From a virus: a stretch of DNA of 41,757 nt. Location: positions 1 to 41,757 of IMG/VR virus record IMGVR_UViG_3300025141_009213; one strand, given 5' to 3'. Of this stretch, positions 1-41,757 are shown one piece after another (within the stretch, counting starts at the first letter, position 1; each line of letters starts with the position of its first letter). The translations under genes and the position numbers were made by a program. Below the pieces are notes generated by a model. That model made no database searches, was not told where the DNA came from, and saw only the letters and a program-made list of their open reading frames with translations.

Positions 1-85
1 TTGAGTGTAATTAGATGTTATCTAACTATGCTTAATGCCTAGCATGATAACATCGTCCCTAAAACTAATTTTAACATAGCCCCTA

Positions 86-3000
86 TTATCTTGCGTTTGA
101 ATATTTAAAAGGCGACTCAGCCCAGGCTGCGAATATTTGTGTTTTTGCACTATTATTATTACCTGTTGAGGTAGCTCTGATTTTGAAACCATTGGATGTA
201 AAATCAATCCAATCTGTCGAAGTTTCTGCAGTGTTGGCGTCTGCGTTAAGTATCTCACCAAGTGGATTATATGATGATCTATCTTTATCCATCATAAACC
301 AACTATTATCTTGATCAGCATTTTTGATTATTACTAGTGCAGGTCTAAACCCACACCATACGAACGGACCATCAGGATCACCATTGCCTTCATACGATCC
401 GAATTTACTGAAGCCTTCCACCGGAGCCCAGCAGTAGGCGATATAGTCATCAGAACCACTAACAAGAGCGCTACTACCAACGGTAAATGTAGTACTAGAA
501 ACAGCTTTAATAAATGTATTTGAACCGCTAGTTGATTTTGCGTCAGTATTGTTGAGATTGATAACGTCACTAGCGCCAAAGCCGTCAAAATAGACGTTCC
601 AATCTGAAGAGCTATCTCTGTTTTTAGTGATAATTAGATGTGGGCTGGCTGATAGCGAATGCCCGATCGTATCGCCGTCTGATGTATTTCCATAAGTAAC
701 AATCGAGAACCCTGCCGTGGTGTTGGCTTTGTATTCTGATGCGATTGATGGTAGATTATAAGTAACACCTGAGTCAATCAGTAGCTTACCATCAATCTTC
801 ACCCATTTCAATCTAGAAGATCCACCATTACCTTGAATAGCGATCTCAGTTAATGATGCTGGAATAGTACCAGTTACAGTAACTTCACGGAAGCCACCAT
901 CAGCTGTTTGATCTACAGCTACATCAGTTCCATTAAGCTTAATTATACTGCTAGGGCATGAGTACTCAGTAGAGAAACTGATTGACGTTACGTTACTAAG
1001 TGCAGAAGAGAACTCTAGATAAATCCATGTGCCAGCTATACCTGTCTTACCATATATGAAGTTTGTTTGATCAGCATCAAACGGGTCTGTGTTAGATCCA
1101 TAGCCCATAGTAGTTGTACGGCCACTAGCTGAGTAGGTTGTGGTTGCAGTATCAGCTGTCTTCATACCGCTAGACCATGTTTGATCTTTGTTAAGAGCTA
1201 CACTATTCAAACTACCAACACTTACTGCAGTCGTGTTAGCGGCATCTCCAGCATTCCAGGCCCAGGCTACATAACTATCGTTATCTTTATTAACAGTATC
1301 ATCATTATCACTAAGGTTGAACGTATTCCCACTGAATCCACCAAATCTTCCTGAGCCTTCTGTCCAAACACCGTTAGTGTATAAATGATAGTTGCCACGA
1401 ACGGCATCGGCAAGGATGTGGTCATTTGCTATACCTCTATTCTTAATCCAGACCATATCGAGAGGAAGACCTGCATCTACATCGCGATCGGTAGAATCAT
1501 CACCGTCATATAGTACGACATCAAAATGCTCGCTTGGATCATCAATCAATGGATTGTCTAAGTTGAAAGTATTCAGTGCTTTATAGTCAGTTGGTAGGTT
1601 ATCGAAGGTACGTTGGCCAAAGTTTGCATTCCACGTAGTTCCGTTGTAGCCAGTCACCATAAAGAAGTAAGGGCCAGACGTTAAACCCGAATAAGCTTGC
1701 CCTTGTGTTGAGTCATTTTTATAAAACGTTAAGGTTCCATTGTCAGCATCAAAGGCGACACCAATGACATCACCTGTTGTATAACTAGCTCCATAAGCAA
1801 CCTCCGCCGTACTGTTTGATTGTTTATTGCCGGAATTAACATAACCCCAAGTATTAGTACCTCCTATATTTACTGTCAAACTTGCAGCACTAGTCCCCAA
1901 ACCTATATAAGCTGCTCCTCCAATCGCTTCAAGAGTGCCTTCAAAGTACCATTTACCAGAAGAAACAGCAAATGTGGATCGAGTATTTCTAAATTCAGAT
2001 GTTCCTGCTGACGAGAAATCTAAATTACCGTTTGCCAATGTGCCAGAGGCAGCGGTATCCAACGGATTCCACGTCGCGTAATTACCACCACCATTCAATT
2101 CATTATCGTAAGGTGCTCCAGGTGTATCGGCTAGGAGGTCAAGGTTTTCGCCATTTGACCTCTGGTCTGTAGCTGCTGCGTCTCCGATTGCTGTTACTGG
2201 ATCTATTAATATTGTAGACCCATCAATACGAATGGCACCTATTTGTCCACCATTTGTTCCTGTTAATGTGTTGAAATTTCCAGTAAATCCCAAATCAACC
2301 CATGTTGTTCCTGTTCCGCTATTAACAGCACTCCCACCATTTACAGTATAATCTCTTGCAGATACATTTGAAGAAAAGTAAACTTCCAGTGATGTTGATA
2401 CAGTAATTCCACCAATAGAAGTTATATCAAAAGTTATTGTGTTGCCACCAGGAGAATAAAGGTTACTTATATTTCCATCAAAAAGTTTGTAAGATTCTGA
2501 ACCATCAGAGTCGTCAGGACTGGAAAGGAAACGACTCCACACAGTTCCATCATTAATACCACTAATGTGTGGAGATACCGCAGCAGCACCAGCAGAAGTA
2601 TTTGACTGACAGCACAGAAGTTTTGTGTTGGTTACATTTGTGAGTGGTGTTGTTGGTGGTGTGAAGTTTGATGTGTAAAGTGCGGTTCCTTTGATAATAC
2701 GGAAGTCGGAAATAAAACCAAGCGTATGTTCATAGGCTCCAGCTAAACCAGCTCCAATAGTGGCACTATCATTAGTATAATTTTGAGAGTTTGTACCAGT
2801 TCCGTCGTTTACACCATTAATAAAGCTCTTTAATGAAGTTCCACTTCTTGTAATTGCTATATGTACCCAACCTTCAGGAACTCCATTAGTCCAAGTTAAT
2901 TGCTGACCATTACTATACAGGTAAAGTCTTCTGCTACTAGAATCTTCAAATATACCTATATTAAACCCACTTGTTGTACCAGCTCCTCCTCTAGTAGCAA

Positions 3001-4714
3001 ATAATGTGTTATGACTTGCTCTTCCGTCATTGGGGCGGAATACATACATTTCAATAGTAAAATCACCAGTTCCAAAAGCATAATCAGAACTAGTTCCGAG
3101 ATCCAAATAATCACCAGTACCATCAAACTCGACACAAGGCGTAAGTGTTTCAGAAGCTACTAAATTATTCTCATGCCAATGATTCTCGTTGCCGCTGCTG
3201 TCGTATCCGATTGCTGTGTGGTTTAGAAGCTCCTTGCCATCAACGTAGATTCCACCTCCGTAGATTACTGCGTTGTTATTAGCAGATTGAGAAGTCATTC
3301 TAATCTTCTTAAGTGGTGATATTACTCCAGTAATTTGAGTAATTCCAGCTGAAGCTGGTGCAGGTAATTGTGAAGTCACATCAACTTCAATGTCATTACC
3401 ACCAGTCAAGAACATCCCAGCACCGTTTTGATAACCGGCAATCTCTAATGTTGAAGTAAACGGTATAGGAGTGGTGAAGGTTAAAGATGTCTCACCTCCA
3501 GTAGTATTCTCAGCCCTAAAAGATGTGGCAGTGTTACCATCAAATACATTGCTCCAAGGACCATAATTGCCGCTGTCTGATGTACCGGTCACTACTCCAT
3601 CACTATAAGTAGTCCCAGTTTCAGCCGGGTCCATCGCAAGGTGGAATGAGTTATCAACAGCATCATCAACTAGGATATGTCCATCAATTTCAACAGCAGA
3701 AAGTGAATTCTGAATATTACCAGGTGTTGTATCAATTGCTAATGAATTTAGAGTAAGTGGATAAGTTACTCCAGTAGGAGATATCCATTTGTGACTACCA
3801 TCTGCATCACAAGCATATTCTGTTCCATTAATTTCGATTTTATCATTTGACGTCCAATTTCCATATATTCTAATAGTATTACTTGCAGTTATACTGGCAC
3901 CCGAAAATAGTGTAAGTGTGCCAACACTGAAACTAGCATAATTGGCCGAAGACCATGTTGAAACACCATTAAATACGTTAGTTATTGAACCCGAATAAAT
4001 CAAATTGGTGTTTGACGCACTATCACTCCAAGTAGTCCCATCATTTACTGTATGCCAAGCAGACGTGCTGTGTGTGTATTCCTTAGGAACCCATTGACCA
4101 GTATCTTCGTCTTCTTCAGCGAATGACGTAGGGTCTAAAGCAAGGCCATCGACGAAGTTTACGTCTGCTATTAGGCCGTCAAAATGTCTACCAGTAGAAT
4201 AAAAGCTACCTATAGAATGAGCAATATTGTTATTAACAAATCCGTCATGATTTTGTGAGGGGTTAGTTCGCTGGCTTCCAGTATCTTCCACACCATTGAT
4301 ATAGATTCTTATCCGCTGATCTGCGGTAGCATTTATTGTGTCAAACACAGCAACGATGTGATACCAAGCAGAAGGATCTCTAAATGCTGCTGTGGTAATT
4401 ATTCGAGCGTTGTATCCACTGTTGTAGTCATAAAATTCAATTGTATTGTCAGATTTAAACCTAATTGAACCTTCTGAAGCTCCTGCTGATCCAGCACAAA
4501 ACAAGGTTGGATATGATCCAGACAAGTTGCTCCTCTTTACCCAACCACTCCAGGTCCACGTCTTCCTATTACCAGCACTAGTTGGCGTCCTATTTGAATA
4601 AGCCGAATCATCACTGTTGAATCTCGTCGAACGTTCTAGGTTGTAAGGATCACCACCACCACCTACAGCACCTGAGGCACCCGCAAGGATACCTGTATTA
4701 CTTAGTACAGACAT
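86..4714 (-). CDS. Giant tail fibre / receptor-binding protein with LamG-like and SPRY domains
   Basis: A 1542-residue protein, probably a host-recognition fibre or adhesin at the virion tail. Two concanavalin/LamG-like segments are visible at roughly residues 50-200 (WTWSGWVKRS, AWYHIVAVFD, IYINGVED) and 530-680 (FDGTGDYLDLG, FTIEMYVFRP, WVHIAITRSGT, FINGV). A SPRY-like domain lies at about 916-1036 (GKWYFEGTLE, GDVIGVAFDADNGTLTFYKN). The C-terminal third holds diverged modules of the kind seen in marine phage tail proteins (MVWIKNRG, LIITKNRD, FRPALVIIKNAD, ending in FAAWAESPF). Its ATG overlaps the stop of the preceding fibre gene by one base (TAATG), so the two are probably translationally coupled. 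The family resemblance is established for cyanophages; the receptor role is inference. Confidence 0.8.
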   Translation of the reverse strand: MSVLSNTGILAGASGAVGGGGDPYNLERSTRFNSDDSAYSNRTPTSAGNRKTWTWSGWVKRSNLSGSYPTLFCAGSAGASEGSIRFKSDNTIEFYDYNSGYNARIITTAAFRDPSAWYHIVAVFDTINATADQRIRIYINGVEDTGSQRTNPSQNHDGFVNNNIAHSIGSFYSTGRHFDGLIADVNFVDGLALDPTSFAEEDEDTGQWVPKEYTHSTSAWHTVNDGTTWSDSASNTNLIYSGSITNVFNGVSTWSSANYASFSVGTLTLFSGASITASNTIRIYGNWTSNDKIEINGTEYACDADGSHKWISPTGVTYPLTLNSLAIDTTPGNIQNSLSAVEIDGHILVDDAVDNSFHLAMDPAETGTTYSDGVVTGTSDSGNYGPWSNVFDGNTATSFRAENTTGGETSLTFTTPIPFTSTLEIAGYQNGAGMFLTGGNDIEVDVTSQLPAPASAGITQITGVISPLKKIRMTSQSANNNAVIYGGGIYVDGKELLNHTAIGYDSSGNENHWHENNLVASETLTPCVEFDGTGDYLDLGTSSDYAFGTGDFTIEMYVFRPNDGRASHNTLFATRGGAGTTSGFNIGIFEDSSSRRLYLYSNGQQLTWTNGVPEGWVHIAITRSGTSLKSFINGVNDGTGTNSQNYTNDSATIGAGLAGAYEHTLGFISDFRIIKGTALYTSNFTPPTTPLTNVTNTKLLCCQSNTSAGAAAVSPHISGINDGTVWSRFLSSPDDSDGSESYKLFDGNISNLYSPGGNTITFDITSIGGITVSTSLEVYFSSNVSARDYTVNGGSAVNSGTGTTWVDLGFTGNFNTLTGTNGGQIGAIRIDGSTILIDPVTAIGDAAATDQRSNGENLDLLADTPGAPYDNELNGGGNYATWNPLDTAASGTLANGNLDFSSAGTSEFRNTRSTFAVSSGKWYFEGTLEAIGGAAYIGLGTSAASLTVNIGGTNTWGYVNSGNKQSNSTAEVAYGASYTTGDVIGVAFDADNGTLTFYKNDSTQGQAYSGLTSGPYFFMVTGYNGTTWNANFGQRTFDNLPTDYKALNTFNLDNPLIDDPSEHFDVVLYDGDDSTDRDVDAGLPLDMVWIKNRGIANDHILADAVRGNYHLYTNGVWTEGSGRFGGFSGNTFNLSDNDDTVNKDNDSYVAWAWNAGDAANTTAVSVGSLNSVALNKDQTWSSGMKTADTATTTYSASGRTTTMGYGSNTDPFDADQTNFIYGKTGIAGTWIYLEFSSALSNVTSISFSTEYSCPSSIIKLNGTDVAVDQTADGGFREVTVTGTIPASLTEIAIQGNGGSSRLKWVKIDGKLLIDSGVTYNLPSIASEYKANTTAGFSIVTYGNTSDGDTIGHSLSASPHLIITKNRDSSSDWNVYFDGFGASDVINLNNTDAKSTSGSNTFIKAVSSTTFTVGSSALVSGSDDYIAYCWAPVEGFSKFGSYEGNGDPDGPFVWCGFRPALVIIKNADQDNSWFMMDKDRSSYNPLGEILNADANTAETSTDWIDFTSNGFKIRATSTGNNNSAKTQIFAAWAESPFKYSNAR

Positions 4715-6816
4715 TATTTGACATCCAGTGTTACTACCGCATGAATCTTATTAGACGCTGCTAATGCATAATCTATACGATCAACTGCTGCTGCTGTAGT
4801 GCTTAGTGTTGGTGCAGTTCCACCAGCCCATTTCCAATCCGCATGGTACGCAAGGGTTCTAGATCCTGTACCATCTTGTGTAATAAAGATTGAACCTGAT
4901 TGACCTGCTACTTGGTTGCTTGGTTGACCAAGTGTTCTGTTACCTGCAAGAGTTAAGCTGAAATTGTTACTAGAGTTAAAATCAACAGCAACTGTAGCTG
5001 CATCAGTCAAGGCTGTAATAGTACCTCGCTGTGCTCCTGTCCATGTCTGATCACTGGCTAAAACAGCATCACCGGCACCTTTTGCATTTAGCTGCGTCTG
5101 AATGTTAGATGTAACACCATCACTGTAATTCAATTCTGCTGTAGTGGCTGTTACTCCATCTAATAGATTCAGTTCAGTAGCAGTAGAAGTAACTCCATCT
5201 AAGATGTTTACTTCAGCTGTAGTAGCTGTTACTCCATCTAGTACTTCAACTTCTGTTGCAGTTAGTAGAGCTAAAGCCGTAGCTGCTCCTGTCTGACAAC
5301 TAGATAGTGCTGTTAGGTCAGCATCAGTAGTTTGTTTCGCATCTAGTTGAGTTTGAATATTTGATGTAACACCATCACTGTAATTCAATTCTGCTGTAGT
5401 GGCTGTTACTCCATCTAATAGATTCAGTTCAGTAGCAGTAGAAGTAACTCCATCTAAGATGTTTACTTCAGCTGTAGTAGCTGTTACTCCATCTAGTACT
5501 TCAACTTCTGTTGCAGTTAGTAGAGCTAAAGCCGTAGCTGCTCCTGTCTGACAACTAGATAGTGCTGTTAAATTAGCATTAGTAGCTTGTCCCGCATCTA
5601 GTTGAGTTTGAATATTTGATGTAACGCCATCGATGTAATTCAGTTCAGCTGTAGTAGCTGTTACTCCATCTAGAAGATTTAACTCAGTAGCTGTAGCTGT
5701 AACACCATCAAGGATATTCAACTCAGCAGGGGTTGATGTAACCTGAGTGGAACTATCAGCTGCAAGTACAGGTATACATCCAGACTGATTCGGAATCTTA
5801 ATTGTATGATCAGCTGTTGGATCAATGATGGTTAGAACAGTTTCATACTCATTTGCTGTAAGTCCTTCAAACTTAATAGCATTAGCTGCCTCCATCGTTA
5901 CAGTATCAACTACTGTGCTAGAACCTTGTACACTTAGATCACCTGTAATATATAAATTACGAAGGCCAGTCAAGTCTTTATTACCGTCTGTGATTAGAGC
6001 TTTTGAAGCGGATACAGTTCCTGCTGATACACCGTCTAATGTATTTAGTTCAGCAGTGGTAGCTGTTACGCCATCTAAAAGGTTTAACTCAGTAGTAGTA
6101 GAAGTGACTCCATCTAAAAGATTTAGTTCAGCAGTTGTAGAAGTTACGCCATCTAAAATGTTTACTTCAGCAGTGGTAGCTGTTACGCCATCTAGTACTT
6201 CAACTTCTGTTGCAGTTAGTAGAGCAATTGCTGAAGCGGCTCCTGTTTGACAACTGGATAGTGATGTTAGATCAGCGTCACTTGTTTGCTTAGCATCTAA
6301 CTGTGTTTGAACATTCGAAGTAACACCATCAACATAGTTAATCTCAGTAGTTGAAGCTGTTACGCCATCAAGTAAATTAAGCTCTGTTGTTGTAACAGTT
6401 GCACCATCTAAAACTCCAATTTCACTTGATGTTAGTGCAGCTAGAGCAGATGCTCCCCCACTTTGACAACTAGATAGTGATGCTAAATCAGCACTCTGGG
6501 CTTGTACAGTTGTGCCGACTTCATCAGCAATCTCCGCCACAACAAAGGCTGTTGTTGCAACTTGCGTTGTGTTTGTCGATACAGAAGCTGTTGGAGCGGC
6601 TGGTGTTCCTGTGAATGTCGGGCTTGCTAGGTTAGCTTTTGATGCATCAGCGGTAGCTCCAGTTTCTACTAAAGATGAACTTACTTTTACCTTTAGTTTA
6701 CTTGTCGTAGAATCCCATACAATTTCACCTTCCTGAATGTCAGAGACGCTATTCGATAAATTAGTTGTTGATCCTCTGGCTAGCCTTACCGGAGTCCTAG
6801 TAGTTGGTGTAGTCAT
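4714..6816 (-). CDS. Tail fibre protein with DGVT repeats
   Basis: A 700-residue fibre. The N-terminus (TTPTTRTPVRLARGSTTNLS, then EGEIVWDSTTSKLKV) is the kind of attachment segment found in marine phage fibres. Most of the rest is tandem 13-15 residue units of the form LDGVTATTAELN, which in related phage fibres form an extended beta-rich shaft. Spacers containing NIQTQLDAKQ and ALSSCQTGAA recur every 85 residues in the second half. The C-terminus (SGSIFITQDGTGSRTL, then a W-K-W motif) is a beta-structured tip-like domain. It overlaps the upstream gene by four bases (ATGA) and the downstream gene by one, so the three fibre genes form one translational unit. Confidence 0.82.
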   Translation of the reverse strand: MTTPTTRTPVRLARGSTTNLSNSVSDIQEGEIVWDSTTSKLKVKVSSSLVETGATADASKANLASPTFTGTPAAPTASVSTNTTQVATTAFVVAEIADEVGTTVQAQSADLASLSSCQSGGASALAALTSSEIGVLDGATVTTTELNLLDGVTASTTEINYVDGVTSNVQTQLDAKQTSDADLTSLSSCQTGAASAIALLTATEVEVLDGVTATTAEVNILDGVTSTTAELNLLDGVTSTTTELNLLDGVTATTAELNTLDGVSAGTVSASKALITDGNKDLTGLRNLYITGDLSVQGSSTVVDTVTMEAANAIKFEGLTANEYETVLTIIDPTADHTIKIPNQSGCIPVLAADSSTQVTSTPAELNILDGVTATATELNLLDGVTATTAELNYIDGVTSNIQTQLDAGQATNANLTALSSCQTGAATALALLTATEVEVLDGVTATTAEVNILDGVTSTATELNLLDGVTATTAELNYSDGVTSNIQTQLDAKQTTDADLTALSSCQTGAATALALLTATEVEVLDGVTATTAEVNILDGVTSTATELNLLDGVTATTAELNYSDGVTSNIQTQLNAKGAGDAVLASDQTWTGAQRGTITALTDAATVAVDFNSSNNFSLTLAGNRTLGQPSNQVAGQSGSIFITQDGTGSRTLAYHADWKWAGGTAPTLSTTAAAVDRIDYALAASNKIHAVVTLDVK
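5111..5565 (-). repeat. 255-bp-period tandem repeat inside the fibre gene
   Basis: About 200 bases starting at 5111 recur without visible mismatch starting at 5366, a period of 255 bases or 85 codons. A more diverged third copy lies further upstream in the gene (about 6180-6340). Synonymous positions are identical between the two copies, which points to recent duplication or ongoing recombination in the shaft region. Confidence 0.8.
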
Positions 6817-7643
6817 GATCCGAAATCTCCTCCGTTAATGTCTTGAGAGTTTGTAACTAATGAAGCTCCTGAATCAAAGCTGCCACCATCAATGATGATT
6901 GCTCCGAGGTTGTCCCAGCTCAATGTGCCAGAACCATCTGTAACTAGTCCTTGTCCTGATGCTCCGTCAGTGGCAGGGAGTGTGAATGATAGGTTTGATG
7001 CAATTGTTGTTGGTGCTTTAATACCAAAGTAATTACTGCTATCGGCATCAGATAGTTTGACTGAACCTTGGTCATAAACAATCAAGTCACCAGTTGAATC
7101 AATCTTTAAACGTGTATCACTACCATTTATAAATGATAGCCCTCCACTACTGTCCTGCTTGATGTTATGAATATTACCATTACACTCTAGTTTGACATTG
7201 CTATAAGCAGCATTGCCGCCAGACAACTCAATTTGAGCTACCTGACTTGTTCCACTATTATCAGTGTTTTCAATCTTCAATCCACCAGCACTATTAGTCG
7301 ATCGTTTGATATGTATATCAGTATCTGGTGTTGTTGACATACCAACGCCAACGCTGCCCGTTACATAACACTGTGTACCTACAGTTGAACTGCCATTGAT
7401 AGTCTGGTTGCCAGTAACTGTTTCATTGCCTGAAATAGTTACGGCGCCGCTGATTGTTCCGCCACTAGATGAATACAATCCGCTGGTCAAATTGACCATG
7501 GCGTTGTTACTGTCTTTTAAGAATAAAGCGGGATCATCAGCGTTGTAATTAATTGCTATCTCCCCATATTCCATATCTACTGGATCTGGTACTTTCGCAG
7601 CTCCACCTTGGAGTACATTACTCCGTTTTAACTGTAACTTCAT
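6813..7643 (-). CDS. Tail fibre-like virion protein
   Basis: A 276-residue protein. The N-terminus (MKLQLKRSNVLQGG, then MEYGEIAINYNADDPALFLKD) is a recurring signature of cyanophage fibre and adhesin proteins, where a peptide close to 'GELAVNYN..DPALFIKD' begins the fibre. The middle is rich in short beta repeats (GAVTISGNETVTGNQTING), and the C-terminus contains GQGLVTDGSGTLSWDN, also typical of phage fibres. It is followed by the DGVT fibre with a four-base overlap. It may be the base of the fibre or a short fibre; which one cannot be told from sequence. Confidence 0.75.
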   Translation of the reverse strand: MKLQLKRSNVLQGGAAKVPDPVDMEYGEIAINYNADDPALFLKDSNNAMVNLTSGLYSSSGGTISGAVTISGNETVTGNQTINGSSTVGTQCYVTGSVGVGMSTTPDTDIHIKRSTNSAGGLKIENTDNSGTSQVAQIELSGGNAAYSNVKLECNGNIHNIKQDSSGGLSFINGSDTRLKIDSTGDLIVYDQGSVKLSDADSSNYFGIKAPTTIASNLSFTLPATDGASGQGLVTDGSGTLSWDNLGAIIIDGGSFDSGASLVTNSQDINGGDFGS

Positions 7644-7690
7644 ATGCTAAAAAGCAATTGGACCTTAGGTTAATAAACCCGTGTATTTAA

Positions 7691-7698
7691 CTATTCTA
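7691..7698 (-). promoter_or_regulatory. TAGAATAG motif, candidate -10 element for the fibre genes
   Basis: Minus-strand TAGAATAG lies 48 bases before the fibre ATG at 7643, in the 72-base gap after the 594-residue gene. It is one of about ten such motifs placed just upstream of minus-strand genes. Confidence 0.4.
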
Positions 7699-7715
7699 GC
7701 GATTTACTTTGCTCC

Positions 7716-9500
7716 TTAATAGTTTGAATTCAGCATGACATAAGCAGTCTCGATATCATCTAAATTTAGACCAGCTGCTAATGCGTAAACAAGCTCCACT
7801 GTTGTGATTCCTAAACGTTCTATTGAAGCTATGTTTTGTGCATTATTTTCTTTTATGTCCGCTTCTAACTTCTCTTCAAAAGCTTTACGAACTTCTACCG
7901 TAGGGTAGCTGTTGGGCTCCTTTATTTTTAAGCTGTCCATAAACATAGTTGCGATTGTATGCTTGCACATCTTGAATCCCAGTCGATGCCTTCTATCTTC
8001 CCAACTTTGAACGATACCAGCTGCCTGATTTAGACCTAAGGCTAAGAAGTCAGATTCACTCATTACTGTAGGCAGTGGGTAACGTGCTTGTCTATTAGCT
8101 ACTGCTCCATCAGCACCTTGTGTCTCCGGCATCCTTATCTGTGATTTACTATAGTCAGGACAACTACAGCAGTACACATCAGCTGGTTTAAGTTGATTCC
8201 CGCTAGTGAACACTTCATCCATCCATGGATCAACATCAGTATCTTTTCGATACCAACTTGGAGCACCTACTGCACCTAACTTATGATATGAAACACTGTC
8301 ATACTCATCTAATACAGTCTTTGTGAAACTGTGATCAGCAATCGTGAGGTATCCATTAGCGTTTGAAGCGTATAGTGTCAAGGTTCCATCAAATGGAATT
8401 GATGTTATCTCTACTTGATTCCCTACTATCAGCAGGGAATTAATAGTGAATGGCATTACAGAAAATGCAACGGTACTTACTTCTGTTTCTACTACATCTC
8501 CTGTTAAGTACTGCTTACCAAAAAACCTTTGATACTGTTCCTTCAGGAATTTATAATTACCATTTAATGTGAAAGAAGCATTCGTCGTATCGTAAAGTTT
8601 CGGTAAAGCTGCTATGTCATACAGCGACGGTGGTAAGTCGGTTCTGTCTAGAATTTCAAATTCTTGAGAACTTCCAGTATGTTCAGCACTAACTTGAAAG
8701 TCATAAGCGTCATCTGAAAATACTTCATTACTCAGTGACTGCTCTACAAAGAAATCTTTTAGATAACCAATCTCGCCAACTAATGACTGGACGTTATTAT
8801 TGTTGTTAATAACATGTGTTGTAGCAAGCACCTCGGATAACGGAACACTTACTGTCAGTGTTGTGGTGTTTTGTGGATATGATTTACCAACATATATTGC
8901 AGGCCTTTTATTAGCTGTTAATACATTTGTAATTGTCGCTTCTGTCTCTCCATCTGTTATCCGTTCATTTACCATACGCCTTAACGCACTATTAAAGCTT
9001 CCCTGGATCCATACTTCTCCATATGCCCTGTTGTCTGAATCTACATCTGGATCATTTAGAACTTCACTTATAGTCCCAAGATTTGGTGGATTTACATTCG
9101 CCCTTTTGACTACATAATGATTCCTTGTGTCAGCCCTCTTTGTCGGATATCTAAAGCTTGTAAACTTTACATCCATCTCTTCAGGAGTACCCTGATACAG
9201 CTTTGATGTAATCTCCTGAGTAACAGGATCTCCATCACTGTCAACTACTATCTTGTTGTCTGTATCCCTTTCATATAGTTTTTCCCATGAGCCTTGATAG
9301 TAATACTCTAGGCCTCGTCGCCACTTCGCCCAAGTACTATCTAAGTCGTATTTTTCAATAACACTTCTATGAACTGATGATCCATATCTTCTATCACTTG
9401 GGTATGTACCAGCAGCAGATTTCTTAGCACTTTTATTTACCCGTGTACTTACACCATTGAATGCCTTTGATTTACCAAAACCATTCTGTTTTCTAGGCAT
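7716..9500 (-). CDS. Virion structural protein with C-terminal SWIM-type zinc finger (unknown role)
   Basis: A 594-residue protein in the capsid-to-tail gene run. The N-terminus is basic (RKQNGFGKSKAF, RVNKSAKKSA) and is followed by a long mixed alpha/beta body without a motif I recognise. Near the C-terminus there is C445-S-C447 followed 64 residues later by C512-K-H514 (YCCSCPDYSK ... FKMCKHTIATMF). This matches the CxC...CxH spacing and flanking residues (CPDY, CKH) of SWIM zinc fingers. SWIM fingers bind DNA or protein. Its position, directly before the fibres, suggests a tail, nozzle or adaptor component. The structural role is inferred from position only; the finger is seen in the sequence. 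Confidence 0.6.
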   Translation of the reverse strand: MPRKQNGFGKSKAFNGVSTRVNKSAKKSAAGTYPSDRRYGSSVHRSVIEKYDLDSTWAKWRRGLEYYYQGSWEKLYERDTDNKIVVDSDGDPVTQEITSKLYQGTPEEMDVKFTSFRYPTKRADTRNHYVVKRANVNPPNLGTISEVLNDPDVDSDNRAYGEVWIQGSFNSALRRMVNERITDGETEATITNVLTANKRPAIYVGKSYPQNTTTLTVSVPLSEVLATTHVINNNNNVQSLVGEIGYLKDFFVEQSLSNEVFSDDAYDFQVSAEHTGSSQEFEILDRTDLPPSLYDIAALPKLYDTTNASFTLNGNYKFLKEQYQRFFGKQYLTGDVVETEVSTVAFSVMPFTINSLLIVGNQVEITSIPFDGTLTLYASNANGYLTIADHSFTKTVLDEYDSVSYHKLGAVGAPSWYRKDTDVDPWMDEVFTSGNQLKPADVYCCSCPDYSKSQIRMPETQGADGAVANRQARYPLPTVMSESDFLALGLNQAAGIVQSWEDRRHRLGFKMCKHTIATMFMDSLKIKEPNSYPTVEVRKAFEEKLEADIKENNAQNIASIERLGITTVELVYALAAGLNLDDIETAYVMLNSNY

Positions 9501-9976
9501 TAGTACCAGCCGCCTTGAACTCCTATCAAGGGACCATCAGTCAAATTACTTGTGGACTGACGTGCTGCCCATAGTGTCTTTCCTTTTGGTACATACAATG
9601 CACGTAGCTGAGCAGTGGATCCTGCTTGAGCAACAGGTGCAAGGATGTTGGGCATAGCTGTCCATTGAGTAACTGCTGCCACACTTGTGCCACTAGTGAA
9701 TTTACCAATAAAAACACCTTCAGTCGGTCGCAAGTAGTCAGTAGAGCTAGTCAGATAAAGGTTGATCGTTGCTGCTGTAGTACTACGAGCAATTGAATAA
9801 ATATCTTCAATGATTGCACCATCTGTATTTACAGCATTAACTAGCAGTGTCGCAGTGTTCGTGCCCTGAATATCAGGTGACGAAGCATGACCAATACTCG
9901 ATGTATCCAGATTGACCACCTCATGCAGTACGTGGTCCACTAGTAATGGTTGTTTATTAGAGGATGTTGTTGCCAT
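9500..9976 (-). CDS. Predicted virion protein, unknown function
   Basis: A 158-residue protein dominated by short beta-strand-like segments and small residues (SSIGHASSPDIQGTNTATLL, TAATINLYLTSSTDYLRP, APVAQAGSTAQLRALYVPKG). It has no signal peptide, membrane segment or catalytic motif. Composition and position, between small accessory genes and the SWIM-finger gene, suggest a tail or head-tail interface protein. Its stop overlaps the next start by one base (TAATG). No family was recognised. Confidence 0.6.
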   Translation of the reverse strand: MATTSSNKQPLLVDHVLHEVVNLDTSSIGHASSPDIQGTNTATLLVNAVNTDGAIIEDIYSIARSTTAATINLYLTSSTDYLRPTEGVFIGKFTSGTSVAAVTQWTAMPNILAPVAQAGSTAQLRALYVPKGKTLWAARQSTSNLTDGPLIGVQGGWY

Positions 9977-10011
9977 TATTTTAACCTGATAATGTTCTTA
10001 ATTTAATTGAA

Positions 10012-10521
10012 TTAGGCGACTTGAGAGCCTCCGTTTTTAGAGCCTCTTGTTGTACCCATCCCTTTTGCAATGGGAGGCTGTGGTTGGATTACCCAAGCTG
10101 ATTGCTGAGATGTTTTAGGGTCAATTGCTCCAGGTGCTGCGGTAGCTGGAAGACCTACAATACCCATTGGACTTCCATTAAGTCCACGGTTTTGTGCATC
10201 CGTGACGTGGCGAAAACCTTCCATGGCATCCGCTGCCGCTATATCTTGAAACTGTTGTCCATAGGGAATAGTACTATTAAATCCAAGTCCCACTACATTT
10301 GACTGCATTAAACCTGATGGACCTGTTGCCGCTACTATTGGCGTAGTTGGCTGAACAGGGATACCATTAGGATCTTCCGCAGGAATTACATTACTAAATA
10401 AGTTGTCATTGTTTTTTGGATTCCCTGCTACTGTTCCTGGTGCTCCAGGAAGTGTACTAGGGCTCATTGCAATCTTATTAGTAGTTACTGGATTAGTTGT
10501 TGCTGAATTACGTTTTAACAT
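10012..10521 (-). CDS. Low-complexity virion-like protein, unknown function
   Basis: A 169-residue protein rich in Pro, Gly, Asn, Thr and Ala (SPSTLPGAPGTVAGNPKNND, VQPTTPIVAATGPSGLM, ending in basic RGSKNGGSQVA). It is probably extended or disordered, with no recognisable domain. Its start lies two bases after the stop of the upstream 85-residue gene, so they are probably translated together. It is likely a minor virion or assembly protein, judged by context only. Confidence 0.55.
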   Translation of the reverse strand: MLKRNSATTNPVTTNKIAMSPSTLPGAPGTVAGNPKNNDNLFSNVIPAEDPNGIPVQPTTPIVAATGPSGLMQSNVVGLGFNSTIPYGQQFQDIAAADAMEGFRHVTDAQNRGLNGSPMGIVGLPATAAPGAIDPKTSQQSAWVIQPQPPIAKGMGTTRGSKNGGSQVA

Positions 10522-10522
10522 T

Positions 10523-10780
10523 TCAACCTCTCATTGTTCGTGAACGATCGTTCAATGTTTCATTAGCAGGCATTGTGCCGCTATACATTGCCAGTTTCTT
10601 TTCTAATGCATCTGATTGAAACTCATCAGCACCAGGGTCAAAAACTTCCTGAATACCAGCTACATAAGGATTTCCATCTGCTTGTGCTTGAGCTGCTATC
10701 AGCTGTGATTCGTAATCTCGATCACTGCGAGGCATTACAATTTTTTGAGTACCTGTACTGACGGGCCGTAATCCATTCAT
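10523..10780 (-). CDS. Small protein of the head/connector operon, unknown function
   Basis: An 85-residue protein (MNGLRPVSTGTQKIVMPRSD...) with a helical middle (YESQLIAAQAQADG, EFQSDALEKKLAMYSG). It is tightly linked to the downstream gene, with a two-base gap. A TAGAATAG motif at 10806-10813 lies 26 bases upstream of its ATG. I do not recognise the family. Confidence 0.55.
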   Translation of the reverse strand: MNGLRPVSTGTQKIVMPRSDRDYESQLIAAQAQADGNPYVAGIQEVFDPGADEFQSDALEKKLAMYSGTMPANETLNDRSRTMRG

Positions 10781-10805
10781 GGTAATTAAACTTTTATTCC
10801 TATGA

Positions 10806-10813
10806 CTATTCTA
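10806..10813 (-). promoter_or_regulatory. TAGAATAG motif, candidate -10 element
   Basis: Minus-strand TAGAATAG, followed by TCATAGG, in the 44-base gap before the ATG at 10780. Same motif and placement as at 7691, 17532 and 38549. Confidence 0.4.
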
Positions 10814-10824
10814 CACTTAAATGT

Positions 10825-11070
10825 TTAACCTATTAGTAGGTTAATTATATCTAACCATTCTGGATCTGTGGCTTTTGCCAATCTTCTATAGCCTGGATCA
10901 GTATCTTTAGTGTAATTGGGAATTGTCGTAATAAATGGATCACCATCGAATCCATCATCTCCTGGCTTTAATGGGAGATTACTGTATTCAGGTGGAATGA
11001 TTTTAGGAATTTCTTGAAAGAGATCATTATTATCATAAAAACTTCCACTCCTTCCGATTAAATTACTCAT
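10825..11070 (-). CDS. Small head/connector operon protein, unknown function
   Basis: An 81-residue protein (MSNLIGRSGSFYDNNDLFQE ... WLDIINLLIG), acidic and proline-containing, without recognisable motifs. It starts three bases after the stop of the putative connector gene, so it is probably co-translated with it. A neck or tail-completion role would fit the position but is not shown by the sequence. Confidence 0.55.
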   Translation of the reverse strand: MSNLIGRSGSFYDNNDLFQEIPKIIPPEYSNLPLKPGDDGFDGDPFITTIPNYTKDTDPGYRRLAKATDPEWLDIINLLIG

Positions 11071-11073
11071 ATC

Positions 11074-11571
11074 TTATCTCCACGTCTGTGATAATACTAT
11101 TCGACAAGCAACGCTAGTATCTGCTGGACCAGGTACAGCCATTATGAAATCAGCACCCGCACGTTCAAATGCATACCGCCTTACTTCAGGCCTTCTGTAG
11201 TTAGGTACATATAATGTCTCTGCCATACGATCACACTCTCTCAAATAAATTTCACGAAAATAATCATCACCCTTCAGGGGATCTGATGTATTGATCGTTC
11301 GTTGAACATCTCCAGAAATAATCTCCTGCCTGGAGGGATTCAATGTTTTAGAACCGCCAGGATCGAAGTAGTCATCAGGGATTGCAGCACTTGCTTTCCA
11401 TGCAATGTCACAACGTTTGATGTGGTATACAATCTCCTCGTACCAGTAATCGTCTGGAATCAAAGCCATTGCTTCTTCTAGACGTGATCTATCTCCTACA
11501 GGAACTTGTGCCCCAGAGTTAAAACCTAGATGAAAACGAATCTTCGACTTTTGATAATTGTCAAGTTCCAT
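11074..11571 (-). CDS. Putative head-tail connector/adaptor protein
   Basis: About 165 residues from the ATG at 11571 (MELDNYQKSKIRFHLGFNSG). An in-frame start exists at 11616 but would overlap the preceding gene, so the internal ATG, just after that gene's stop, is preferred. The helical N-terminal part (LEEAMALIPDDYWYEEIVYH), the polar middle and the size fit small head-completion/adaptor proteins, which usually lie between capsid and tail genes as here. No signature motif is visible, so the function rests on position and size. Confidence 0.5.
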   Translation of the reverse strand: MELDNYQKSKIRFHLGFNSGAQVPVGDRSRLEEAMALIPDDYWYEEIVYHIKRCDIAWKASAAIPDDYFDPGGSKTLNPSRQEIISGDVQRTINTSDPLKGDDYFREIYLRECDRMAETLYVPNYRRPEVRRYAFERAGADFIMAVPGPADTSVACRIVLSQTWR

Positions 11572-11575
11572 CTTA

Positions 11576-11980
11576 TTAAGCCATATTGCTATAGGTTTCA
11601 GCAAGAAGAGACTCAAGAATTAGCAAATCCTGATTCGTTAGTTCGCCTGATGTTTGAATCTTCGCCAACATACGAGCTGCTGGGCTTTCCCTTTCTGCTA
11701 ATGCCTTAACGCCTGCGCCGAGCGCTCCACCTGTAATCGCTCCAACCAAAGCTCCTGCCATTCTTGGTCCAGCTCTAAATCTTCTAGGCCTATAAGCACC
11801 GCCCTTTGCACCTCTTCTTAGCTTATTAATTATATTTCCTGTACTGTGAATAGGTTGACCCGCAACCAATCCACCTAATGCACCGAGAGCAGCTCCTGCA
11901 CTAGCAGCTGTTTCCATTGATGGTGCAGACTCATTGTCCTGCATTAGTTTCATCAATAGAATATCTTCTACAGAAGCCAT
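11576..11980 (-). CDS. Glycine-zipper membrane-active virion protein
   Basis: A 134-residue protein with two glycine-zipper stretches, AASAGAALGALGGLVAG and MAGALVGAITGGALGAGVKA. They are separated by a strongly basic linker (RRGAKGGAYRPRRFRAG) and followed by an amphipathic helix (LTNQDLLILESLLAET). Such Gly/Ala-rich segments can insert in membranes. Several proteins in 29.4-38.5 kb share this style, so a role in genome delivery through the host envelope is possible. No family was recognised. Confidence 0.55.
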   Translation of the reverse strand: MASVEDILLMKLMQDNESAPSMETAASAGAALGALGGLVAGQPIHSTGNIINKLRRGAKGGAYRPRRFRAGPRMAGALVGAITGGALGAGVKALAERESPAARMLAKIQTSGELTNQDLLILESLLAETYSNMA

Positions 11981-12016
11981 TAACTTATACCCTAATTACT
12001 ATTACTATGTTAGCAA

Positions 12017-12451
12017 TCAGGCGATAAAGATTAAATCCTCATCAATCAACTGATCCCAATTCACTCGTGGTATATTTTCAAGCTGCTTCAGGTTGGCAAA
12101 GCGTTCGCCTGATAGTGACATGCGAAGTTCGACAATCTTTTTAGCAGTTGCATAACCAACACCTGGCAGTCGTTTTTGAATCTGTTCAGCACTAGAAACG
12201 TTTAAATTCAACCTAGCATCCTCTGAGGGTACTACTGTTTTAGGTGGCTTCTCTTCAGGTTCTGGTGCAATCTGTGGAGCTGTTTCCACCTTAAGTCGTT
12301 TCCCTTTCTCTGCGTCGTAAGGAATCAACTGATCAATATTTACGTAGTTAATCGCACCAGCGGAATTACGTACCATCGCATATTCTTTGTCGTGCTTATT
12401 GATAAATTCAACAAGCTGCCCAGTATTCTTGTCTTGGAATAAATTACTCAT
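12017..12451 (-). CDS. Helix-hairpin-helix (ComEA-like) protein in the capsid operon
   Basis: A 144-residue protein. The N-terminal half resembles a small beta domain (MVRNSAGAINYVNIDQLIPY), followed by a Pro/Glu-rich linker (APEPEEKPPKT). The C-terminal half, LNLNVSSAEQIQKRLPGVG then ATAKKIVELR and FANLKQLENIPRV, is a ComEA-type tandem helix-hairpin-helix, a fold that binds DNA backbone non-specifically. It lies immediately after the terminator that follows the capsid gene pair and has its own TATAATAG motif at 12473-12480. It could contact packaged DNA at the portal or inside the head. The domain is clear; the role is inference. Confidence 0.7.
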   Translation of the reverse strand: MSNLFQDKNTGQLVEFINKHDKEYAMVRNSAGAINYVNIDQLIPYDAEKGKRLKVETAPQIAPEPEEKPPKTVVPSEDARLNLNVSSAEQIQKRLPGVGYATAKKIVELRMSLSGERFANLKQLENIPRVNWDQLIDEDLIFIA

Positions 12452-12472
12452 CTTAATGTACTTTACCTACTG

Positions 12473-12480
12473 CTATTATA
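12473..12480 (-). promoter_or_regulatory. TATAATAG, candidate -10 element
   Basis: Minus-strand TATAATAG lies 22 bases before the ATG at 12451 and just past the terminator at 12486-12512. This placement suits restarting transcription downstream of a strong capsid transcript. Confidence 0.5.
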
Positions 12481-12485
12481 AACAC

Positions 12486-12512
12486 AAAAAAAGCACCCAG
12501 TGTTGGGTGCCT
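12486..12512 (-). terminator. Intrinsic terminator after the capsid genes
   Basis: Read on the minus strand: GGCACCCA, loop ACAC, TGGGTGC, then seven T. A perfect seven-pair stem (12493-12499 with 12504-12510) plus T-tract, 22 bases after the stop of the 193-residue gene. This is the clearest classical terminator on the minus strand. Confidence 0.85.
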
Positions 12513-12533
12513 TGATTGAAAATTAAGGTTGGA

Positions 12534-13115
12534 TCAGGTGCCCTGACCAGCTTCAATTTTAAATGGAACGTTAACGTCATCAGCAATTGGTGCGCCTGCA
12601 TCTTTGTAGAAACAGACCTCAACAATTACGTAGGCTTGATCGTCACTATCTGTGACGGTCAGTGTTGCCTCATTGGTGACGGTGATTGTAGCTTCACTTG
12701 CTTCAGTAGAGACTGTATTACCAGCCAGACCAAGGAAAGTAGTTGCATCACCAGTAGCTGCGAACACTCCTGCAGAAGTGCAGGTTTGCTTAGCTTCGGT
12801 TGTTGCATTAGCTGTTGTAAGTCCATTTACTTGGACGTACTTAGCGTTTCCACCAGTCAGGTTAACTGTGCTAATCGCAGTACGATAAACATAACTACCA
12901 GCAGGGACTTTCATCGCCTTGTCTAGCCTTGGTTTGTCGTCTCCACGCTTATCAGGAGAAAGAACATTTACTGTAAGTTCTCCAGCTGCAGCGGTGCCAT
13001 CCACCAGTGCAACACCACGCATTTGATAAAACTCAATACCGGGAAGTGCGTATACTCCCTGAACTCGGTATGCATTCAGATCGGCAACATAGTTACCGGG
13101 ATAGATTACGGACAT
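12534..13115 (-). CDS. Capsid-associated (decoration or head) protein
   Basis: A 193-residue beta-rich protein directly downstream of the capsid gene. The N-terminal part (NAYRVQGVYALPGIEFYQMR) is followed by Thr/Ala/Val-rich strands (TVNVLSPDKRGDDKPRL, TEASEATITVTNEATLTV). The start is well supported: AAGGAGG stands seven bases before the ATG, one of the strongest ribosome sites in the window, and a strong terminator follows the stop. High expression next to the capsid gene suggests a decoration or capsid-stabilising protein. The family was not recognised. Confidence 0.6.
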   Translation of the reverse strand: MSVIYPGNYVADLNAYRVQGVYALPGIEFYQMRGVALVDGTAAAGELTVNVLSPDKRGDDKPRLDKAMKVPAGSYVYRTAISTVNLTGGNAKYVQVNGLTTANATTEAKQTCTSAGVFAATGDATTFLGLAGNTVSTEASEATITVTNEATLTVTDSDDQAYVIVEVCFYKDAGAPIADDVNVPFKIEAGQGT

Positions 13116-13129
13116 TGTTAGTTACCTCC

Positions 13130-14278
13130 TTAATATACGAAAGAGTAACCAACGGAAATGAAGTCCTTATTAAGGAGTTCAAATCCAGCAAACAACGACC
13201 AAATCATAATGATAAAACGACTAAAGTCATCGTTATTATTCAAGAGGATCTGTGCGTTATTACCACCCACACCTACGCCAACTGCTTGAGGACCAAAGAA
13301 GATCAACTGAGCAGCACCATAATCAGCAGCACTTGCTGACTCATCGGTAACAATCAAGTTATAGGAAGTCTCAGGCAGGTTTGTTGATTCAAACCAGCGA
13401 ACTCCCTCAAAAAGAAATCCGGTAGGCATCACTGGCTGTCCTGCGACAAAACCAGCTTGACCATAAGCAGGTCCCATTCCTTGATAGAAATTAGCTGAAG
13501 GAGCCAAATTAGGCTGCATCGGATCTACCATCCCAGAACCGGGGTAACGTGCGATCTCGCGGAAGTCAGAGTTCTGACGGAGATGCATCATTGCGGTTGG
13601 ATCCACAATGCAGCGGTAGTAACCATCACTAAAAGTTGGGACGTTGCGCTTACGCATGTCCTTAACAACTTCAAGAAGGTCAGTTTTTACATCAAACTTA
13701 CCAGATTCACCAGAAGCGTAGGTTACGCCGAGGGTTCCGCCGGAACCACCTTTGTTTTTACCACCAGGTAGATAATATCCACCTTGTGTGCTGCTTGCTT
13801 CGCCATTGGCTTCAGCTTTAAGCAGTTCATTAGCGAAGACGCGGTCGCGCCAGCGGCGGTAGTCATCAAGCAGGGTTAGTGAACCAATGCTTTGATGGAA
13901 TACATTCAAATTACCTGTATCAAGCAGCAAACGCTGTGCAGTGATCAGGGTTTCACGAGCCACCTTGAATGTAGAAGGTTGTGCTGTGTCGCGAGTATCT
14001 GCAGGTCCTGTATATTCCCTCAACGTAACAAGAACTTTGTCCTTGACGATATTGCGGGCGCTAGATGTGCCTAGCGTCTGATCAGCAGTACGTTCGCGTG
14101 ACTCCTTAGTGCCTGGTGCTCCCCAGAAACGGTAACGATCTAGTTGAACCGTTTGTCCGGGTTGCTTGGAAAAATCGTGTACAACCACAGGCTCTACCGC
14201 CATCTCAATGATGTAGGCAGGATGCGGGCGGTACAGTTCAGCCCCAAGGAGTTTTGGAAAATCGTTGTCAATCCACAT
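13130..14278 (-). CDS. Major capsid protein (putative, possibly N4 gp56-like)
   Basis: A 382-residue protein. Features fitting a HK97-fold capsid protein include an early segment with extended strands (GQTVQLDRYRFWG), a long helix-rich middle (STFKVARETLITAQRLLLDT, DDYRRWRDRVFANELLKAEA), and a domain with VDPTAMMHLRQNSDFREIA. That last element resembles the segment seen in N4 gp56-like capsid proteins. The length and absence of a protease-cleaved N-terminus also fit. GGAG lies ahead of the ATG. It is followed after a 14-base gap by the putative decoration gene and then a terminator. Capsid identity is likely; the exact family is a guess. Confidence 0.68.
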   Translation of the reverse strand: MWIDNDFPKLLGAELYRPHPAYIIEMAVEPVVVHDFSKQPGQTVQLDRYRFWGAPGTKESRERTADQTLGTSSARNIVKDKVLVTLREYTGPADTRDTAQPSTFKVARETLITAQRLLLDTGNLNVFHQSIGSLTLLDDYRRWRDRVFANELLKAEANGEASSTQGGYYLPGGKNKGGSGGTLGVTYASGESGKFDVKTDLLEVVKDMRKRNVPTFSDGYYRCIVDPTAMMHLRQNSDFREIARYPGSGMVDPMQPNLAPSANFYQGMGPAYGQAGFVAGQPVMPTGFLFEGVRWFESTNLPETSYNLIVTDESASAADYGAAQLIFFGPQAVGVGVGGNNAQILLNNNDDFSRFIIMIWSLFAGFELLNKDFISVGYSFVY

Positions 14279-14372
14279 TTTGTGGCAACTCCAAAACGAA
14301 AAGTATTAAAAATAGGCTTCGACTTGCCCATATAAACTAATAGTACTAGTTATACTGAGGCTATTTACTGTG

Positions 14373-14386
14373 TATACTGATTTATA
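14373..14386 (-). promoter_or_regulatory. TATAAATCAGTATA element upstream of the capsid gene
   Basis: Minus-strand TATAAATCAGTATA, an exact 14-base match to the element before the terminase gene at 23747-23760. It lies 95 bases before the capsid ATG and also within the region upstream of the plus-strand HNH gene. It may be a late-promoter -10 element. Confidence 0.35.
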
Positions 14387-14388
14387 GG

Positions 14389-14394
14389 TATAAT
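14389..14394 (+). promoter_or_regulatory. TATAAT just before the HNH gene
   Basis: TATAAT ends seven bases before the ATG at 14401, so a transcript starting at normal spacing would be nearly leaderless. No Shine-Dalgarno sequence is visible. Confidence 0.35.
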
Positions 14395-14400
14395 CAAATA

Positions 14401-14766
14401 ATGGAAGACTTTATTGATACTAATGAATGGGTGCCTGTACTCAGCCTGCCTGGATTTGAATGCTGTATTGAGTACTACGTGAACCGTGATGGTGACATTA
14501 AAACTACTAAAGGTGGCAAGGACAGACTGATGACACCAGTCACTATTAAGTCTGGCTACCAGAAAGTGACACTCCAGCAGCGTCTTGGACAGAAAGGTGA
14601 GAAGCAGGTTTATGTACACACCTTAGTCGCACTAGCGTTTCTAGGTACTCCACTTACTCCCCTTGGTAGAAAGAAGGGTTGCTCTACTGTTGATCATATC
14701 AATAAAAATAAATCTAATAACTCTATTGATAACCTTCGATGGATATCAGCAGGGGGGTTAAACTGA
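14401..14766 (+). CDS. HNH homing-type endonuclease (NUMOD4 + HNH)
   Basis: A 121-residue protein. The N-terminus (EWVPVLSLPGFECCIEYYVN, RDGDIKT) resembles NUMOD4, the DNA-recognition module of HNH homing endonucleases. The C-terminal part has VYVHTLVALAFLGTP followed by STVDHINKNKSNN and IDNLRWIS, the conserved His-Asn/NL-W core of HNH endonucleases. It lies on the plus strand, opposite to its neighbours, next to the capsid gene, a common site for free-standing phage homing endonucleases. The reading frame stops soon after NLRWIS at a run of six G; such proteins usually continue a little further (N-x-x-N-R), so a short truncation or frameshift is possible. Confidence 0.8.
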   Translation: MEDFIDTNEWVPVLSLPGFECCIEYYVNRDGDIKTTKGGKDRLMTPVTIKSGYQKVTLQQRLGQKGEKQVYVHTLVALAFLGTPLTPLGRKKGCSTVDHINKNKSNNSIDNLRWISAGGLN

Positions 14767-14815
14767 ATCAATCTATTAAATAGTTTAAAATAGTATAAGA
14801 AATGGTATTTAAAAC

Positions 14816-15523
14816 ATGGCTGATAGTCTCTATTTTAAGGGCGAACGCACTGTCACTAAGAAAACTGGTGATAAGGTTAGTCTGATTCGCCCTAAGCGCG
14901 GGGGTGATACCCATCTATTCCCACAATGGTGGAATCTAAAAGGTAAAGTTCAATACCTTAAGACTGCTATCTTTAAATTTGAACTGAGTAACGGACAAGC
15001 TGTTCGTCTTGTTATTCCTGTTGAGAAGGAAGGTGTAGAAGTAGCTATCCGTCATGATGGTGATGGTAACTTTACGTTCCCTTCATTCAAATGTATTGAA
15101 CGAATTGCTGTAGTTGCAGTAGATAGTACTTCATTGATTCATGAGTATCAATTCCCATCAATTTCTAGTGGACGAGTTCTGAAACGAACTGTCGGTTCAC
15201 TACCAGCTTCTACTACTACTATTGGAACCGTTACTGTTAGCGGTCCAAACAGTGCTGAGGTTGACAATACACTGACATATACAGCGGCGGCTTCTGGTGA
15301 TGCGACTGTTAGTTACAGCTGGTCAATCCCTGGCGGCGGAGCAGCTATTCAGTCTGGTAGATCAACAGCTTCAGCAACTATTAAATTCACAGCAGCAGGT
15401 TCCTGTAAACCTACCTGCATTGTTTCATCATCTGATGCTGGACTAACTGGTGAAAGTGATATTGCTGCTGACATCACAGTTACCGTTACTGCAGTTGAAT
15501 CTGAAGATGACGACGAAGGCTAG
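14816..15523 (+). CDS. Virion protein with C-terminal Ig/PKD-like domain
   Basis: A 235-residue protein. The N-terminal half (TGDKVSLIRPKRGGDTHLFP, IFKFELSNGQAVRLVIPVEK) is beta-rich and unrecognised. The C-terminal half, TVTVSGPNSAEVDNTLTYT, then ATVSYSWSIPGG, SATIKFTAAGSCKPTCIVSS and DITVTVTA, has the strand pattern and central Tyr-x-Trp of PKD/Ig-like domains that decorate many phage capsids and tails. The tail is very acidic (ESEDDDEG). It is probably displayed on the virion surface. It sits on the plus strand downstream of the HNH gene and converges on the 224-residue gene, with which it shares stop-codon bases. Confidence 0.65.
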   Translation: MADSLYFKGERTVTKKTGDKVSLIRPKRGGDTHLFPQWWNLKGKVQYLKTAIFKFELSNGQAVRLVIPVEKEGVEVAIRHDGDGNFTFPSFKCIERIAVVAVDSTSLIHEYQFPSISSGRVLKRTVGSLPASTTTIGTVTVSGPNSAEVDNTLTYTAAASGDATVSYSWSIPGGGAAIQSGRSTASATIKFTAAGSCKPTCIVSSSDAGLTGESDIAADITVTVTAVESEDDDEG

Positions 15524-16194
15524 AGCGTTCTTGCTATAAGCATCTTATCATCACCAACTATATCTGTGCTTGATACATATTTATTCCCTATAGTGCAGTC
15601 AACATTGTAGGGAATTCTTCTTGTGTTTCTAGCATGGAATCCTATGTAGAAAAAGTCTTTCCTTTTTAAAAACATTTCGTTAAATGGATGCTCTTCCCTA
15701 TTCTTTGTATATAGACGTACGTCAAACCAACTGTCGTTATAAATGTTGCCAGTCTTTTTATTGTCAACATCTATGCTCACCATTGGATCCCACACTACTG
15801 ATAGATCTCTAATGAACTCAGCAGGGTCATAACCAAGTACTGTAGTCGTATCTACTGTATAGTCCCTCGTTGCTGCTACGTAATTAGAATCATTAGACAC
15901 TCCTTCTTGATCCACTTCTGCTGATATCCAACCCTCTTCTTCATAGGCTTGGTCATTACTATCAATGATGTCAACGTTGACTTTGATGAAAGTATTCTCA
16001 GCACCGAATAGTCCTACTGAATCTTTATAGTTTAAAGTGAACGGTATCACTGTAACTGTCTCCTCAGGTGCTGTCCTAATTGATGCACCTTTAGCGTAAT
16101 TTAGATTCTTACTTACAGCTAGACTTTCTGGAGAGCTGCTATAGCTTCCTCCATATGTCTTCCTAATCGATCTTATCTGCTCAGTTACATCCAT
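15520..16194 (-). CDS. Hypothetical virion-like protein
   Basis: A 224-residue, mostly beta and acidic protein (VTVIPFTLNYKDSVGLFG, FIKVNVDIIDSNDQAYEE, NDSWFDVRLYTKNREEHP). It has no membrane segment or catalytic motif that I recognise. Its stop codon lies in CTAG, the same four bases that hold the stop of the convergent Ig-domain gene. It is downstream of the sigma factor gene on the same strand with a 32-base gap. It is likely structural, by composition and location. Confidence 0.55.
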   Translation of the reverse strand: MDVTEQIRSIRKTYGGSYSSSPESLAVSKNLNYAKGASIRTAPEETVTVIPFTLNYKDSVGLFGAENTFIKVNVDIIDSNDQAYEEEGWISAEVDQEGVSNDSNYVAATRDYTVDTTTVLGYDPAEFIRDLSVVWDPMVSIDVDNKKTGNIYNDSWFDVRLYTKNREEHPFNEMFLKRKDFFYIGFHARNTRRIPYNVDCTIGNKYVSSTDIVGDDKMLIARTL

Positions 16195-16226
16195 TTCTAC
16201 AATGCAATCCTTTATTACATTGTAAT

Positions 16227-17165
16227 CTACAGATACTCATTTACCTTGTCACTTACTTCTCGTAATGATTTAAGTGCTTTATTCTCTAAAGTCCTTACTC
16301 TGTCACGGCTCATATTAAGGATTTGACCTATGGCTGTCATTGACAAAGGTTCCAAAATCTCTTCACCAATTCCATAACGCATACCGATTACAGCAGCTTG
16401 CATCTCAGGAAGATCTGCTATTAAGCTACGAATATCTTCCTTCACACAGTCCTGCTCAAGCAGCTTGTCTGGCAACTGTGCTTCATCTTCCAACAAATCA
16501 ATTAATGCTGTATCCCTGTTTTCACCTATTTTGATTTCTAAAGAAGTAGGCTGACGAGCCTTGCACATTAAATCCTTGATATCATCTACAGTTAATTCTA
16601 ATTTCTCTGATAGTTGAAAGACAGTTGGCATATAACCATTAAGTTGTGACAGCTCCCTTTGTGCCTTTTTTAGTTTGTTGAGATTCTCTGTGACATGGAT
16701 GGGGAGTCTTATTGCTCTAGACTTCTCTGCGATGGCTCTTGTAATTCCCTGTCGTATCCACCAATAAGCGTATGTAGAAAACTTATAGCCACGACCGGGA
16801 TCAAACTTTTCAACACCACGCACCAGTCCAATTGTTCCTTCTTGGATTATGTCTAGAAGTTCCATATTGCGCTTGGTGTATTTCTTGGCAACTGATACAA
16901 CTAAACGAAGGTTCGCTGTAACCATCCTCTCCTTAGCTTTAACGCCGTCACGAATCTCCCGTTTAAGTTGACGAACGGGTACTTCGCAGGCATCAGCTAA
17001 TCCTTGGTTATCTAGTTGAAGCTCTTTCTTCTGCTCCTCGATTTCCATTAACCGTTGAACTTGACGACCTAGGAGGATTTCTTCGTCATGCTCTAGTAAA
17101 GATACGCGTCCGATATCACGTAAATAAGCACGTACGGAATCGCCTGATGCAGCTGGTTTTGCCAT
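16227..17165 (-). CDS. Sigma-70 family RNA polymerase sigma factor, cyanobacterial group 2 type
   Basis: A 312-residue complete sigma factor without region 1.1. Region 1.2: DSVRAYLRDIGRVSLLEHDE. Region 2: MVTANLRLVVSVAKKY, MELLDIIQEGTIGLVRGVEK, FDPGRGYKFSTYAYWWIRQG (the 2.3/2.4 promoter-melting and -10 reading part). Region 3: LPIHVTENLNKLKKAQREL. Region 4: SMTAIGQILNMSRDRVRTLE (helix-turn-helix for -35). Length and wording match cyanobacterial group 2 sigma factors much better than the short T4 gp55-type late sigma factors of cyanomyoviruses. It presumably redirects host RNA polymerase to phage genes, perhaps via the recurring TAGAATAG/TATAATAG elements. All core elements appear intact. Confidence 0.92.
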   Translation of the reverse strand: MAKPAASGDSVRAYLRDIGRVSLLEHDEEILLGRQVQRLMEIEEQKKELQLDNQGLADACEVPVRQLKREIRDGVKAKERMVTANLRLVVSVAKKYTKRNMELLDIIQEGTIGLVRGVEKFDPGRGYKFSTYAYWWIRQGITRAIAEKSRAIRLPIHVTENLNKLKKAQRELSQLNGYMPTVFQLSEKLELTVDDIKDLMCKARQPTSLEIKIGENRDTALIDLLEDEAQLPDKLLEQDCVKEDIRSLIADLPEMQAAVIGMRYGIGEEILEPLSMTAIGQILNMSRDRVRTLENKALKSLREVSDKVNEYL

Positions 17166-17225
17166 ATAATTCTTCTACCTTTCTTACTAATCGTAGCAGG
17201 TATGTATTATTTTTGCAACCTTATT

Positions 17226-17516
17226 CTAGCCAACAACTCTTGCAAATCTAAGGCTTTCTGAAGGCTCTTCTCTAGTTCCTTCTAAAGCTTCTACTGCCAT
17301 TGCTTGTGCAGCATCTTTATCAAATCCTTTTGACTTATAATTCTCAACCATACGGAAGTAATGATCAACTTTACTGTCGTATTCCGTGCCGTGATTGAGC
17401 ATCTCTGCGCTCATTTGATCAGCAGCTCTTTCGGGCACACCATCAGTCTGCAGGTGCTTTGAGATAGTTTCAAAGACTTCGGGATCCTGCTTAGCTACTT
17501 CGCCAGCTTTCCTCAC
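17226..17516 (-). CDS. Small helical protein next to the sigma factor, unknown function
   Basis: A 96-residue protein starting with GTG at 17516. It is entirely helix-prone and charged (EVFETISKHLQTDGV, AADQMSAEMLNHGTEYDSKV, FDKDAAQAMAVEALEGTREE). The GTG is preferred because a candidate -10 (AAGAATAG, 17532-17539) lies 16 bases upstream and the next in-frame ATG would remove a third of the protein. It lies directly upstream of the sigma gene with a 60-base gap; whether it modulates the sigma factor cannot be told. Confidence 0.5.
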   Translation of the reverse strand: MRKAGEVAKQDPEVFETISKHLQTDGVPERAADQMSAEMLNHGTEYDSKVDHYFRMVENYKSKGFDKDAAQAMAVEALEGTREEPSESLRFARVVG

Positions 17517-17531
17517 GATTGTACCTACTAT

Positions 17532-17539
17532 CTATTCTT
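17532..17539 (-). promoter_or_regulatory. AAGAATAG motif, candidate -10 element
   Basis: Minus-strand AAGAATAG followed by ATAGTAGG, 16 bases before the GTG start at 17516. It would drive the small protein and the sigma factor. Confidence 0.4.
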
Positions 17540-17610
17540 TAATTGTAGTAGATATGCCAATTTGTTTAAGTCAAGTCCTATTATGGACCTGACGGACGTA
17601 CTGGTGGCGT

Positions 17611-18324
17611 CTAATCGGCCCAACTACCTGGCTTAACACGATTAGGCCCTTGTACACCTTGAGGTGTGTGTGGTGCGATCCCTGCGAAACTAGCAGCTTT
17701 TTTCCCTACTACCCCACCTTGACTTCTGTAGTCACGAATATATTTTTTCATATTCTCATCTGAAGCACCTGAACTACGCATATGCTCCAAATCTTTCAAA
17801 CCTATGCCTCTACCACCATGCGCTGAAGCATCATGACTTTCATAATCATATCCTACGTCAGGAGTTTTGCCTCCCTTACGTTTGTTCCACCAATCACCTA
17901 AGTTCTTTCTGTGATCACTACCAGCTAATGCACCAGCTTCACTGTCTTGCATTGTAGCCCACTTAGAAGCTCTTTTACCTACTCTTCCACCACTTGCTTG
18001 GTAATCCCTCATGAAGTTTCTAATGTTCTCATCAGAACCACCTGCTTCCCGTATGTAGTCAAGATCTGCTTGACCGAATCCTTTCCCATCTCCACGCGCT
18101 GATGAATCATAAGCACCGAAGTCAAACATACCCCTATCGCGAGGTGAAGGTCTGTGCATTCCCGCAACTTTGCCAGCCCCTACTTCACGCTCAAGCGTAT
18201 GGGCATCCATCTCGCCTAATTGACTTAATGCACGGCCTCCCCCTTGAGCTTCTACCACTCTTGCTATACGATCTCTTGCGAAATCCTGTGCATATTCTCG
18301 TTGTCCGTTATTTGGATTAGCCAT
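17611..18324 (-). CDS. Repeat-domain virion protein (two copies of a novel ~55-residue domain)
   Basis: Start chosen at the ATG at 18324 (MANPNNGQREYAQDFARDRI), because a TATAATAG motif at 18347-18354 would lie inside the coding region if the in-frame ATG at 18372 were used. The product is 237 residues. After a helical N-terminus it carries two copies of a domain with the pattern FDFG..D.S..G.GKGFG..D...IR..G.S.ENI..F.RDY...GG.VGK.A. They are joined by the linker SEAGALAGSDHRKNLGDWWN. The 342-residue gene on the other side of the portal has the same layout with high identity. The domain function is unknown; the position among portal and packaging genes suggests an internal or connector-associated virion protein. 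Confidence 0.6.
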   Translation of the reverse strand: MANPNNGQREYAQDFARDRIARVVEAQGGGRALSQLGEMDAHTLEREVGAGKVAGMHRPSPRDRGMFDFGAYDSSARGDGKGFGQADLDYIREAGGSDENIRNFMRDYQASGGRVGKRASKWATMQDSEAGALAGSDHRKNLGDWWNKRKGGKTPDVGYDYESHDASAHGGRGIGLKDLEHMRSSGASDENMKKYIRDYRSQGGVVGKKAASFAGIAPHTPQGVQGPNRVKPGSWAD

Positions 18325-18346
18325 TTTTACATTAATGTTGTTATTA

Positions 18347-18354
18347 CTATTATA
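18347..18354 (-). promoter_or_regulatory. TATAATAG, candidate -10 element that decides the start at 18324
   Basis: Minus-strand TATAATAG, 23 bases before the ATG at 18324. The spacing matches the other motif-to-start distances in this window. Confidence 0.5.
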
Positions 18355-18388
18355 GGGGGATTGAATTAACAACCCCCACTAATAATTA

Positions 18389-19375
18389 TCAGAGATCCTG
18401 AACGAGCATTTTTGTTTGTAGTGCTCCTTGAGGTGCTTGTGCAAGGAATTTCCATGCATCCTCAGGACGGCTATCCATCAGATAGGAAAGACCACCCCAG
18501 AAGTCATTTGACTCATTCACTTGACGACCTGGTGTAGGCATATCCATTTCAGGGCGTTGGAAGTTTGAGGGAACTTGAGTGTTCCTCTCTTGCTGCTGGA
18601 TTTCAGCTGCAAACTGAGCACGGGCTTCATACTGTTGACGTGCTTGTGTTTCAGCAGCAGTCTCAGTCGGGTATGGGCCTCTAGGACCGTAGAAATCGTT
18701 GACGTAATCAGCAAGAACGTCAGGGTGAGTCAGCATCAAGTTCATTGCTGAACGCTCTTCACCTGCTGCTTCAAGCATCAGGGACTGATACTGACCACGC
18801 TGTACTTGCTCAACAAGAGCGTCTTCTACAGCACAAGCGTACTGGTTTAGAAGAACTGGTGCTTCAGCGCCGAAGTGCTGGAGAACTTCAAGACTTTGAT
18901 CGCTTACCTGACTTAGATACGCGTCCCTTACCTCTGCTTGGGGCTGACCCTGCATTGGGGCCTGCTGCGTATAAGCCGGGGTTGAAACTCGGGGACTGTA
19001 GGTCTGGGCTTGCGAATACTGGACTGGTGCCGCCTGCGGTGCCGAAGCCCACGCTGCCGGTGTAGCTATCTGGGGCGTCGGTGTTTGGTAAGCCGAGGGT
19101 GACACCTGGGCTTGGGATGGGCTGCTTGTATTCAAACTGGCGCTGAGTGCCTGGAACGCCTGCTGCCATGGATTGCCCTGTTGAGCCGAAGCCTGCTGGA
19201 CCTGGGCCGGTGCCTGGTAAGCCTGAGGTGTTGCTGTTTGGTAACTCTGATCCAACACCGGGGAGGCTGATTGTTGGCTCATCCCGGGTTGGACGGCCAA
19301 GCTTTGCTCTGACGCGATCGGCATCGGAGAGCTTGCTTGGACCGAGGTCATCACTGCTTGGTTTGTACCTTCCAC
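18389..19375 (-). CDS. Scaffold-like protein overlapping the portal gene
   Basis: A 328-residue protein from a GTG at 19375, preceded by AAGGAG with a ten-base gap. Residues 1-145 are Gln/Pro/Ala/Ser-rich and disordered (SPVLDQSYQTATPQAYQAPA), and the C-terminal half is helical and charged (SLEVLQHFGAEAPVLLNQYA, YEARAQFAAEIQQQERNTQV, RPEDAWKFLAQAPQGAL). A disordered region plus helical C-terminus, directly downstream of the portal, is typical of phage scaffolding proteins, though here the capsid gene lies elsewhere. The first 488 bases are shared with the 3' end of the portal gene in another frame. An alternative ATG at 18955 would almost remove the overlap, but the strong Shine-Dalgarno site favours 19375. 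Confidence 0.6.
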   Translation of the reverse strand: MEGTNQAVMTSVQASSPMPIASEQSLAVQPGMSQQSASPVLDQSYQTATPQAYQAPAQVQQASAQQGNPWQQAFQALSASLNTSSPSQAQVSPSAYQTPTPQIATPAAWASAPQAAPVQYSQAQTYSPRVSTPAYTQQAPMQGQPQAEVRDAYLSQVSDQSLEVLQHFGAEAPVLLNQYACAVEDALVEQVQRGQYQSLMLEAAGEERSAMNLMLTHPDVLADYVNDFYGPRGPYPTETAAETQARQQYEARAQFAAEIQQQERNTQVPSNFQRPEMDMPTPGRQVNESNDFWGGLSYLMDSRPEDAWKFLAQAPQGALQTKMLVQDL

Positions 19376-21134
19376 TGTAACTTAACTCCTTACGTAAAAA
19401 TTCAAGTGATCTATATAGGAATCCTGTGATATCAAGATTCGGGTCAGATGCCAGAGGTAAGTCTGGTGTCTGTGGGTGCGGTAACTGATAAAGTTGACCG
19501 AGTAATCCGATAAACGAATTTAATGATTGCTGTGTCTGTTGAACCATTCTGAAGGGATAACCGCTTAACATTGCGGCTCTCTCTTCATCAGTTTTGCCAG
19601 GGAATAGATACTTAAGTGCTTCAACAGAATCCACACCTAATTCTTGAAGGTTGCGTACGACGATACTGTTATTTAGAATATCGTCTGTACTTTCTTCAAA
19701 AACTTCACCCTCCCAGCGCCATGCAACTTTAGTGCTGCCATCTGGGATAAGTCCAACTACTCCTTGAGGAATATCTCCTGAATCAAGTGTAGCACGAATT
19801 TGTTCTTCCCTTAGATTGATGAATTTCTGATACTTCGTTAGGAACTTTTCATTATCTACTTCAAACCTTTCTTCATCACCTTCGTAGTCTTCCATTAATG
19901 GAGGAGTGGGTTCTTGTAAACCAATAATTGATGCAAATGATTTATTGAATAACTCTTCTTCATGACGTATCATCATTGCGAATAGCTTACACAAACCATA
20001 GTCAAATAACGCTCTTGCTTTCTTTTCTGCTGTTGCTGCAACACGACCATATAAAGTTTTGATCTCATAAGCAGTGGAAGCTGTACCAATATCGATATCA
20101 TCAACACCACCTAGTGCTAGACGAATTTCACTTCGATACTGCTTGACGTACATATTCTGATCACCTGAAACACTATCAGGAGTTAAGTAACTAACACGAT
20201 CAGTAGGTTCAAGGTTTGCAATCACCCTTGGTACTTTAATTTGTCCATCTAAACTAGAAGCACCGCCGAACGGTTGAGTGGATTTAGTGCTGCCTCTGCC
20301 TATGGCCGCAAATCCTGCCTGAGAGCTGATTGTAGGCTTAAACGATTGCTCATCCCCAGCTTCAATAATGTCCTGCTTAGGGCGGCTAGAAACAAGCGTG
20401 GGGTTGCCGAAGAACTTCATGTTCTTGCGGATATTATGCACTAGCTCATCGTGGTACAGAATCTGATTCGATAACCACTCAAATTCCCCATTTCCACTTG
20501 CTTCACCTGTACAATCCATATGATTGTAAACTTCAACTGCTGGAATGAATCCCAAACTATTTGTAAGTACTTCTGTTGAACCAGGCATCGTCATTGGTGA
20601 CTGACCCATTTCATTCTCAAAATCTATCTTTTCATTTGATATAGTCTGCTCGATCCTGTCTTTATATACTTTTAGTCGAATATATTTTGTCCTACCTCCA
20701 CGACCATTTACTTGAGCGAACTGATCTATTGCATTAGGCTCACGTACATTGAAACTGTATATCAGCACCACGCTTTCTAACTCACTGTTTTGATTCCGAT
20801 AAGCACGGTAACTATCTTTAGGGAAATAAAGGAGTTGGTACGTGTCACCGTTTGGCCTGAAGTAAAATAAACCTTGTCCATCACATAAGAAATAATCGAT
20901 GATGCTATCTAGCTTCATCTCCAACATATTATGTTCACATATGTTTCTTAGAAAATCCTTCCTTTTGCCAAAGGAATCCTGATCTGCATAGAACTCAATA
21001 CCTCTACGTAACATGAACATCCGCATCTGCGCTAGATGTGATGAAATAATCATCGTATCTACTGAAAGATCGCCCCTTCTTTCTTTAGCGGCAGTAAGTA
21101 ATGGTGATAGCTTACTTTGTGACATAGAGTTCAT
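18888..21134 (-). CDS. Portal protein with long Gly/Pro-rich C-terminal extension
   Basis: A 748-residue protein. The first ~570 residues have portal-like features: a helical start, GQGLFYFRPNGDTYQLLYFP, the long strand-turn region with YIRLKVYKDRIEQTISNEKI, GFIPAVEVYNHMDC, and a stretch of DEL/HNIRKNMKFFGNPTLVSS characteristic of the stem/wing region. Helices VAATAEKKARALFDYGLCKL and EKFLTKYQKFINLREEQIRA follow. The last ~170 residues are Gly/Pro/Ser-rich, end in a basic tail (RGKGRVSKSGKRSKS), and are encoded in DNA that is also read as the start of the scaffold-like gene. It lies next to the large terminase block, the usual place for a portal. AAAGGAAAAG precedes the start. Confidence 0.72.
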   Translation of the reverse strand: MNSMSQSKLSPLLTAAKERRGDLSVDTMIISSHLAQMRMFMLRRGIEFYADQDSFGKRKDFLRNICEHNMLEMKLDSIIDYFLCDGQGLFYFRPNGDTYQLLYFPKDSYRAYRNQNSELESVVLIYSFNVREPNAIDQFAQVNGRGGRTKYIRLKVYKDRIEQTISNEKIDFENEMGQSPMTMPGSTEVLTNSLGFIPAVEVYNHMDCTGEASGNGEFEWLSNQILYHDELVHNIRKNMKFFGNPTLVSSRPKQDIIEAGDEQSFKPTISSQAGFAAIGRGSTKSTQPFGGASSLDGQIKVPRVIANLEPTDRVSYLTPDSVSGDQNMYVKQYRSEIRLALGGVDDIDIGTASTAYEIKTLYGRVAATAEKKARALFDYGLCKLFAMMIRHEEELFNKSFASIIGLQEPTPPLMEDYEGDEERFEVDNEKFLTKYQKFINLREEQIRATLDSGDIPQGVVGLIPDGSTKVAWRWEGEVFEESTDDILNNSIVVRNLQELGVDSVEALKYLFPGKTDEERAAMLSGYPFRMVQQTQQSLNSFIGLLGQLYQLPHPQTPDLPLASDPNLDITGFLYRSLEFLRKELSYSGRYKPSSDDLGPSKLSDADRVRAKLGRPTRDEPTISLPGVGSELPNSNTSGLPGTGPGPAGFGSTGQSMAAGVPGTQRQFEYKQPIPSPGVTLGLPNTDAPDSYTGSVGFGTAGGTSPVFASPDLQSPSFNPGLYAAGPNAGSAPSRGKGRVSKSGKRSKS
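19386..19391 (-). promoter_or_regulatory. Shine-Dalgarno AAGGAG inside the portal gene
   Basis: Minus-strand AAGGAG, ten bases before the GTG at 19375. It supports independent translation of the scaffold-like gene from within the portal coding sequence. Confidence 0.6.
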
Positions 21135-21159
21135 TCTTGCTTTTCCTTTTATTTAAATA

Positions 21160-22188
21160 CTAGCCGATACTGTCAATCTTATCCATAAATTTATCATAAT
21201 CTAAATCAGGTGCCTCGACAGGCTTAAGCGGATCTGGCCATACAAACTCTGGAGGCTGTCTACCAGTCCATTGATCTCCAAAAGTTTCAGTCCTACTAAT
21301 GTCTGAGTGAGCACCATGATACAGGGGACGTTCATGTACCCGCTGATCTAATGCCGCCCTATCTATTACAGGGTTTGCTCTACTCGCAGCTATATACTGT
21401 TGAGCTGTGTCAGATCCACTTGTCTTGTCCATAAAGTCACCAGCAAATCTTTTTACTAATCCTAATCCAGCAGGTTTATTGCCGCTGAGTCCCGCATTAA
21501 TCGTCGCGTTAGTGACATTGGCGTTGAAGTCTTTGTTGCTGTTCAAAAGATTTCTTGGGCCGCTTGTTGCTGATATACTATTAGGCCCTTTTACACCTTT
21601 AGGTGCCCATGGCGCGATGCCCGCGAAACTAGCAGCCTTTTCTCCTACTACACCACCTTTGCTTCTGTAGGAACGGATATATTTTTTCATGTTTTCATTT
21701 GAAGCACCTGAATTACGCATATGCTCCAAATCTCTAATACCTATGCCTCTACCACCATGCTTTGAAGCATCATGGCTTCCATAATCATATTTTATTTCTT
21801 TAGCTTTACCTCCCTCACGTTTGTTCCACCAATCACCCAAAAACTTTTGTGCATCACTACCAGCTAATGCACCAGCTTCACTGTCTTTCATATCGTAAAT
21901 ACCTGCTGCTCTCTTACCAACCTTTCCACCACTGGCTTGATAATCTCTTGCGAATTTACCGATATTTTCTTCTGACGCACCTTGCGCTCTCATATGCCTA
22001 ACATCAGCTAAGCCAAACCCTTTCCCATCACCATACATTGATGCATCATGATCACCGAAGTCATACATCTTCCTTCTCCCTTCAGGACGTGGTGCTCTTC
22101 CCGGTGTTGGTGCCGGGTTTGGTGAGTTCTTAGGAATCCCACCGATTGGAACATCATCTGTGTAGGGTCTTGTGTCAATCTTGGTCAT
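21160..22188 (-). CDS. Repeat-domain virion protein, paralogue of the 17611-18324 protein
   Basis: A 342-residue protein. Two copies of the ~55-residue domain lie at residues 42-96 (YDFGDHDASMYGDGKGFG, then DYQASGGKVGKRAA) and 134-190 (YDYGSHDASKHGGRGIG, then YRSKGGVVGEKAASFAG). They are separated by a linker with SEAGALAGSD and LGDWWNK. Domain and linker match the 237-residue paralogue closely, but the N-terminus (TPGRAPRPEGRRK) and the C-terminal 150 residues (ending in a Pro/Asp-rich segment, EAPDLDYDKFMDKIDSIG) are unrelated. It lies between large terminase and portal genes. Function unknown. Confidence 0.6.
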   Translation of the reverse strand: MTKIDTRPYTDDVPIGGIPKNSPNPAPTPGRAPRPEGRRKMYDFGDHDASMYGDGKGFGLADVRHMRAQGASEENIGKFARDYQASGGKVGKRAAGIYDMKDSEAGALAGSDAQKFLGDWWNKREGGKAKEIKYDYGSHDASKHGGRGIGIRDLEHMRNSGASNENMKKYIRSYRSKGGVVGEKAASFAGIAPWAPKGVKGPNSISATSGPRNLLNSNKDFNANVTNATINAGLSGNKPAGLGLVKRFAGDFMDKTSGSDTAQQYIAASRANPVIDRAALDQRVHERPLYHGAHSDISRTETFGDQWTGRQPPEFVWPDPLKPVEAPDLDYDKFMDKIDSIG

Positions 22189-22202
22189 ATCTAGTATTCC
22201 TA

Positions 22203-23741
22203 CTACATAATTAAGCTATCACTATTGTAGTCTAATTGTAGACACCCTCTTCTCAGTAATCCACCCATAGTAAGTACCATTGAATCAACAGCATCATCGT
22301 GAGCTGAATGGCCAAAATTGAGTAACTCTTCTTCTAGTACATCCCACTTTCTCCATTTATTCCAAGCTACTTTACGATTCTCATATAAACCAAGCACACC
22401 CCTAAGTCTTGCTAATTTATCTCCTTTAAATCCCTTCACTGGTGAGCATGACAGGTTATACAAAGCACGATCATCGAACATGATACGTTTAAAGTCACCT
22501 TCAAATGAAGTTTGATAAGCTACTGCCTCAGGCCAAATAATGCACGGTGACATTGTTGGGAAATATTGCCCTTCATCATTTTCAGCTAATATATTCCAAT
22601 CAGCTAGCATCTCACACAACGTATCCATCTTCTCGATGTTACCCATGGTTCGATTACGCCTTTGATCTATTAAATAAATCTTTCCACCCTTAATTCCACC
22701 TAATGTCATTACTGTCCAGTCGTTCTTCTCACTGAGTCCAGCACTAAGGTCAATTCCTACTCCTATGCAGTCATATTCTTCAGGTACTTCTGTTTTGCAA
22801 ATCAATTCCGGCGATATTCCTACATCAGCTGTCCTTACTGCAGTATTTAGATACTGATACGCGAAAGCTACACGATCTTCTGCCTTACGTTCATTTAAAT
22901 ACTTCATTGACCAAAACTCAGGCCAATATGAACGTTGCCTACCTTCTTTATCAGTTAATACTGCTTTCTGGATAACTTGTCTCCAATTATTCTTTGGTAC
23001 AAATAACGTAGCGTGTATATCATCAAAATGGAAACGTGTTCCAAGACAGATGGCACGTGCACCCTGGAACATAGTTGGAGCAATGACGTTCGTCCATGTA
23101 TTTTCCATTTCACGTCGAATGTCTGGATTATTAATTGACCCAGCTGACTTAATCGGGTCATCAATAAGCACCAGCTGTGATCGTTTAGATGTGATTGCTC
23201 CTTTTAGACCTCCACAAGCAACTGTGAATGCTTCCTCTCCACTGGTATCGATTCCAGCGAATTCATAATCAATACTCCAGTATTCATCTGAACGCCTGAT
23301 CCTTGATAGCCGAACCATCGGGAATATTTCCCTGTATTTACTGCTCGTTAATATCCCTTTGATTGTTGCTGACTTCGCTCTCGCAATATCTACCATATAG
23401 CTGATGTATAGCACTCTCAGCATTCGCTTTGCAGCTGCATGTCGGCCAATCATCCAAGCTGCAAATAAACCAAGCACGGTACTTTTGGCAGATCCACGTG
23501 GTGCCAGAATTGCTGTATTGGGACCAGCTATTCCTAATAGGCATTCACTATCTTCTCCGCTACATAACTCCGCATGCCACTCCAGCATATGCTTTGCTGG
23601 AGGTTTTCCTAGATATGTGCAGAATACTTTGAAGTCATCCCTAGCTTGTAATACTTGTTCTGAGGGTGGCTTGACGGTTACTTTCGTTGCCGTCATTAAA
23701 GCTGATCTTTTGTACGCTAATGCTACACTTGAGCCTGCCAT
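22203..23741 (-). CDS. terL: Terminase large subunit (DNA packaging ATPase/nuclease)
   Basis: A 512-residue packaging motor. Walker A is APRGSAKST (about residue 80), Walker B is LVLIDDP (about 190), and the coupling motif with CLGTRFHFDD follows. The RNase H-like nuclease half has the first catalytic Asp in GVGIDLSAGLSEKNDWTVM and an acidic motif near the C-terminus (GHSAHDDAVDSMVLTMGGLL). It converts concatemeric DNA into packaged genomes, docking on the portal. All expected motifs are intact. A TATAAATCAGTATA element lies directly ahead of the ATG. Confidence 0.95.
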   Translation of the reverse strand: MAGSSVALAYKRSALMTATKVTVKPPSEQVLQARDDFKVFCTYLGKPPAKHMLEWHAELCSGEDSECLLGIAGPNTAILAPRGSAKSTVLGLFAAWMIGRHAAAKRMLRVLYISYMVDIARAKSATIKGILTSSKYREIFPMVRLSRIRRSDEYWSIDYEFAGIDTSGEEAFTVACGGLKGAITSKRSQLVLIDDPIKSAGSINNPDIRREMENTWTNVIAPTMFQGARAICLGTRFHFDDIHATLFVPKNNWRQVIQKAVLTDKEGRQRSYWPEFWSMKYLNERKAEDRVAFAYQYLNTAVRTADVGISPELICKTEVPEEYDCIGVGIDLSAGLSEKNDWTVMTLGGIKGGKIYLIDQRRNRTMGNIEKMDTLCEMLADWNILAENDEGQYFPTMSPCIIWPEAVAYQTSFEGDFKRIMFDDRALYNLSCSPVKGFKGDKLARLRGVLGLYENRKVAWNKWRKWDVLEEELLNFGHSAHDDAVDSMVLTMGGLLRRGCLQLDYNSDSLIM

Positions 23742-23746
23742 TTAGT

Positions 23747-23760
23747 TATACTGATTTATA
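23747..23760 (-). promoter_or_regulatory. TATAAATCAGTATA element before the terminase gene
   Basis: Minus-strand TATAAATCAGTATA ends six bases before the ATG at 23741 and matches 14373-14386 exactly. TATAAAT resembles T4-type late -10 sequences. Confidence 0.4.
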
Positions 23761-23772
23761 CTCAGTCTAACG

Positions 23773-24054
23773 TTAGGATCTCCTTAAATTGGTCTTCCTC
23801 TCGGCAATTCGCTGTGCAGCCCTGTTTTTTGCTTTAGAAATTTTTTGACTTCTTTTTACCTGATTCCTTGTGATCTCATGAACAACTCCCATATCTCTAG
23901 CGTACTGCTCTGCTTCTAACTGCCTTGCATTTCCGTAACTACCTAATGACTGCATTTGAGGCATCCGTTTAGTTAATGCACTCTCAAGCCTTACAGAATT
24001 AATTGATGTTGGTACCAATTCTGGTAACTTTGGAAACTCTATTGAACTAGACAT
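23773..24054 (-). CDS. Small basic protein of the packaging operon
   Basis: A 93-residue protein with a strongly basic C-terminal helix (RNQVKRSQKISKAKNRAAQR, then KTNLRRS), suggesting nucleic-acid binding. It overlaps the upstream gene's stop by one base and precedes the large terminase. It could be a packaging accessory factor, but no family is recognised. Confidence 0.55.
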   Translation of the reverse strand: MSSSIEFPKLPELVPTSINSVRLESALTKRMPQMQSLGSYGNARQLEAEQYARDMGVVHEITRNQVKRSQKISKAKNRAAQRIAERKTNLRRS

Positions 24055-24593
24055 TATGTACTTGTCAACTCACTATATACTTTGGCCCAGATTGCATTAA
24101 TTGAATTTTCAATCGGTTCTGCAAACTGAGGGTCGTCCTTAAAGATTGCTGTAAGTTCTCGCATTACACGATCAGCACCTGCCAAAATTAAGCCACGCTT
24201 ATCTGTCGTACGATTCATACGATCGCTTGTCTCGATGTGACTACGGAGTTCTTTCTCTAATGCTGCCAAACGTGCTGCACCATTATCACCTTTGATCTCT
24301 CCACTATTAACTGCCATACGTAGATCTTGAATATCACTATGCAAAGCAGCGATCTCGCTGTTGAGAATCTCACGACGGTTCAATTTCTTGTACTTCAGTT
24401 TTACCCAACGAGCTAAGTCATTGAATGTTCCTTCGTACTTCAGGATTCCTGCATAAACCCAAATCTCAATGATTGATGGTGTGACTTCTGCAAACTCCTT
24501 AAAGTCCTCTGAATCAGCAGCAGGTAACGTATCTAACCACTTATCAACAATAGTTAGATATACCTTACTGTTTGAAGCCATTTTAGTTGTCAT
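24054..24593 (-). CDS. Possible terminase small subunit
   Basis: A 179-residue protein. A helical N-terminus with a helix-turn-helix-like stretch (EVTPSIIEIWVYAGILKYEG, FNDLARWVKLKYKKLNRREI) leads into a long predicted coiled-coil (LNSEIAALHSDIQDLRMAVN, ARLAALEKELRSHIETSDRM), then a C-terminal helix pair. DNA-binding head plus oligomerising coil, and position two genes before the large terminase, fit a small terminase subunit. No signature motif confirms it, so it remains a position-based call. Start and upstream stop overlap (TGATG). Confidence 0.5.
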   Translation of the reverse strand: MTTKMASNSKVYLTIVDKWLDTLPAADSEDFKEFAEVTPSIIEIWVYAGILKYEGTFNDLARWVKLKYKKLNRREILNSEIAALHSDIQDLRMAVNSGEIKGDNGAARLAALEKELRSHIETSDRMNRTTDKRGLILAGADRVMRELTAIFKDDPQFAEPIENSINAIWAKVYSELTST

Positions 24594-27061
24594 CAGAATG
24601 ACCTCGCTAGCCTTCTACTGCTTCGTCCTTGATCCACGTACCGCTTAGCATCAAGTCTACTTTGATGACTCAGGGTGTTTCTTGTGTCATCACCTTGTGC
24701 AGTTACAAGTCTGACATTTTGATCACCTTGAGTTCCAATAGTCCTACGCTGCTCACTCCCTTCTGTTGCAAGTCTGTTGCTATCAGTAGCTCGTGTTTCT
24801 TCTCCTGTTGTGCGTAATCTGTTGGAATCAGTAGCACGTGTCTCTTCACCAGTAGTTCTGACTCCAGCTCGTTGCTCTTGTCCTGATGTGCGTAACTGAT
24901 TGGTATCAGTTGCTCGCTGTTCAAATGCTCTTGTCCTTTCTAAAGCTTGAGCTGCATCACTTTGAGTACCTATAGTTGCTCTTTGTTCTTCACCTGATGT
25001 ACGTAACTGATTGGTGTCTGTAGCACGTGTCTCTGCACCAGTGGTTCTAATCCCTGCACGACTCTCTTCTCCAGTAGTTCTGATTCCAGCTCGTTGCTCT
25101 TGACCTGAAGTACGCAACTGATTGGTATCAGTTGCCCGAGTTTCTAATCCTCTTACCCTTTCTAGTGCTTGAGCTGCAGCACTTTGAGTACCAATAGTTG
25201 CACGTGTTTCTTCTCCAGTAGTTCTAATCCCTGCACGACTCTCTTCTCCAGTAGTTCTAATCCCTGCACGACTCTCTTCTCCAGTAGTTCTAATCCCTGC
25301 ACGACTCTCTTCACCTGAAGTACGTAACTGATTAGTGTCTGTAGCACGTGTTTCTTCGCCTGAAACTCTCATCCCTGCACGTTGCTCTTGTCCTGAAGTA
25401 CGTAACTGATTCGTATCAGTTGCTCGCTGTTCTTGGCCAGTAGTTTTTATTTTATTACTATCAATTGCACGTGTTTCTGTACCAGTTGCGAGAATTCTAT
25501 TGGAGTCAGTTAATCGATCTTGCTCACCTTCAGTGATTCTCTGCAATCTATTTTGCTGACCAGTTTCTCCAATAGTTGCACGATGATCTACTCCAGTTGC
25601 TTCTAACATCGCAACATCACGACCATGCTGATTACCAGCAAACTTATTTTGTAGGTCATACTGCATGCCCATTGAGCCCAGACCTTGTTCATACTGTTTC
25701 TGCATGAGTGAGTCTGTATTCCGTAGCTCCAAATCAGCACCCTGCGTCATTGTACTTTGAGCTAATTGAGTCTGCTTCTCTGCCATCTGAGTAGCTAATG
25801 TGCTATCAAATCCAGATTGAATCATATTAGCGGCAAATGTATTCTTCATTGCATTACCAGCTGCATCATTCTCTCCTGGCTGGTAATTATAGAATTGATC
25901 CATAATCCCTTGGAAGTTGAATAAGCCTTTGTCTACTGATGTCTTTCCAGTAGCTTGTCCACTATTCTTATTACCAGATGTCTGTCCAGTAGCTTGTCCA
26001 CTATTCTTATTACCAGATGTCTGTCCAGTAGCTTGTCCACTATTCTTATTACCAGCGGTTGACCATGTTGATGACTGCTTACCGTAACTCGGATTAACTC
26101 CTGCGTATTTTGCCGCCGCAGGGCCTACCACTCCTCCCTTATTACTATAATTTGTAACGTACTGTTTAATGGCATTTGGAGTAAATCCTTGTGACACCAA
26201 TGTATCTATATCCTGCTGACCAATCCCTTCTCCGCCTACATTATCAGGATTGAAGTCATTAAGCACATTGGATGTAGCAGAGTTTCCATAATTGGCTGCT
26301 ACACCAGCATACTTAGCGGCTTTTTCACCAACAATCCCACCATCCGCACTATACGATTTAATATAATTGCTCACTTCATTCTGAGTTAACCCTTTTCCTA
26401 ATAACGCATCAATATCCTTTTGTCCGATCCCCTCTCCACCTACTTGATTTGGTTTAAAGTTTTTGATTATTTCTTGATTAGCATCACTCTTAGTATTGCT
26501 ATTAGATGTGGAGTTATTTATATTAGCCCAATAATTATAAATAGAATTGCTATCTGCCTGAGCTGTAGATGAATTACTTGTAGGTTGAGGAGCTTTAGCA
26601 GCTGGGGCTCGTGTAGGTTGAGGAGCTTTAGCAGCTGGGGCTCGTGTAGGTTGAGGAGCTGTAGCAGTTGGGGCTTGTGTATGTTGACTTGCATAGTCTT
26701 GTGCGGCGGGTCCTACTGTTCCACTGAAGTTACGAATGTACTCTGATATCTCATTATCACTGGCACCTTGCCCTTTTAAGTAATCAATATCAACCTTCCC
26801 CATCGCATTCTCATTTTTAGGAGCTTGAGTATTACTTCGTTCAAAATCTCTAGCTGCGTTACCTACTGTTCCCTTGAACTCACGGATATATTCAGCAATA
26901 TCATAATCACTGGCACCTTGTTTTTTTAGGTGATCGATATCTTTACGGCCCATGGCATTCCCTGAATCACCATATTGCCTTGGATCAAATCCACGAAAGT
27001 CATAACGCTCACGCGGAGCCTGATGCTGTCTTGGATCAAAGTTATTGAAGTTAAATCCCAT
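24593..27061 (-). CDS. Large repeat-domain protein with hendecad-repeat C-terminus
   Basis: An 822-residue protein. Four diverged copies of the ~55-residue domain shared with the 17.6 and 21.2 kb proteins lie at about residues 20-73, 84-124, 200-254 and 268-322 (e.g. GGEGIGQKDIDALLGKGLT, YIKSYSADGGIVGEKAAKYAG). Between and after them are PQPTRAPAAKA repeats (11 residues) and GNKNSGQATGQTS repeats (13 residues). Then comes DQFYNYQPGENDAAGN, a motif also present in the 36.4 kb protein. The C-terminal half (about 480-810) consists of 11-residue units such as TTGEESRAGIR and TDTNQLRTSGQ, expected to form a long right-handed coiled coil. It may be an internal virion or fibrous protein. Function unknown. 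Confidence 0.6.
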   Translation of the reverse strand: MGFNFNNFDPRQHQAPRERYDFRGFDPRQYGDSGNAMGRKDIDHLKKQGASDYDIAEYIREFKGTVGNAARDFERSNTQAPKNENAMGKVDIDYLKGQGASDNEISEYIRNFSGTVGPAAQDYASQHTQAPTATAPQPTRAPAAKAPQPTRAPAAKAPQPTSNSSTAQADSNSIYNYWANINNSTSNSNTKSDANQEIIKNFKPNQVGGEGIGQKDIDALLGKGLTQNEVSNYIKSYSADGGIVGEKAAKYAGVAANYGNSATSNVLNDFNPDNVGGEGIGQQDIDTLVSQGFTPNAIKQYVTNYSNKGGVVGPAAAKYAGVNPSYGKQSSTWSTAGNKNSGQATGQTSGNKNSGQATGQTSGNKNSGQATGKTSVDKGLFNFQGIMDQFYNYQPGENDAAGNAMKNTFAANMIQSGFDSTLATQMAEKQTQLAQSTMTQGADLELRNTDSLMQKQYEQGLGSMGMQYDLQNKFAGNQHGRDVAMLEATGVDHRATIGETGQQNRLQRITEGEQDRLTDSNRILATGTETRAIDSNKIKTTGQEQRATDTNQLRTSGQEQRAGMRVSGEETRATDTNQLRTSGEESRAGIRTTGEESRAGIRTTGEESRAGIRTTGEETRATIGTQSAAAQALERVRGLETRATDTNQLRTSGQEQRAGIRTTGEESRAGIRTTGAETRATDTNQLRTSGEEQRATIGTQSDAAQALERTRAFEQRATDTNQLRTSGQEQRAGVRTTGEETRATDSNRLRTTGEETRATDSNRLATEGSEQRRTIGTQGDQNVRLVTAQGDDTRNTLSHQSRLDAKRYVDQGRSSRRLARSF
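25211..25309 (-). repeat. 33-bp tandem repeat (three perfect copies) in the hendecad region
   Basis: Three direct copies with a 33-base period, each encoding one 11-residue unit TTGEESRAGIR. They belong to a much longer, more diverged 33-base-periodic region at about 24620-25500. Confidence 0.85.
25947..26056 (-). repeat. 39-bp tandem repeat, three copies
   Basis: Copies begin at 25947, 25986 and 26025 and encode GNKNSGQATGQTS units between the domain repeats and the GENDAA motif. Confidence 0.85.
26582..26680 (-). repeat. 33-bp tandem repeat, three copies
   Basis: Copies begin at 26582, 26615 and 26648 and encode Pro/Ala-rich AAKAPQPTRAP units that act as a linker between the second and third domain copies. 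Confidence 0.85.
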
Positions 27062-27084
27062 CTTCTTACTTTATTAATGCCTAT

Positions 27085-27091
27085 CTATTCA
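27085..27091 (-). promoter_or_regulatory. TGAATAGATAGG motif, candidate -10 for the 822-residue gene
   Basis: Minus-strand TGAATAG, 24 bases before the ATG at 27061. In the duplicated copy near 28285 the same site reads TGAATACATAGG, where it no longer precedes a gene, consistent with relaxed selection. Confidence 0.4.
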
Positions 27092-27131
27092 GTTTATACG
27101 ATTTTGAGGGATTAAAGTTTTACTTAGTTGA

Positions 27132-27137
27132 TACAAT
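27132..27137 (+). promoter_or_regulatory. TACAAT, candidate -10 of the first cell-wall hydrolase
   Basis: TACAAT within TTGATACAATCAGTTGAG, 26 bases before the ATG at 27164. The block is fully conserved in the second copy. Confidence 0.35.
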
Positions 27138-27163
27138 CAGTTGAGTGGATATGAACTTATGTA

Positions 27164-28237
27164 ATGCTATTGACTTTAATGCTACTTACTTTTGATGTGT
27201 CAAAACTTCCTACAATAGATACAAGTAATTACTCATATAATATGTCTCGTTTTGCTGCTGCTGGTCAAGTTGTTTCTAATGAAGCACTGAATGCATTTAA
27301 CAGTGTACTTAACACTAGCCCTGACTATGCTGCTCTACAGATGGAGGCTATGAAAAATAAAGCGGCTAAGGAGATTGTATCTAATAAAGTGGAGAGTGAA
27401 TTATTTAAAGATGCTATTCAGTCTATAGCTGAACGTAAATCTGATGATATACGAATCAAAAGCAACCTTGAATTGTTAGGTAAAGGTCCAAAACAGAAGA
27501 TGGCTGGTAAACTAGCACTAATGGGATCCCTTATAGCTGAAGCTGCTATTAAACCAAAGAAAGTAGATTTACCTAATAACATTCCTTTTGATAGATCTGC
27601 TGATATAGCTAAAGCTCAAGCAGCGATAGATGCTTCTACTGAGAAAATAGATGCACTCAAAGCCCTAATTCTACAATCTAAAACTACTGGAGATGTACCT
27701 ACTAATAACGGTACTCCTTCAACTCCTGTCTCTGTTAGTACTACTCCTTCAACTCCTGTCTCTGTTAGTACTACTCCTTCAACTCCTGTCTCTGTTAGTA
27801 CTACTCCTTCAGATGGTAGTGCTATTACATCTTGGGATCAAGCATATAATCTTGCTAAAGCTACAGGAGCTAAATTCCCTCAATTAGTAGCAGCTCAATG
27901 GGCTCATGAATCTGCATATGGTACTGCTTTAGGTGGATCTCATAATTATTTTGGTATGAAATCTTTGCCAGGTCAAGGTAATAATAGCCCTACGCATGAA
28001 TACTCTAATGGAAAACCATATAACACAAATGCTGACTTCTTGAATTTCAATTCAGCGAAAGATGCTTTTGAAACGCTTAACAAATGGTGGCATGATGATT
28101 ATAAAAACTTCTCTGGTGTATCTCAAAATACCAATTCGGCATCTGCAGCGGCTCAACAGTTACAAGCACAGAAATATGCTACTGATCCTGGATATGCAAA
28201 TGCCCTGATTCGTATCATGGGCGAGCATGGTTATTGA
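27164..28237 (+). CDS. Cell-wall hydrolase with GH73/FlgJ-like glucosaminidase domain
   Basis: A 357-residue protein from the ATG at 27164; an ATG at 27242 (MSRFAAAGQ) is a good alternative start, since the first residues MLLTLMLLTF are not a convincing signal peptide. Residues 26-190 are helical and shared with the next gene (ALNAFNSVLNTSPDYAALQM, DASTEKIDALKALILQSK). A linker of three STPVSVSTTP repeats follows. The C-terminal 139 residues match glucosaminidases that cut glycan strands of peptidoglycan: PQLVAAQWAHESAYG with the likely catalytic Glu249, GSHNYFGMKSLPG, and a C-terminal GYANALIRIM. It is probably a virion-associated or lysis muralytic enzyme. It is transcribed opposite to its neighbours. 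Confidence 0.78.
   Translation: MLLTLMLLTFDVSKLPTIDTSNYSYNMSRFAAAGQVVSNEALNAFNSVLNTSPDYAALQMEAMKNKAAKEIVSNKVESELFKDAIQSIAERKSDDIRIKSNLELLGKGPKQKMAGKLALMGSLIAEAAIKPKKVDLPNNIPFDRSADIAKAQAAIDASTEKIDALKALILQSKTTGDVPTNNGTPSTPVSVSTTPSTPVSVSTTPSTPVSVSTTPSDGSAITSWDQAYNLAKATGAKFPQLVAAQWAHESAYGTALGGSHNYFGMKSLPGQGNNSPTHEYSNGKPYNTNADFLNFNSAKDAFETLNKWWHDDYKNFSGVSQNTNSASAAAQQLQAQKYATDPGYANALIRIMGEHGY
27721..27810 (+). repeat. 30-bp tandem repeat forming the hydrolase linker
   Basis: Three perfect copies of a 30-base unit encoding STPVSVSTTP. They start exactly where sequence identity with the second hydrolase gene ends. Confidence 0.9.
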
Positions 28238-28244
28238 AACTAGG

Positions 28245-28920
28245 TTGAAGTTAAATCCCATCTTCTTATTTTATTAATGCCTATGTATTCACATTTTACG
28301 ATTTTGTGGGAATAAAGTTTCACTTAGTTGATACAATCAGTTGAGTGGATATGAACTTATGTAATGCTATTGACTTTAATGTTACTTGCTTTTGATGTGT
28401 CAAAACTTCCTACAATAGATACAAGTAATTACTCATATAATATGTCCCGTTTTGCTGGTGCTGGTCAAGTTGTTTCTAATGAAGCACTGAATGCATTTAA
28501 CAGTGTACTTAACACTAGCCCTGACTATGCTGCTCTACAGATGGAGGCTATGAAAAATAAAGCGGCTAAGGAGATTGTATCTAATAAAGTGGAGAGTGAA
28601 TTATTTAAAGATGCTATTCAGTCTATAGCTGAACGTAAATCTGATGATATACGAATCAAAAGCAACCTTGAATTGTTAGGTAAAGGTCCAAAACAGAAGA
28701 TGGCTGGTAAACTAGCACTAATGGGATCCCTTATAGCTGAAGCTGCTATTAAACCAAAGAAAGTAGATTTACCTAATAACATTCCTTTTGATAGATCTGC
28801 TGATATAGCTAAAGCTCAAGCAGCGATAGATGCTTCTACTGAGAAAATAGATGCACTCAAAGCCCTAATTCTACAATCTAAAACTACTGGAGATGTACCT
28901 ACTAATAACGGTACTCCTTC
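28245..28920 (+). repeat. Long direct repeat, copy 2 (676 bp)
   Basis: Second copy of 27045-27720. It begins eight bases after the first hydrolase stop and includes a relic of the beginning of the minus-strand 822-residue gene (ATGGGATTTAACTTCAA read on the minus strand). This shows the direction of copying was from the 27 kb locus. Confidence 0.95.
28332..28337 (+). promoter_or_regulatory. TACAAT, candidate -10 of the second cell-wall hydrolase
   Basis: Same sequence and spacing as at 27132-27137, 26 bases before the ATG at 28364. Confidence 0.35.
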
Positions 28921-29380
28921 TTTAGGTAATGTAAGTAATCTCCCTCAATCTACTGTAAGTCTGCCTACTTCATATACTCCAGATAAGGATGGTTTATATA
29001 ATATTAATATTGTAGATCTTGGCAATCGCCTTAGGGATAACTTTGGTCTAACCATAGTTGAGCATCCTGCTTTTGGTGGGAATACTGGAGGCCATGCACG
29101 TGGTAGTCACCATGACTTTGACGAAGCTATAGATATCCAAGACTGGAGAGATGATGACATTGATGGTGTCAACTGGCGTACACGTACTGCAAACTTAATA
29201 GACCTGCTTCAAGGTTCGGCGCATGAAACTATAGGTCCTAATCAAGATCCTACTAACCATGGGTCTCATGGTCATGTAGGAGCATATGGTGGCAATGTTA
29301 AACTTAATCAACATCAATATGATATCCTTTTTGGTGGTAACTCAGGTGGTTTACGTGCTACCTTCGGTAATAAAATCTAA
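28364..29380 (+). CDS. Cell-wall hydrolase paralogue with M15/LAS-like metallopeptidase domain
   Basis: A 338-residue protein. Residues 1-185 are nearly identical to the preceding hydrolase. After a short linker (SLGNVSNLPQS) the C-terminal ~150 residues differ completely: LGNRLRDNFGLTIVEHP, then S248-H-H250-D-F-D-E-A-I-D257, then H-G-S-H-G-H (299-304). S-x-H-(6)-D followed by a distal His pair is the zinc-binding layout of LAS/M15 peptidases, which cut peptide cross-links of peptidoglycan; the usual Gly between the ligands is Asp here. Together with the glucosaminidase paralogue it would attack both glycan and peptide bonds. It converges on the 216-residue gene with an eight-base gap. Confidence 0.65.
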   Translation: MLLTLMLLAFDVSKLPTIDTSNYSYNMSRFAGAGQVVSNEALNAFNSVLNTSPDYAALQMEAMKNKAAKEIVSNKVESELFKDAIQSIAERKSDDIRIKSNLELLGKGPKQKMAGKLALMGSLIAEAAIKPKKVDLPNNIPFDRSADIAKAQAAIDASTEKIDALKALILQSKTTGDVPTNNGTPSLGNVSNLPQSTVSLPTSYTPDKDGLYNINIVDLGNRLRDNFGLTIVEHPAFGGNTGGHARGSHHDFDEAIDIQDWRDDDIDGVNWRTRTANLIDLLQGSAHETIGPNQDPTNHGSHGHVGAYGGNVKLNQHQYDILFGGNSGGLRATFGNKI

Positions 29381-29388
29381 TATTAAAA

Positions 29389-30039
29389 CTAAGCAGCGAA
29401 GCTAGCACCAAGCTCACTCAACCCAGCTATAAGTAGTTTCAATCTGTCTGCTCTTTCTTTAGCAGCTTCCTTTTTATCCATATATTCCATCCGCTGTTGC
29501 CATTGGAGCTGAGCGTTTCGTTCAGAATCTCGTGCCATCTCATATCTTGCTAGACGATCTTCAGCAGCATTCCTATCTCCTGATAAGAGCTGTAACATTG
29601 TTAGTCTTTCGTTAGATTCGGTACTCTCACTTTGCGCTTTGGCAGTAGCCTGAGTAGCTAAATTACCCGGCTCCTGCTGCTTGGTAAGCAAGGTAATTTT
29701 ATCAGCTAAATCTTCCCCTCGCAGAGTTTTTAATCTTTGCTCCTCTAACTTTTTTAGCACGTTCTTATAATATCCTTCTGTTTGTCCTGGTAGCCATGTT
29801 CCACCCTCCGTAAGTATATCTTCCTTAAACCTACCTTCGAGCTTGTTAGCTAACGCCTGCTTTCTGATTGCTGCTGGATCAAGTCCACCTGTACCAAATA
29901 TCGCATTATTGAGTTGGGTGGTCCAATCTGCCCCTGGTGCATAAGGGTCCTTAGGATCTATTAACGAGAGATCAAGTGCAGTCCCACGTTGTATGCCTGC
30001 ACCCCAATCCAACCAGTGATTATCCCTTAACTTAGCCAT
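29389..30039 (-). CDS. Helical virion-like protein, unknown function
   Basis: A 216-residue protein. The N-terminal half is mixed (LRDNHWLDWGAGIQRGTALD); the C-terminal half is long charged helices with coiled-coil character (YYKNVLKKLEEQRLKTLRGE, RNAQLQWQQRMEYMDKKEAA) ending in a short hydrophobic helix (LKLLIAGLSELGASFAA). It overlaps the preceding gene's stop by one base. It is the last gene of a ten-gene minus-strand run; an internal/ejection protein role is plausible but not shown. Confidence 0.55.
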   Translation of the reverse strand: MAKLRDNHWLDWGAGIQRGTALDLSLIDPKDPYAPGADWTTQLNNAIFGTGGLDPAAIRKQALANKLEGRFKEDILTEGGTWLPGQTEGYYKNVLKKLEEQRLKTLRGEDLADKITLLTKQQEPGNLATQATAKAQSESTESNERLTMLQLLSGDRNAAEDRLARYEMARDSERNAQLQWQQRMEYMDKKEAAKERADRLKLLIAGLSELGASFAA

Positions 30040-30539
30040 CAGATCAATCCCCCTTTAAGTAGCGCAAGCGCTTCTTCTAGTTTACGTTGTTCTGGAGTTT
30101 TCTTATCTCCAAATAGCCATTGCAATCCATCACTTCCCATTTTTCCAATACCTGCACCGATAGATGCTGTTAGTGGAGAGAGCACTCCAGCTCCCATGAA
30201 GGCACCAATAGTGCCACCAGTTGCCATTGCTGCTGTATCCATTGCTTTATTACCAAAGCTTTCATCACCAGTAATGATGTCAGCTACATCCATTACGTTC
30301 CCAGCAACGCTCAATCCGGGTGCCAGTCTTGAAGCACCTCTAATGAGTCCTTTACCAGCAAACCTGCCTACTGTTTTAGGCATTTTGCCTAATGTAAGAG
30401 CATTAAGAGTTTTACCTGTCTCTGCCATTACTCCCGCTTGAGTTGGTTTACCACCTAGCCATTGAAGGGCTTGACCAAATGTTATTCCTTCTACTTGTGC
30501 AAGCTTCAAGGCTAAATCATTAAGACTATGACCAATCAT
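30039..30539 (-). CDS. Gly/Ala-rich membrane-active virion protein
   Basis: A 166-residue protein. After a helical start (SLNDLALKLAQVEGITFGQA) it is dominated by a long Gly/Ala/Met-rich hydrophobic stretch (TAAMATGGTIGAFMGAGVLS, then TASIGAGIGKMG) followed by a charged C-terminal helix (TPEQRKLEEALALLKGG). A glycine-rich hairpin of this type can span a membrane. It overlaps both neighbours. It is possibly ejected into the host envelope during infection; no family recognised. Confidence 0.55.
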   Translation of the reverse strand: MIGHSLNDLALKLAQVEGITFGQALQWLGGKPTQAGVMAETGKTLNALTLGKMPKTVGRFAGKGLIRGASRLAPGLSVAGNVMDVADIITGDESFGNKAMDTAAMATGGTIGAFMGAGVLSPLTASIGAGIGKMGSDGLQWLFGDKKTPEQRKLEEALALLKGGLI

Positions 30540-31249
30540 TTTAATGCTCCTGCTAGGGCGTTCTTAGCTTCCATTCTTGTAACACGGTTGTCCAGTTGTT
30601 GATAACCACGGACAAGCAGGGCGATCAGCTGGTTTATATCTATTCTATACATTCCTGATTCACTATCAACATAAGTTGCATCAGGCATCACATCTTTGTA
30701 CTCCTGAGCAATAAACCCATAGTGCATCCTGCTCGGTTCACTTGTGAATTCATCCTTGTAGTAGAAACTTACTGGATTCAATTCTCGTAACATTAATGTC
30801 ACGTCATCCAGCCTTTCTATTGAATGCTTTGTACGCTCATCGCAAGCCATTAGCAATGGAAGACCGGCACTAACAATCTTCCCTATCCCACCCCACATTC
30901 CAGCCTCCTTACTTGCTCCGGCCCTCTTCCCTGCTGCCTCCGCCTGAGCTTCCGCCATTTTCTGTGCTCCTACTACATCCCCATATGCTTTAAGAAATGC
31001 GCCTTTTGTAGAAGCTTCAATACCCCAATTTTCTATCTGCTCCCTGGCATCTAACTCATTCTGTAAACCATAGATAGCTCCAGGCTTTGGCCGTTTACCA
31101 GCTAATCCTGAATAGTTACCAGTAATACTACCAGCGGCGGCGGCATAGGGGCCAAGATTTATTTGAGTAGGTACTGGGATCTTAGTAAAATCTGGCGGCA
31201 CTAATCCGAAACCAGTGTTTTGCCTTGTAGAAAAATTAGTTGCCATCAC
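30536..31249 (-). CDS. Protein with C-terminal S74-type intramolecular chaperone domain
   Basis: A 237-residue protein. An N-terminal ~85 residues (NTGFGLVPPDFTKIPVPTQI) are followed by a helical Ala-rich stretch (AEAQAEAAGKRAGASKEAG), then C136-D-E-R-T-K141-H-S-I, ELNPVSFYYKDE, MHYGFIAQEYKDVMPD and YRIDINQLIALLVRGYQQLD. These are the order and motifs of the S74 peptidase/chaperone domain that trimerises phage fibres and then cuts itself off. In the family the first position is the nucleophilic Ser of S-D-x-R-x-K; here it is Cys, with Lys141 kept. It overlaps the downstream gene by four bases. Confidence 0.8.
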   Translation of the reverse strand: MMATNFSTRQNTGFGLVPPDFTKIPVPTQINLGPYAAAAGSITGNYSGLAGKRPKPGAIYGLQNELDAREQIENWGIEASTKGAFLKAYGDVVGAQKMAEAQAEAAGKRAGASKEAGMWGGIGKIVSAGLPLLMACDERTKHSIERLDDVTLMLRELNPVSFYYKDEFTSEPSRMHYGFIAQEYKDVMPDATYVDSESGMYRIDINQLIALLVRGYQQLDNRVTRMEAKNALAGALK

Positions 31250-31284
31250 TTTATTTACTTATATATCTGTATTTTATCAATATT

Positions 31285-31292
31285 TTATTCTA
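31285..31292 (-). promoter_or_regulatory. TAGAATAA motif, candidate -10 element
   Basis: Minus-strand TAGAATAA followed by AATATTG, 36 bases before the ATG at 31249, in a 115-base intergenic gap that is otherwise AT-rich and featureless. Confidence 0.4.
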
Positions 31293-31364
31293 TCTTAGTC
31301 ACCACGTTAGTCTTCCATTTGAAGCAGTAATTGCATCGGCTCCGGGATCTAATCTAAATGTCAT

Positions 31365-31787
31365 TTATCCGAAAGCACCGAATCCCTCTAACGACATACC
31401 CCCGTAATCTCCGTAGCTAGGTAATCCAAGATTCATACCATCGCTAAAACTTATTCCACCACTATCACCACCACCGAAGTCCATTTTTCCAAATCCACTT
31501 ATCAGACCGCCGCCGATGTCACCGGCCAGACCCCACATTGCATTGCTCCTTGCTGCATCAGCTTGTGCGGCTGCTGCCTCAAGCATCCCTTCGGCCTGTA
31601 GATCTCCTTTCTTTGCCATACCAAATGCATTTAACCCAGCATTAATAAGCCCCGCTTCAGCCTTATTTGCCCCTGTTTTCTTGTAATAATTAGCTACCTG
31701 GCTTTTAGCTAACAGATCATCGTAGTCTGGACTTCCGGGTGTTACCAATGAAGCTATAGCTGGACTGCTTATGGCGAAACTTGGCAT
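31365..31787 (-). CDS. Small Gly/Ala-rich virion-like protein
   Basis: A 140-residue protein with a helical middle (AKSQVANYYKKTGANKAEAG, LEAAAAQADAARSNAMWGL) and a Gly/Ser-rich C-terminal tail (GDIGGGLISGFGKMDFGGGD). Its helix-then-GGIGK-like layout resembles the middle of the neighbouring S74-domain protein (AEAQAEAAGKR ... MWGGIGKIVSAG), so the two may be distant relatives. Function unknown. Confidence 0.5.
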   Translation of the reverse strand: MPSFAISSPAIASLVTPGSPDYDDLLAKSQVANYYKKTGANKAEAGLINAGLNAFGMAKKGDLQAEGMLEAAAAQADAARSNAMWGLAGDIGGGLISGFGKMDFGGGDSGGISFSDGMNLGLPSYGDYGGMSLEGFGAFG

Positions 31788-31802
31788 TAGTCTGAATCCT
31801 AT

Positions 31803-31810
31803 TTATTCTA
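31803..31810 (-). promoter_or_regulatory. TAGAATAA motif overlapping a stop codon
   Basis: Minus-strand TAGAATAA, whose last three bases are the stop of the 402-residue gene, 16 bases before the next ATG at 31787. If used, the transcript leader would be under ten bases. Confidence 0.3.
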
Positions 31811-33011
31811 TGTTAACTGAATCATAGTAAGCTTGATTAGCAGCTTCATTGCGCCTACGTCTTTCTAATTCCATTAGATATCCAGCACCACCTCCGCTTG
31901 TCAAACCTAATACTCCACCTGCTAATGCATTCCTAATTGTCTGTTTAGGATTCAATCCCAGTCTACGTTGAATAGCAGGTGAAGCTCCTAATGTTGTTCC
32001 TGCTAAAGCAGCAGCGAACGGGATAGCAGTTGTTGTAACAGGCAGGCTTCTACCTAAGAACTGTACTTCTGGCCCGTGTATTCCATCTACTGTAGCTTTT
32101 AGAACACCACCTGGAACGAGAGTTACGTCACCGTCAGTTATATCGTAATCCATTGCTTTGTCGTACTTGAATGCTTTATATGCGTTGTACTCACCTTTAG
32201 ATACATCCGGCCTTACCTTCTTAAACTCGTTCCAAGGTAATAGGCCACCAGTCCTACCGAGGATGTATTTAGCAGCGATTTCGCCTAATAGGTTTTCAGT
32301 CATTGTTGCGTCTGCTTCACTCGGCAGTACAGCTTCATAGCCGCCGGATCCACCCATAGGATTCAGCAGGCCGATCCCTGCATTAATAGCTACTCCGGTT
32401 GGTATGGATAAAGCAGCTACATGGCCTGGTGCAAAGTTCCTTTGGTTATAAATATACTCGCCAGTTCCTTTATTTTTTTCGATACCTATACCTCTCTTCC
32501 TTCGACCACTTTCCTTGTCGATTAAATTCATAGCGATCGCTATCTCTTCATCATCTACATTCACTCTTACTGGTCTACCTGTGACTTCATGTGCCACAGG
32601 ACTTGCGCCATATAGTCGTGGGTTGATTTTGTTTAATGCTAACTCCTGCATTACGTTAGCTACTGCCTGTGGTGCATTTAATAGCCACCACAATTCACGG
32701 CTATGATCTTGTGTCAAATCAGCAGCGGCTGTTCCTGCTACCTGACCAGCTTTTCCTATAAAATCATCCTTTAAACCCATACCTTTTTCAATACGGACTT
32801 GTCTATGTGCAGGGTGTGATACCCCCAACATGTCACGCAATCGTCCTAGTAGGGCGTTAGTTCCTAGAGCTGCTTCAATCCTTGGTGCATCTGAATCAGC
32901 ACCCGATGCTTCACGTGCTTCATAGAATACTTTCTGATGATCTGGACGACCTTCACCATAAGCCTCTGAAAGTGCATCTAAAAATCTTTCTCCCCTCTTT
33001 CCTAACATCAC
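31803..33011 (-). CDS. Large membrane-associated virion-like protein, unknown function
   Basis: A 402-residue protein. The N-terminal third is charged and helical (RGERFLDALSEAYGEGRPDH, ALGTNALLGRLRDMLGVSHP). Hydrophobic or Gly-rich stretches are VAALSIPTGVAINAGIGLLN in the middle and PFAAALAGTTLGASPAIQRR plus LAGGVLGLTSGGGAGYLMEL near the C-terminus, the last followed by ERRRRNEAA. It overlaps the upstream gene by four bases (ATGA). Such a layout would suit an ejected internal protein; no known family recognised. Confidence 0.55.
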   Translation of the reverse strand: MMLGKRGERFLDALSEAYGEGRPDHQKVFYEAREASGADSDAPRIEAALGTNALLGRLRDMLGVSHPAHRQVRIEKGMGLKDDFIGKAGQVAGTAAADLTQDHSRELWWLLNAPQAVANVMQELALNKINPRLYGASPVAHEVTGRPVRVNVDDEEIAIAMNLIDKESGRRKRGIGIEKNKGTGEYIYNQRNFAPGHVAALSIPTGVAINAGIGLLNPMGGSGGYEAVLPSEADATMTENLLGEIAAKYILGRTGGLLPWNEFKKVRPDVSKGEYNAYKAFKYDKAMDYDITDGDVTLVPGGVLKATVDGIHGPEVQFLGRSLPVTTTAIPFAAALAGTTLGASPAIQRRLGLNPKQTIRNALAGGVLGLTSGGGAGYLMELERRRRNEAANQAYYDSVNIE

Positions 33012-33499
33012 GCTATCAATCCTTGTTCACGCATGATCTGCTGATAGATCTCTGCTCTTAGACGTTCATAGTCTTCTGCTTGAAGTTTTTCCCATGGAGT
33101 TGTACCTCCACCCTTCGCTCTAAGGATTTGATCGCCTACAGCCATGCCAGCCATATCACCACCATAACCACCTGCAATTTCTGACATCCATAACCCAGCA
33201 CCAGATCTAGCTCTAGGTCCTACTAGCCCTCTAAGTCCTACACCACCTAAGCCACCTCCAATAGCTTGAGTTGTACCTGCAATTAATTTATCTCCTACAT
33301 CCCCTGGTGTAGCTAATCCGCCAACCGTACCGAAGAATACGTCAGGACCAAATTGTGCAATTAGTCCTTCTTTAGTCCAAGGTCCAGTATTATTTACTAT
33401 TCTTTGTCCTGCCTTCCTGAACGTATTCCCTATTTTTCCTGTACCTTTTGTCCCCAGCGCCTTTGCTAACTTTAATATGTTCATTAAAGATCTTGACAT
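33008..33499 (-). CDS. Gly-rich virion-like protein
   Basis: A 163-residue protein with a basic N-terminus (NILKLAKALGTKGTGKIGNT) and a long glycine-rich hydrophobic core (AGTTQAIGGGLGGVGLRGLV, SEIAGGYGGDMAGMAVGD). A charged helical C-terminus follows (LQAEDYERLRAEIYQQIMRE). It overlaps the next gene by four bases. It has the same style as the 166-residue protein downstream. Function unknown. Confidence 0.55.
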   Translation of the reverse strand: MSRSLMNILKLAKALGTKGTGKIGNTFRKAGQRIVNNTGPWTKEGLIAQFGPDVFFGTVGGLATPGDVGDKLIAGTTQAIGGGLGGVGLRGLVGPRARSGAGLWMSEIAGGYGGDMAGMAVGDQILRAKGGGTTPWEKLQAEDYERLRAEIYQQIMREQGLIA

Positions 33500-33564
33500 A
33501 ACTGACTCTCTAAAACACTTTAGTTTGATCCTTTTATTATTTTAGCTATATCCTTTTATAACCT

Positions 33565-33849
33565 TTACGCCAGACCGTTCTCTACTCCATACCAGTCATT
33601 CGTCCCATGTGAATTCGCTAGCATTGCACTCCACTCCTGTTGTTGCCTTTGAGCTTCTGGATCATTCATCAATGCAAGAGCACGTGCTCCTACAGGTCCT
33701 GCCATCCTTGTGTCAGTTGAGCTATCTAGGAAATTAGTCTCTTCAAATGAAGGAATACCCTGTGTTGTAGCTACAGGTCCAGACCCCTTTCTATCCCGCT
33801 GTGCCATGCGACCAGCCTTGATCGCCCCACTAGTGCCGAAATTAGCCAT
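33565..33849 (-). CDS. Small virion-like protein, unknown function
   Basis: A 94-residue protein (MANFGTSGAIKAGRMAQRDR ...) with a basic N-terminus and a helical C-terminal part (ARALALMNDPEAQRQQQEWS). It starts two bases after the stop of the 815-residue gene, so it is probably coupled to it. No motif recognised. Confidence 0.5.
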   Translation of the reverse strand: MANFGTSGAIKAGRMAQRDRKGSGPVATTQGIPSFEETNFLDSSTDTRMAGPVGARALALMNDPEAQRQQQEWSAMLANSHGTNDWYGVENGLA

Positions 33850-33851
33850 CT

Positions 33852-36299
33852 TTAGTACCTCAGCTCTTCTTCTTGATCTTGCCTACGATTATATTCATTG
33901 GCTAGTAACCCTAGTGTACCTAATCCAGTAGCACCTGCTGCTATATAACGTTTCTTACCTCTATGCCAAGGTGGTTGTGAACTAACACCTACTGCTGTAC
34001 GAGTTGGTGGCTTATTCAGAGGTAGTGGGGTTGCTGTTTTTGTTTGCTGCTGCTTTCCGGCCACTCTATTAAGTAGACGAGAATATGCTTCATTGGCAAT
34101 ACCAGTAGTGGGCTTAGGGGCTACTTGCTGTTTTGGATCAGTTTGACGACGTGACCATGCATCATAGTCAAATCCTTCTGTCATATCTACAGAGTTAGGA
34201 TCAATATCTAATGCTGGTGATGTAGCTATTCTCTTAGGTAGTGGACGGCTGCTAGGACCCTTAGTGAGGAAGCCAACTGACTCACCGCGTGATCTAAGTT
34301 CTTTTTTAACATCCTCAGTTAGGCTTGCATTATTTTCTTGGTAATTCCGAACTTTCTGAATATATGCCCTTTGTTCATCTGAATCTACACCTTGATGTTG
34401 AAGAAGTTCGTTTTCACCTCTATAGTAGATAGGTGCATTGCTAGGGAGTTTCAGGTTCTTTCTTGCATACGATTCTTGCTGAATACGTACATCAGTAGGG
34501 TCCATCCCACCTGCTCGCTGCCGTTTTAACTTAGGCTCACCTTCATCAGCAGTTGCGCCGATAAACGGCTTGGATGCATCAGGGTAATCTGGAATTGCTC
34601 TTAGTAACCCTTTAATGTACTTACCTGTATCTTTCATTCTTAGGTTTTCATTGATTTGACCAACTTCAGCAGTGCCTCTTGAACGATCTACAGCTTCTGG
34701 TGCAGCGAATACCAAATCCTTTGGAGATGCAGTAGTTCCTTGTGTCCTACTTTGATAAGCAGCCTTTCTAGCACTTTCATCAGCAAGCTCCAGTTGCCAC
34801 AATGCATTCCTGATACTATCTTCTTCAGTGCTGCTGAATCCTAGTGAATTTAATACTTCTGATGGTCCTGGATTCTCTACATACTTAGGTCTATTAGTTA
34901 ATTCGTCTCTCATGTAGAACCCTTGTCCCTTACTTGCCCTTCCTTCTAATACACCTTGGATAGCGGTATCAAATTCTGCGAATGTTCTTATATTTGCTGG
35001 TGTACTTTGTAGCGTCGGGTAAATACTAGGCTCCTTAGCTCCTAATGCTTGTAGTCTGATTGATAGATCGCTAGTTACTCGACCAATATCTACTTGAGGG
35101 TAGTTACCGAAGTTCAAACCACCGCCACGGTCTTCACCACCGGGGATTGCCTTAGTTACCCAGTCAATTGAAGACTGTGATACTGGTGCGTTAAGAGCTT
35201 GAGCTGTTGTTGGTGTATTTACACCTGAAATTGCTGTTGATGGTGATTCACTTATAGCAATTGGCTCTCCAGTTCTTGGATCTAAGTAGTATCCAGTGAT
35301 TTCGTTATCAGGCAAGCCTGTATTCCAACTACTATCGCTAGCTCCTGGAATACCTTGCCATTCAGCATTACCGAAATTGGATACATCTGAATCTGGAACA
35401 ATCGAGAATGGTGCTTTCGCTTTCACTTGACCAAGTCTTGATATCCTGCCGATACTACGTAATGCATCATCAGCATCGGCACCTTTTCCACCTAATGTGA
35501 ACCTTGAAGCGATACTTTGGGCCTCATCAGCAGCTCTTTGATAGTTTTCCTTCGCTATTGCATCATTGAAACGGCGATTATCATTAATCACCATATCTCT
35601 CACTAGAGATCGTTCAGCACCGCGTTGTACTTTTCCATATTGAAGTGAATCGATAAGACGACGCTCTACTTCAGCTGTTTCAGGTGGCAATGCTGCGTAT
35701 CCAACTTCAGCAATCTTTACTTGTAGCCTATTCAGTGCATCTTGTACACCACCTGTGCCTAAATTCTCCCGACTTCTAGCTTCATTGCGAATTAGCTTCT
35801 CCCTATCATTCATATCATCGGGTGATAGCAATCCTGCTTCAATTTTTCCTTCTCGATCAGCAGCATAACTAGAAGTTAGTCCACTGATTCCTCCAGGAGT
35901 GCGTGCATCTTTGTCGAATCCGCCCCATTGCTGGAAATCGCTCTGATCTTGGCCCCAAATCTCAGCTTCTTTGAATCTTTCTTCCAAAGAATTGGGATCT
36001 TTCATCTCACCACGGTGACGAACTCCTTCACTTTGCTTTTTCAGTGCAGAATCGGCGCTAATTCTCTTTCTATTAGTAATTTCTGCCGTTTCAGGAGTAA
36101 ATTCAAGAGCCTCATTTAGAGAATTCTGTGCATATCCCTGTATATCAGTGACACCTTGCCGCTGAAAGTACTTCATCAGCATATCTATGGTCTGCTCAGG
36201 CGTATATCCTTCCTTAATACCACTTGCTGCCATGTTGGCACCACGTAGGATCAATTCAGTTTCACTTAGTTTCTTTCGATTCTTTGGTTCGTACGCCAC
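33852..36299 (-). CDS. 815-residue internal/ejection-type protein, unknown function
   Basis: It starts with GTG at 36299; the next Met is residue 23. Largely hydrophilic, with many helical, charged segments (EERFKEAEIWGQDQSDFQQW, ALNRLQVKIAEVGYAALPPE, AEVERRLIDSLQYGKVQRGA) and no catalytic motif I can name. The C-terminus has a single hydrophobic segment (YIAAGATGLGTLGLLANEY) preceded by basic HRGKKR and followed by charged residues, so it may be a C-terminal membrane anchor. It is the longest protein of the 29-38 kb run. Size, hydrophilicity and company fit internal virion proteins of short-tailed phages; this is inference. Confidence 0.55.
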   Translation of the reverse strand: MAYEPKNRKKLSETELILRGANMAASGIKEGYTPEQTIDMLMKYFQRQGVTDIQGYAQNSLNEALEFTPETAEITNRKRISADSALKKQSEGVRHRGEMKDPNSLEERFKEAEIWGQDQSDFQQWGGFDKDARTPGGISGLTSSYAADREGKIEAGLLSPDDMNDREKLIRNEARSRENLGTGGVQDALNRLQVKIAEVGYAALPPETAEVERRLIDSLQYGKVQRGAERSLVRDMVINDNRRFNDAIAKENYQRAADEAQSIASRFTLGGKGADADDALRSIGRISRLGQVKAKAPFSIVPDSDVSNFGNAEWQGIPGASDSSWNTGLPDNEITGYYLDPRTGEPIAISESPSTAISGVNTPTTAQALNAPVSQSSIDWVTKAIPGGEDRGGGLNFGNYPQVDIGRVTSDLSIRLQALGAKEPSIYPTLQSTPANIRTFAEFDTAIQGVLEGRASKGQGFYMRDELTNRPKYVENPGPSEVLNSLGFSSTEEDSIRNALWQLELADESARKAAYQSRTQGTTASPKDLVFAAPEAVDRSRGTAEVGQINENLRMKDTGKYIKGLLRAIPDYPDASKPFIGATADEGEPKLKRQRAGGMDPTDVRIQQESYARKNLKLPSNAPIYYRGENELLQHQGVDSDEQRAYIQKVRNYQENNASLTEDVKKELRSRGESVGFLTKGPSSRPLPKRIATSPALDIDPNSVDMTEGFDYDAWSRRQTDPKQQVAPKPTTGIANEAYSRLLNRVAGKQQQTKTATPLPLNKPPTRTAVGVSSQPPWHRGKKRYIAAGATGLGTLGLLANEYNRRQDQEEELRY

Positions 36300-36354
36300 A
36301 TTATTAAATATATACTTACCACTATTGTAGATATTTTTCTGCTTCTACTTTATC

Positions 36355-37602
36355 CTACTGTTGCTTGAGATATTGCTTGAATGCTTGGGGATATTCGACA
36401 ATCAATTCTTCGCTATTAAGTGGCCATAAAGGAACGTCTTCCGTTCCTCCGTAAACCTCGCCACTCCAGCCGGGTTTCCAGTTAACGTCTGGAGTGGAGT
36501 AACTCTCAGGAAGTACCGTTTCCCAGTCAGTTCCCCAGTCAGTCGGTTGATCCCCCTCCTGGGCTTCAAAACCATTATCCAGATTATTTAACCCTTTTTC
36601 TATAAATGCAATTGCCTGTTGTCTAGCAGTACCTTCGCCATCAATTAGATCAGTAGGAATAGCTTCTAATTTGCCGTCCGCATTCTCAGCCCAATACTTA
36701 CCACTTGCATATAGAAGTCCTTTACTCTCCTCATCATCACGGAGAGCCTGTAGTCCAGTCTTTGGCTGAGACGAAGGTAGTACTGTGTCATAAAATCCAG
36801 TACTCAGGTCTACATCATTAAACCCTACTCCTGCTGGTAAATCTTCAGTATAAAAATCGGGATTTAAATCCATCGAGCTATATGGAGATCTATCATATGA
36901 TGGAAGCACACTAGAATCTAGCTGAGTGTTCCATTTTATATTATCAGCTGCATCATTCTCACCTTGCTGCCAATTATAGATTTGATCTAACTTTTTTAAG
37001 CCTTTGTTTAACCCTCCATAAGCTTCAGCTAGTGTTGTTGGTAAAGACTCTGGAGTCGGTGTAGGTGGTGCTTCAGGTGTAGGTGTAGGTGTAGGTGTAA
37101 GTGGTGATGTAGGTGTAGGTGTAAGTGGCGGCAGTATAGGCGCAGGTGGTGGTGTAGGTGATGAAGTCTCTACATCGTCAGTTTTCGTCTGATATTTGGC
37201 GGAAGTCGGATCGAAGTGATCGGATAGCGCTTTTGGTATTCCAAACCAATGGTCATCTGGATTGCTAGGTGTTCTTGTTTGGCTATTCTTCTCATGTCTA
37301 GTACTGCTAAGATCTGTATTCCAATTTGTTAACGGCATTGGCGTTTGCTGCCTTCTGTCAACTTCTTGTTCATATCTAGTTATATGTCCTCCACTTTTCC
37401 AGTCTGGATGATCCGCGCCCATCACTTCGCCTGTATTTACGTCTTTAACAACAGGCATGCCGTCTATTTCAGCCATTATCACGTCTTTGCCAGATTCTAA
37501 ACGGGTCATTCCCGTATGAGGGTCAAAACCATTATGTTTATACCTACGCCCCACATCATTAAGTGCCCAATCAGGTAAACCGTTCCACCACTTATCTGCC
37601 AT
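36355..37602 (-). CDS. Pro/Thr-linker virion-like protein with GENDAA motif
   Basis: About 415 residues from the ATG at 37602 (MADKWWNGLPDWALND); a GTG at 37614 in frame is an alternative. The N-terminal ~150 residues contain repeated Trp (WWNGLPDW, HPDWKSGGH). A proline-threonine linker (LTPTPTSPLTPTPTPTPEA) follows, then DQIYNWQQGENDAADN, matching DQFYNYQPGENDAAGN of the 822-residue protein. The acidic C-terminus is Trp-rich (QPTDWGTDWETVLPE, VNWKPGWSG). The linker implies two separately folded parts. Function unknown. Confidence 0.55.
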   Translation of the reverse strand: MADKWWNGLPDWALNDVGRRYKHNGFDPHTGMTRLESGKDVIMAEIDGMPVVKDVNTGEVMGADHPDWKSGGHITRYEQEVDRRQQTPMPLTNWNTDLSSTRHEKNSQTRTPSNPDDHWFGIPKALSDHFDPTSAKYQTKTDDVETSSPTPPPAPILPPLTPTPTSPLTPTPTPTPEAPPTPTPESLPTTLAEAYGGLNKGLKKLDQIYNWQQGENDAADNIKWNTQLDSSVLPSYDRSPYSSMDLNPDFYTEDLPAGVGFNDVDLSTGFYDTVLPSSQPKTGLQALRDDEESKGLLYASGKYWAENADGKLEAIPTDLIDGEGTARQQAIAFIEKGLNNLDNGFEAQEGDQPTDWGTDWETVLPESYSTPDVNWKPGWSGEVYGGTEDVPLWPLNSEELIVEYPQAFKQYLKQQ

Positions 37603-37634
37603 AGCTCTACTCACTTTTTACTTGTATATCTTTA

Positions 37635-37641
37635 TATTCTA
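37635..37641 (-). promoter_or_regulatory. TAGAATATAAAG motif, candidate -10 element
   Basis: Minus-strand TAGAATA, 33 bases before the ATG at 37602 (21 before the GTG alternative). Confidence 0.35.
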
Positions 37642-37738
37642 CAAATTTTATAATTCACCAGAAATAAGCACCGCTCTCACTAATTAAATCCTTTTTACCC
37701 ATTACCCATAGCTGTTCCTTGCTGTACAACACCGTTAT

Positions 37739-38524
37739 TTACATAGCACGTTTTTTTAATACCTTACGGCTTATGTAATCGTTTGAATCTGTATCACCAT
37801 AAGTTAACTCTGTAACACCCCAATCACCTTTAAGTGGATTGAAGTTCTTCTTAAACATCTGTACTCTATTTAAGGCTTCTTGTATTGCATAGTTGTGGTT
37901 TGGATTTCCTTGTTTCCATTGTGCATCTGTTGAATCAATACTCGGCGATGGGCCATATTGCTCTCTTTTATACGCCGGACTTAATGATCCTAAAACCGCA
38001 TCAGTGCCGGTATTCCTACTCCTTATACCGTCATATATTGCTGTATGTTCCCCTAAGGTTTTCCCAGTCGTAGTCTGTAACACAGTGCTGTATATATCAA
38101 AAAGATCATTCCCCGTATCAGCAAGTGCTACTCCTTGACCTCCCGGTATGAAACCAGCAAGCTTTGACCCAAATTTCTTTACACCTGTTTTCGCCATCTT
38201 CTTCCCAAGTGCATCCATTATCTCATCTATTACAAATTCTCTTCCTTTAGAGCCAGTAACATTTCCAGTTAATGTAGCAGCTACTCCAGGTATATTACCC
38301 GTTACTAAATCATCTTGTGTAGCGGCAGTTCTAGATACTGCTTTATCTACTACTCTTCCACCACCCCAGCCTGGTACAACAGCCTTCTGTATATCTCTTA
38401 TGACTTCACCGCCTAAATTGCCCAGATCTAATGGAGCACCGCCCGGTAAAACTCCACCAATCGTACTGTCGAATGAATTATATCCACTTTTCAATCCTTC
38501 TCTTATTTTATTGAGCCAATCCAT
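37739..38524 (-). CDS. Hypothetical virion-like protein, first gene of the minus-strand block
   Basis: A 261-residue protein with a Gly-rich N-terminal half (NSFDSTIGGVLPGGAPLDLG, AVVPGWGGGRVVDKAV), a basic middle (LGKKMAKTGVKKFGSKLAGF) and a mixed C-terminus ending VLKKRAM. It has no recognised domain. It is the first minus-strand gene beside the divergent non-coding region, with a TAGAATAG motif 25 bases upstream. About 125 bases separate it from the next gene downstream. Confidence 0.5.
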   Translation of the reverse strand: MDWLNKIREGLKSGYNSFDSTIGGVLPGGAPLDLGNLGGEVIRDIQKAVVPGWGGGRVVDKAVSRTAATQDDLVTGNIPGVAATLTGNVTGSKGREFVIDEIMDALGKKMAKTGVKKFGSKLAGFIPGGQGVALADTGNDLFDIYSTVLQTTTGKTLGEHTAIYDGIRSRNTGTDAVLGSLSPAYKREQYGPSPSIDSTDAQWKQGNPNHNYAIQEALNRVQMFKKNFNPLKGDWGVTELTYGDTDSNDYISRKVLKKRAM

Positions 38525-38548
38525 TTCACTACTACAGTTACTATCTAT

Positions 38549-38556
38549 CTATTCTA
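38549..38556 (-). promoter_or_regulatory. TAGAATAG motif, candidate -10 for the 29-38 kb gene run
   Basis: Minus-strand TAGAATAG followed by ATAGATAGTAACTG, 25 bases before the ATG at 38524 at the edge of the divergent region. Confidence 0.45.
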
Positions 38557-39045
38557 TCGAGCACCGCACAACCACACTTAGCAGCGTGTTTCTCTTACCC
38601 TTTCTAAATTAATTCCCTATAGGGGGATACAGGGGGATTAAAAAAGGGGATATATAGAAAACTACGGTAGCGGGTGCGGTTTTGTGCTGACTCCACGAAC
38701 TCTTGAAAATCAGCACCCCGTTTTTCGTTAAATGGGAGGTGCACAGCCATAAGACATAGTGGTATTTACTTAGTGGTTACGAATCACAAAAAATGCCCTA
38801 TATAGGCCCAAAAATGTTAAAAAATTTTACTAATTTCACAGGGCCATGCTCATTGCCAAAAGTCCCCCTATAGGACCCTAAAAATGCCACAGGATTTTCG
38901 ACGGGTCTAATACCCTCAGTTCCCCCGAAGGCGGTCAAACAAAAAAATAAGAGGCTTTAACAGTTGTTAAGCCACGCTTGTTTGCTTCGCTTGTTTGATA
39001 ACTGATGTGTATTCAACAACCGTTGTTCGCGCGTGAGAACACGCG

Positions 39046-39158
39046 CTCACGTTTGTAACCTCGCGTTTTAACGCTCGCGTATTAACAGCCGAGCAGATGT
39101 TCGTTCACTTTGTTCACTCACGTTTGCTAACGCGTGTTTCAACGCTCGTGTTTCACAC
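39046..39158 (+). repeat. Imperfect direct repeat, two ~42-base copies
   Basis: 39046-39087 and 39117-39158 both run CTCACGTTTG(C)TAAC ... AACGCTCG(C/T)GT ... ACA, with a few mismatches and one-base shifts. Confidence 0.6.
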
Positions 39159-39515
39159 TCGCTGTCTCAACCGCCTTGCGCGTGTCACTTATAACTGTCA
39201 CACATTCGTGTTACATATGTTTACCACGCGCTTAAACCTTCGTCATCTACTGTTATCTACTGCCATATTGGGAGTTTATAACACTCGGGATGCGAATGTT
39301 TATAACTTAAGTAACTTTAAGTCTCTACAGGTATTGCACCTCCACTGCTACCAGTATTTACGCCTACCGCGTTGGACGTCGCTACGATTGTAAGATGGTT
39401 ATAGTTACTAACTATGCCTTATTGCCAGATTTATATCTGCGCCCCCACTCCACGCTTATTAACTATTGAGCCATCAATCAGTTACATCCCTTGCACACTT
39501 AACCCGTATAAGTAT

Positions 39516-39605
39516 ATGGATCCATTTATCATTGCATTTTGCATGTATGCCATAGTACTACTGTGGCTATGGAATCCGAACCCTCCCATGGGTCCGAAGG
39601 GATGA
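39516..39605 (+). CDS. Possible 29-residue membrane peptide
   Basis: The ORF starting at 39516 encodes MDPFIIAFCMYAIVLLWLWN followed by a proline-rich end (PNPPMGPKG): one clear transmembrane helix. It resembles the small membrane peptides of the downstream array (for example MDLLVYIAIL at 41377) but lacks the hairpin and box module. No Shine-Dalgarno sequence. Coding status uncertain; a longer in-frame start exists at 39414. Confidence 0.35.
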   Translation: MDPFIIAFCMYAIVLLWLWNPNPPMGPKG

Positions 39606-39739
39606 TGTCGCGGGGAGATCATGCGGCTACGCCGTCGCAGAATGATTATGCGGCTTCGCCGTGGCGGCTGATATTTATTAAATAGGGAACCGTATATATA
39701 AATGAGCAGCCATATAAATCAGCAGCAATCCTAATCCTC
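39606..39739 (+). other. Short intergenic region with paired hairpins and TATAAATNAGCAGC repeats
   Basis: Contains two copies of ATGCGGCT(A/T)CGCCGT, each able to fold (CGGC-TAC-GCCG and CGGC-TTC-GCCG). It also has two direct copies, 16 bases apart, of TATAAAT(G/C)AGCAGC at 39697-39710 and 39713-39726. A third relative, TATAAATCAGCACC, is the leader of the 21-residue cassette gene at 41363-41376. Confidence 0.5.
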
Positions 39740-39755
39740 ACCACCTATCGGTGGT
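39740..39755 (+). terminator. Cassette hairpin 1
   Basis: ACCACC-TATC-GGTGGT followed by TATATTT. First hairpin of the array, a six-pair stem with four-base loop. Confidence 0.7.
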
Positions 39756-39776
39756 TATATTTCACTGTGTTATTTA
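39755..39776 (+). promoter_or_regulatory. Conserved box 1
   Basis: Reads TATATTTCACTGTGTTATTTA. It differs from the consensus TTATTTCACTGTGTTCTTT at one core base and in the T-tract. It ends 14 bases before the ATG at 39791. Confidence 0.7.
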
Positions 39777-39790
39777 TTCAAATTCACAAG

Positions 39791-39988
39791 ATGTTCACTG
39801 TCTCTTACGATGTATTCGCCTGTGACGATCATCAGCCTGAACGTATAATCCGTGGCTTCACGGACTTCGTAGAAGCTGTCAAGTACTGGGCTGATTGCTC
39901 AGAAACTGAAGATAACTGTCATTTTCTATATACACCCGTTATCTCCATGGAAAAACTTCCGGAATACTCCGAAGCTATTCCCTTCTGA
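39791..39988 (+). CDS. Cassette protein 1, 65 residues, unknown function
   Basis: MFTVSYDVFACDDHQPERII ... LPEYSEAIPF. A small soluble acidic protein with three Cys, predicted mixed alpha/beta. The ATG at 39791 is chosen over an in-frame ATG at 39767, because the latter lies inside the conserved box and all other array genes begin 11-15 bases after their box. No Shine-Dalgarno sequence. Confidence 0.65.
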   Translation: MFTVSYDVFACDDHQPERIIRGFTDFVEAVKYWADCSETEDNCHFLYTPVISMEKLPEYSEAIPF

Positions 39989-39997
39989 ATACCCAAT

Positions 39998-40013
39998 CCC
40001 TCCTCACGGAGGG
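39998..40013 (+). terminator. Cassette hairpin 2
   Basis: CCCTCC-TCAC-GGAGGG, a perfect six-pair stem, followed by TTTATTT. Starts nine bases after the preceding stop codon. Confidence 0.8.
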
Positions 40014-40034
40014 TTTATTTCACTGCGTTCTTTA
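40014..40034 (+). promoter_or_regulatory. Conserved box 2
   Basis: Matches the consensus except CACTGCG for CACTGTG. Followed by the leader ATGAATTTAATCTC and the ATG at 40048. Confidence 0.75.
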
Positions 40035-40047
40035 TGAATTTAATCTC

Positions 40048-40200
40048 ATGATAGTTCTATTCTGGGATCAAGATACTCAAAATACTGAGTATCGCGAACT
40101 TGTGGGACATGATGCGGATGGAAGGCCTATCTATGAAGCTTGCTTCTTAGGACCTGCTCACCGCTCTTATCATGAGTTCCACATTAATCACGATGATTGA
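40048..40200 (+). CDS. Cassette protein 2, 50 residues, unknown function
   Basis: MIVLFWDQDTQNTEYRELVG then HDADGRPIYEACFLGPAHRS, ending HEFHINHDD. Small, acidic and His-rich near the end, soluble. Its ATG overlaps the stop of a five-codon upstream reading frame in the leader (ATGAATTTAATCTCATGA), which may be chance. Too short for standard gene-length cutoffs. Confidence 0.6.
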   Translation: MIVLFWDQDTQNTEYRELVGHDADGRPIYEACFLGPAHRSYHEFHINHDD

Positions 40201-40209
40201 TGAGATTAT

Positions 40210-40225
40210 GCCCGCTAACGCGGGC
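40210..40225 (+). terminator. Cassette hairpin 3
   Basis: GCCCGC-TAAC-GCGGGC, a perfect six-pair stem, followed by TTTATTT. Nine bases after the preceding stop. Confidence 0.8.
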
Positions 40226-40246
40226 TTTATTTCACTGTGTTCTTTA
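40226..40246 (+). promoter_or_regulatory. Conserved box 3
   Basis: Exact consensus. Followed by ATGAGTTTTACTC and the ATG at 40259. The leader and start can fold as ATGAG-TTTTA-CTCAT. Confidence 0.75.
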
Positions 40247-40258
40247 TGAGTTTTACTC

Positions 40259-40372
40259 ATGCTTCACAGCTTTGCTGTAAACACAATCCAGTTCATCGCT
40301 GTTTTCACCATCTCTTACACCGCAGGTTACCTGCTCGGATTGGCTGGTGTTCCACCAATCTGGAAGCGTTAA
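40259..40372 (+). CDS. Cassette protein 3, 37-residue membrane peptide
   Basis: MLHSFAVNTIQFIAVFTISY then TAGYLLGLAGVPPIWKR. A single hydrophobic helix of about 20 residues with a basic C-terminal end, so probably an inner-membrane peptide. Position relative to box and hairpin matches the other array genes. No Shine-Dalgarno sequence. Confidence 0.6.
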   Translation: MLHSFAVNTIQFIAVFTISYTAGYLLGLAGVPPIWKR

Positions 40373-40377
40373 GCCTT

Positions 40378-40395
40378 AGGCCCCTCTTGGGGCCT
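40378..40395 (+). terminator. Cassette hairpin 4
   Basis: AGGCCCC-TCTT-GGGGCCT, a seven-pair stem, followed by TTATTT. Five bases after the preceding stop. Confidence 0.85.
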
Positions 40396-40415
40396 TTATT
40401 TCACTGTGTTCTTTA
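40395..40415 (+). promoter_or_regulatory. Conserved box 4
   Basis: Exact consensus. The ATG follows after a short leader, at 40426 (or 40417). Confidence 0.75.
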
Positions 40416-40425
40416 TATGTTCACA

Positions 40426-40665
40426 ATGAACAGTATCTTTATCCTACGTAAGACCTTCCCTTCCGGTTACATGTCAACCTGGAAGTTCGGACAAACCGTA
40501 GACGGTGGCTATGTAGCTATCTCTAACAAGGGTGCTAGGAAGCAATTTGCTGACTTGATAGCCCTTGAGACCTGTGTCACTAACTTCATTCAGAAGTATG
40601 CCTACGGTCAGAGAACTACTCCACCTATACGCCGAGTTGGGAAGCAACTTGCGTTAGCTATCTGA
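40426..40665 (+). CDS. Cassette protein 4, 79 residues, unknown function
   Basis: MNSIFILRKTFPSGYMSTWK, then GQTVDGGYVAISNKGARKQF, ADLIALETCVTNFIQKYAYG and a basic end (RRVGKQLALAI). A small basic alpha/beta protein. Start at 40426 gives the usual leader spacing; 40417 (MFTMNS) is in frame and possible. A longer open frame running back to 40237 crosses the previous cassette and is not credible. Confidence 0.65.
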   Translation: MNSIFILRKTFPSGYMSTWKFGQTVDGGYVAISNKGARKQFADLIALETCVTNFIQKYAYGQRTTPPIRRVGKQLALAI

Positions 40666-40671
40666 TGTATT

Positions 40672-40687
40672 GCCCCCTATTGGGGGC
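40672..40687 (+). terminator. Cassette hairpin 5
   Basis: GCCCCC-TATT-GGGGGC, a perfect six-pair stem, followed by TTTATTT. Confidence 0.85.
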
Positions 40688-40708
40688 TTTATTTCACTGT
40701 GTTCATTA
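40688..40708 (+). promoter_or_regulatory. Conserved box 5
   Basis: Consensus except GTTCATTA for GTTCTTTA. Confidence 0.75.
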
Positions 40709-40719
40709 TGCATTTAATT

Positions 40720-40872
40720 ATGCGTACTTTCCTCATTACCTCAGACCCTGCTGAGGCTAATCAGCTATATAACTATGCTTTAGCAACCGGACTTGATCTG
40801 GATGCTGATGACATGGAATACTTACGTGAATTAGCTGCTTTAGATGACATTAAAGAGGACTCTCCTTTCTAA
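40720..40872 (+). CDS. Cassette protein 5, 50-residue acidic helical protein
   Basis: MRTFLITSDPAEANQLYNYA, LATGLDLDADDMEYLRELAA, LDDIKEDSPF. Strongly acidic and almost wholly helical. An in-frame ATG at 40708 (MHLIMRTF) begins at the last base of the box; 40720 gives the array's usual spacing. DNA-mimic or inhibitor functions are common among such small acidic phage proteins, but nothing here proves that. Confidence 0.6.
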   Translation: MRTFLITSDPAEANQLYNYALATGLDLDADDMEYLRELAALDDIKEDSPF

Positions 40873-40885
40873 ATCATCAACCCTT

Positions 40886-40903
40886 AGGCCCTTCACAGGG
40901 CCT
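40886..40903 (+). terminator. Cassette hairpin 6
   Basis: AGGCCCT-TCAC-AGGGCCT, a seven-pair stem, followed by TTATTT. Confidence 0.85.
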
Positions 40904-40923
40904 TTATTTCACTGTGTTCTTTG
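40903..40923 (+). promoter_or_regulatory. Conserved box 6
   Basis: Consensus with the final A replaced by G. The leader TGAGTTTAATCTT is close to those of cassettes 2 and 3. Confidence 0.75.
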
Positions 40924-40936
40924 TGAGTTTAATCTT

Positions 40937-41125
40937 ATGCTTGAAAGCATAGATTTTATATCCACAGCCCAGGCGACCTCTTTCATCTGGTCGTCCAACA
41001 TAGTCTCTGCTATGGACATGCTGATTTATGAAGGATTCCCTCCTTCAGAGATCATGTCTGCCAAATGGGCCTACCACGATCCTTTTAATAAGGATTACTG
41101 GGAATACTCCTTCAGTGTTTCCTAA
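40937..41125 (+). CDS. Cassette protein 6, 62 residues, unknown function
   Basis: MLESIDFISTAQATSFIWSS, NIVSAMDMLIYEGFPPSEIM, then an aromatic C-terminus (WAYHDPFNKDYWEYSFSVS). Helical N-terminal half, soluble. The frame is open further upstream, but only the ATG at 40937 fits the box spacing. Confidence 0.65.
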   Translation: MLESIDFISTAQATSFIWSSNIVSAMDMLIYEGFPPSEIMSAKWAYHDPFNKDYWEYSFSVS

Positions 41126-41135
41126 CTTAAATCCC

Positions 41136-41151
41136 CCCCCCTCACGGGGGG
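41136..41151 (+). terminator. Cassette hairpin 7
   Basis: CCCCCC-TCAC-GGGGGG, a perfect six-pair stem (the C run begins three bases earlier), followed by TTTATTT. Confidence 0.85.
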
Positions 41152-41172
41152 TTTATTTCACTGTGTTCTTTA
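41152..41172 (+). promoter_or_regulatory. Conserved box 7
   Basis: Exact consensus, followed by AGTATTACCT and the ATG at 41183. Confidence 0.75.
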
Positions 41173-41182
41173 AGTATTACCT

Positions 41183-41320
41183 ATGTTTCGCTTTGTATTT
41201 CTTGCTCTCATAGCTACAGGTTTTTACACCGCTATTAACTTGTCTACAAAAGCTATTGAATGCAAAACTACCGAGACACAAGTCGAGTGTGCAGCCCGTG
41301 CTGCTGAACTGACGGACTAG
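41183..41320 (+). CDS. Cassette protein 7, 45 residues, signal peptide or membrane helix
   Basis: MFRFVFLALIATGFYTAINL, then STKAIECKTTETQVECAARA and AELTD. An N-terminal basic residue and hydrophobic helix, then a polar part with two Cys ten residues apart (C27, C36) that could form a disulfide outside the cytoplasm. Probably exported or membrane-anchored. Confidence 0.6.
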   Translation: MFRFVFLALIATGFYTAINLSTKAIECKTTETQVECAARAAELTD

Positions 41321-41328
41321 AAACTATA

Positions 41329-41342
41329 CCCCCTATCGGGGG
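41329..41342 (+). terminator. Cassette hairpin 8
   Basis: CCCCC-TATC-GGGGG, followed by TTTTTATT. Confidence 0.85.
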
Positions 41343-41364
41343 TTTTTATTCATGGTGTTATTTA
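41343..41364 (+). promoter_or_regulatory. Conserved box 8 (diverged)
   Basis: Reads TTTTTATTCATGGTGTTATTTA, the most diverged copy of the box. It is followed by AAATCAGCACC and the ATG at 41377. The element TATAAATCAGC overlaps its end. Confidence 0.65.
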
Positions 41365-41376
41365 TAAATCAGCACC

Positions 41377-41442
41377 ATGGACTTACTAGTTTACATCGCA
41401 ATCCTCTCCATCTGGGGAGTATGCATGTTGGTCATGGAATGA
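41377..41442 (+). CDS. Cassette protein 8, 21-residue membrane peptide
   Basis: The whole product is MDLLVYIAILSIWGVCMLVM followed by Glu: one transmembrane helix and almost nothing else. It is accepted as a gene because it stands at the same distance from hairpin and box as the others. A seven-base-later mini-frame (MDLLKV, 41452-41466) repeats its first four residues. Confidence 0.45.
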   Translation: MDLLVYIAILSIWGVCMLVME

Positions 41443-41472
41443 GCTAAAGAATGGACTTGCTAAAAGTCTAAG

Positions 41473-41488
41473 GCCCCCTATTGGGGGC
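41473..41488 (+). terminator. Cassette hairpin 9
   Basis: GCCCCC-TATT-GGGGGC, a perfect six-pair stem, followed by TTTATTT. Confidence 0.85.
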
Positions 41489-41509
41489 TTTATTTCACTG
41501 TGTTCTTTG
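41489..41509 (+). promoter_or_regulatory. Conserved box 9 with a Shine-Dalgarno site
   Basis: Consensus with final G. Its end merges into GGAG eight bases before the ATG at 41521, the only array leader with a clear ribosome site. Confidence 0.75.
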
Positions 41510-41520
41510 GAGATAGACAC

Positions 41521-41739
41521 ATGTCTAACTCAACTCAGATCTCTTCTAGAGAAAGAGATGAGGTGCGAACTCTTATCAACAATCTCCTTCCTAGTTTAGG
41601 AATCTCTCCTGACTTCTACTATCTCGTTAATCGAGCTATTTCAGAAGCAGAAGACAGGACCTACGAGGAGGAGTATCAGACCTCTCTTCTACTTGAATGG
41701 GAGGCGAGATGTGATCTTGAATCTTGTCTAGGAGTTTGA
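41521..41739 (+). CDS. Cassette protein 9, 72 residues, acidic helical, unknown function
   Basis: MSNSTQISSRERDEVRTLIN, NLLPSLGISPDFYYLVNRAI, SEAEDRTYEEEYQTSLLLEW, then EARCDLESCLGV. Helical and acidic. The ATG at 41521 has GGAG at proper spacing; an in-frame ATG at 41500 lies inside the box and is rejected. A C run begins 12 bases after the stop and continues to the window end, the left arm of a tenth hairpin. Confidence 0.7.
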   Translation: MSNSTQISSRERDEVRTLINNLLPSLGISPDFYYLVNRAISEAEDRTYEEEYQTSLLLEWEARCDLESCLGV

Positions 41740-41757
41740 TCATCAGTAACCCCCCCC

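Follow-up and report, generated by a model that had tools for sequence, protein, structure and literature searches.

The window analysed here is the whole 41,757-nucleotide stretch of IMG/VR virus record IMGVR_UViG_3300025141_009213, from a marine virus that probably infects cyanobacteria. Three of its proteins, termed A, B and C, contain a repeated small domain. The genes of the minus strand run in the order C, a 179-residue ORF, a 93-residue ORF, terminase large subunit, B, portal, a portal-overlapping ORF and A, so the three genes interleave with those for terminase and portal, as a preliminary description of this DNA had stated. The features are as follows; coordinates of domain copies are padded by a few residues.

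17611–18321, minus strand: protein A, 237 residues from an ATG, two domain copies, 3' of the portal gene and its overlapping ORF (the longest frame begins at TTG 18372)
17662–17856, minus strand: domain copy A2
17869–17946, minus strand: linker of A common to B, DSEAGALAGSD...LGDWWNKRKGG (approximate)
17935–18132, minus strand: domain copy A1
18389–19375, minus strand: ORF overlapping the portal 3' end in the +1 frame, with GTG start and AAGGAG Shine-Dalgarno
18888–21134, minus strand: portal protein, 748 residues, phrog_20475, 45% identical to that of S-EIV1
21160–22188, minus strand: protein B, 342 residues, two domain copies, stopping 25 nt ahead of the portal start
21160–21333, minus strand: C-terminal tail of B
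21601–21795, minus strand: domain copy B2
21874–22071, minus strand: domain copy B1
22203–23741, minus strand: terminase large subunit (phrog_38, E 2e-69)
24054–24593, minus strand: 179-residue ORF between C and the terminase large subunit, putative terminase small subunit by its position
24593–27061, minus strand: protein C, 822 residues, four domain copies followed by a long repetitive helical rod
24593–25654, minus strand: repetitive rod of C, with 11- and 15-residue spacing (RTTGEESRAGI...)
26081–26275, minus strand: domain copy C4
26285–26479, minus strand: domain copy C3
26669–26842, minus strand: domain copy C2, with a weak N-terminal edge
26819–27010, minus strand: domain copy C1

The portal gene and the next gene overlap by about 500 nt of dual-coding sequence, an arrangement kept in 63 of 63 relatives.

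A single domain of about 50–60 residues, phage-specific and mainly helical, accounts for all eight repeats; its core is [YF][DN]F..hG.g.hG..Dh..L...G.s..pI..y.......hG..A. Profiles built from single proteins recover the other window proteins with E-values down to 1e-26; with the four C copies as profile, the E-value is 7e-26 for A and 2e-21 for B, and with the A and B copies it is 7e-35 for C. Chance similarity among the copies of A, B and C is excluded, because these hold-out profiles match at E-values far below that of the best decoy (about 0.2, from shuffled or reversed sequences). The copy numbers of two, two and four given in the preliminary description are thereby upheld, and no further window ORF was found to contain the domain. 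A and B align over 173 residues with 69% identity, and the alignment includes the linker already reported as common to the two shorter proteins. The C-terminal ends read ...GSWAD in A, ...KIDSIG in B and ...RLARSF in C, and the rod of C has relatives elsewhere that lack the domain. DNA binding through a positively charged domain was considered and set aside, the net charge of the copies spanning −3 to +12 with no common sign.

A divergent 'FGHKDY' subtype adjoins the start of T7-type portal genes in cyanopodoviruses and Krakvirus. An independent FGH profile finds A at 2.7e-4, B at 1.7e-3, C at 1.2e-3 and the Krakvirus carrier at 8e-6 (best decoy 1.5), and in the opposite direction FGH proteins are recovered with E-values as low as 2.8e-13. 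Over an FGH alignment of 32 columns only, hhalign gives 94.9% between the subtypes, as compared with at most 1.8% in 60 column shuffles. All T7-type carriers with a portal gene in their locus overlap or abut its start, in a slot close to that of T7 gp7.3/gp6.7, and the portal of one such locus (L187) matches phrog_449 at 5e-180; three FGH carriers (L184, L190 and L192) show no portal in their loci, which are truncated. Most T7-type carriers end in a C-terminus like that of T7 gp7.3 (LxI...G..N[IV] or a variant), a pattern present in 28 of 6807 ORFs, including the carriers L187, L193, L189b and that of Krakvirus. No significant match to the domain was seen in the proteins annotated before the portal in P-SSP7, Syn5, P60, 9515-10a, S-TIP37, P-GSP1, S-CBP4, S-RIP1 and CRP-125.

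The domain matched no known family in the searches made. Pfam-A returned nothing above its curated cut-offs for the window proteins, for 27 carriers or for 35 single copies searched at E-values up to 10; PHROGs gave no match at once significant and covering the domain, and a PDB sequence search no significant match. The low-level matches in Pfam and PHROGs, and the PDB lookalikes BurrH, designed repeats, IcmE and CBL UBA, were rejected as sharing only a helix-G-s-helix pattern. Against the T7 scaffolding protein family PF05396, the Krakvirus copies scored 17.7 bits as compared with a cut-off of 27.1, and the window copies gave no match. Structure prediction, proposed in the preliminary description, yielded AlphaFold2 models with the same helix-helix-helix core for both subtypes (pLDDT 82.6 for copy B2). 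Foldseek and VIA found no significant fold match for two models (Z at most 3.0), the domain being small and the models predicted only, and this lack of a match is no evidence for a new fold. The preliminary description knew no name for the domain and held that assignment to a known one would count against it; sequence and fold searches alike returned no significant family.

A search in other cyanophages, also suggested beforehand, located the domain in cyanopodoviruses, Krakvirus and S-EIV1-like relatives. In 71 portal-centred loci, 22 ORFs carry it alongside 1000 other ORFs; 17 of the 22 lie directly upstream of the portal gene, three lie one gene further and two are upstream of the terminase gene. 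Within the window, B lies immediately upstream of the portal gene, within the one to two genes expected of a gp7.3-class protein, and A and C do not. None of 592 cyanobacterial genomes contains the domain, in a search whose positive control was the detection of two misbinned phage contigs. No relative of the A/B tandem was found in 84,980 species genomes; among phage isolates, tblastn gave no match with A and only Krakvirus with the N-terminal part of C. Two points are new here, that the domain is specific to phages and that it is tied to portal genes, a linkage that extends over two portal types.

Among the systems close to this one are the S-EIV1-like cyanophages (KJ410740 and IMG/VR relatives), which share with the window phage the portal family and the order TerL–X–portal, where X is the portal-preceding protein. 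A profile of the tail of B (best decoy 1.4) detects this tail in 54 portal-preceding proteins, 14 of which have the domain, and the number of domains in X ranges from zero to two. B has this tail and this position, and belongs to the S-EIV1-like portal-preceding proteins as we define the class here. The four copies in C occur only in the window phage and one near-identical contig (L009). S-EIV1 itself has no detectable domain copy, and many close relatives keep the tail of B with no detectable domain; therefore the pre-portal slot does not depend on the domain. The dN/dS of B is 0.76, as compared with 0.11–0.14 for portal and terminase, and domain copy B1 is conserved between close relatives (dN 0.07). 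B is a fast-evolving, tail-sharing protein with modular gain and loss of the domain.

We tentatively favour, at somewhat less than even confidence, a reading in which A, B and C form a minor part of the virion, in its portal or tail channel, acting by analogy like T7 gp7.3/gp6.7 with the domains as binding heads. The pre-portal slot near that of gp7.3/gp6.7, together with the gp7.3-like C-terminus of most T7-type carriers, suggests a minor component of the portal or tail channel, which may be ejected; counting against a gp7.3-like role are the position of A and C, not directly before the portal gene, the different C-terminal ends of the window proteins, the lack of the domain in T7 gp7.3, the relatives with no detectable domain and the FGH carriers with no portal in their loci. 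The domain would serve as a mobile head at the N-terminus of minor proteins whose genes lie beside the portal gene. During assembly such proteins would enter the virion at its portal or tail channel, where the C-terminal tail would hold them; the heads may bind the end of the DNA or adjacent proteins of the channel or core, and the proteins would leave with the DNA or ahead of it at infection. In the window phage this head has been multiplied, with tandem copies inside proteins, a B-like gene copied to beyond the portal as A, and four copies on the rod-like C ahead of the terminase genes. The preliminary description had suggested a duplicated family involved in head or portal assembly; the duplicated family stands, as does the portal link, now on much firmer ground than a single window could provide, and the general head-assembly factor is narrowed to this candidate channel protein.

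Other explanations concern the domain or the role of its carriers. One unlikely explanation, though worth weighing, is a known fold: an EF-hand pair that has degenerated, or a three-helix module of UBA type, so distant from the rest of its old superfamily that sequence searches miss it. The models share with these small helical domains a similar size and a predicted helix-turn-helix-loop-helix layout. EF-hand identity was considered because the models predict bridges at two loops; these short bridges, before helix 1 and after helix 2, may pair as between EF-hand loops. In addition, a loop resembling that of an EF-hand, DANKDGKISSDE, is present in the Krakvirus carrier, and one of the 35 single copies matched UBA at 0.12. 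However, the Krakvirus loop lies at a separate N-terminus and is the only one of its kind, none of the families matched by the 35 members is a model of the EF-hand with its DxDxDG..E-type loop, the acidic ligand positions are not conserved in the domain copies, and Foldseek and VIA gave no significant match to either fold with the predicted models of this small domain. EF-hand identity lacks sequence support. That the two subtypes merely converged on a generic helix-G-s-helix motif is highly improbable: the PDB lookalikes share just this motif and the FGH alignment is short, but independent profiles match each other far above decoys and from the same genomic slot, and the 592 domain-free genomes are full of helix-turn-helix proteins. 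For the copies of A, B and C, convergence is already disfavoured by their profile matches.

As to role, the carriers might act in head or portal assembly or packaging only (portal nucleation or terminase–portal coupling), with domains that recruit portal, scaffold or terminase, and be absent from the mature virion, which we regard as a real though rather unlikely option. C precedes the terminase genes, B precedes the portal and A follows it, interleaved with the ORF after the portal; furthermore, a T7 gp7.3 mutant gives non-infectious particles and gp7.3 has been proposed as a nozzle-assembly scaffold (PMC11784390). By contrast, gp6.7 and gp7.3, the T7 proteins of comparable slot, are ejected virion components (PMC11784390), and fast evolution is less expected for a partner in contact with the slowly evolving portal and terminase. 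The high dN/dS, the modular N-terminal gain and loss and the failure to find a cellular homologue in the cyanobacterial genomes would also suit an effector directed at the host. Such a variable protein would have its gene next to the portal for the convenience of late expression, and its domains would bind a target in the host late in infection or after delivery, for example in counter-defence. This is a distinctly less probable explanation, since a strict pre-portal position at two unrelated portal types is atypical of such cargo and the tail of B is conserved over 54 relatives. Beyond the channel-protein reading lies a broader proposal, which is speculative and more doubtful: phages with unrelated portal types might share the domain as a recombining head module on their portal/tail-channel proteins. 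By swapping or multiplying such small units on an anchoring tail that stays conserved, a phage could alter its channel plug and perhaps also its delivery or recognition.

Cyanophages of the S-EIV1 and T7-like groups abound in seawater (PMC5332604), but little is known of the small proteins at their portal vertex. A domain that can be searched for and that goes with the portal gene offers a handle on them. The domain connects two unrelated phage groups through a single genomic slot and, in machinery for packaging and ejection that is otherwise conserved, marks the partner that evolves fast.

Our comparison with known systems reveals likenesses and differences. Krakvirus S39C11 encodes BAQ94486 (AP013549), annotated only as hypothetical, which has two copies of the window domain and whose gene abuts a T7-type portal; it differs from the window phage in its T7-like genome and portal and in its C-terminus, ...LSILSGLGTNSNPLAGLQLA. 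The gp7.3-like C-terminal pattern is absent from window A, B and C, which are therefore not counted as members of the gp7.3 family, and it also occurs in the portal-preceding proteins of Syn5, P60, S-TIP37 and S-RIP1; the literature yielded nothing specific on gp7.3 in cyanopodoviruses. In T7, an HNH gene stands between genes 7.3 and 8, gp7.3 and gp6.7 lack the domain, and gp7.3 is small and mostly unresolved; its C-terminal loop is anchored in the nozzle and its N-terminal part surrounds the end of the DNA within the channel, while gp6.7 links portal and core (PMC11784390). Like the genes of most domain carriers, those of gp7.3 and gp6.7 lie just upstream of the portal gene, and the proteins of both systems are small, fast-changing and modular.

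As the preliminary description had it, the domain is carried by three window proteins of 237, 342 and 822 residues (A, B and C); their open reading frames are present on the minus strand of the 41,757-bp contig.

Genes of the window discussed in the text (contig coordinates)
13130-14278, HK97-type major head protein
16227-17165, minus strand, sigma-70 factor of the phage, comprising regions 1.2, 2, 3 and 4; its nearest matches are picocyanobacterial sigma factors
17611-18321, minus strand, protein A
18389-19375, minus strand, ORF after the portal, in the +1 frame, overlapping the 3' end of the portal gene (18888-21134) by about 490 nt
21160-22188, minus strand, protein B
24593-27061, minus strand, protein C

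BLASTP matches C to both A and B, and A is 69% identical to B across 173 residues, a stretch that includes the linker they had been said to share. A hold-out profile from the four A/B copies recovers C at 7e-35, a profile from the four C copies recovers both A (7e-26) and B (2e-21), and copies 3-4 of C alone recover A at 5e-20, as compared with best decoys (shuffled or reversed) of about 0.2-0.3. These profiles are decisive and indicate that all eight copies are homologous, supporting the earlier proposal of one domain in eight copies; none of the remaining window ORFs carries a copy. Searches of Pfam, PHROGs and PDB sequences and two fold searches returned no significant match, in agreement with the view that the domain has no name. 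The rod-like end of C (24593-25654, minus strand), with repeats spaced 11 and 15 residues (RTTGEESRAGI, ATDTNQLRTSGQEQR), is kept without the domain in relatives among L206-L221. Divergent from C lies a glucosaminidase endolysin gene (27164-28237, plus strand) with TTPSTPVSVS repeats, and an S74 endosialidase-chaperone domain occurs in a small protein encoded at 30536-31249 (minus strand), apart from the large fibre genes.

The window portal belongs to phrog_20475 and shares 45% identity with its counterpart in Synechococcus phage S-EIV1, and the terminase large subunit (TerL) gene lies upstream of B. A scan with the portal alignment gave at least 542 relatives, of which the 80 best were used. 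Iterated profiles place the domain at 26 loci, almost invariably within the ORF immediately upstream of the portal. In 71 portal-centred loci, which hold 22 domain carriers and 1000 other ORFs, the carriers occupy positions -1 (17), -2 (3), -3 (1) and -5 (1) and none lies downstream of the portal; such sampling favours portal neighbours, a bias for which the ORF count controls within 10 kb only. A C-terminal tail, common to 54 portal-preceding proteins, defines the family to which the portal-preceding carriers belong; 14 of the 54 contain a strict domain match. In the close relatives L012 and L013, whose portal is 88% identical, the tail is present and the domain absent; the domain is thus modular, acquired and lost while its anchor stays conserved. 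In many portal-preceding proteins of L012-L075, a short [KR]MAG motif at the start is accompanied by an Asn-rich middle (GDNN..N..DNSIRNYGGD.R.F.Y). The B protein of a close relative (L010, 2110-3294) is extended at its N-terminus, where it contains three in-frame RKSDPTQDW-type repeats that window B lacks. In one phage pair, dN/dS is 0.76 for B versus 0.11 for the portal and 0.14 for TerL, and at the amino-acid level B is best conserved in domain copy 1.

On the other side of the portal, the downstream ORF lies in the same +1 frame in all 63 S-EIV1-like relatives tested (among L009-L090), with an open overlap of 450-610 nt in 62 and of 77 nt in one contig; a conserved GGAG-type Shine-Dalgarno sequence and a GTG/ATG start precede it in 19 of the 20 inspected. 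Substitutions at portal codon positions 1, 2 and 3 change from 0.079, 0.039 and 0.358 upstream to 0.138, 0.056 and 0.108 in the overlap, and this loss of third-position freedom, as expected for two constrained reading frames, points to a long dual-coding region. In S-EIV1 the same frame spans 59284-60264, of which the annotation covers only the last 134 codons. By position, the product of 18389-19375 is a putative scaffold.

The domain profile found no match in 592 cyanobacterial genomes, yet it matched two phage contigs misbinned in MAGs: PACT01000002.1 (L094/L174; Crocinitomicaceae) and NZVR01000054.1 (L095/L175; Blastopirellula). Both carry the domain together with the window's sigma factor (80%) and are misbinned relatives of the window phage. 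Within what was searched, the domain is thus phage-specific. The cellular genes closest to the window sigma factor (about 60%) are from marine picocyanobacteria, which makes a cyanobacterial host likely.

The domain also occurs beside T7-type portals. Krakvirus S39C11 encodes two copies in a gene abutting its portal (BAQ94486; AP013549 13047-14930); residues 1-35 of this protein hold an EF-hand-like loop (DANKDGKISSDE) before the two copies. A scan for the divergent FGH[KA]DY subtype, which was not portal-centred and used loci with 4-kb flanks, yielded 162-164-residue proteins from relatives of S-RIP1, P-SSP7 and Syn5, with genes abutting T7-type portals (phrog_449, E 5e-180). Homology between the subtypes was tested in both directions with profiles sharing no members: with the FGH profile, A, B, C and the Krakvirus protein are found at 8e-6 to 2e-3 (best decoy 1.5), and FGH proteins are in turn detected by the non-FGH profile at 2.8e-13 to 0.13 (best decoy 0.34). 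Direct comparison by hhalign gave 94.9%, versus at most 1.8% in 60 column shuffles. Only the first half of the domain is covered by the alignment, so that the FGH type may differ in its second half. AlphaFold2 models of the two subtypes (pLDDT 82.6 and 77.9) have the same order of bridge, helix, helix, bridge and helix.

In T7, the portal neighbourhood corresponding to the carriers' slot encodes the core protein gp6.7 and the tail-channel protein gp7.3. Cryo-EM revealed that gp6.7 bridges portal and core and that six gp7.3 C-terminal loops (residues 84-98) are anchored in the nozzle while the remainder surrounds the DNA end in the channel; both proteins are ejected (PMC11784390). The portal-preceding proteins of Syn5, P60, S-TIP37 and S-RIP1 have a gp7.3-like C-terminal pattern, LxI...G..N[IV], and the domain carriers of L187, L193, L189b and Krakvirus end in a similar one; this pattern, written after these ends had been seen, occurs in 28 of 6807 ORFs, a descriptive count. 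By comparison, the C-terminus of the S-EIV1-like group is unlike that of gp7.3, and the window proteins are therefore likened to gp7.3 and gp6.7 in their working and not counted as members: A, B and C, as putative virion proteins, would work like their T7 analogues.

Follow-up and report, generated by a model that had tools for sequence, protein, structure and literature searches.

The window, by which we mean the whole 41,757-nt stretch of viral DNA analysed here (IMG/VR record IMGVR_UViG_3300025141_009213), encodes a predicted phage portal protein and a second protein, ORF2, whose genes lie on the same strand and share 488 nt (Table 1). A sequence-only reading of this DNA had proposed the overlap, with ORF2 continuing for about 500 bases past the portal stop. 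Comparison of the open reading frames bears out both statements: the portal frame is open to 18888, and ORF2 runs from the GTG at 19375, in the +1 phase relative to the portal, to a point 499 nt beyond the portal stop. A TAA closes the ORF2 frame just upstream, so that this GTG is the first possible start. Both products are of low complexity within the overlap, as had been claimed. The overlap was also said to be rich in G and C, and it is (59.2%, compared with 40.1% in the remaining portal gene, 49.3% in the remaining ORF2 and 42.2% in the window); the cause offered, dual coding per se, is only indirectly right. The high GC content follows from the Gly/Pro/Ser/Ala/Gln make-up of the products and the avoidance of AT-rich stop codons, and GC is raised in the non-overlapping part of ORF2 too.

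Table 1. Features of the portal/ORF2 locus and its head-gene neighbours in the window.
Feature	Position	Strand	Description
Portal gene	18888..21134	minus	748 aa, ATG start; codons 1-586 core, codons 587-748 tail in the overlap
ORF2	18389..19375	minus	328 aa, GTG start; probable scaffolding or head-assembly protein; kept in all relatives
Dual-coding region	18888..19375	minus	488 nt, read in the portal frame and the portal +1 frame
ORF2 start GTG (slot 2)	19373..19375	minus	relatives start either at this GTG or at an ATG one codon upstream
AAGGAG Shine-Dalgarno for ORF2	19386..19391	minus	within the portal K-E codons of ...RKELSYSG
TAA in the ORF2 frame	19382..19384	minus	three codons before the GTG; bounds the ORF2 frame
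Major capsid protein gene	13130..14278	minus	downstream of ORF2; phrog_1357 major head protein, E=7.4e-18
Terminase large subunit	22203..23741	minus	upstream of portal; phrog_38, E=2.3e-69

The portal assignment is supported by predicted fold. In PHROGs the protein matches phrog_20475, annotated 'virion structural protein' (E=2.6e-177), and has a weak match to the portal family phrog_64. Its AlphaFold model is of moderate quality (pLDDT 52.9); the top Foldseek hits to this model are all portals (E 3.8e-07), VIA-align gives Z 13.9 with an rmsd of 5.7 over 254 residues, and the solved portals that it matches include those of 80alpha, SaPI1, T7, SPP1 and cyanophages. The gene also lies close to that for the terminase large subunit, with one gene between them in the window and three small ones in Synechococcus phage S-EIV1. 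The final portal helix modelled with confidence reaches residue 585, and codon 587 is where ORF2 starts. In the tail encoded by the overlap, the model shows no structure except for one short helix. The tail of the window protein is of low complexity and has a pI of 9.8; across relatives the final 25 residues of the tail are basic, with a median net charge of +7.

We gathered relatives by scanning with the window portal, ORF2, the S-EIV1 portal and a portal of a third clade. After identical sequences were dropped, 245 distinct overlaps remained: 108 from a marine clade that includes the window, 68 S-EIV1-like and 69 from the third clade (the names 'marine' and 'freshwater' are shorthand taken from isolate and record titles). 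The three clades are separated by long branches with full support in a tree of the portal core. Every one of the 245 sequences with an intact region has the overlap in the same +1 phase. Its length is 446-566 nt in the marine clade, 545-641 nt in the S-EIV1-like clade and 458-524 nt in the third, a total range of 446-641 nt, and both frames are thus kept in widely divergent relatives. Among the relatives gathered we found none that lacks the overlap, and none in which the portal ends before the ORF2 start. Two loci have broken portal frames that look like sequence errors: in L079 a stop interrupts the portal outside the overlap, which is intact by tblastn, and L130 has several portal frameshifts. 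A third locus, L094, is cut at its contig end. The sequence-only reading had named a start near 18955, close to the portal stop, as a pattern that would count against it. We reject a conserved start of this kind, which is not kept across clades; in the S-EIV1 clade, 63/81 loci have a start at -38 nt near the portal stop. As a separate matter, four third-clade phage contigs (L244-L247) sit inside MAGs titled Euryarchaeota and are probably mis-binned phage DNA.

S-EIV1 (KJ410740) is the only isolate that we found with the overlap. Its portal is 45% identical to that of the window and has the same +1 overlap, here 554 nt long. Its ORF2 is 32% identical end to end and has the same end coordinate as the annotated protein AHV82225.1. 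The record holds ORF2 only as a 133-aa fragment that starts downstream of the portal stop, at 59863, which by the present analysis is 576 nt too late; we infer an ATG start, one codon ahead of the GTG used in the marine clade. The gene order is portal, ORF2, a 158-aa ORF and the major capsid protein. This capsid gene (KJ410740 60859-62010; L081 10645-11796) is 66.6% identical to the capsid gene of the window (compared over 13133-14278). The capsid locus appears to be mis-annotated in the record, where its place is taken by an antisense ORF (60784-61545) and, on the plus strand, a truncated ORF (61540-62010). The S-EIV1 annotation is thereby corrected, and gene callers can evidently truncate ORF2 in this lineage.

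The start of ORF2 is kept at all 313 loci in one of two adjacent slots, either ATG in slot 1 or GTG in slot 2 (the count is by locus, and some contigs entered more than once). The portal motif encoded at this place is [ST]Y[AS]G at each of the 313. A portal YAG is encoded by TAT GCA, with Tyr always TAT, and goes with an ORF2 start at ATG in slot 1; a portal YSG is encoded by TAC AGT, with Ser always AGT, and goes with an ORF2 start at GTG in slot 2. At other portal positions the marine clade encodes Tyr by TAT in 64% of cases and the other two clades use TAT and TAC about evenly, and only 7-26% of Ser codons are AGT. On the tree, the ATG/GTG state has switched at least twice, once within the third clade (L245). 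A start that shifts by one codon together with the matching change in the portal residue is strong evidence of initiation there. Moreover, nearly all loci have a stop in the ORF2 frame one or two codons ahead of the start. At the Tyr codon preceding the ORF2 GTG we observed TAC in 153/153 marine loci, compared with 36% at other portal positions; TAT there would put ATA ahead of the marine GTG.

The sequence-only reading had also pointed to an AAGGAG at ideal spacing before the GTG. The motif is present; its spacing of 10 nt is slightly long. A Shine-Dalgarno core of the GGAG/AGGA type precedes the start in all 108 marine and all 68 S-EIV1-like sequences and in none of the 69 from the third clade, in which initiation would therefore be weaker or Shine-Dalgarno-independent. 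Shine-Dalgarno-independent initiation is common in cyanobacteria. Taken together, these sequence patterns make it very likely that ORF2 is translated by internal initiation.

How readily would a second frame stay open by composition? When the portal segment is recoded with synonymous codons, the ORF2 frame is expected to contain about 3 stops; when ORF2 is recoded in the same way, the portal frame is expected to contain about 3-6. The real sequences have none. The median per-genome chance of zero stops is 0.1-4%, depending on the codon table. At ORF2 four-fold sites that precede AA, AG or GA, T occurs in 0/598 cases within the overlap and in 530/967 outside it. Zero is what an open portal frame demands, because a T there would create a portal stop. 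At other places in the overlap T makes up 17%, hence these sites are not plainly T-free.

Synonymous-site conservation in both frames among relatives had been put forward as a check, and we measured synonymous change in independent close pairs within each clade, with bootstrap confidence intervals. Portal synonymous differences fall from the N-terminal part to the overlap in all three clades (0.278 to 0.055, 0.257 to 0.056 and 0.339 to 0.080), giving ratios of 0.20, 0.22 and 0.24, a 4-5-fold drop. ORF2 synonymous differences fall from the ORF2-only part to the overlap (0.216 to 0.087, 0.197 to 0.082 and 0.262 to 0.096), with ratios of 0.40, 0.42 and 0.37, a drop of about 2.5-fold. The confidence intervals exclude 1 for both proteins, and counts over all pairs agree. 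Synonymous change is thus reduced in both frames of the overlap in every clade. The ratio of first- to second-position differences in the ORF2 frame is 0.47-0.56 in the overlap and 1.4-1.9 in the ORF2-only part. This flip is expected because the first position of ORF2 is the second of the portal, and the second position of ORF2 is the third of the portal. Codon usage, which we compared to ask which frame is older, leans to the portal frame in the marine phages (127/142), with no lean settled in the other clades.

Portal synonymous change is also 2-3-fold lower in close pairs over the 100-140 codons upstream of the ORF2 start. This zone, at 19376-19800 in the window and at the same place in all three clades, has a fairly sharp edge and contains no conserved third ORF. 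When deep pairs are compared, the zone mostly vanishes from the marine and third clades, and the S-EIV1 clade still shows it; it could reflect recombination or a cis element. Because the reduction extends upstream, part of the drop in the overlap may be regional. Measured against this adjacent zone, synonymous change in the overlap has ratios of 0.45, 0.67 and 0.49, and the confidence interval of the second reaches 1.05. In deep pairs, synonymous change in the overlap is still clearly lower.

As judged by sequence comparison, then, both frames are open and under purifying selection in three clades, with the start codon of ORF2 always in the same place. The conservation across clades, the lowered synonymous change in each frame and the covariation of the start codon with the portal residues all support the dual-coding reading, and we regard it as almost certain that the 488 bases of the window encode two proteins. 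We propose that one mRNA would carry the portal gene and, in its +1 frame, ORF2, read from an internal start codon. Just before that codon, and inside the portal gene, the window clade and that of S-EIV1 both have a strong Shine-Dalgarno sequence. Translation of the portal frame would yield a 586-residue core with a flexible, basic-ended tail of about 160 residues, and initiation at the internal start would yield an acidic ORF2 protein with a flexible N-terminal half and a helical C-terminal half, which may act as a scaffolding protein in procapsid assembly. An internal start would uncouple synthesis of a many-copy scaffold from that of the 12-copy portal. That both proteins are of low complexity and mostly disordered in the overlap may be why they tolerate it. 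We consider this explanation as a whole, dual coding with an internal start and a scaffold, to be quite likely, with dual coding carrying the most weight.

Could the second frame be an accident of GC-rich, low-complexity composition, with one frame only translated? Both products are of low complexity in the overlap, and by composition alone a given genome would have that few-percent chance of keeping a second frame open; the frame is open in all 245 distinct sequences, however, its ends are conserved, and lowered synonymous change and the inverted position ratio recur in all three clades, which leaves this reading barely credible. Nor do we think it at all likely that ORF2 is a +1 ribosomal-frameshift extension of the portal, with the Shine-Dalgarno-like motif acting as a stimulator as in prfB. 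The phase of ORF2 and the presence of the motif in two clades would fit, but the stop just ahead of the start closes the ORF2 frame at nearly all loci, the third clade is without the motif, and the portal frame stays constrained for about 160 codons past the site. A frameshift, moreover, would not need a start codon, yet one is kept at 313/313 loci through ATG/GTG switches. The low synonymous variation might instead mark an RNA or DNA element, such as a packaging site, a promoter or a structured RNA, rather than two proteins. The low-synonymous zone just upstream, with no conserved third ORF, would suit such an element; but variation in the overlap is 3-periodic as two coding frames predict, RNA folding around the start is unremarkable (z -0.37 and -1.72) and no excess of promoters or terminators was found, so that we rate an element of this kind as highly improbable.

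The role of ORF2 is a more evenly balanced question. The overlap might be truly dual coding and ORF2 some other head component, for example an ejection protein, a portal-associated plug or a head-completion protein, and we take this to be the less likely reading but a serious one. In its favour, ORF2 matches nothing in PHROGs, Pfam or the PDB, hhalign finds no similarity to the T7 scaffold gp9 (probability 0.1%), and no scaffold is among the Foldseek hits to viral structures. The single hit at E<=0.001, A0A0C4K645 (133 aa, 27% identity), is by its length probably the shortened S-EIV1 ORF2 entry. The fold model searched is itself weak (mean pLDDT 57, pTM 0.24), and scaffolds diverge fast, which makes absent homology weak evidence. 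A Gln/Pro/Ala-rich N-terminal half would also be unusual in a scaffold, and in the window several other genes separate ORF2 from the major capsid gene. Against this, ORF2 is acidic (pI 4.3 in the window, median 4.1), its C-terminal half is predicted, at low model confidence, to be helical with conserved C-terminal helices, S-EIV1 has only one small ORF before the major capsid gene, and no other scaffold candidate was recognised beside that gene. The overlap-encoded half is predicted to be disordered but for a helix at residues 69-81, which holds a conserved NPWxxAF motif.

A scaffolding role therefore stands as our best guess, and we hold it with modest confidence. The description of ORF2 as scaffold-like in the sequence-only reading is plausible from its acidity, helical C-terminal half and place between the portal and capsid genes, and finds no echo in scaffold family matches. 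The order of genes resembles that of T7, where gene 8 (portal), gene 9 (scaffold) and gene 10 (capsid) likewise place an acidic protein of about 300 aa between portal and capsid; gp9, with 307 aa and a pI of 4.31, is close to ORF2 in both respects. Unlike portal and ORF2, T7 genes 8 and 9 do not overlap and are 99 nt apart. In phage lambda, the Nu3 scaffold for head assembly is started inside another head gene, C, in the same frame. In portal and ORF2 the frames differ, so that the DNA encodes two unrelated sequences. It is conceivable, although we think it doubtful, that the basic portal tail and the acidic scaffold are binding partners whose contact nucleates procapsid assembly and maintains the overlap; if so, one DNA stretch would encode both sides of a nucleation contact.

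Overlapping genes as such are already known, and overlaps that are both long and out of frame are in general associated with small genomes. The contigs of this lineage are 80-106 kb, so genome compaction is a weak explanation. In annotated viral genomes, +1 overlaps have a median length of 14 nt (IQR 8-26; PMC8903798), and the largest overlap common to phage families under a 95%-similarity criterion is 185 nt (PMC7017920). The surveyed overlaps are also same-strand and +1, whereas those described here are several hundred nucleotides long and are kept across deep clades. The claim that overlaps this long are rare in tailed phages agrees with both surveys, and two tailed-phage head genes that share so long a conserved +1 overlap are far from typical. 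Because the surveys rest on annotation, they would have missed it. We found no report of an out-of-frame portal-scaffold overlap in the open-licence literature. For the study of dual coding, and of de novo protein tails among tailed phages, the locus is an unusually clean natural case, and it points to a likely scaffold in a widespread group of cyanobacteria-infecting phages.

The head module of the window has other features of its own. A gene for a sigma-70 family RNA polymerase sigma factor (16227-17165) lies between ORF2 and the capsid gene, and beside the capsid gene a plus-strand pair at 14401-15523, encoding an HNH endonuclease and a 235-aa protein, breaks the minus-strand run. The proteins encoded at 17611-18372 and 21160-22188, on either side of portal and ORF2, have no family match for their glycine/aspartate-rich domain (YDFG.HDAS..G.GKGFG...), a repeat of about 60 residues that is common to both.

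Follow-up and report, generated by a model that had tools for sequence, protein, structure and literature searches.

A repeated hairpin and box module before the small genes of S-EIV1-like cyanophages, a candidate terminator/start cassette

Nine small genes at the end of a viral DNA fragment each lie 3' of one and the same module, in which a hairpin is followed by a T-rich spacer (about 12 nt) that runs directly into the core TGTNCTTT; the start codon comes 11–16 nt further on. The fragment analysed here (IMG/VR record IMGVR_UViG_3300025141_009213, positions 1 to 41,757, 41,757 nucleotides in all; referred to as the window) derives from a cyanophage related to S-EIV1, as judged by its virion protein. 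The cyanophage identity brought up in an earlier sequence-only reading of the window is in line with the presence of psbA in 10 of the 13 records of the group. We propose, at about an even chance of being correct, that the module is a composite terminator/start cassette of S-EIV1-like cyanophages serving one small gene each, whereby the array would be a gene-cassette region heading the early/middle arm of the phage genome. The S-EIV1-like group is uncultured and marine, and it is common by contig counts. The genome of S-EIV1 itself is devoid of the module according to our covariance model.

Anatomy and distribution of the module

The array noticed in the sequence-only reading is real. Its parts, together with two further features of the window, are as follows.

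16227–17165, minus strand: phage-encoded SigA-like sigma factor, 312 aa, with regions 1.2, 2, 3 and 4
39000–39739, no strand: noncoding region separating leftward structural genes from the rightward array
39740–39755, plus strand: hairpin 1, ACCACC(TATC)GGTGGT, loop in brackets; upstream gene not clear; model score 44.9 bits, E 7.5e-9
39757–39775, plus strand: box 1, 2 mismatches
39791–39988, plus strand: gene 1, 65 aa, family F0; relatives in 6 other genomes
39998–40033, plus strand: hairpin 2 and box 2 (1 mismatch), 46.2 bits
40048–40200, plus strand: gene 2, 50 aa
40210–40245, plus strand: hairpin 3 and box 3 (exact), 55.8 bits, E 9.7e-12
40246–40261, plus strand: second inverted repeat after the box, ATGAGT-TTT-ACTCAT, fold -5.5 kcal/mol, with its end at the gene 3 start codon
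40259–40372, plus strand: gene 3, 37 aa, hydrophobic
40379–40414, plus strand: hairpin 4 and box 4 (exact), 51.2 bits
40426–40665, plus strand: gene 4, 79 aa, family F2; relatives in 4 other genomes
40672–40707, plus strand: hairpin 5 and box 5 (1 mismatch), 52.6 bits
40720–40872, plus strand: gene 5, 50 aa
40887–40922, plus strand: hairpin 6 and box 6 (exact), 50.4 bits
40937–41125, plus strand: gene 6, 62 aa; no relative in viral_contigs
41136–41171, plus strand: hairpin 7 and box 7 (exact), 53.5 bits
41183–41320, plus strand: gene 7, 45 aa
41328–41363, plus strand: hairpin 8 and degenerate box 8 (5 mismatches, at 41345), 44.4 bits, E 9.7e-9
41377–41442, plus strand: gene 8, 21 aa, hydrophobic
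41473–41508, plus strand: hairpin 9 and box 9 (exact), 55.6 bits, E 1.1e-11
41521–41739, plus strand: gene 9, 72 aa; the contig stops shortly after; no relative in viral_contigs

With up to three mismatches allowed, the box TTATTTCACTGTGTTCTTT is found at 8 sites, all on the plus strand and all within 39757–41508, compared to a chance expectation of 0.04 in the window; 8 sites were reached in no shuffle. The box had been called almost invariant, which holds for these eight copies, joined by a degenerate ninth, and its confinement to the array is borne out by both the mismatch search and the covariance model, neither of which yields a match in the rest of the window. Directly 5' of every box lies a hairpin with a stem of 6–7 bp and a four-base loop with T in first position, as had been described, and the distances from box end to ATG (15, 14, 13, 11, 12, 14, 11, 13 and 12 nt) agree with the 11–15 bases given. 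Other parts of the earlier description need amendment. The genes are indeed nine in number, but range from 21 to 79 rather than from 21 to 72 codons; the gap of 5–14 bases between stop codon and hairpin is exceeded by the last one (26–30 nt); and the first module (39740) has no clear preceding gene. As claimed, the array genes are mutually unrelated, i.e. not duplicates of one another. Relatives are known for only two of the coding sequences (starting at 39791 and 40426; homologues in related phages). Searches of the window's array proteins against PHROGs and of the relatives' array proteins against Pfam gave no useful match, and a single-strand DNA-binding function considered for family F1 found no support. 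Across this cyanophage group, dozens of tiny unrelated genes stand behind the same module.

In 1.01 Mb of genome sequence the covariance model recovers 168 modules, located in 12 related genomes and 167 of them on the array strand, as well as a single weak match in a 13th related genome and none in 818 kb of structural-gene contigs of related phages. In six host genomes the box has one match, with 3 mismatches, and the exact matches that remained for a relaxed 17-mer version in other viral contigs have no hairpin and appear chance-like. Among Rfam families, the best matches lie far below the gathering score and on the opposite strand. When sites were selected by the box only (≤2 mismatches, 14 genomes), a hairpin is present at 32 of 32 sites, all on the array strand, against a background of 1%. 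All six pairs of the stem have changed on both sides, with a covariation of 0.948 for rows preselected to have at least 5 of 6 pairs formed (0.204 ± 0.032 when shuffled). Stems within a genome are more alike than expected by chance (0.519 vs 0.472 ± 0.008); between distant genomes, stems do not track the gene family (0.433). Where the spacer has diverged the core is kept; of 42 such modules, 24 retain 11–12 nt between hairpin and core.

Gene order and homology breaks

Comparison between relatives shows that genes have been inserted, lost and reordered, with many junctions inside modules, as the sequence-only reading had anticipated for a cassette system. The families appear in the orders F9-F0-F7-F2, F0-F9-F7-F2, F0-F20-F2-F7-F9 and F15-F20-F0-F9, and the relatives with F0 and F2 genes carry the box too, so that the absence of the box from such relatives, named in the sequence-only reading as a refutation, does not apply. 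Between genomes G002 and G004, 6 of 8 ends of homologous blocks fall within modules, which cover 20% (p 0.0017). Two other genome pairs have 7 of 14 ends in modules (p 0.017) and 5 of 12, the enrichment being weak in this last pair (p 0.09). In G001, G021 and G022 a shared upstream region stops at the first box, and the genes after the box differ. Because the same small genes occur in other orders and many homology breaks lie within the module, these data support the cassette idea. We infer that homologous recombination at modules causes the reordering: recombination between module copies would insert, delete and reorder genes and leave expression intact, gene exchange of this kind being possible, in our proposal, because the module is repeated.

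Termination, initiation and alternative readings

The hairpin is intrinsic-terminator-like, with a GC stem followed by a T-run in the classical form, and the array region holds 20 terminator-like sites compared to 2.4 ± 1.5 in shuffles. Of the termination and start signals that the sequence-only reading had assigned to each gene, the terminator is plausible, and the hairpin would most likely end the incoming transcript, while spacer and core would most likely start the next one, resulting in short single-gene mRNAs. The core, a candidate start site, is not a host-type sigma-70 promoter: such promoters are found at 0 of 92 modules (4.6 expected in shuffles), and TATAAT-like -10 elements are depleted there (12 vs 29.7). 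A phage factor is presumed to act at the core together with the host RNA polymerase. A SigA-like sigma factor is encoded in all 13 searched genomes of the group. A T7-type phage RNA polymerase was considered as reader of the box and was not found: PF00940 has no match in 11 records, with control genomes likewise giving no match, and ten large proteins of G022 include no polymerase apart from DNA polymerase A. The large uncharacterised proteins of the window, with 822 and 815 aa, differ among relatives; a conserved 594-aa protein, with a CxC...CxH pattern, matches no polymerase.

The best-surviving alternative, which we consider possible but less likely, places the module at the RNA level, in a long polycistronic transcript whose U-rich boxes each lie between two hairpins. 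Here, an endonuclease could cut the single-stranded UUUAUUUCACUGUGUUCUUU, the upstream mRNA keeping a 3' hairpin and the downstream mRNA a small 5' hairpin at its start codon; or else the U-rich leader could recruit ribosomes without a Shine-Dalgarno sequence. Directly after the core lies indeed a small second hairpin, which covaries and often overlaps the start codon. The mean folding energy of 68 leaders after the core is -2.46 compared to -1.20 ± 0.14 (z -9.2), and the arms fit their own partner better than swapped ones (17 vs 5.9 stems of at least 5 pairs; maximum 14 in 1000 permutations). A Shine-Dalgarno-like 4-mer occurs in 1 of 92 array leaders, and base pairing between the box and 16S rRNA, likewise considered, reaches a longest match of 8 nt, about chance level. 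Start codons in or beside the second hairpin and the lack of Shine-Dalgarno sequences suggest a role in RNA as well. The absence of sigma-70 promoters from the modules and the spacing held between hairpin and core point in the same direction, as does the first module, whose hairpin covaries too, with paired bases changed, despite there being no obvious gene upstream to terminate; across 8 genomes, no plus-strand open reading frame leads consistently into it. A hairpin kept before the first gene counts against a pure terminator, which would not need one. Against the RNA-level reading stand the classical terminator form of the hairpin, the fact that the second hairpin is clear in only about a third of leaders, and the need for a promoter upstream of the array, since no sigma-70-like one is present within 900 bp 5' of it in G000–G004 and G021.

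A bolder reading, possible but rather unlikely, takes hairpin and TGTNCTTT core, with the fixed distance between them, as a single start element of a previously undescribed kind, i.e. a hairpin-coupled promoter or a transcript-cutting RNA element leaving hairpins at both mRNA ends. It would serve most early/middle genes across a clade of sigma-factor-encoding cyanophages and double as a recombination joint.

Antitermination of the boxA type, in which TGTTCTTTA would act like a NusB/S10 boxA and the module would re-arm RNA polymerase past the next hairpin, is very improbable. Bacterial boxA is TGCTCTTTA, which the core TGTTCTTTA resembles, and a small hairpin follows in many modules; however, the first hairpin lies 5' rather than 3' of the boxA-like core, the second, in contrast to boxB, has no constant sequence or loop, and Synechococcus rRNA operons have a different boxA-like sequence, GAACCTTGACAAC, with no close match to TGTTCTTTA in their leaders. 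Slightly less probable still is a promoter-early stem-loop (PeSL) cassette proper as in T4-type phages (Arbiol et al. 2010; Comeau et al. 2014, as outlined in PMC4503421), in which an ordinary terminator precedes a host sigma-70 early promoter: the order of gene, stem-loop, start signal and gene is the same and the small genes are reordered, but the modules are devoid of, or depleted in, sigma-70 elements. Least probable of all is a passive repeat left by recent gene duplication or a mobile element, which would suit the near-identical boxes at the array front and the mostly genome-specific hairpins, but not the pairing that survives changes at all six stem pairs, the core retained beside diverged spacers, the restriction to one strand and one arm, or array genes that are not mutual duplicates.

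Related systems and meaning

The PeSL precedent had been overlooked in the sequence-only interpretation. As described in PMC4503421, PeSL cassettes share with our module a terminator stem-loop and start signal between small variable genes, and repeats tied to gene gain, loss and reordering by recombination. They differ in belonging to variable regions of T4-type myoviruses rather than to the unrelated S-EIV1-like lineage, and in their sigma-70 early promoter, the start element here not being sigma-70; the present module is set apart by its rigid 6-4-6 hairpin, the 12-nt spacing and a second hairpin where the gene starts. The SAS/ESAS repeats known from cluster K mycobacteriophages are likewise short, precede numerous small non-structural genes on a single arm and in a single orientation, and in some cases include inverted repeats, but SAS has a ribosome-binding site (a 13-bp repeat by the start codon) and ESAS a SigA-like promoter, neither of which is found in our modules (PMC3203893; PMC11373665). 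The intergenic repeats of halovirus HF2, also placed 5' of genes, had promoter activity in 9 of 9 cases tested in reporter assays; HF2 is, however, an archaeal virus, and its repeats carry AT-rich promoter motifs and keep conserved positions rather than being reordered (PMC8707807). Finally, the ORFanage of cyanophage S-PM2 is a readily lost region of small orphan genes as well, with few stem-loops and sparse PeSL-like elements, whereas here a module is present at every cassette (PMC4503421).

The module would carry over to unrelated uncultured marine cyanophages the PeSL principle of swapping small, probably host-directed genes by means of a repeated terminator/start unit, here with a start signal other than the usual host promoter. 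Should the box be a promoter, it points to a new phage transcription factor; should it act on RNA, it would represent a new way to delimit single-gene mRNAs. In either case the module serves as a search handle, its 168 copies flagging small genes, mostly without known function, in one million bases.

Phage group and genome layout

A 748-aa virion protein of the window, a viral contig of 41,757 bases, shows 45% identity to one encoded by Synechococcus phage S-EIV1, which was its only relative among 50,697 phage records; in IMG/VR, relatives are encoded in 121 contig stretches. The presence of psbA in 10 of the 13 records of this group indicates that it infects cyanobacteria, and the psbA of one related genome, G022, is nearest to Synechococcus/Cyanobium (91% to RCC307). 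All genomes compared are metagenome assemblies, S-EIV1 excepted. The 106-kb contig G021 (L175-L180) holds two copies of one region, 89-98% identical, ~81 kb apart and with different cassettes, and was probably assembled from two related phages as a chimera.

In the window, structural genes are oriented leftward from ~38.5 kb; the array of small genes starts at 39.7 kb, is oriented rightward and occupies the rest of the contig. Directly upstream of the array, positions 39000-39250 are low-complexity, noncoding and rich in CGCG/CACG/GTTT motifs, and may represent an origin or packaging region. The long contigs G001, G002 and G004 stop within a few bases of one conserved spot (CCGGTGGAACAAAAAAAATA), ~300 bp upstream of the array, which is possibly a genome end; in G004, part of the CCGGTGGAACAAAAAAAATA region is apparently repeated at the opposite contig end. 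A 594-aa protein (window 7716-9500, minus strand), ~40-50% conserved in the clade, carries a CxC...CxH (SWIM-like) pattern and has no PHROG match.

The module and its hairpins

The array of boxes claimed by the sequence-only reading is borne out, with eight boxes at ≤3 mismatches (0.04 expected) and one degenerate copy. Likewise, a covariance model built on the 36-nt hairpin-plus-box module recovers exactly nine modules in the window, every one within the array, and all nine genes, their starts assigned by inspection, begin 11-15 nt past the box. Relatives carrying the module (L009-L012 and three further genomes) were reached by box patterns. In 1.01 Mb of genomes the model identifies 168 modules, 167 of them on the array strand of their own genome.

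Modules per genome, as tabulated
Window: 9
G001-G004: 13, 20, 12, 15
G021-G023: 23, 16, 23
More distant genomes G005, G006, G013, G019: 11, 6, 9, 10
G014: single weak match

With the same model, S-EIV1 and 818 kb of contig sequence surrounding the structural genes give no module; the module is thus a feature of the non-structural arm in a marine subgroup.

Across eight genomes, the core lies 12 nt past the stem in 48/92 modules and 10-12 nt in 75/92, conservation of these core positions partly reflecting how sites were selected, because they come from a core-guided search; the start codon follows 11-16 nt past the core in 72/92. In 42 modules with a diverged spacer, the stem-to-core distance is still mostly 11-12 nt. 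Pairing of the first stem is kept through two-sided changes at 6/6 pairs among rows preselected for at least 5/6 pairs formed. Because of this preselection, the independent hairpin test is selection by box only, which is also free of core guidance and yields a hairpin at 32/32 sites against a background of 1%. Four-nt loops across arrays nearly always begin with T and often end with C (TAAC, TATC, TGTC, TTTC, TCAC); simple terminators do not usually show such a pattern, which may be a recognition feature.

A second small hairpin, absent from the sequence-only reading, lies 3' of the core, often with the ATG inside or adjoining (ATGAGT-TTT-ACTCATG, ATCTGA-TTTC-TCAGATG, ACATC-ATTCA-GATGT). Its folding energy has a z of -9.2, and true arm pairs exceed swapped pairs in 1000/1000 permutations. 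Shine-Dalgarno sequences precede 1/92 array genes, compared to 8/20 late genes.

Cassette order

Related phages carry cassette families, clustered by protein similarity, in differing orders.

Cassette order
G021: F9-F0-F7-F2-F3
G022: F0-F9-F7-F2-F3
G001: F0-F7-F2-F3
G003: F0-F20-F2-F7-F9
G004: F15-F20-F0-F9
G002: F0-F15...F3

Aligned array blocks of G002 and G004 are 83-97% identical, and their homology blocks end within modules in 6/8 cases (p 0.0017), compared to 7/14 for G001/G022 (p 0.017) and 5/12 for G021/G022 (p 0.09). The F4 cassette is present in G002 and missing from G004, both edges lying within modules. Hairpin stems resemble each other above chance within a genome and, between distant genomes, do not track gene family, a modest effect that would fit recombination or conversion among modules inside a genome.

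Start signals and known systems

Sigma-70 promoters were not found at modules, where -10 elements are depleted, nor was a phage RNA polymerase found in a PF00940 search of 11 records, which gave no match in its control genomes either, or among ten large G022 proteins. In eight genomes the first module keeps its covarying hairpin without an upstream gene, which suggests that the hairpin is part of a start element and not merely the preceding gene's terminator. Judged from sequence, the case for the module as a DNA start signal is evenly balanced; action at the RNA level appears rather unlikely.

Window features on the late strand
16227-17165, minus: complete SigA-like sigma-70 factor, 312 aa, among structural genes
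~12470-12513, minus: conserved hairpin plus TTTTTGTGYCTATAATAA, upstream of a gene close to that of the major head protein

The sigma factor gives a region 2 match in 13/13 group genomes searched, and the window copy, examined for domain content, contains regions 1.2 to 4; S-EIV1 has neither this gene nor the module. The -10-reading segment of the phage factor resembles that of the host in an alignment judged by eye. The hairpin with TTTTTGTGYCTATAATAA, a single late-strand site in most group genomes, would be a second terminator-plus-promoter-like unit with a sigma-70-type -10. Given the host-like segment and this single site, the phage sigma factor is predicted more likely to serve late genes. 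A TATATATAAA-type sequence (CCGTATATATAAATGAGCAG / CCGGTATATATAAAGAAGCAGG), common to window 39600-39740 before the array and to the G002 array (L010 ~7560-7604, minus strand), is possibly another promoter class.

The SAS/ESAS repeats of cluster K mycobacteriophages and the repeats of halovirus HF2 are further analogues of the array. Compared with the promoter-early stem-loop (PeSL) cassettes of T4-type phages, as summarised in a citing paper (PMC4503421), the arrangement is alike in logic, but the array differs in that no sigma-70 promoters were found at its modules, and it occurs in another phage lineage; we therefore regard it as working in a PeSL-like manner and do not class it as PeSL.
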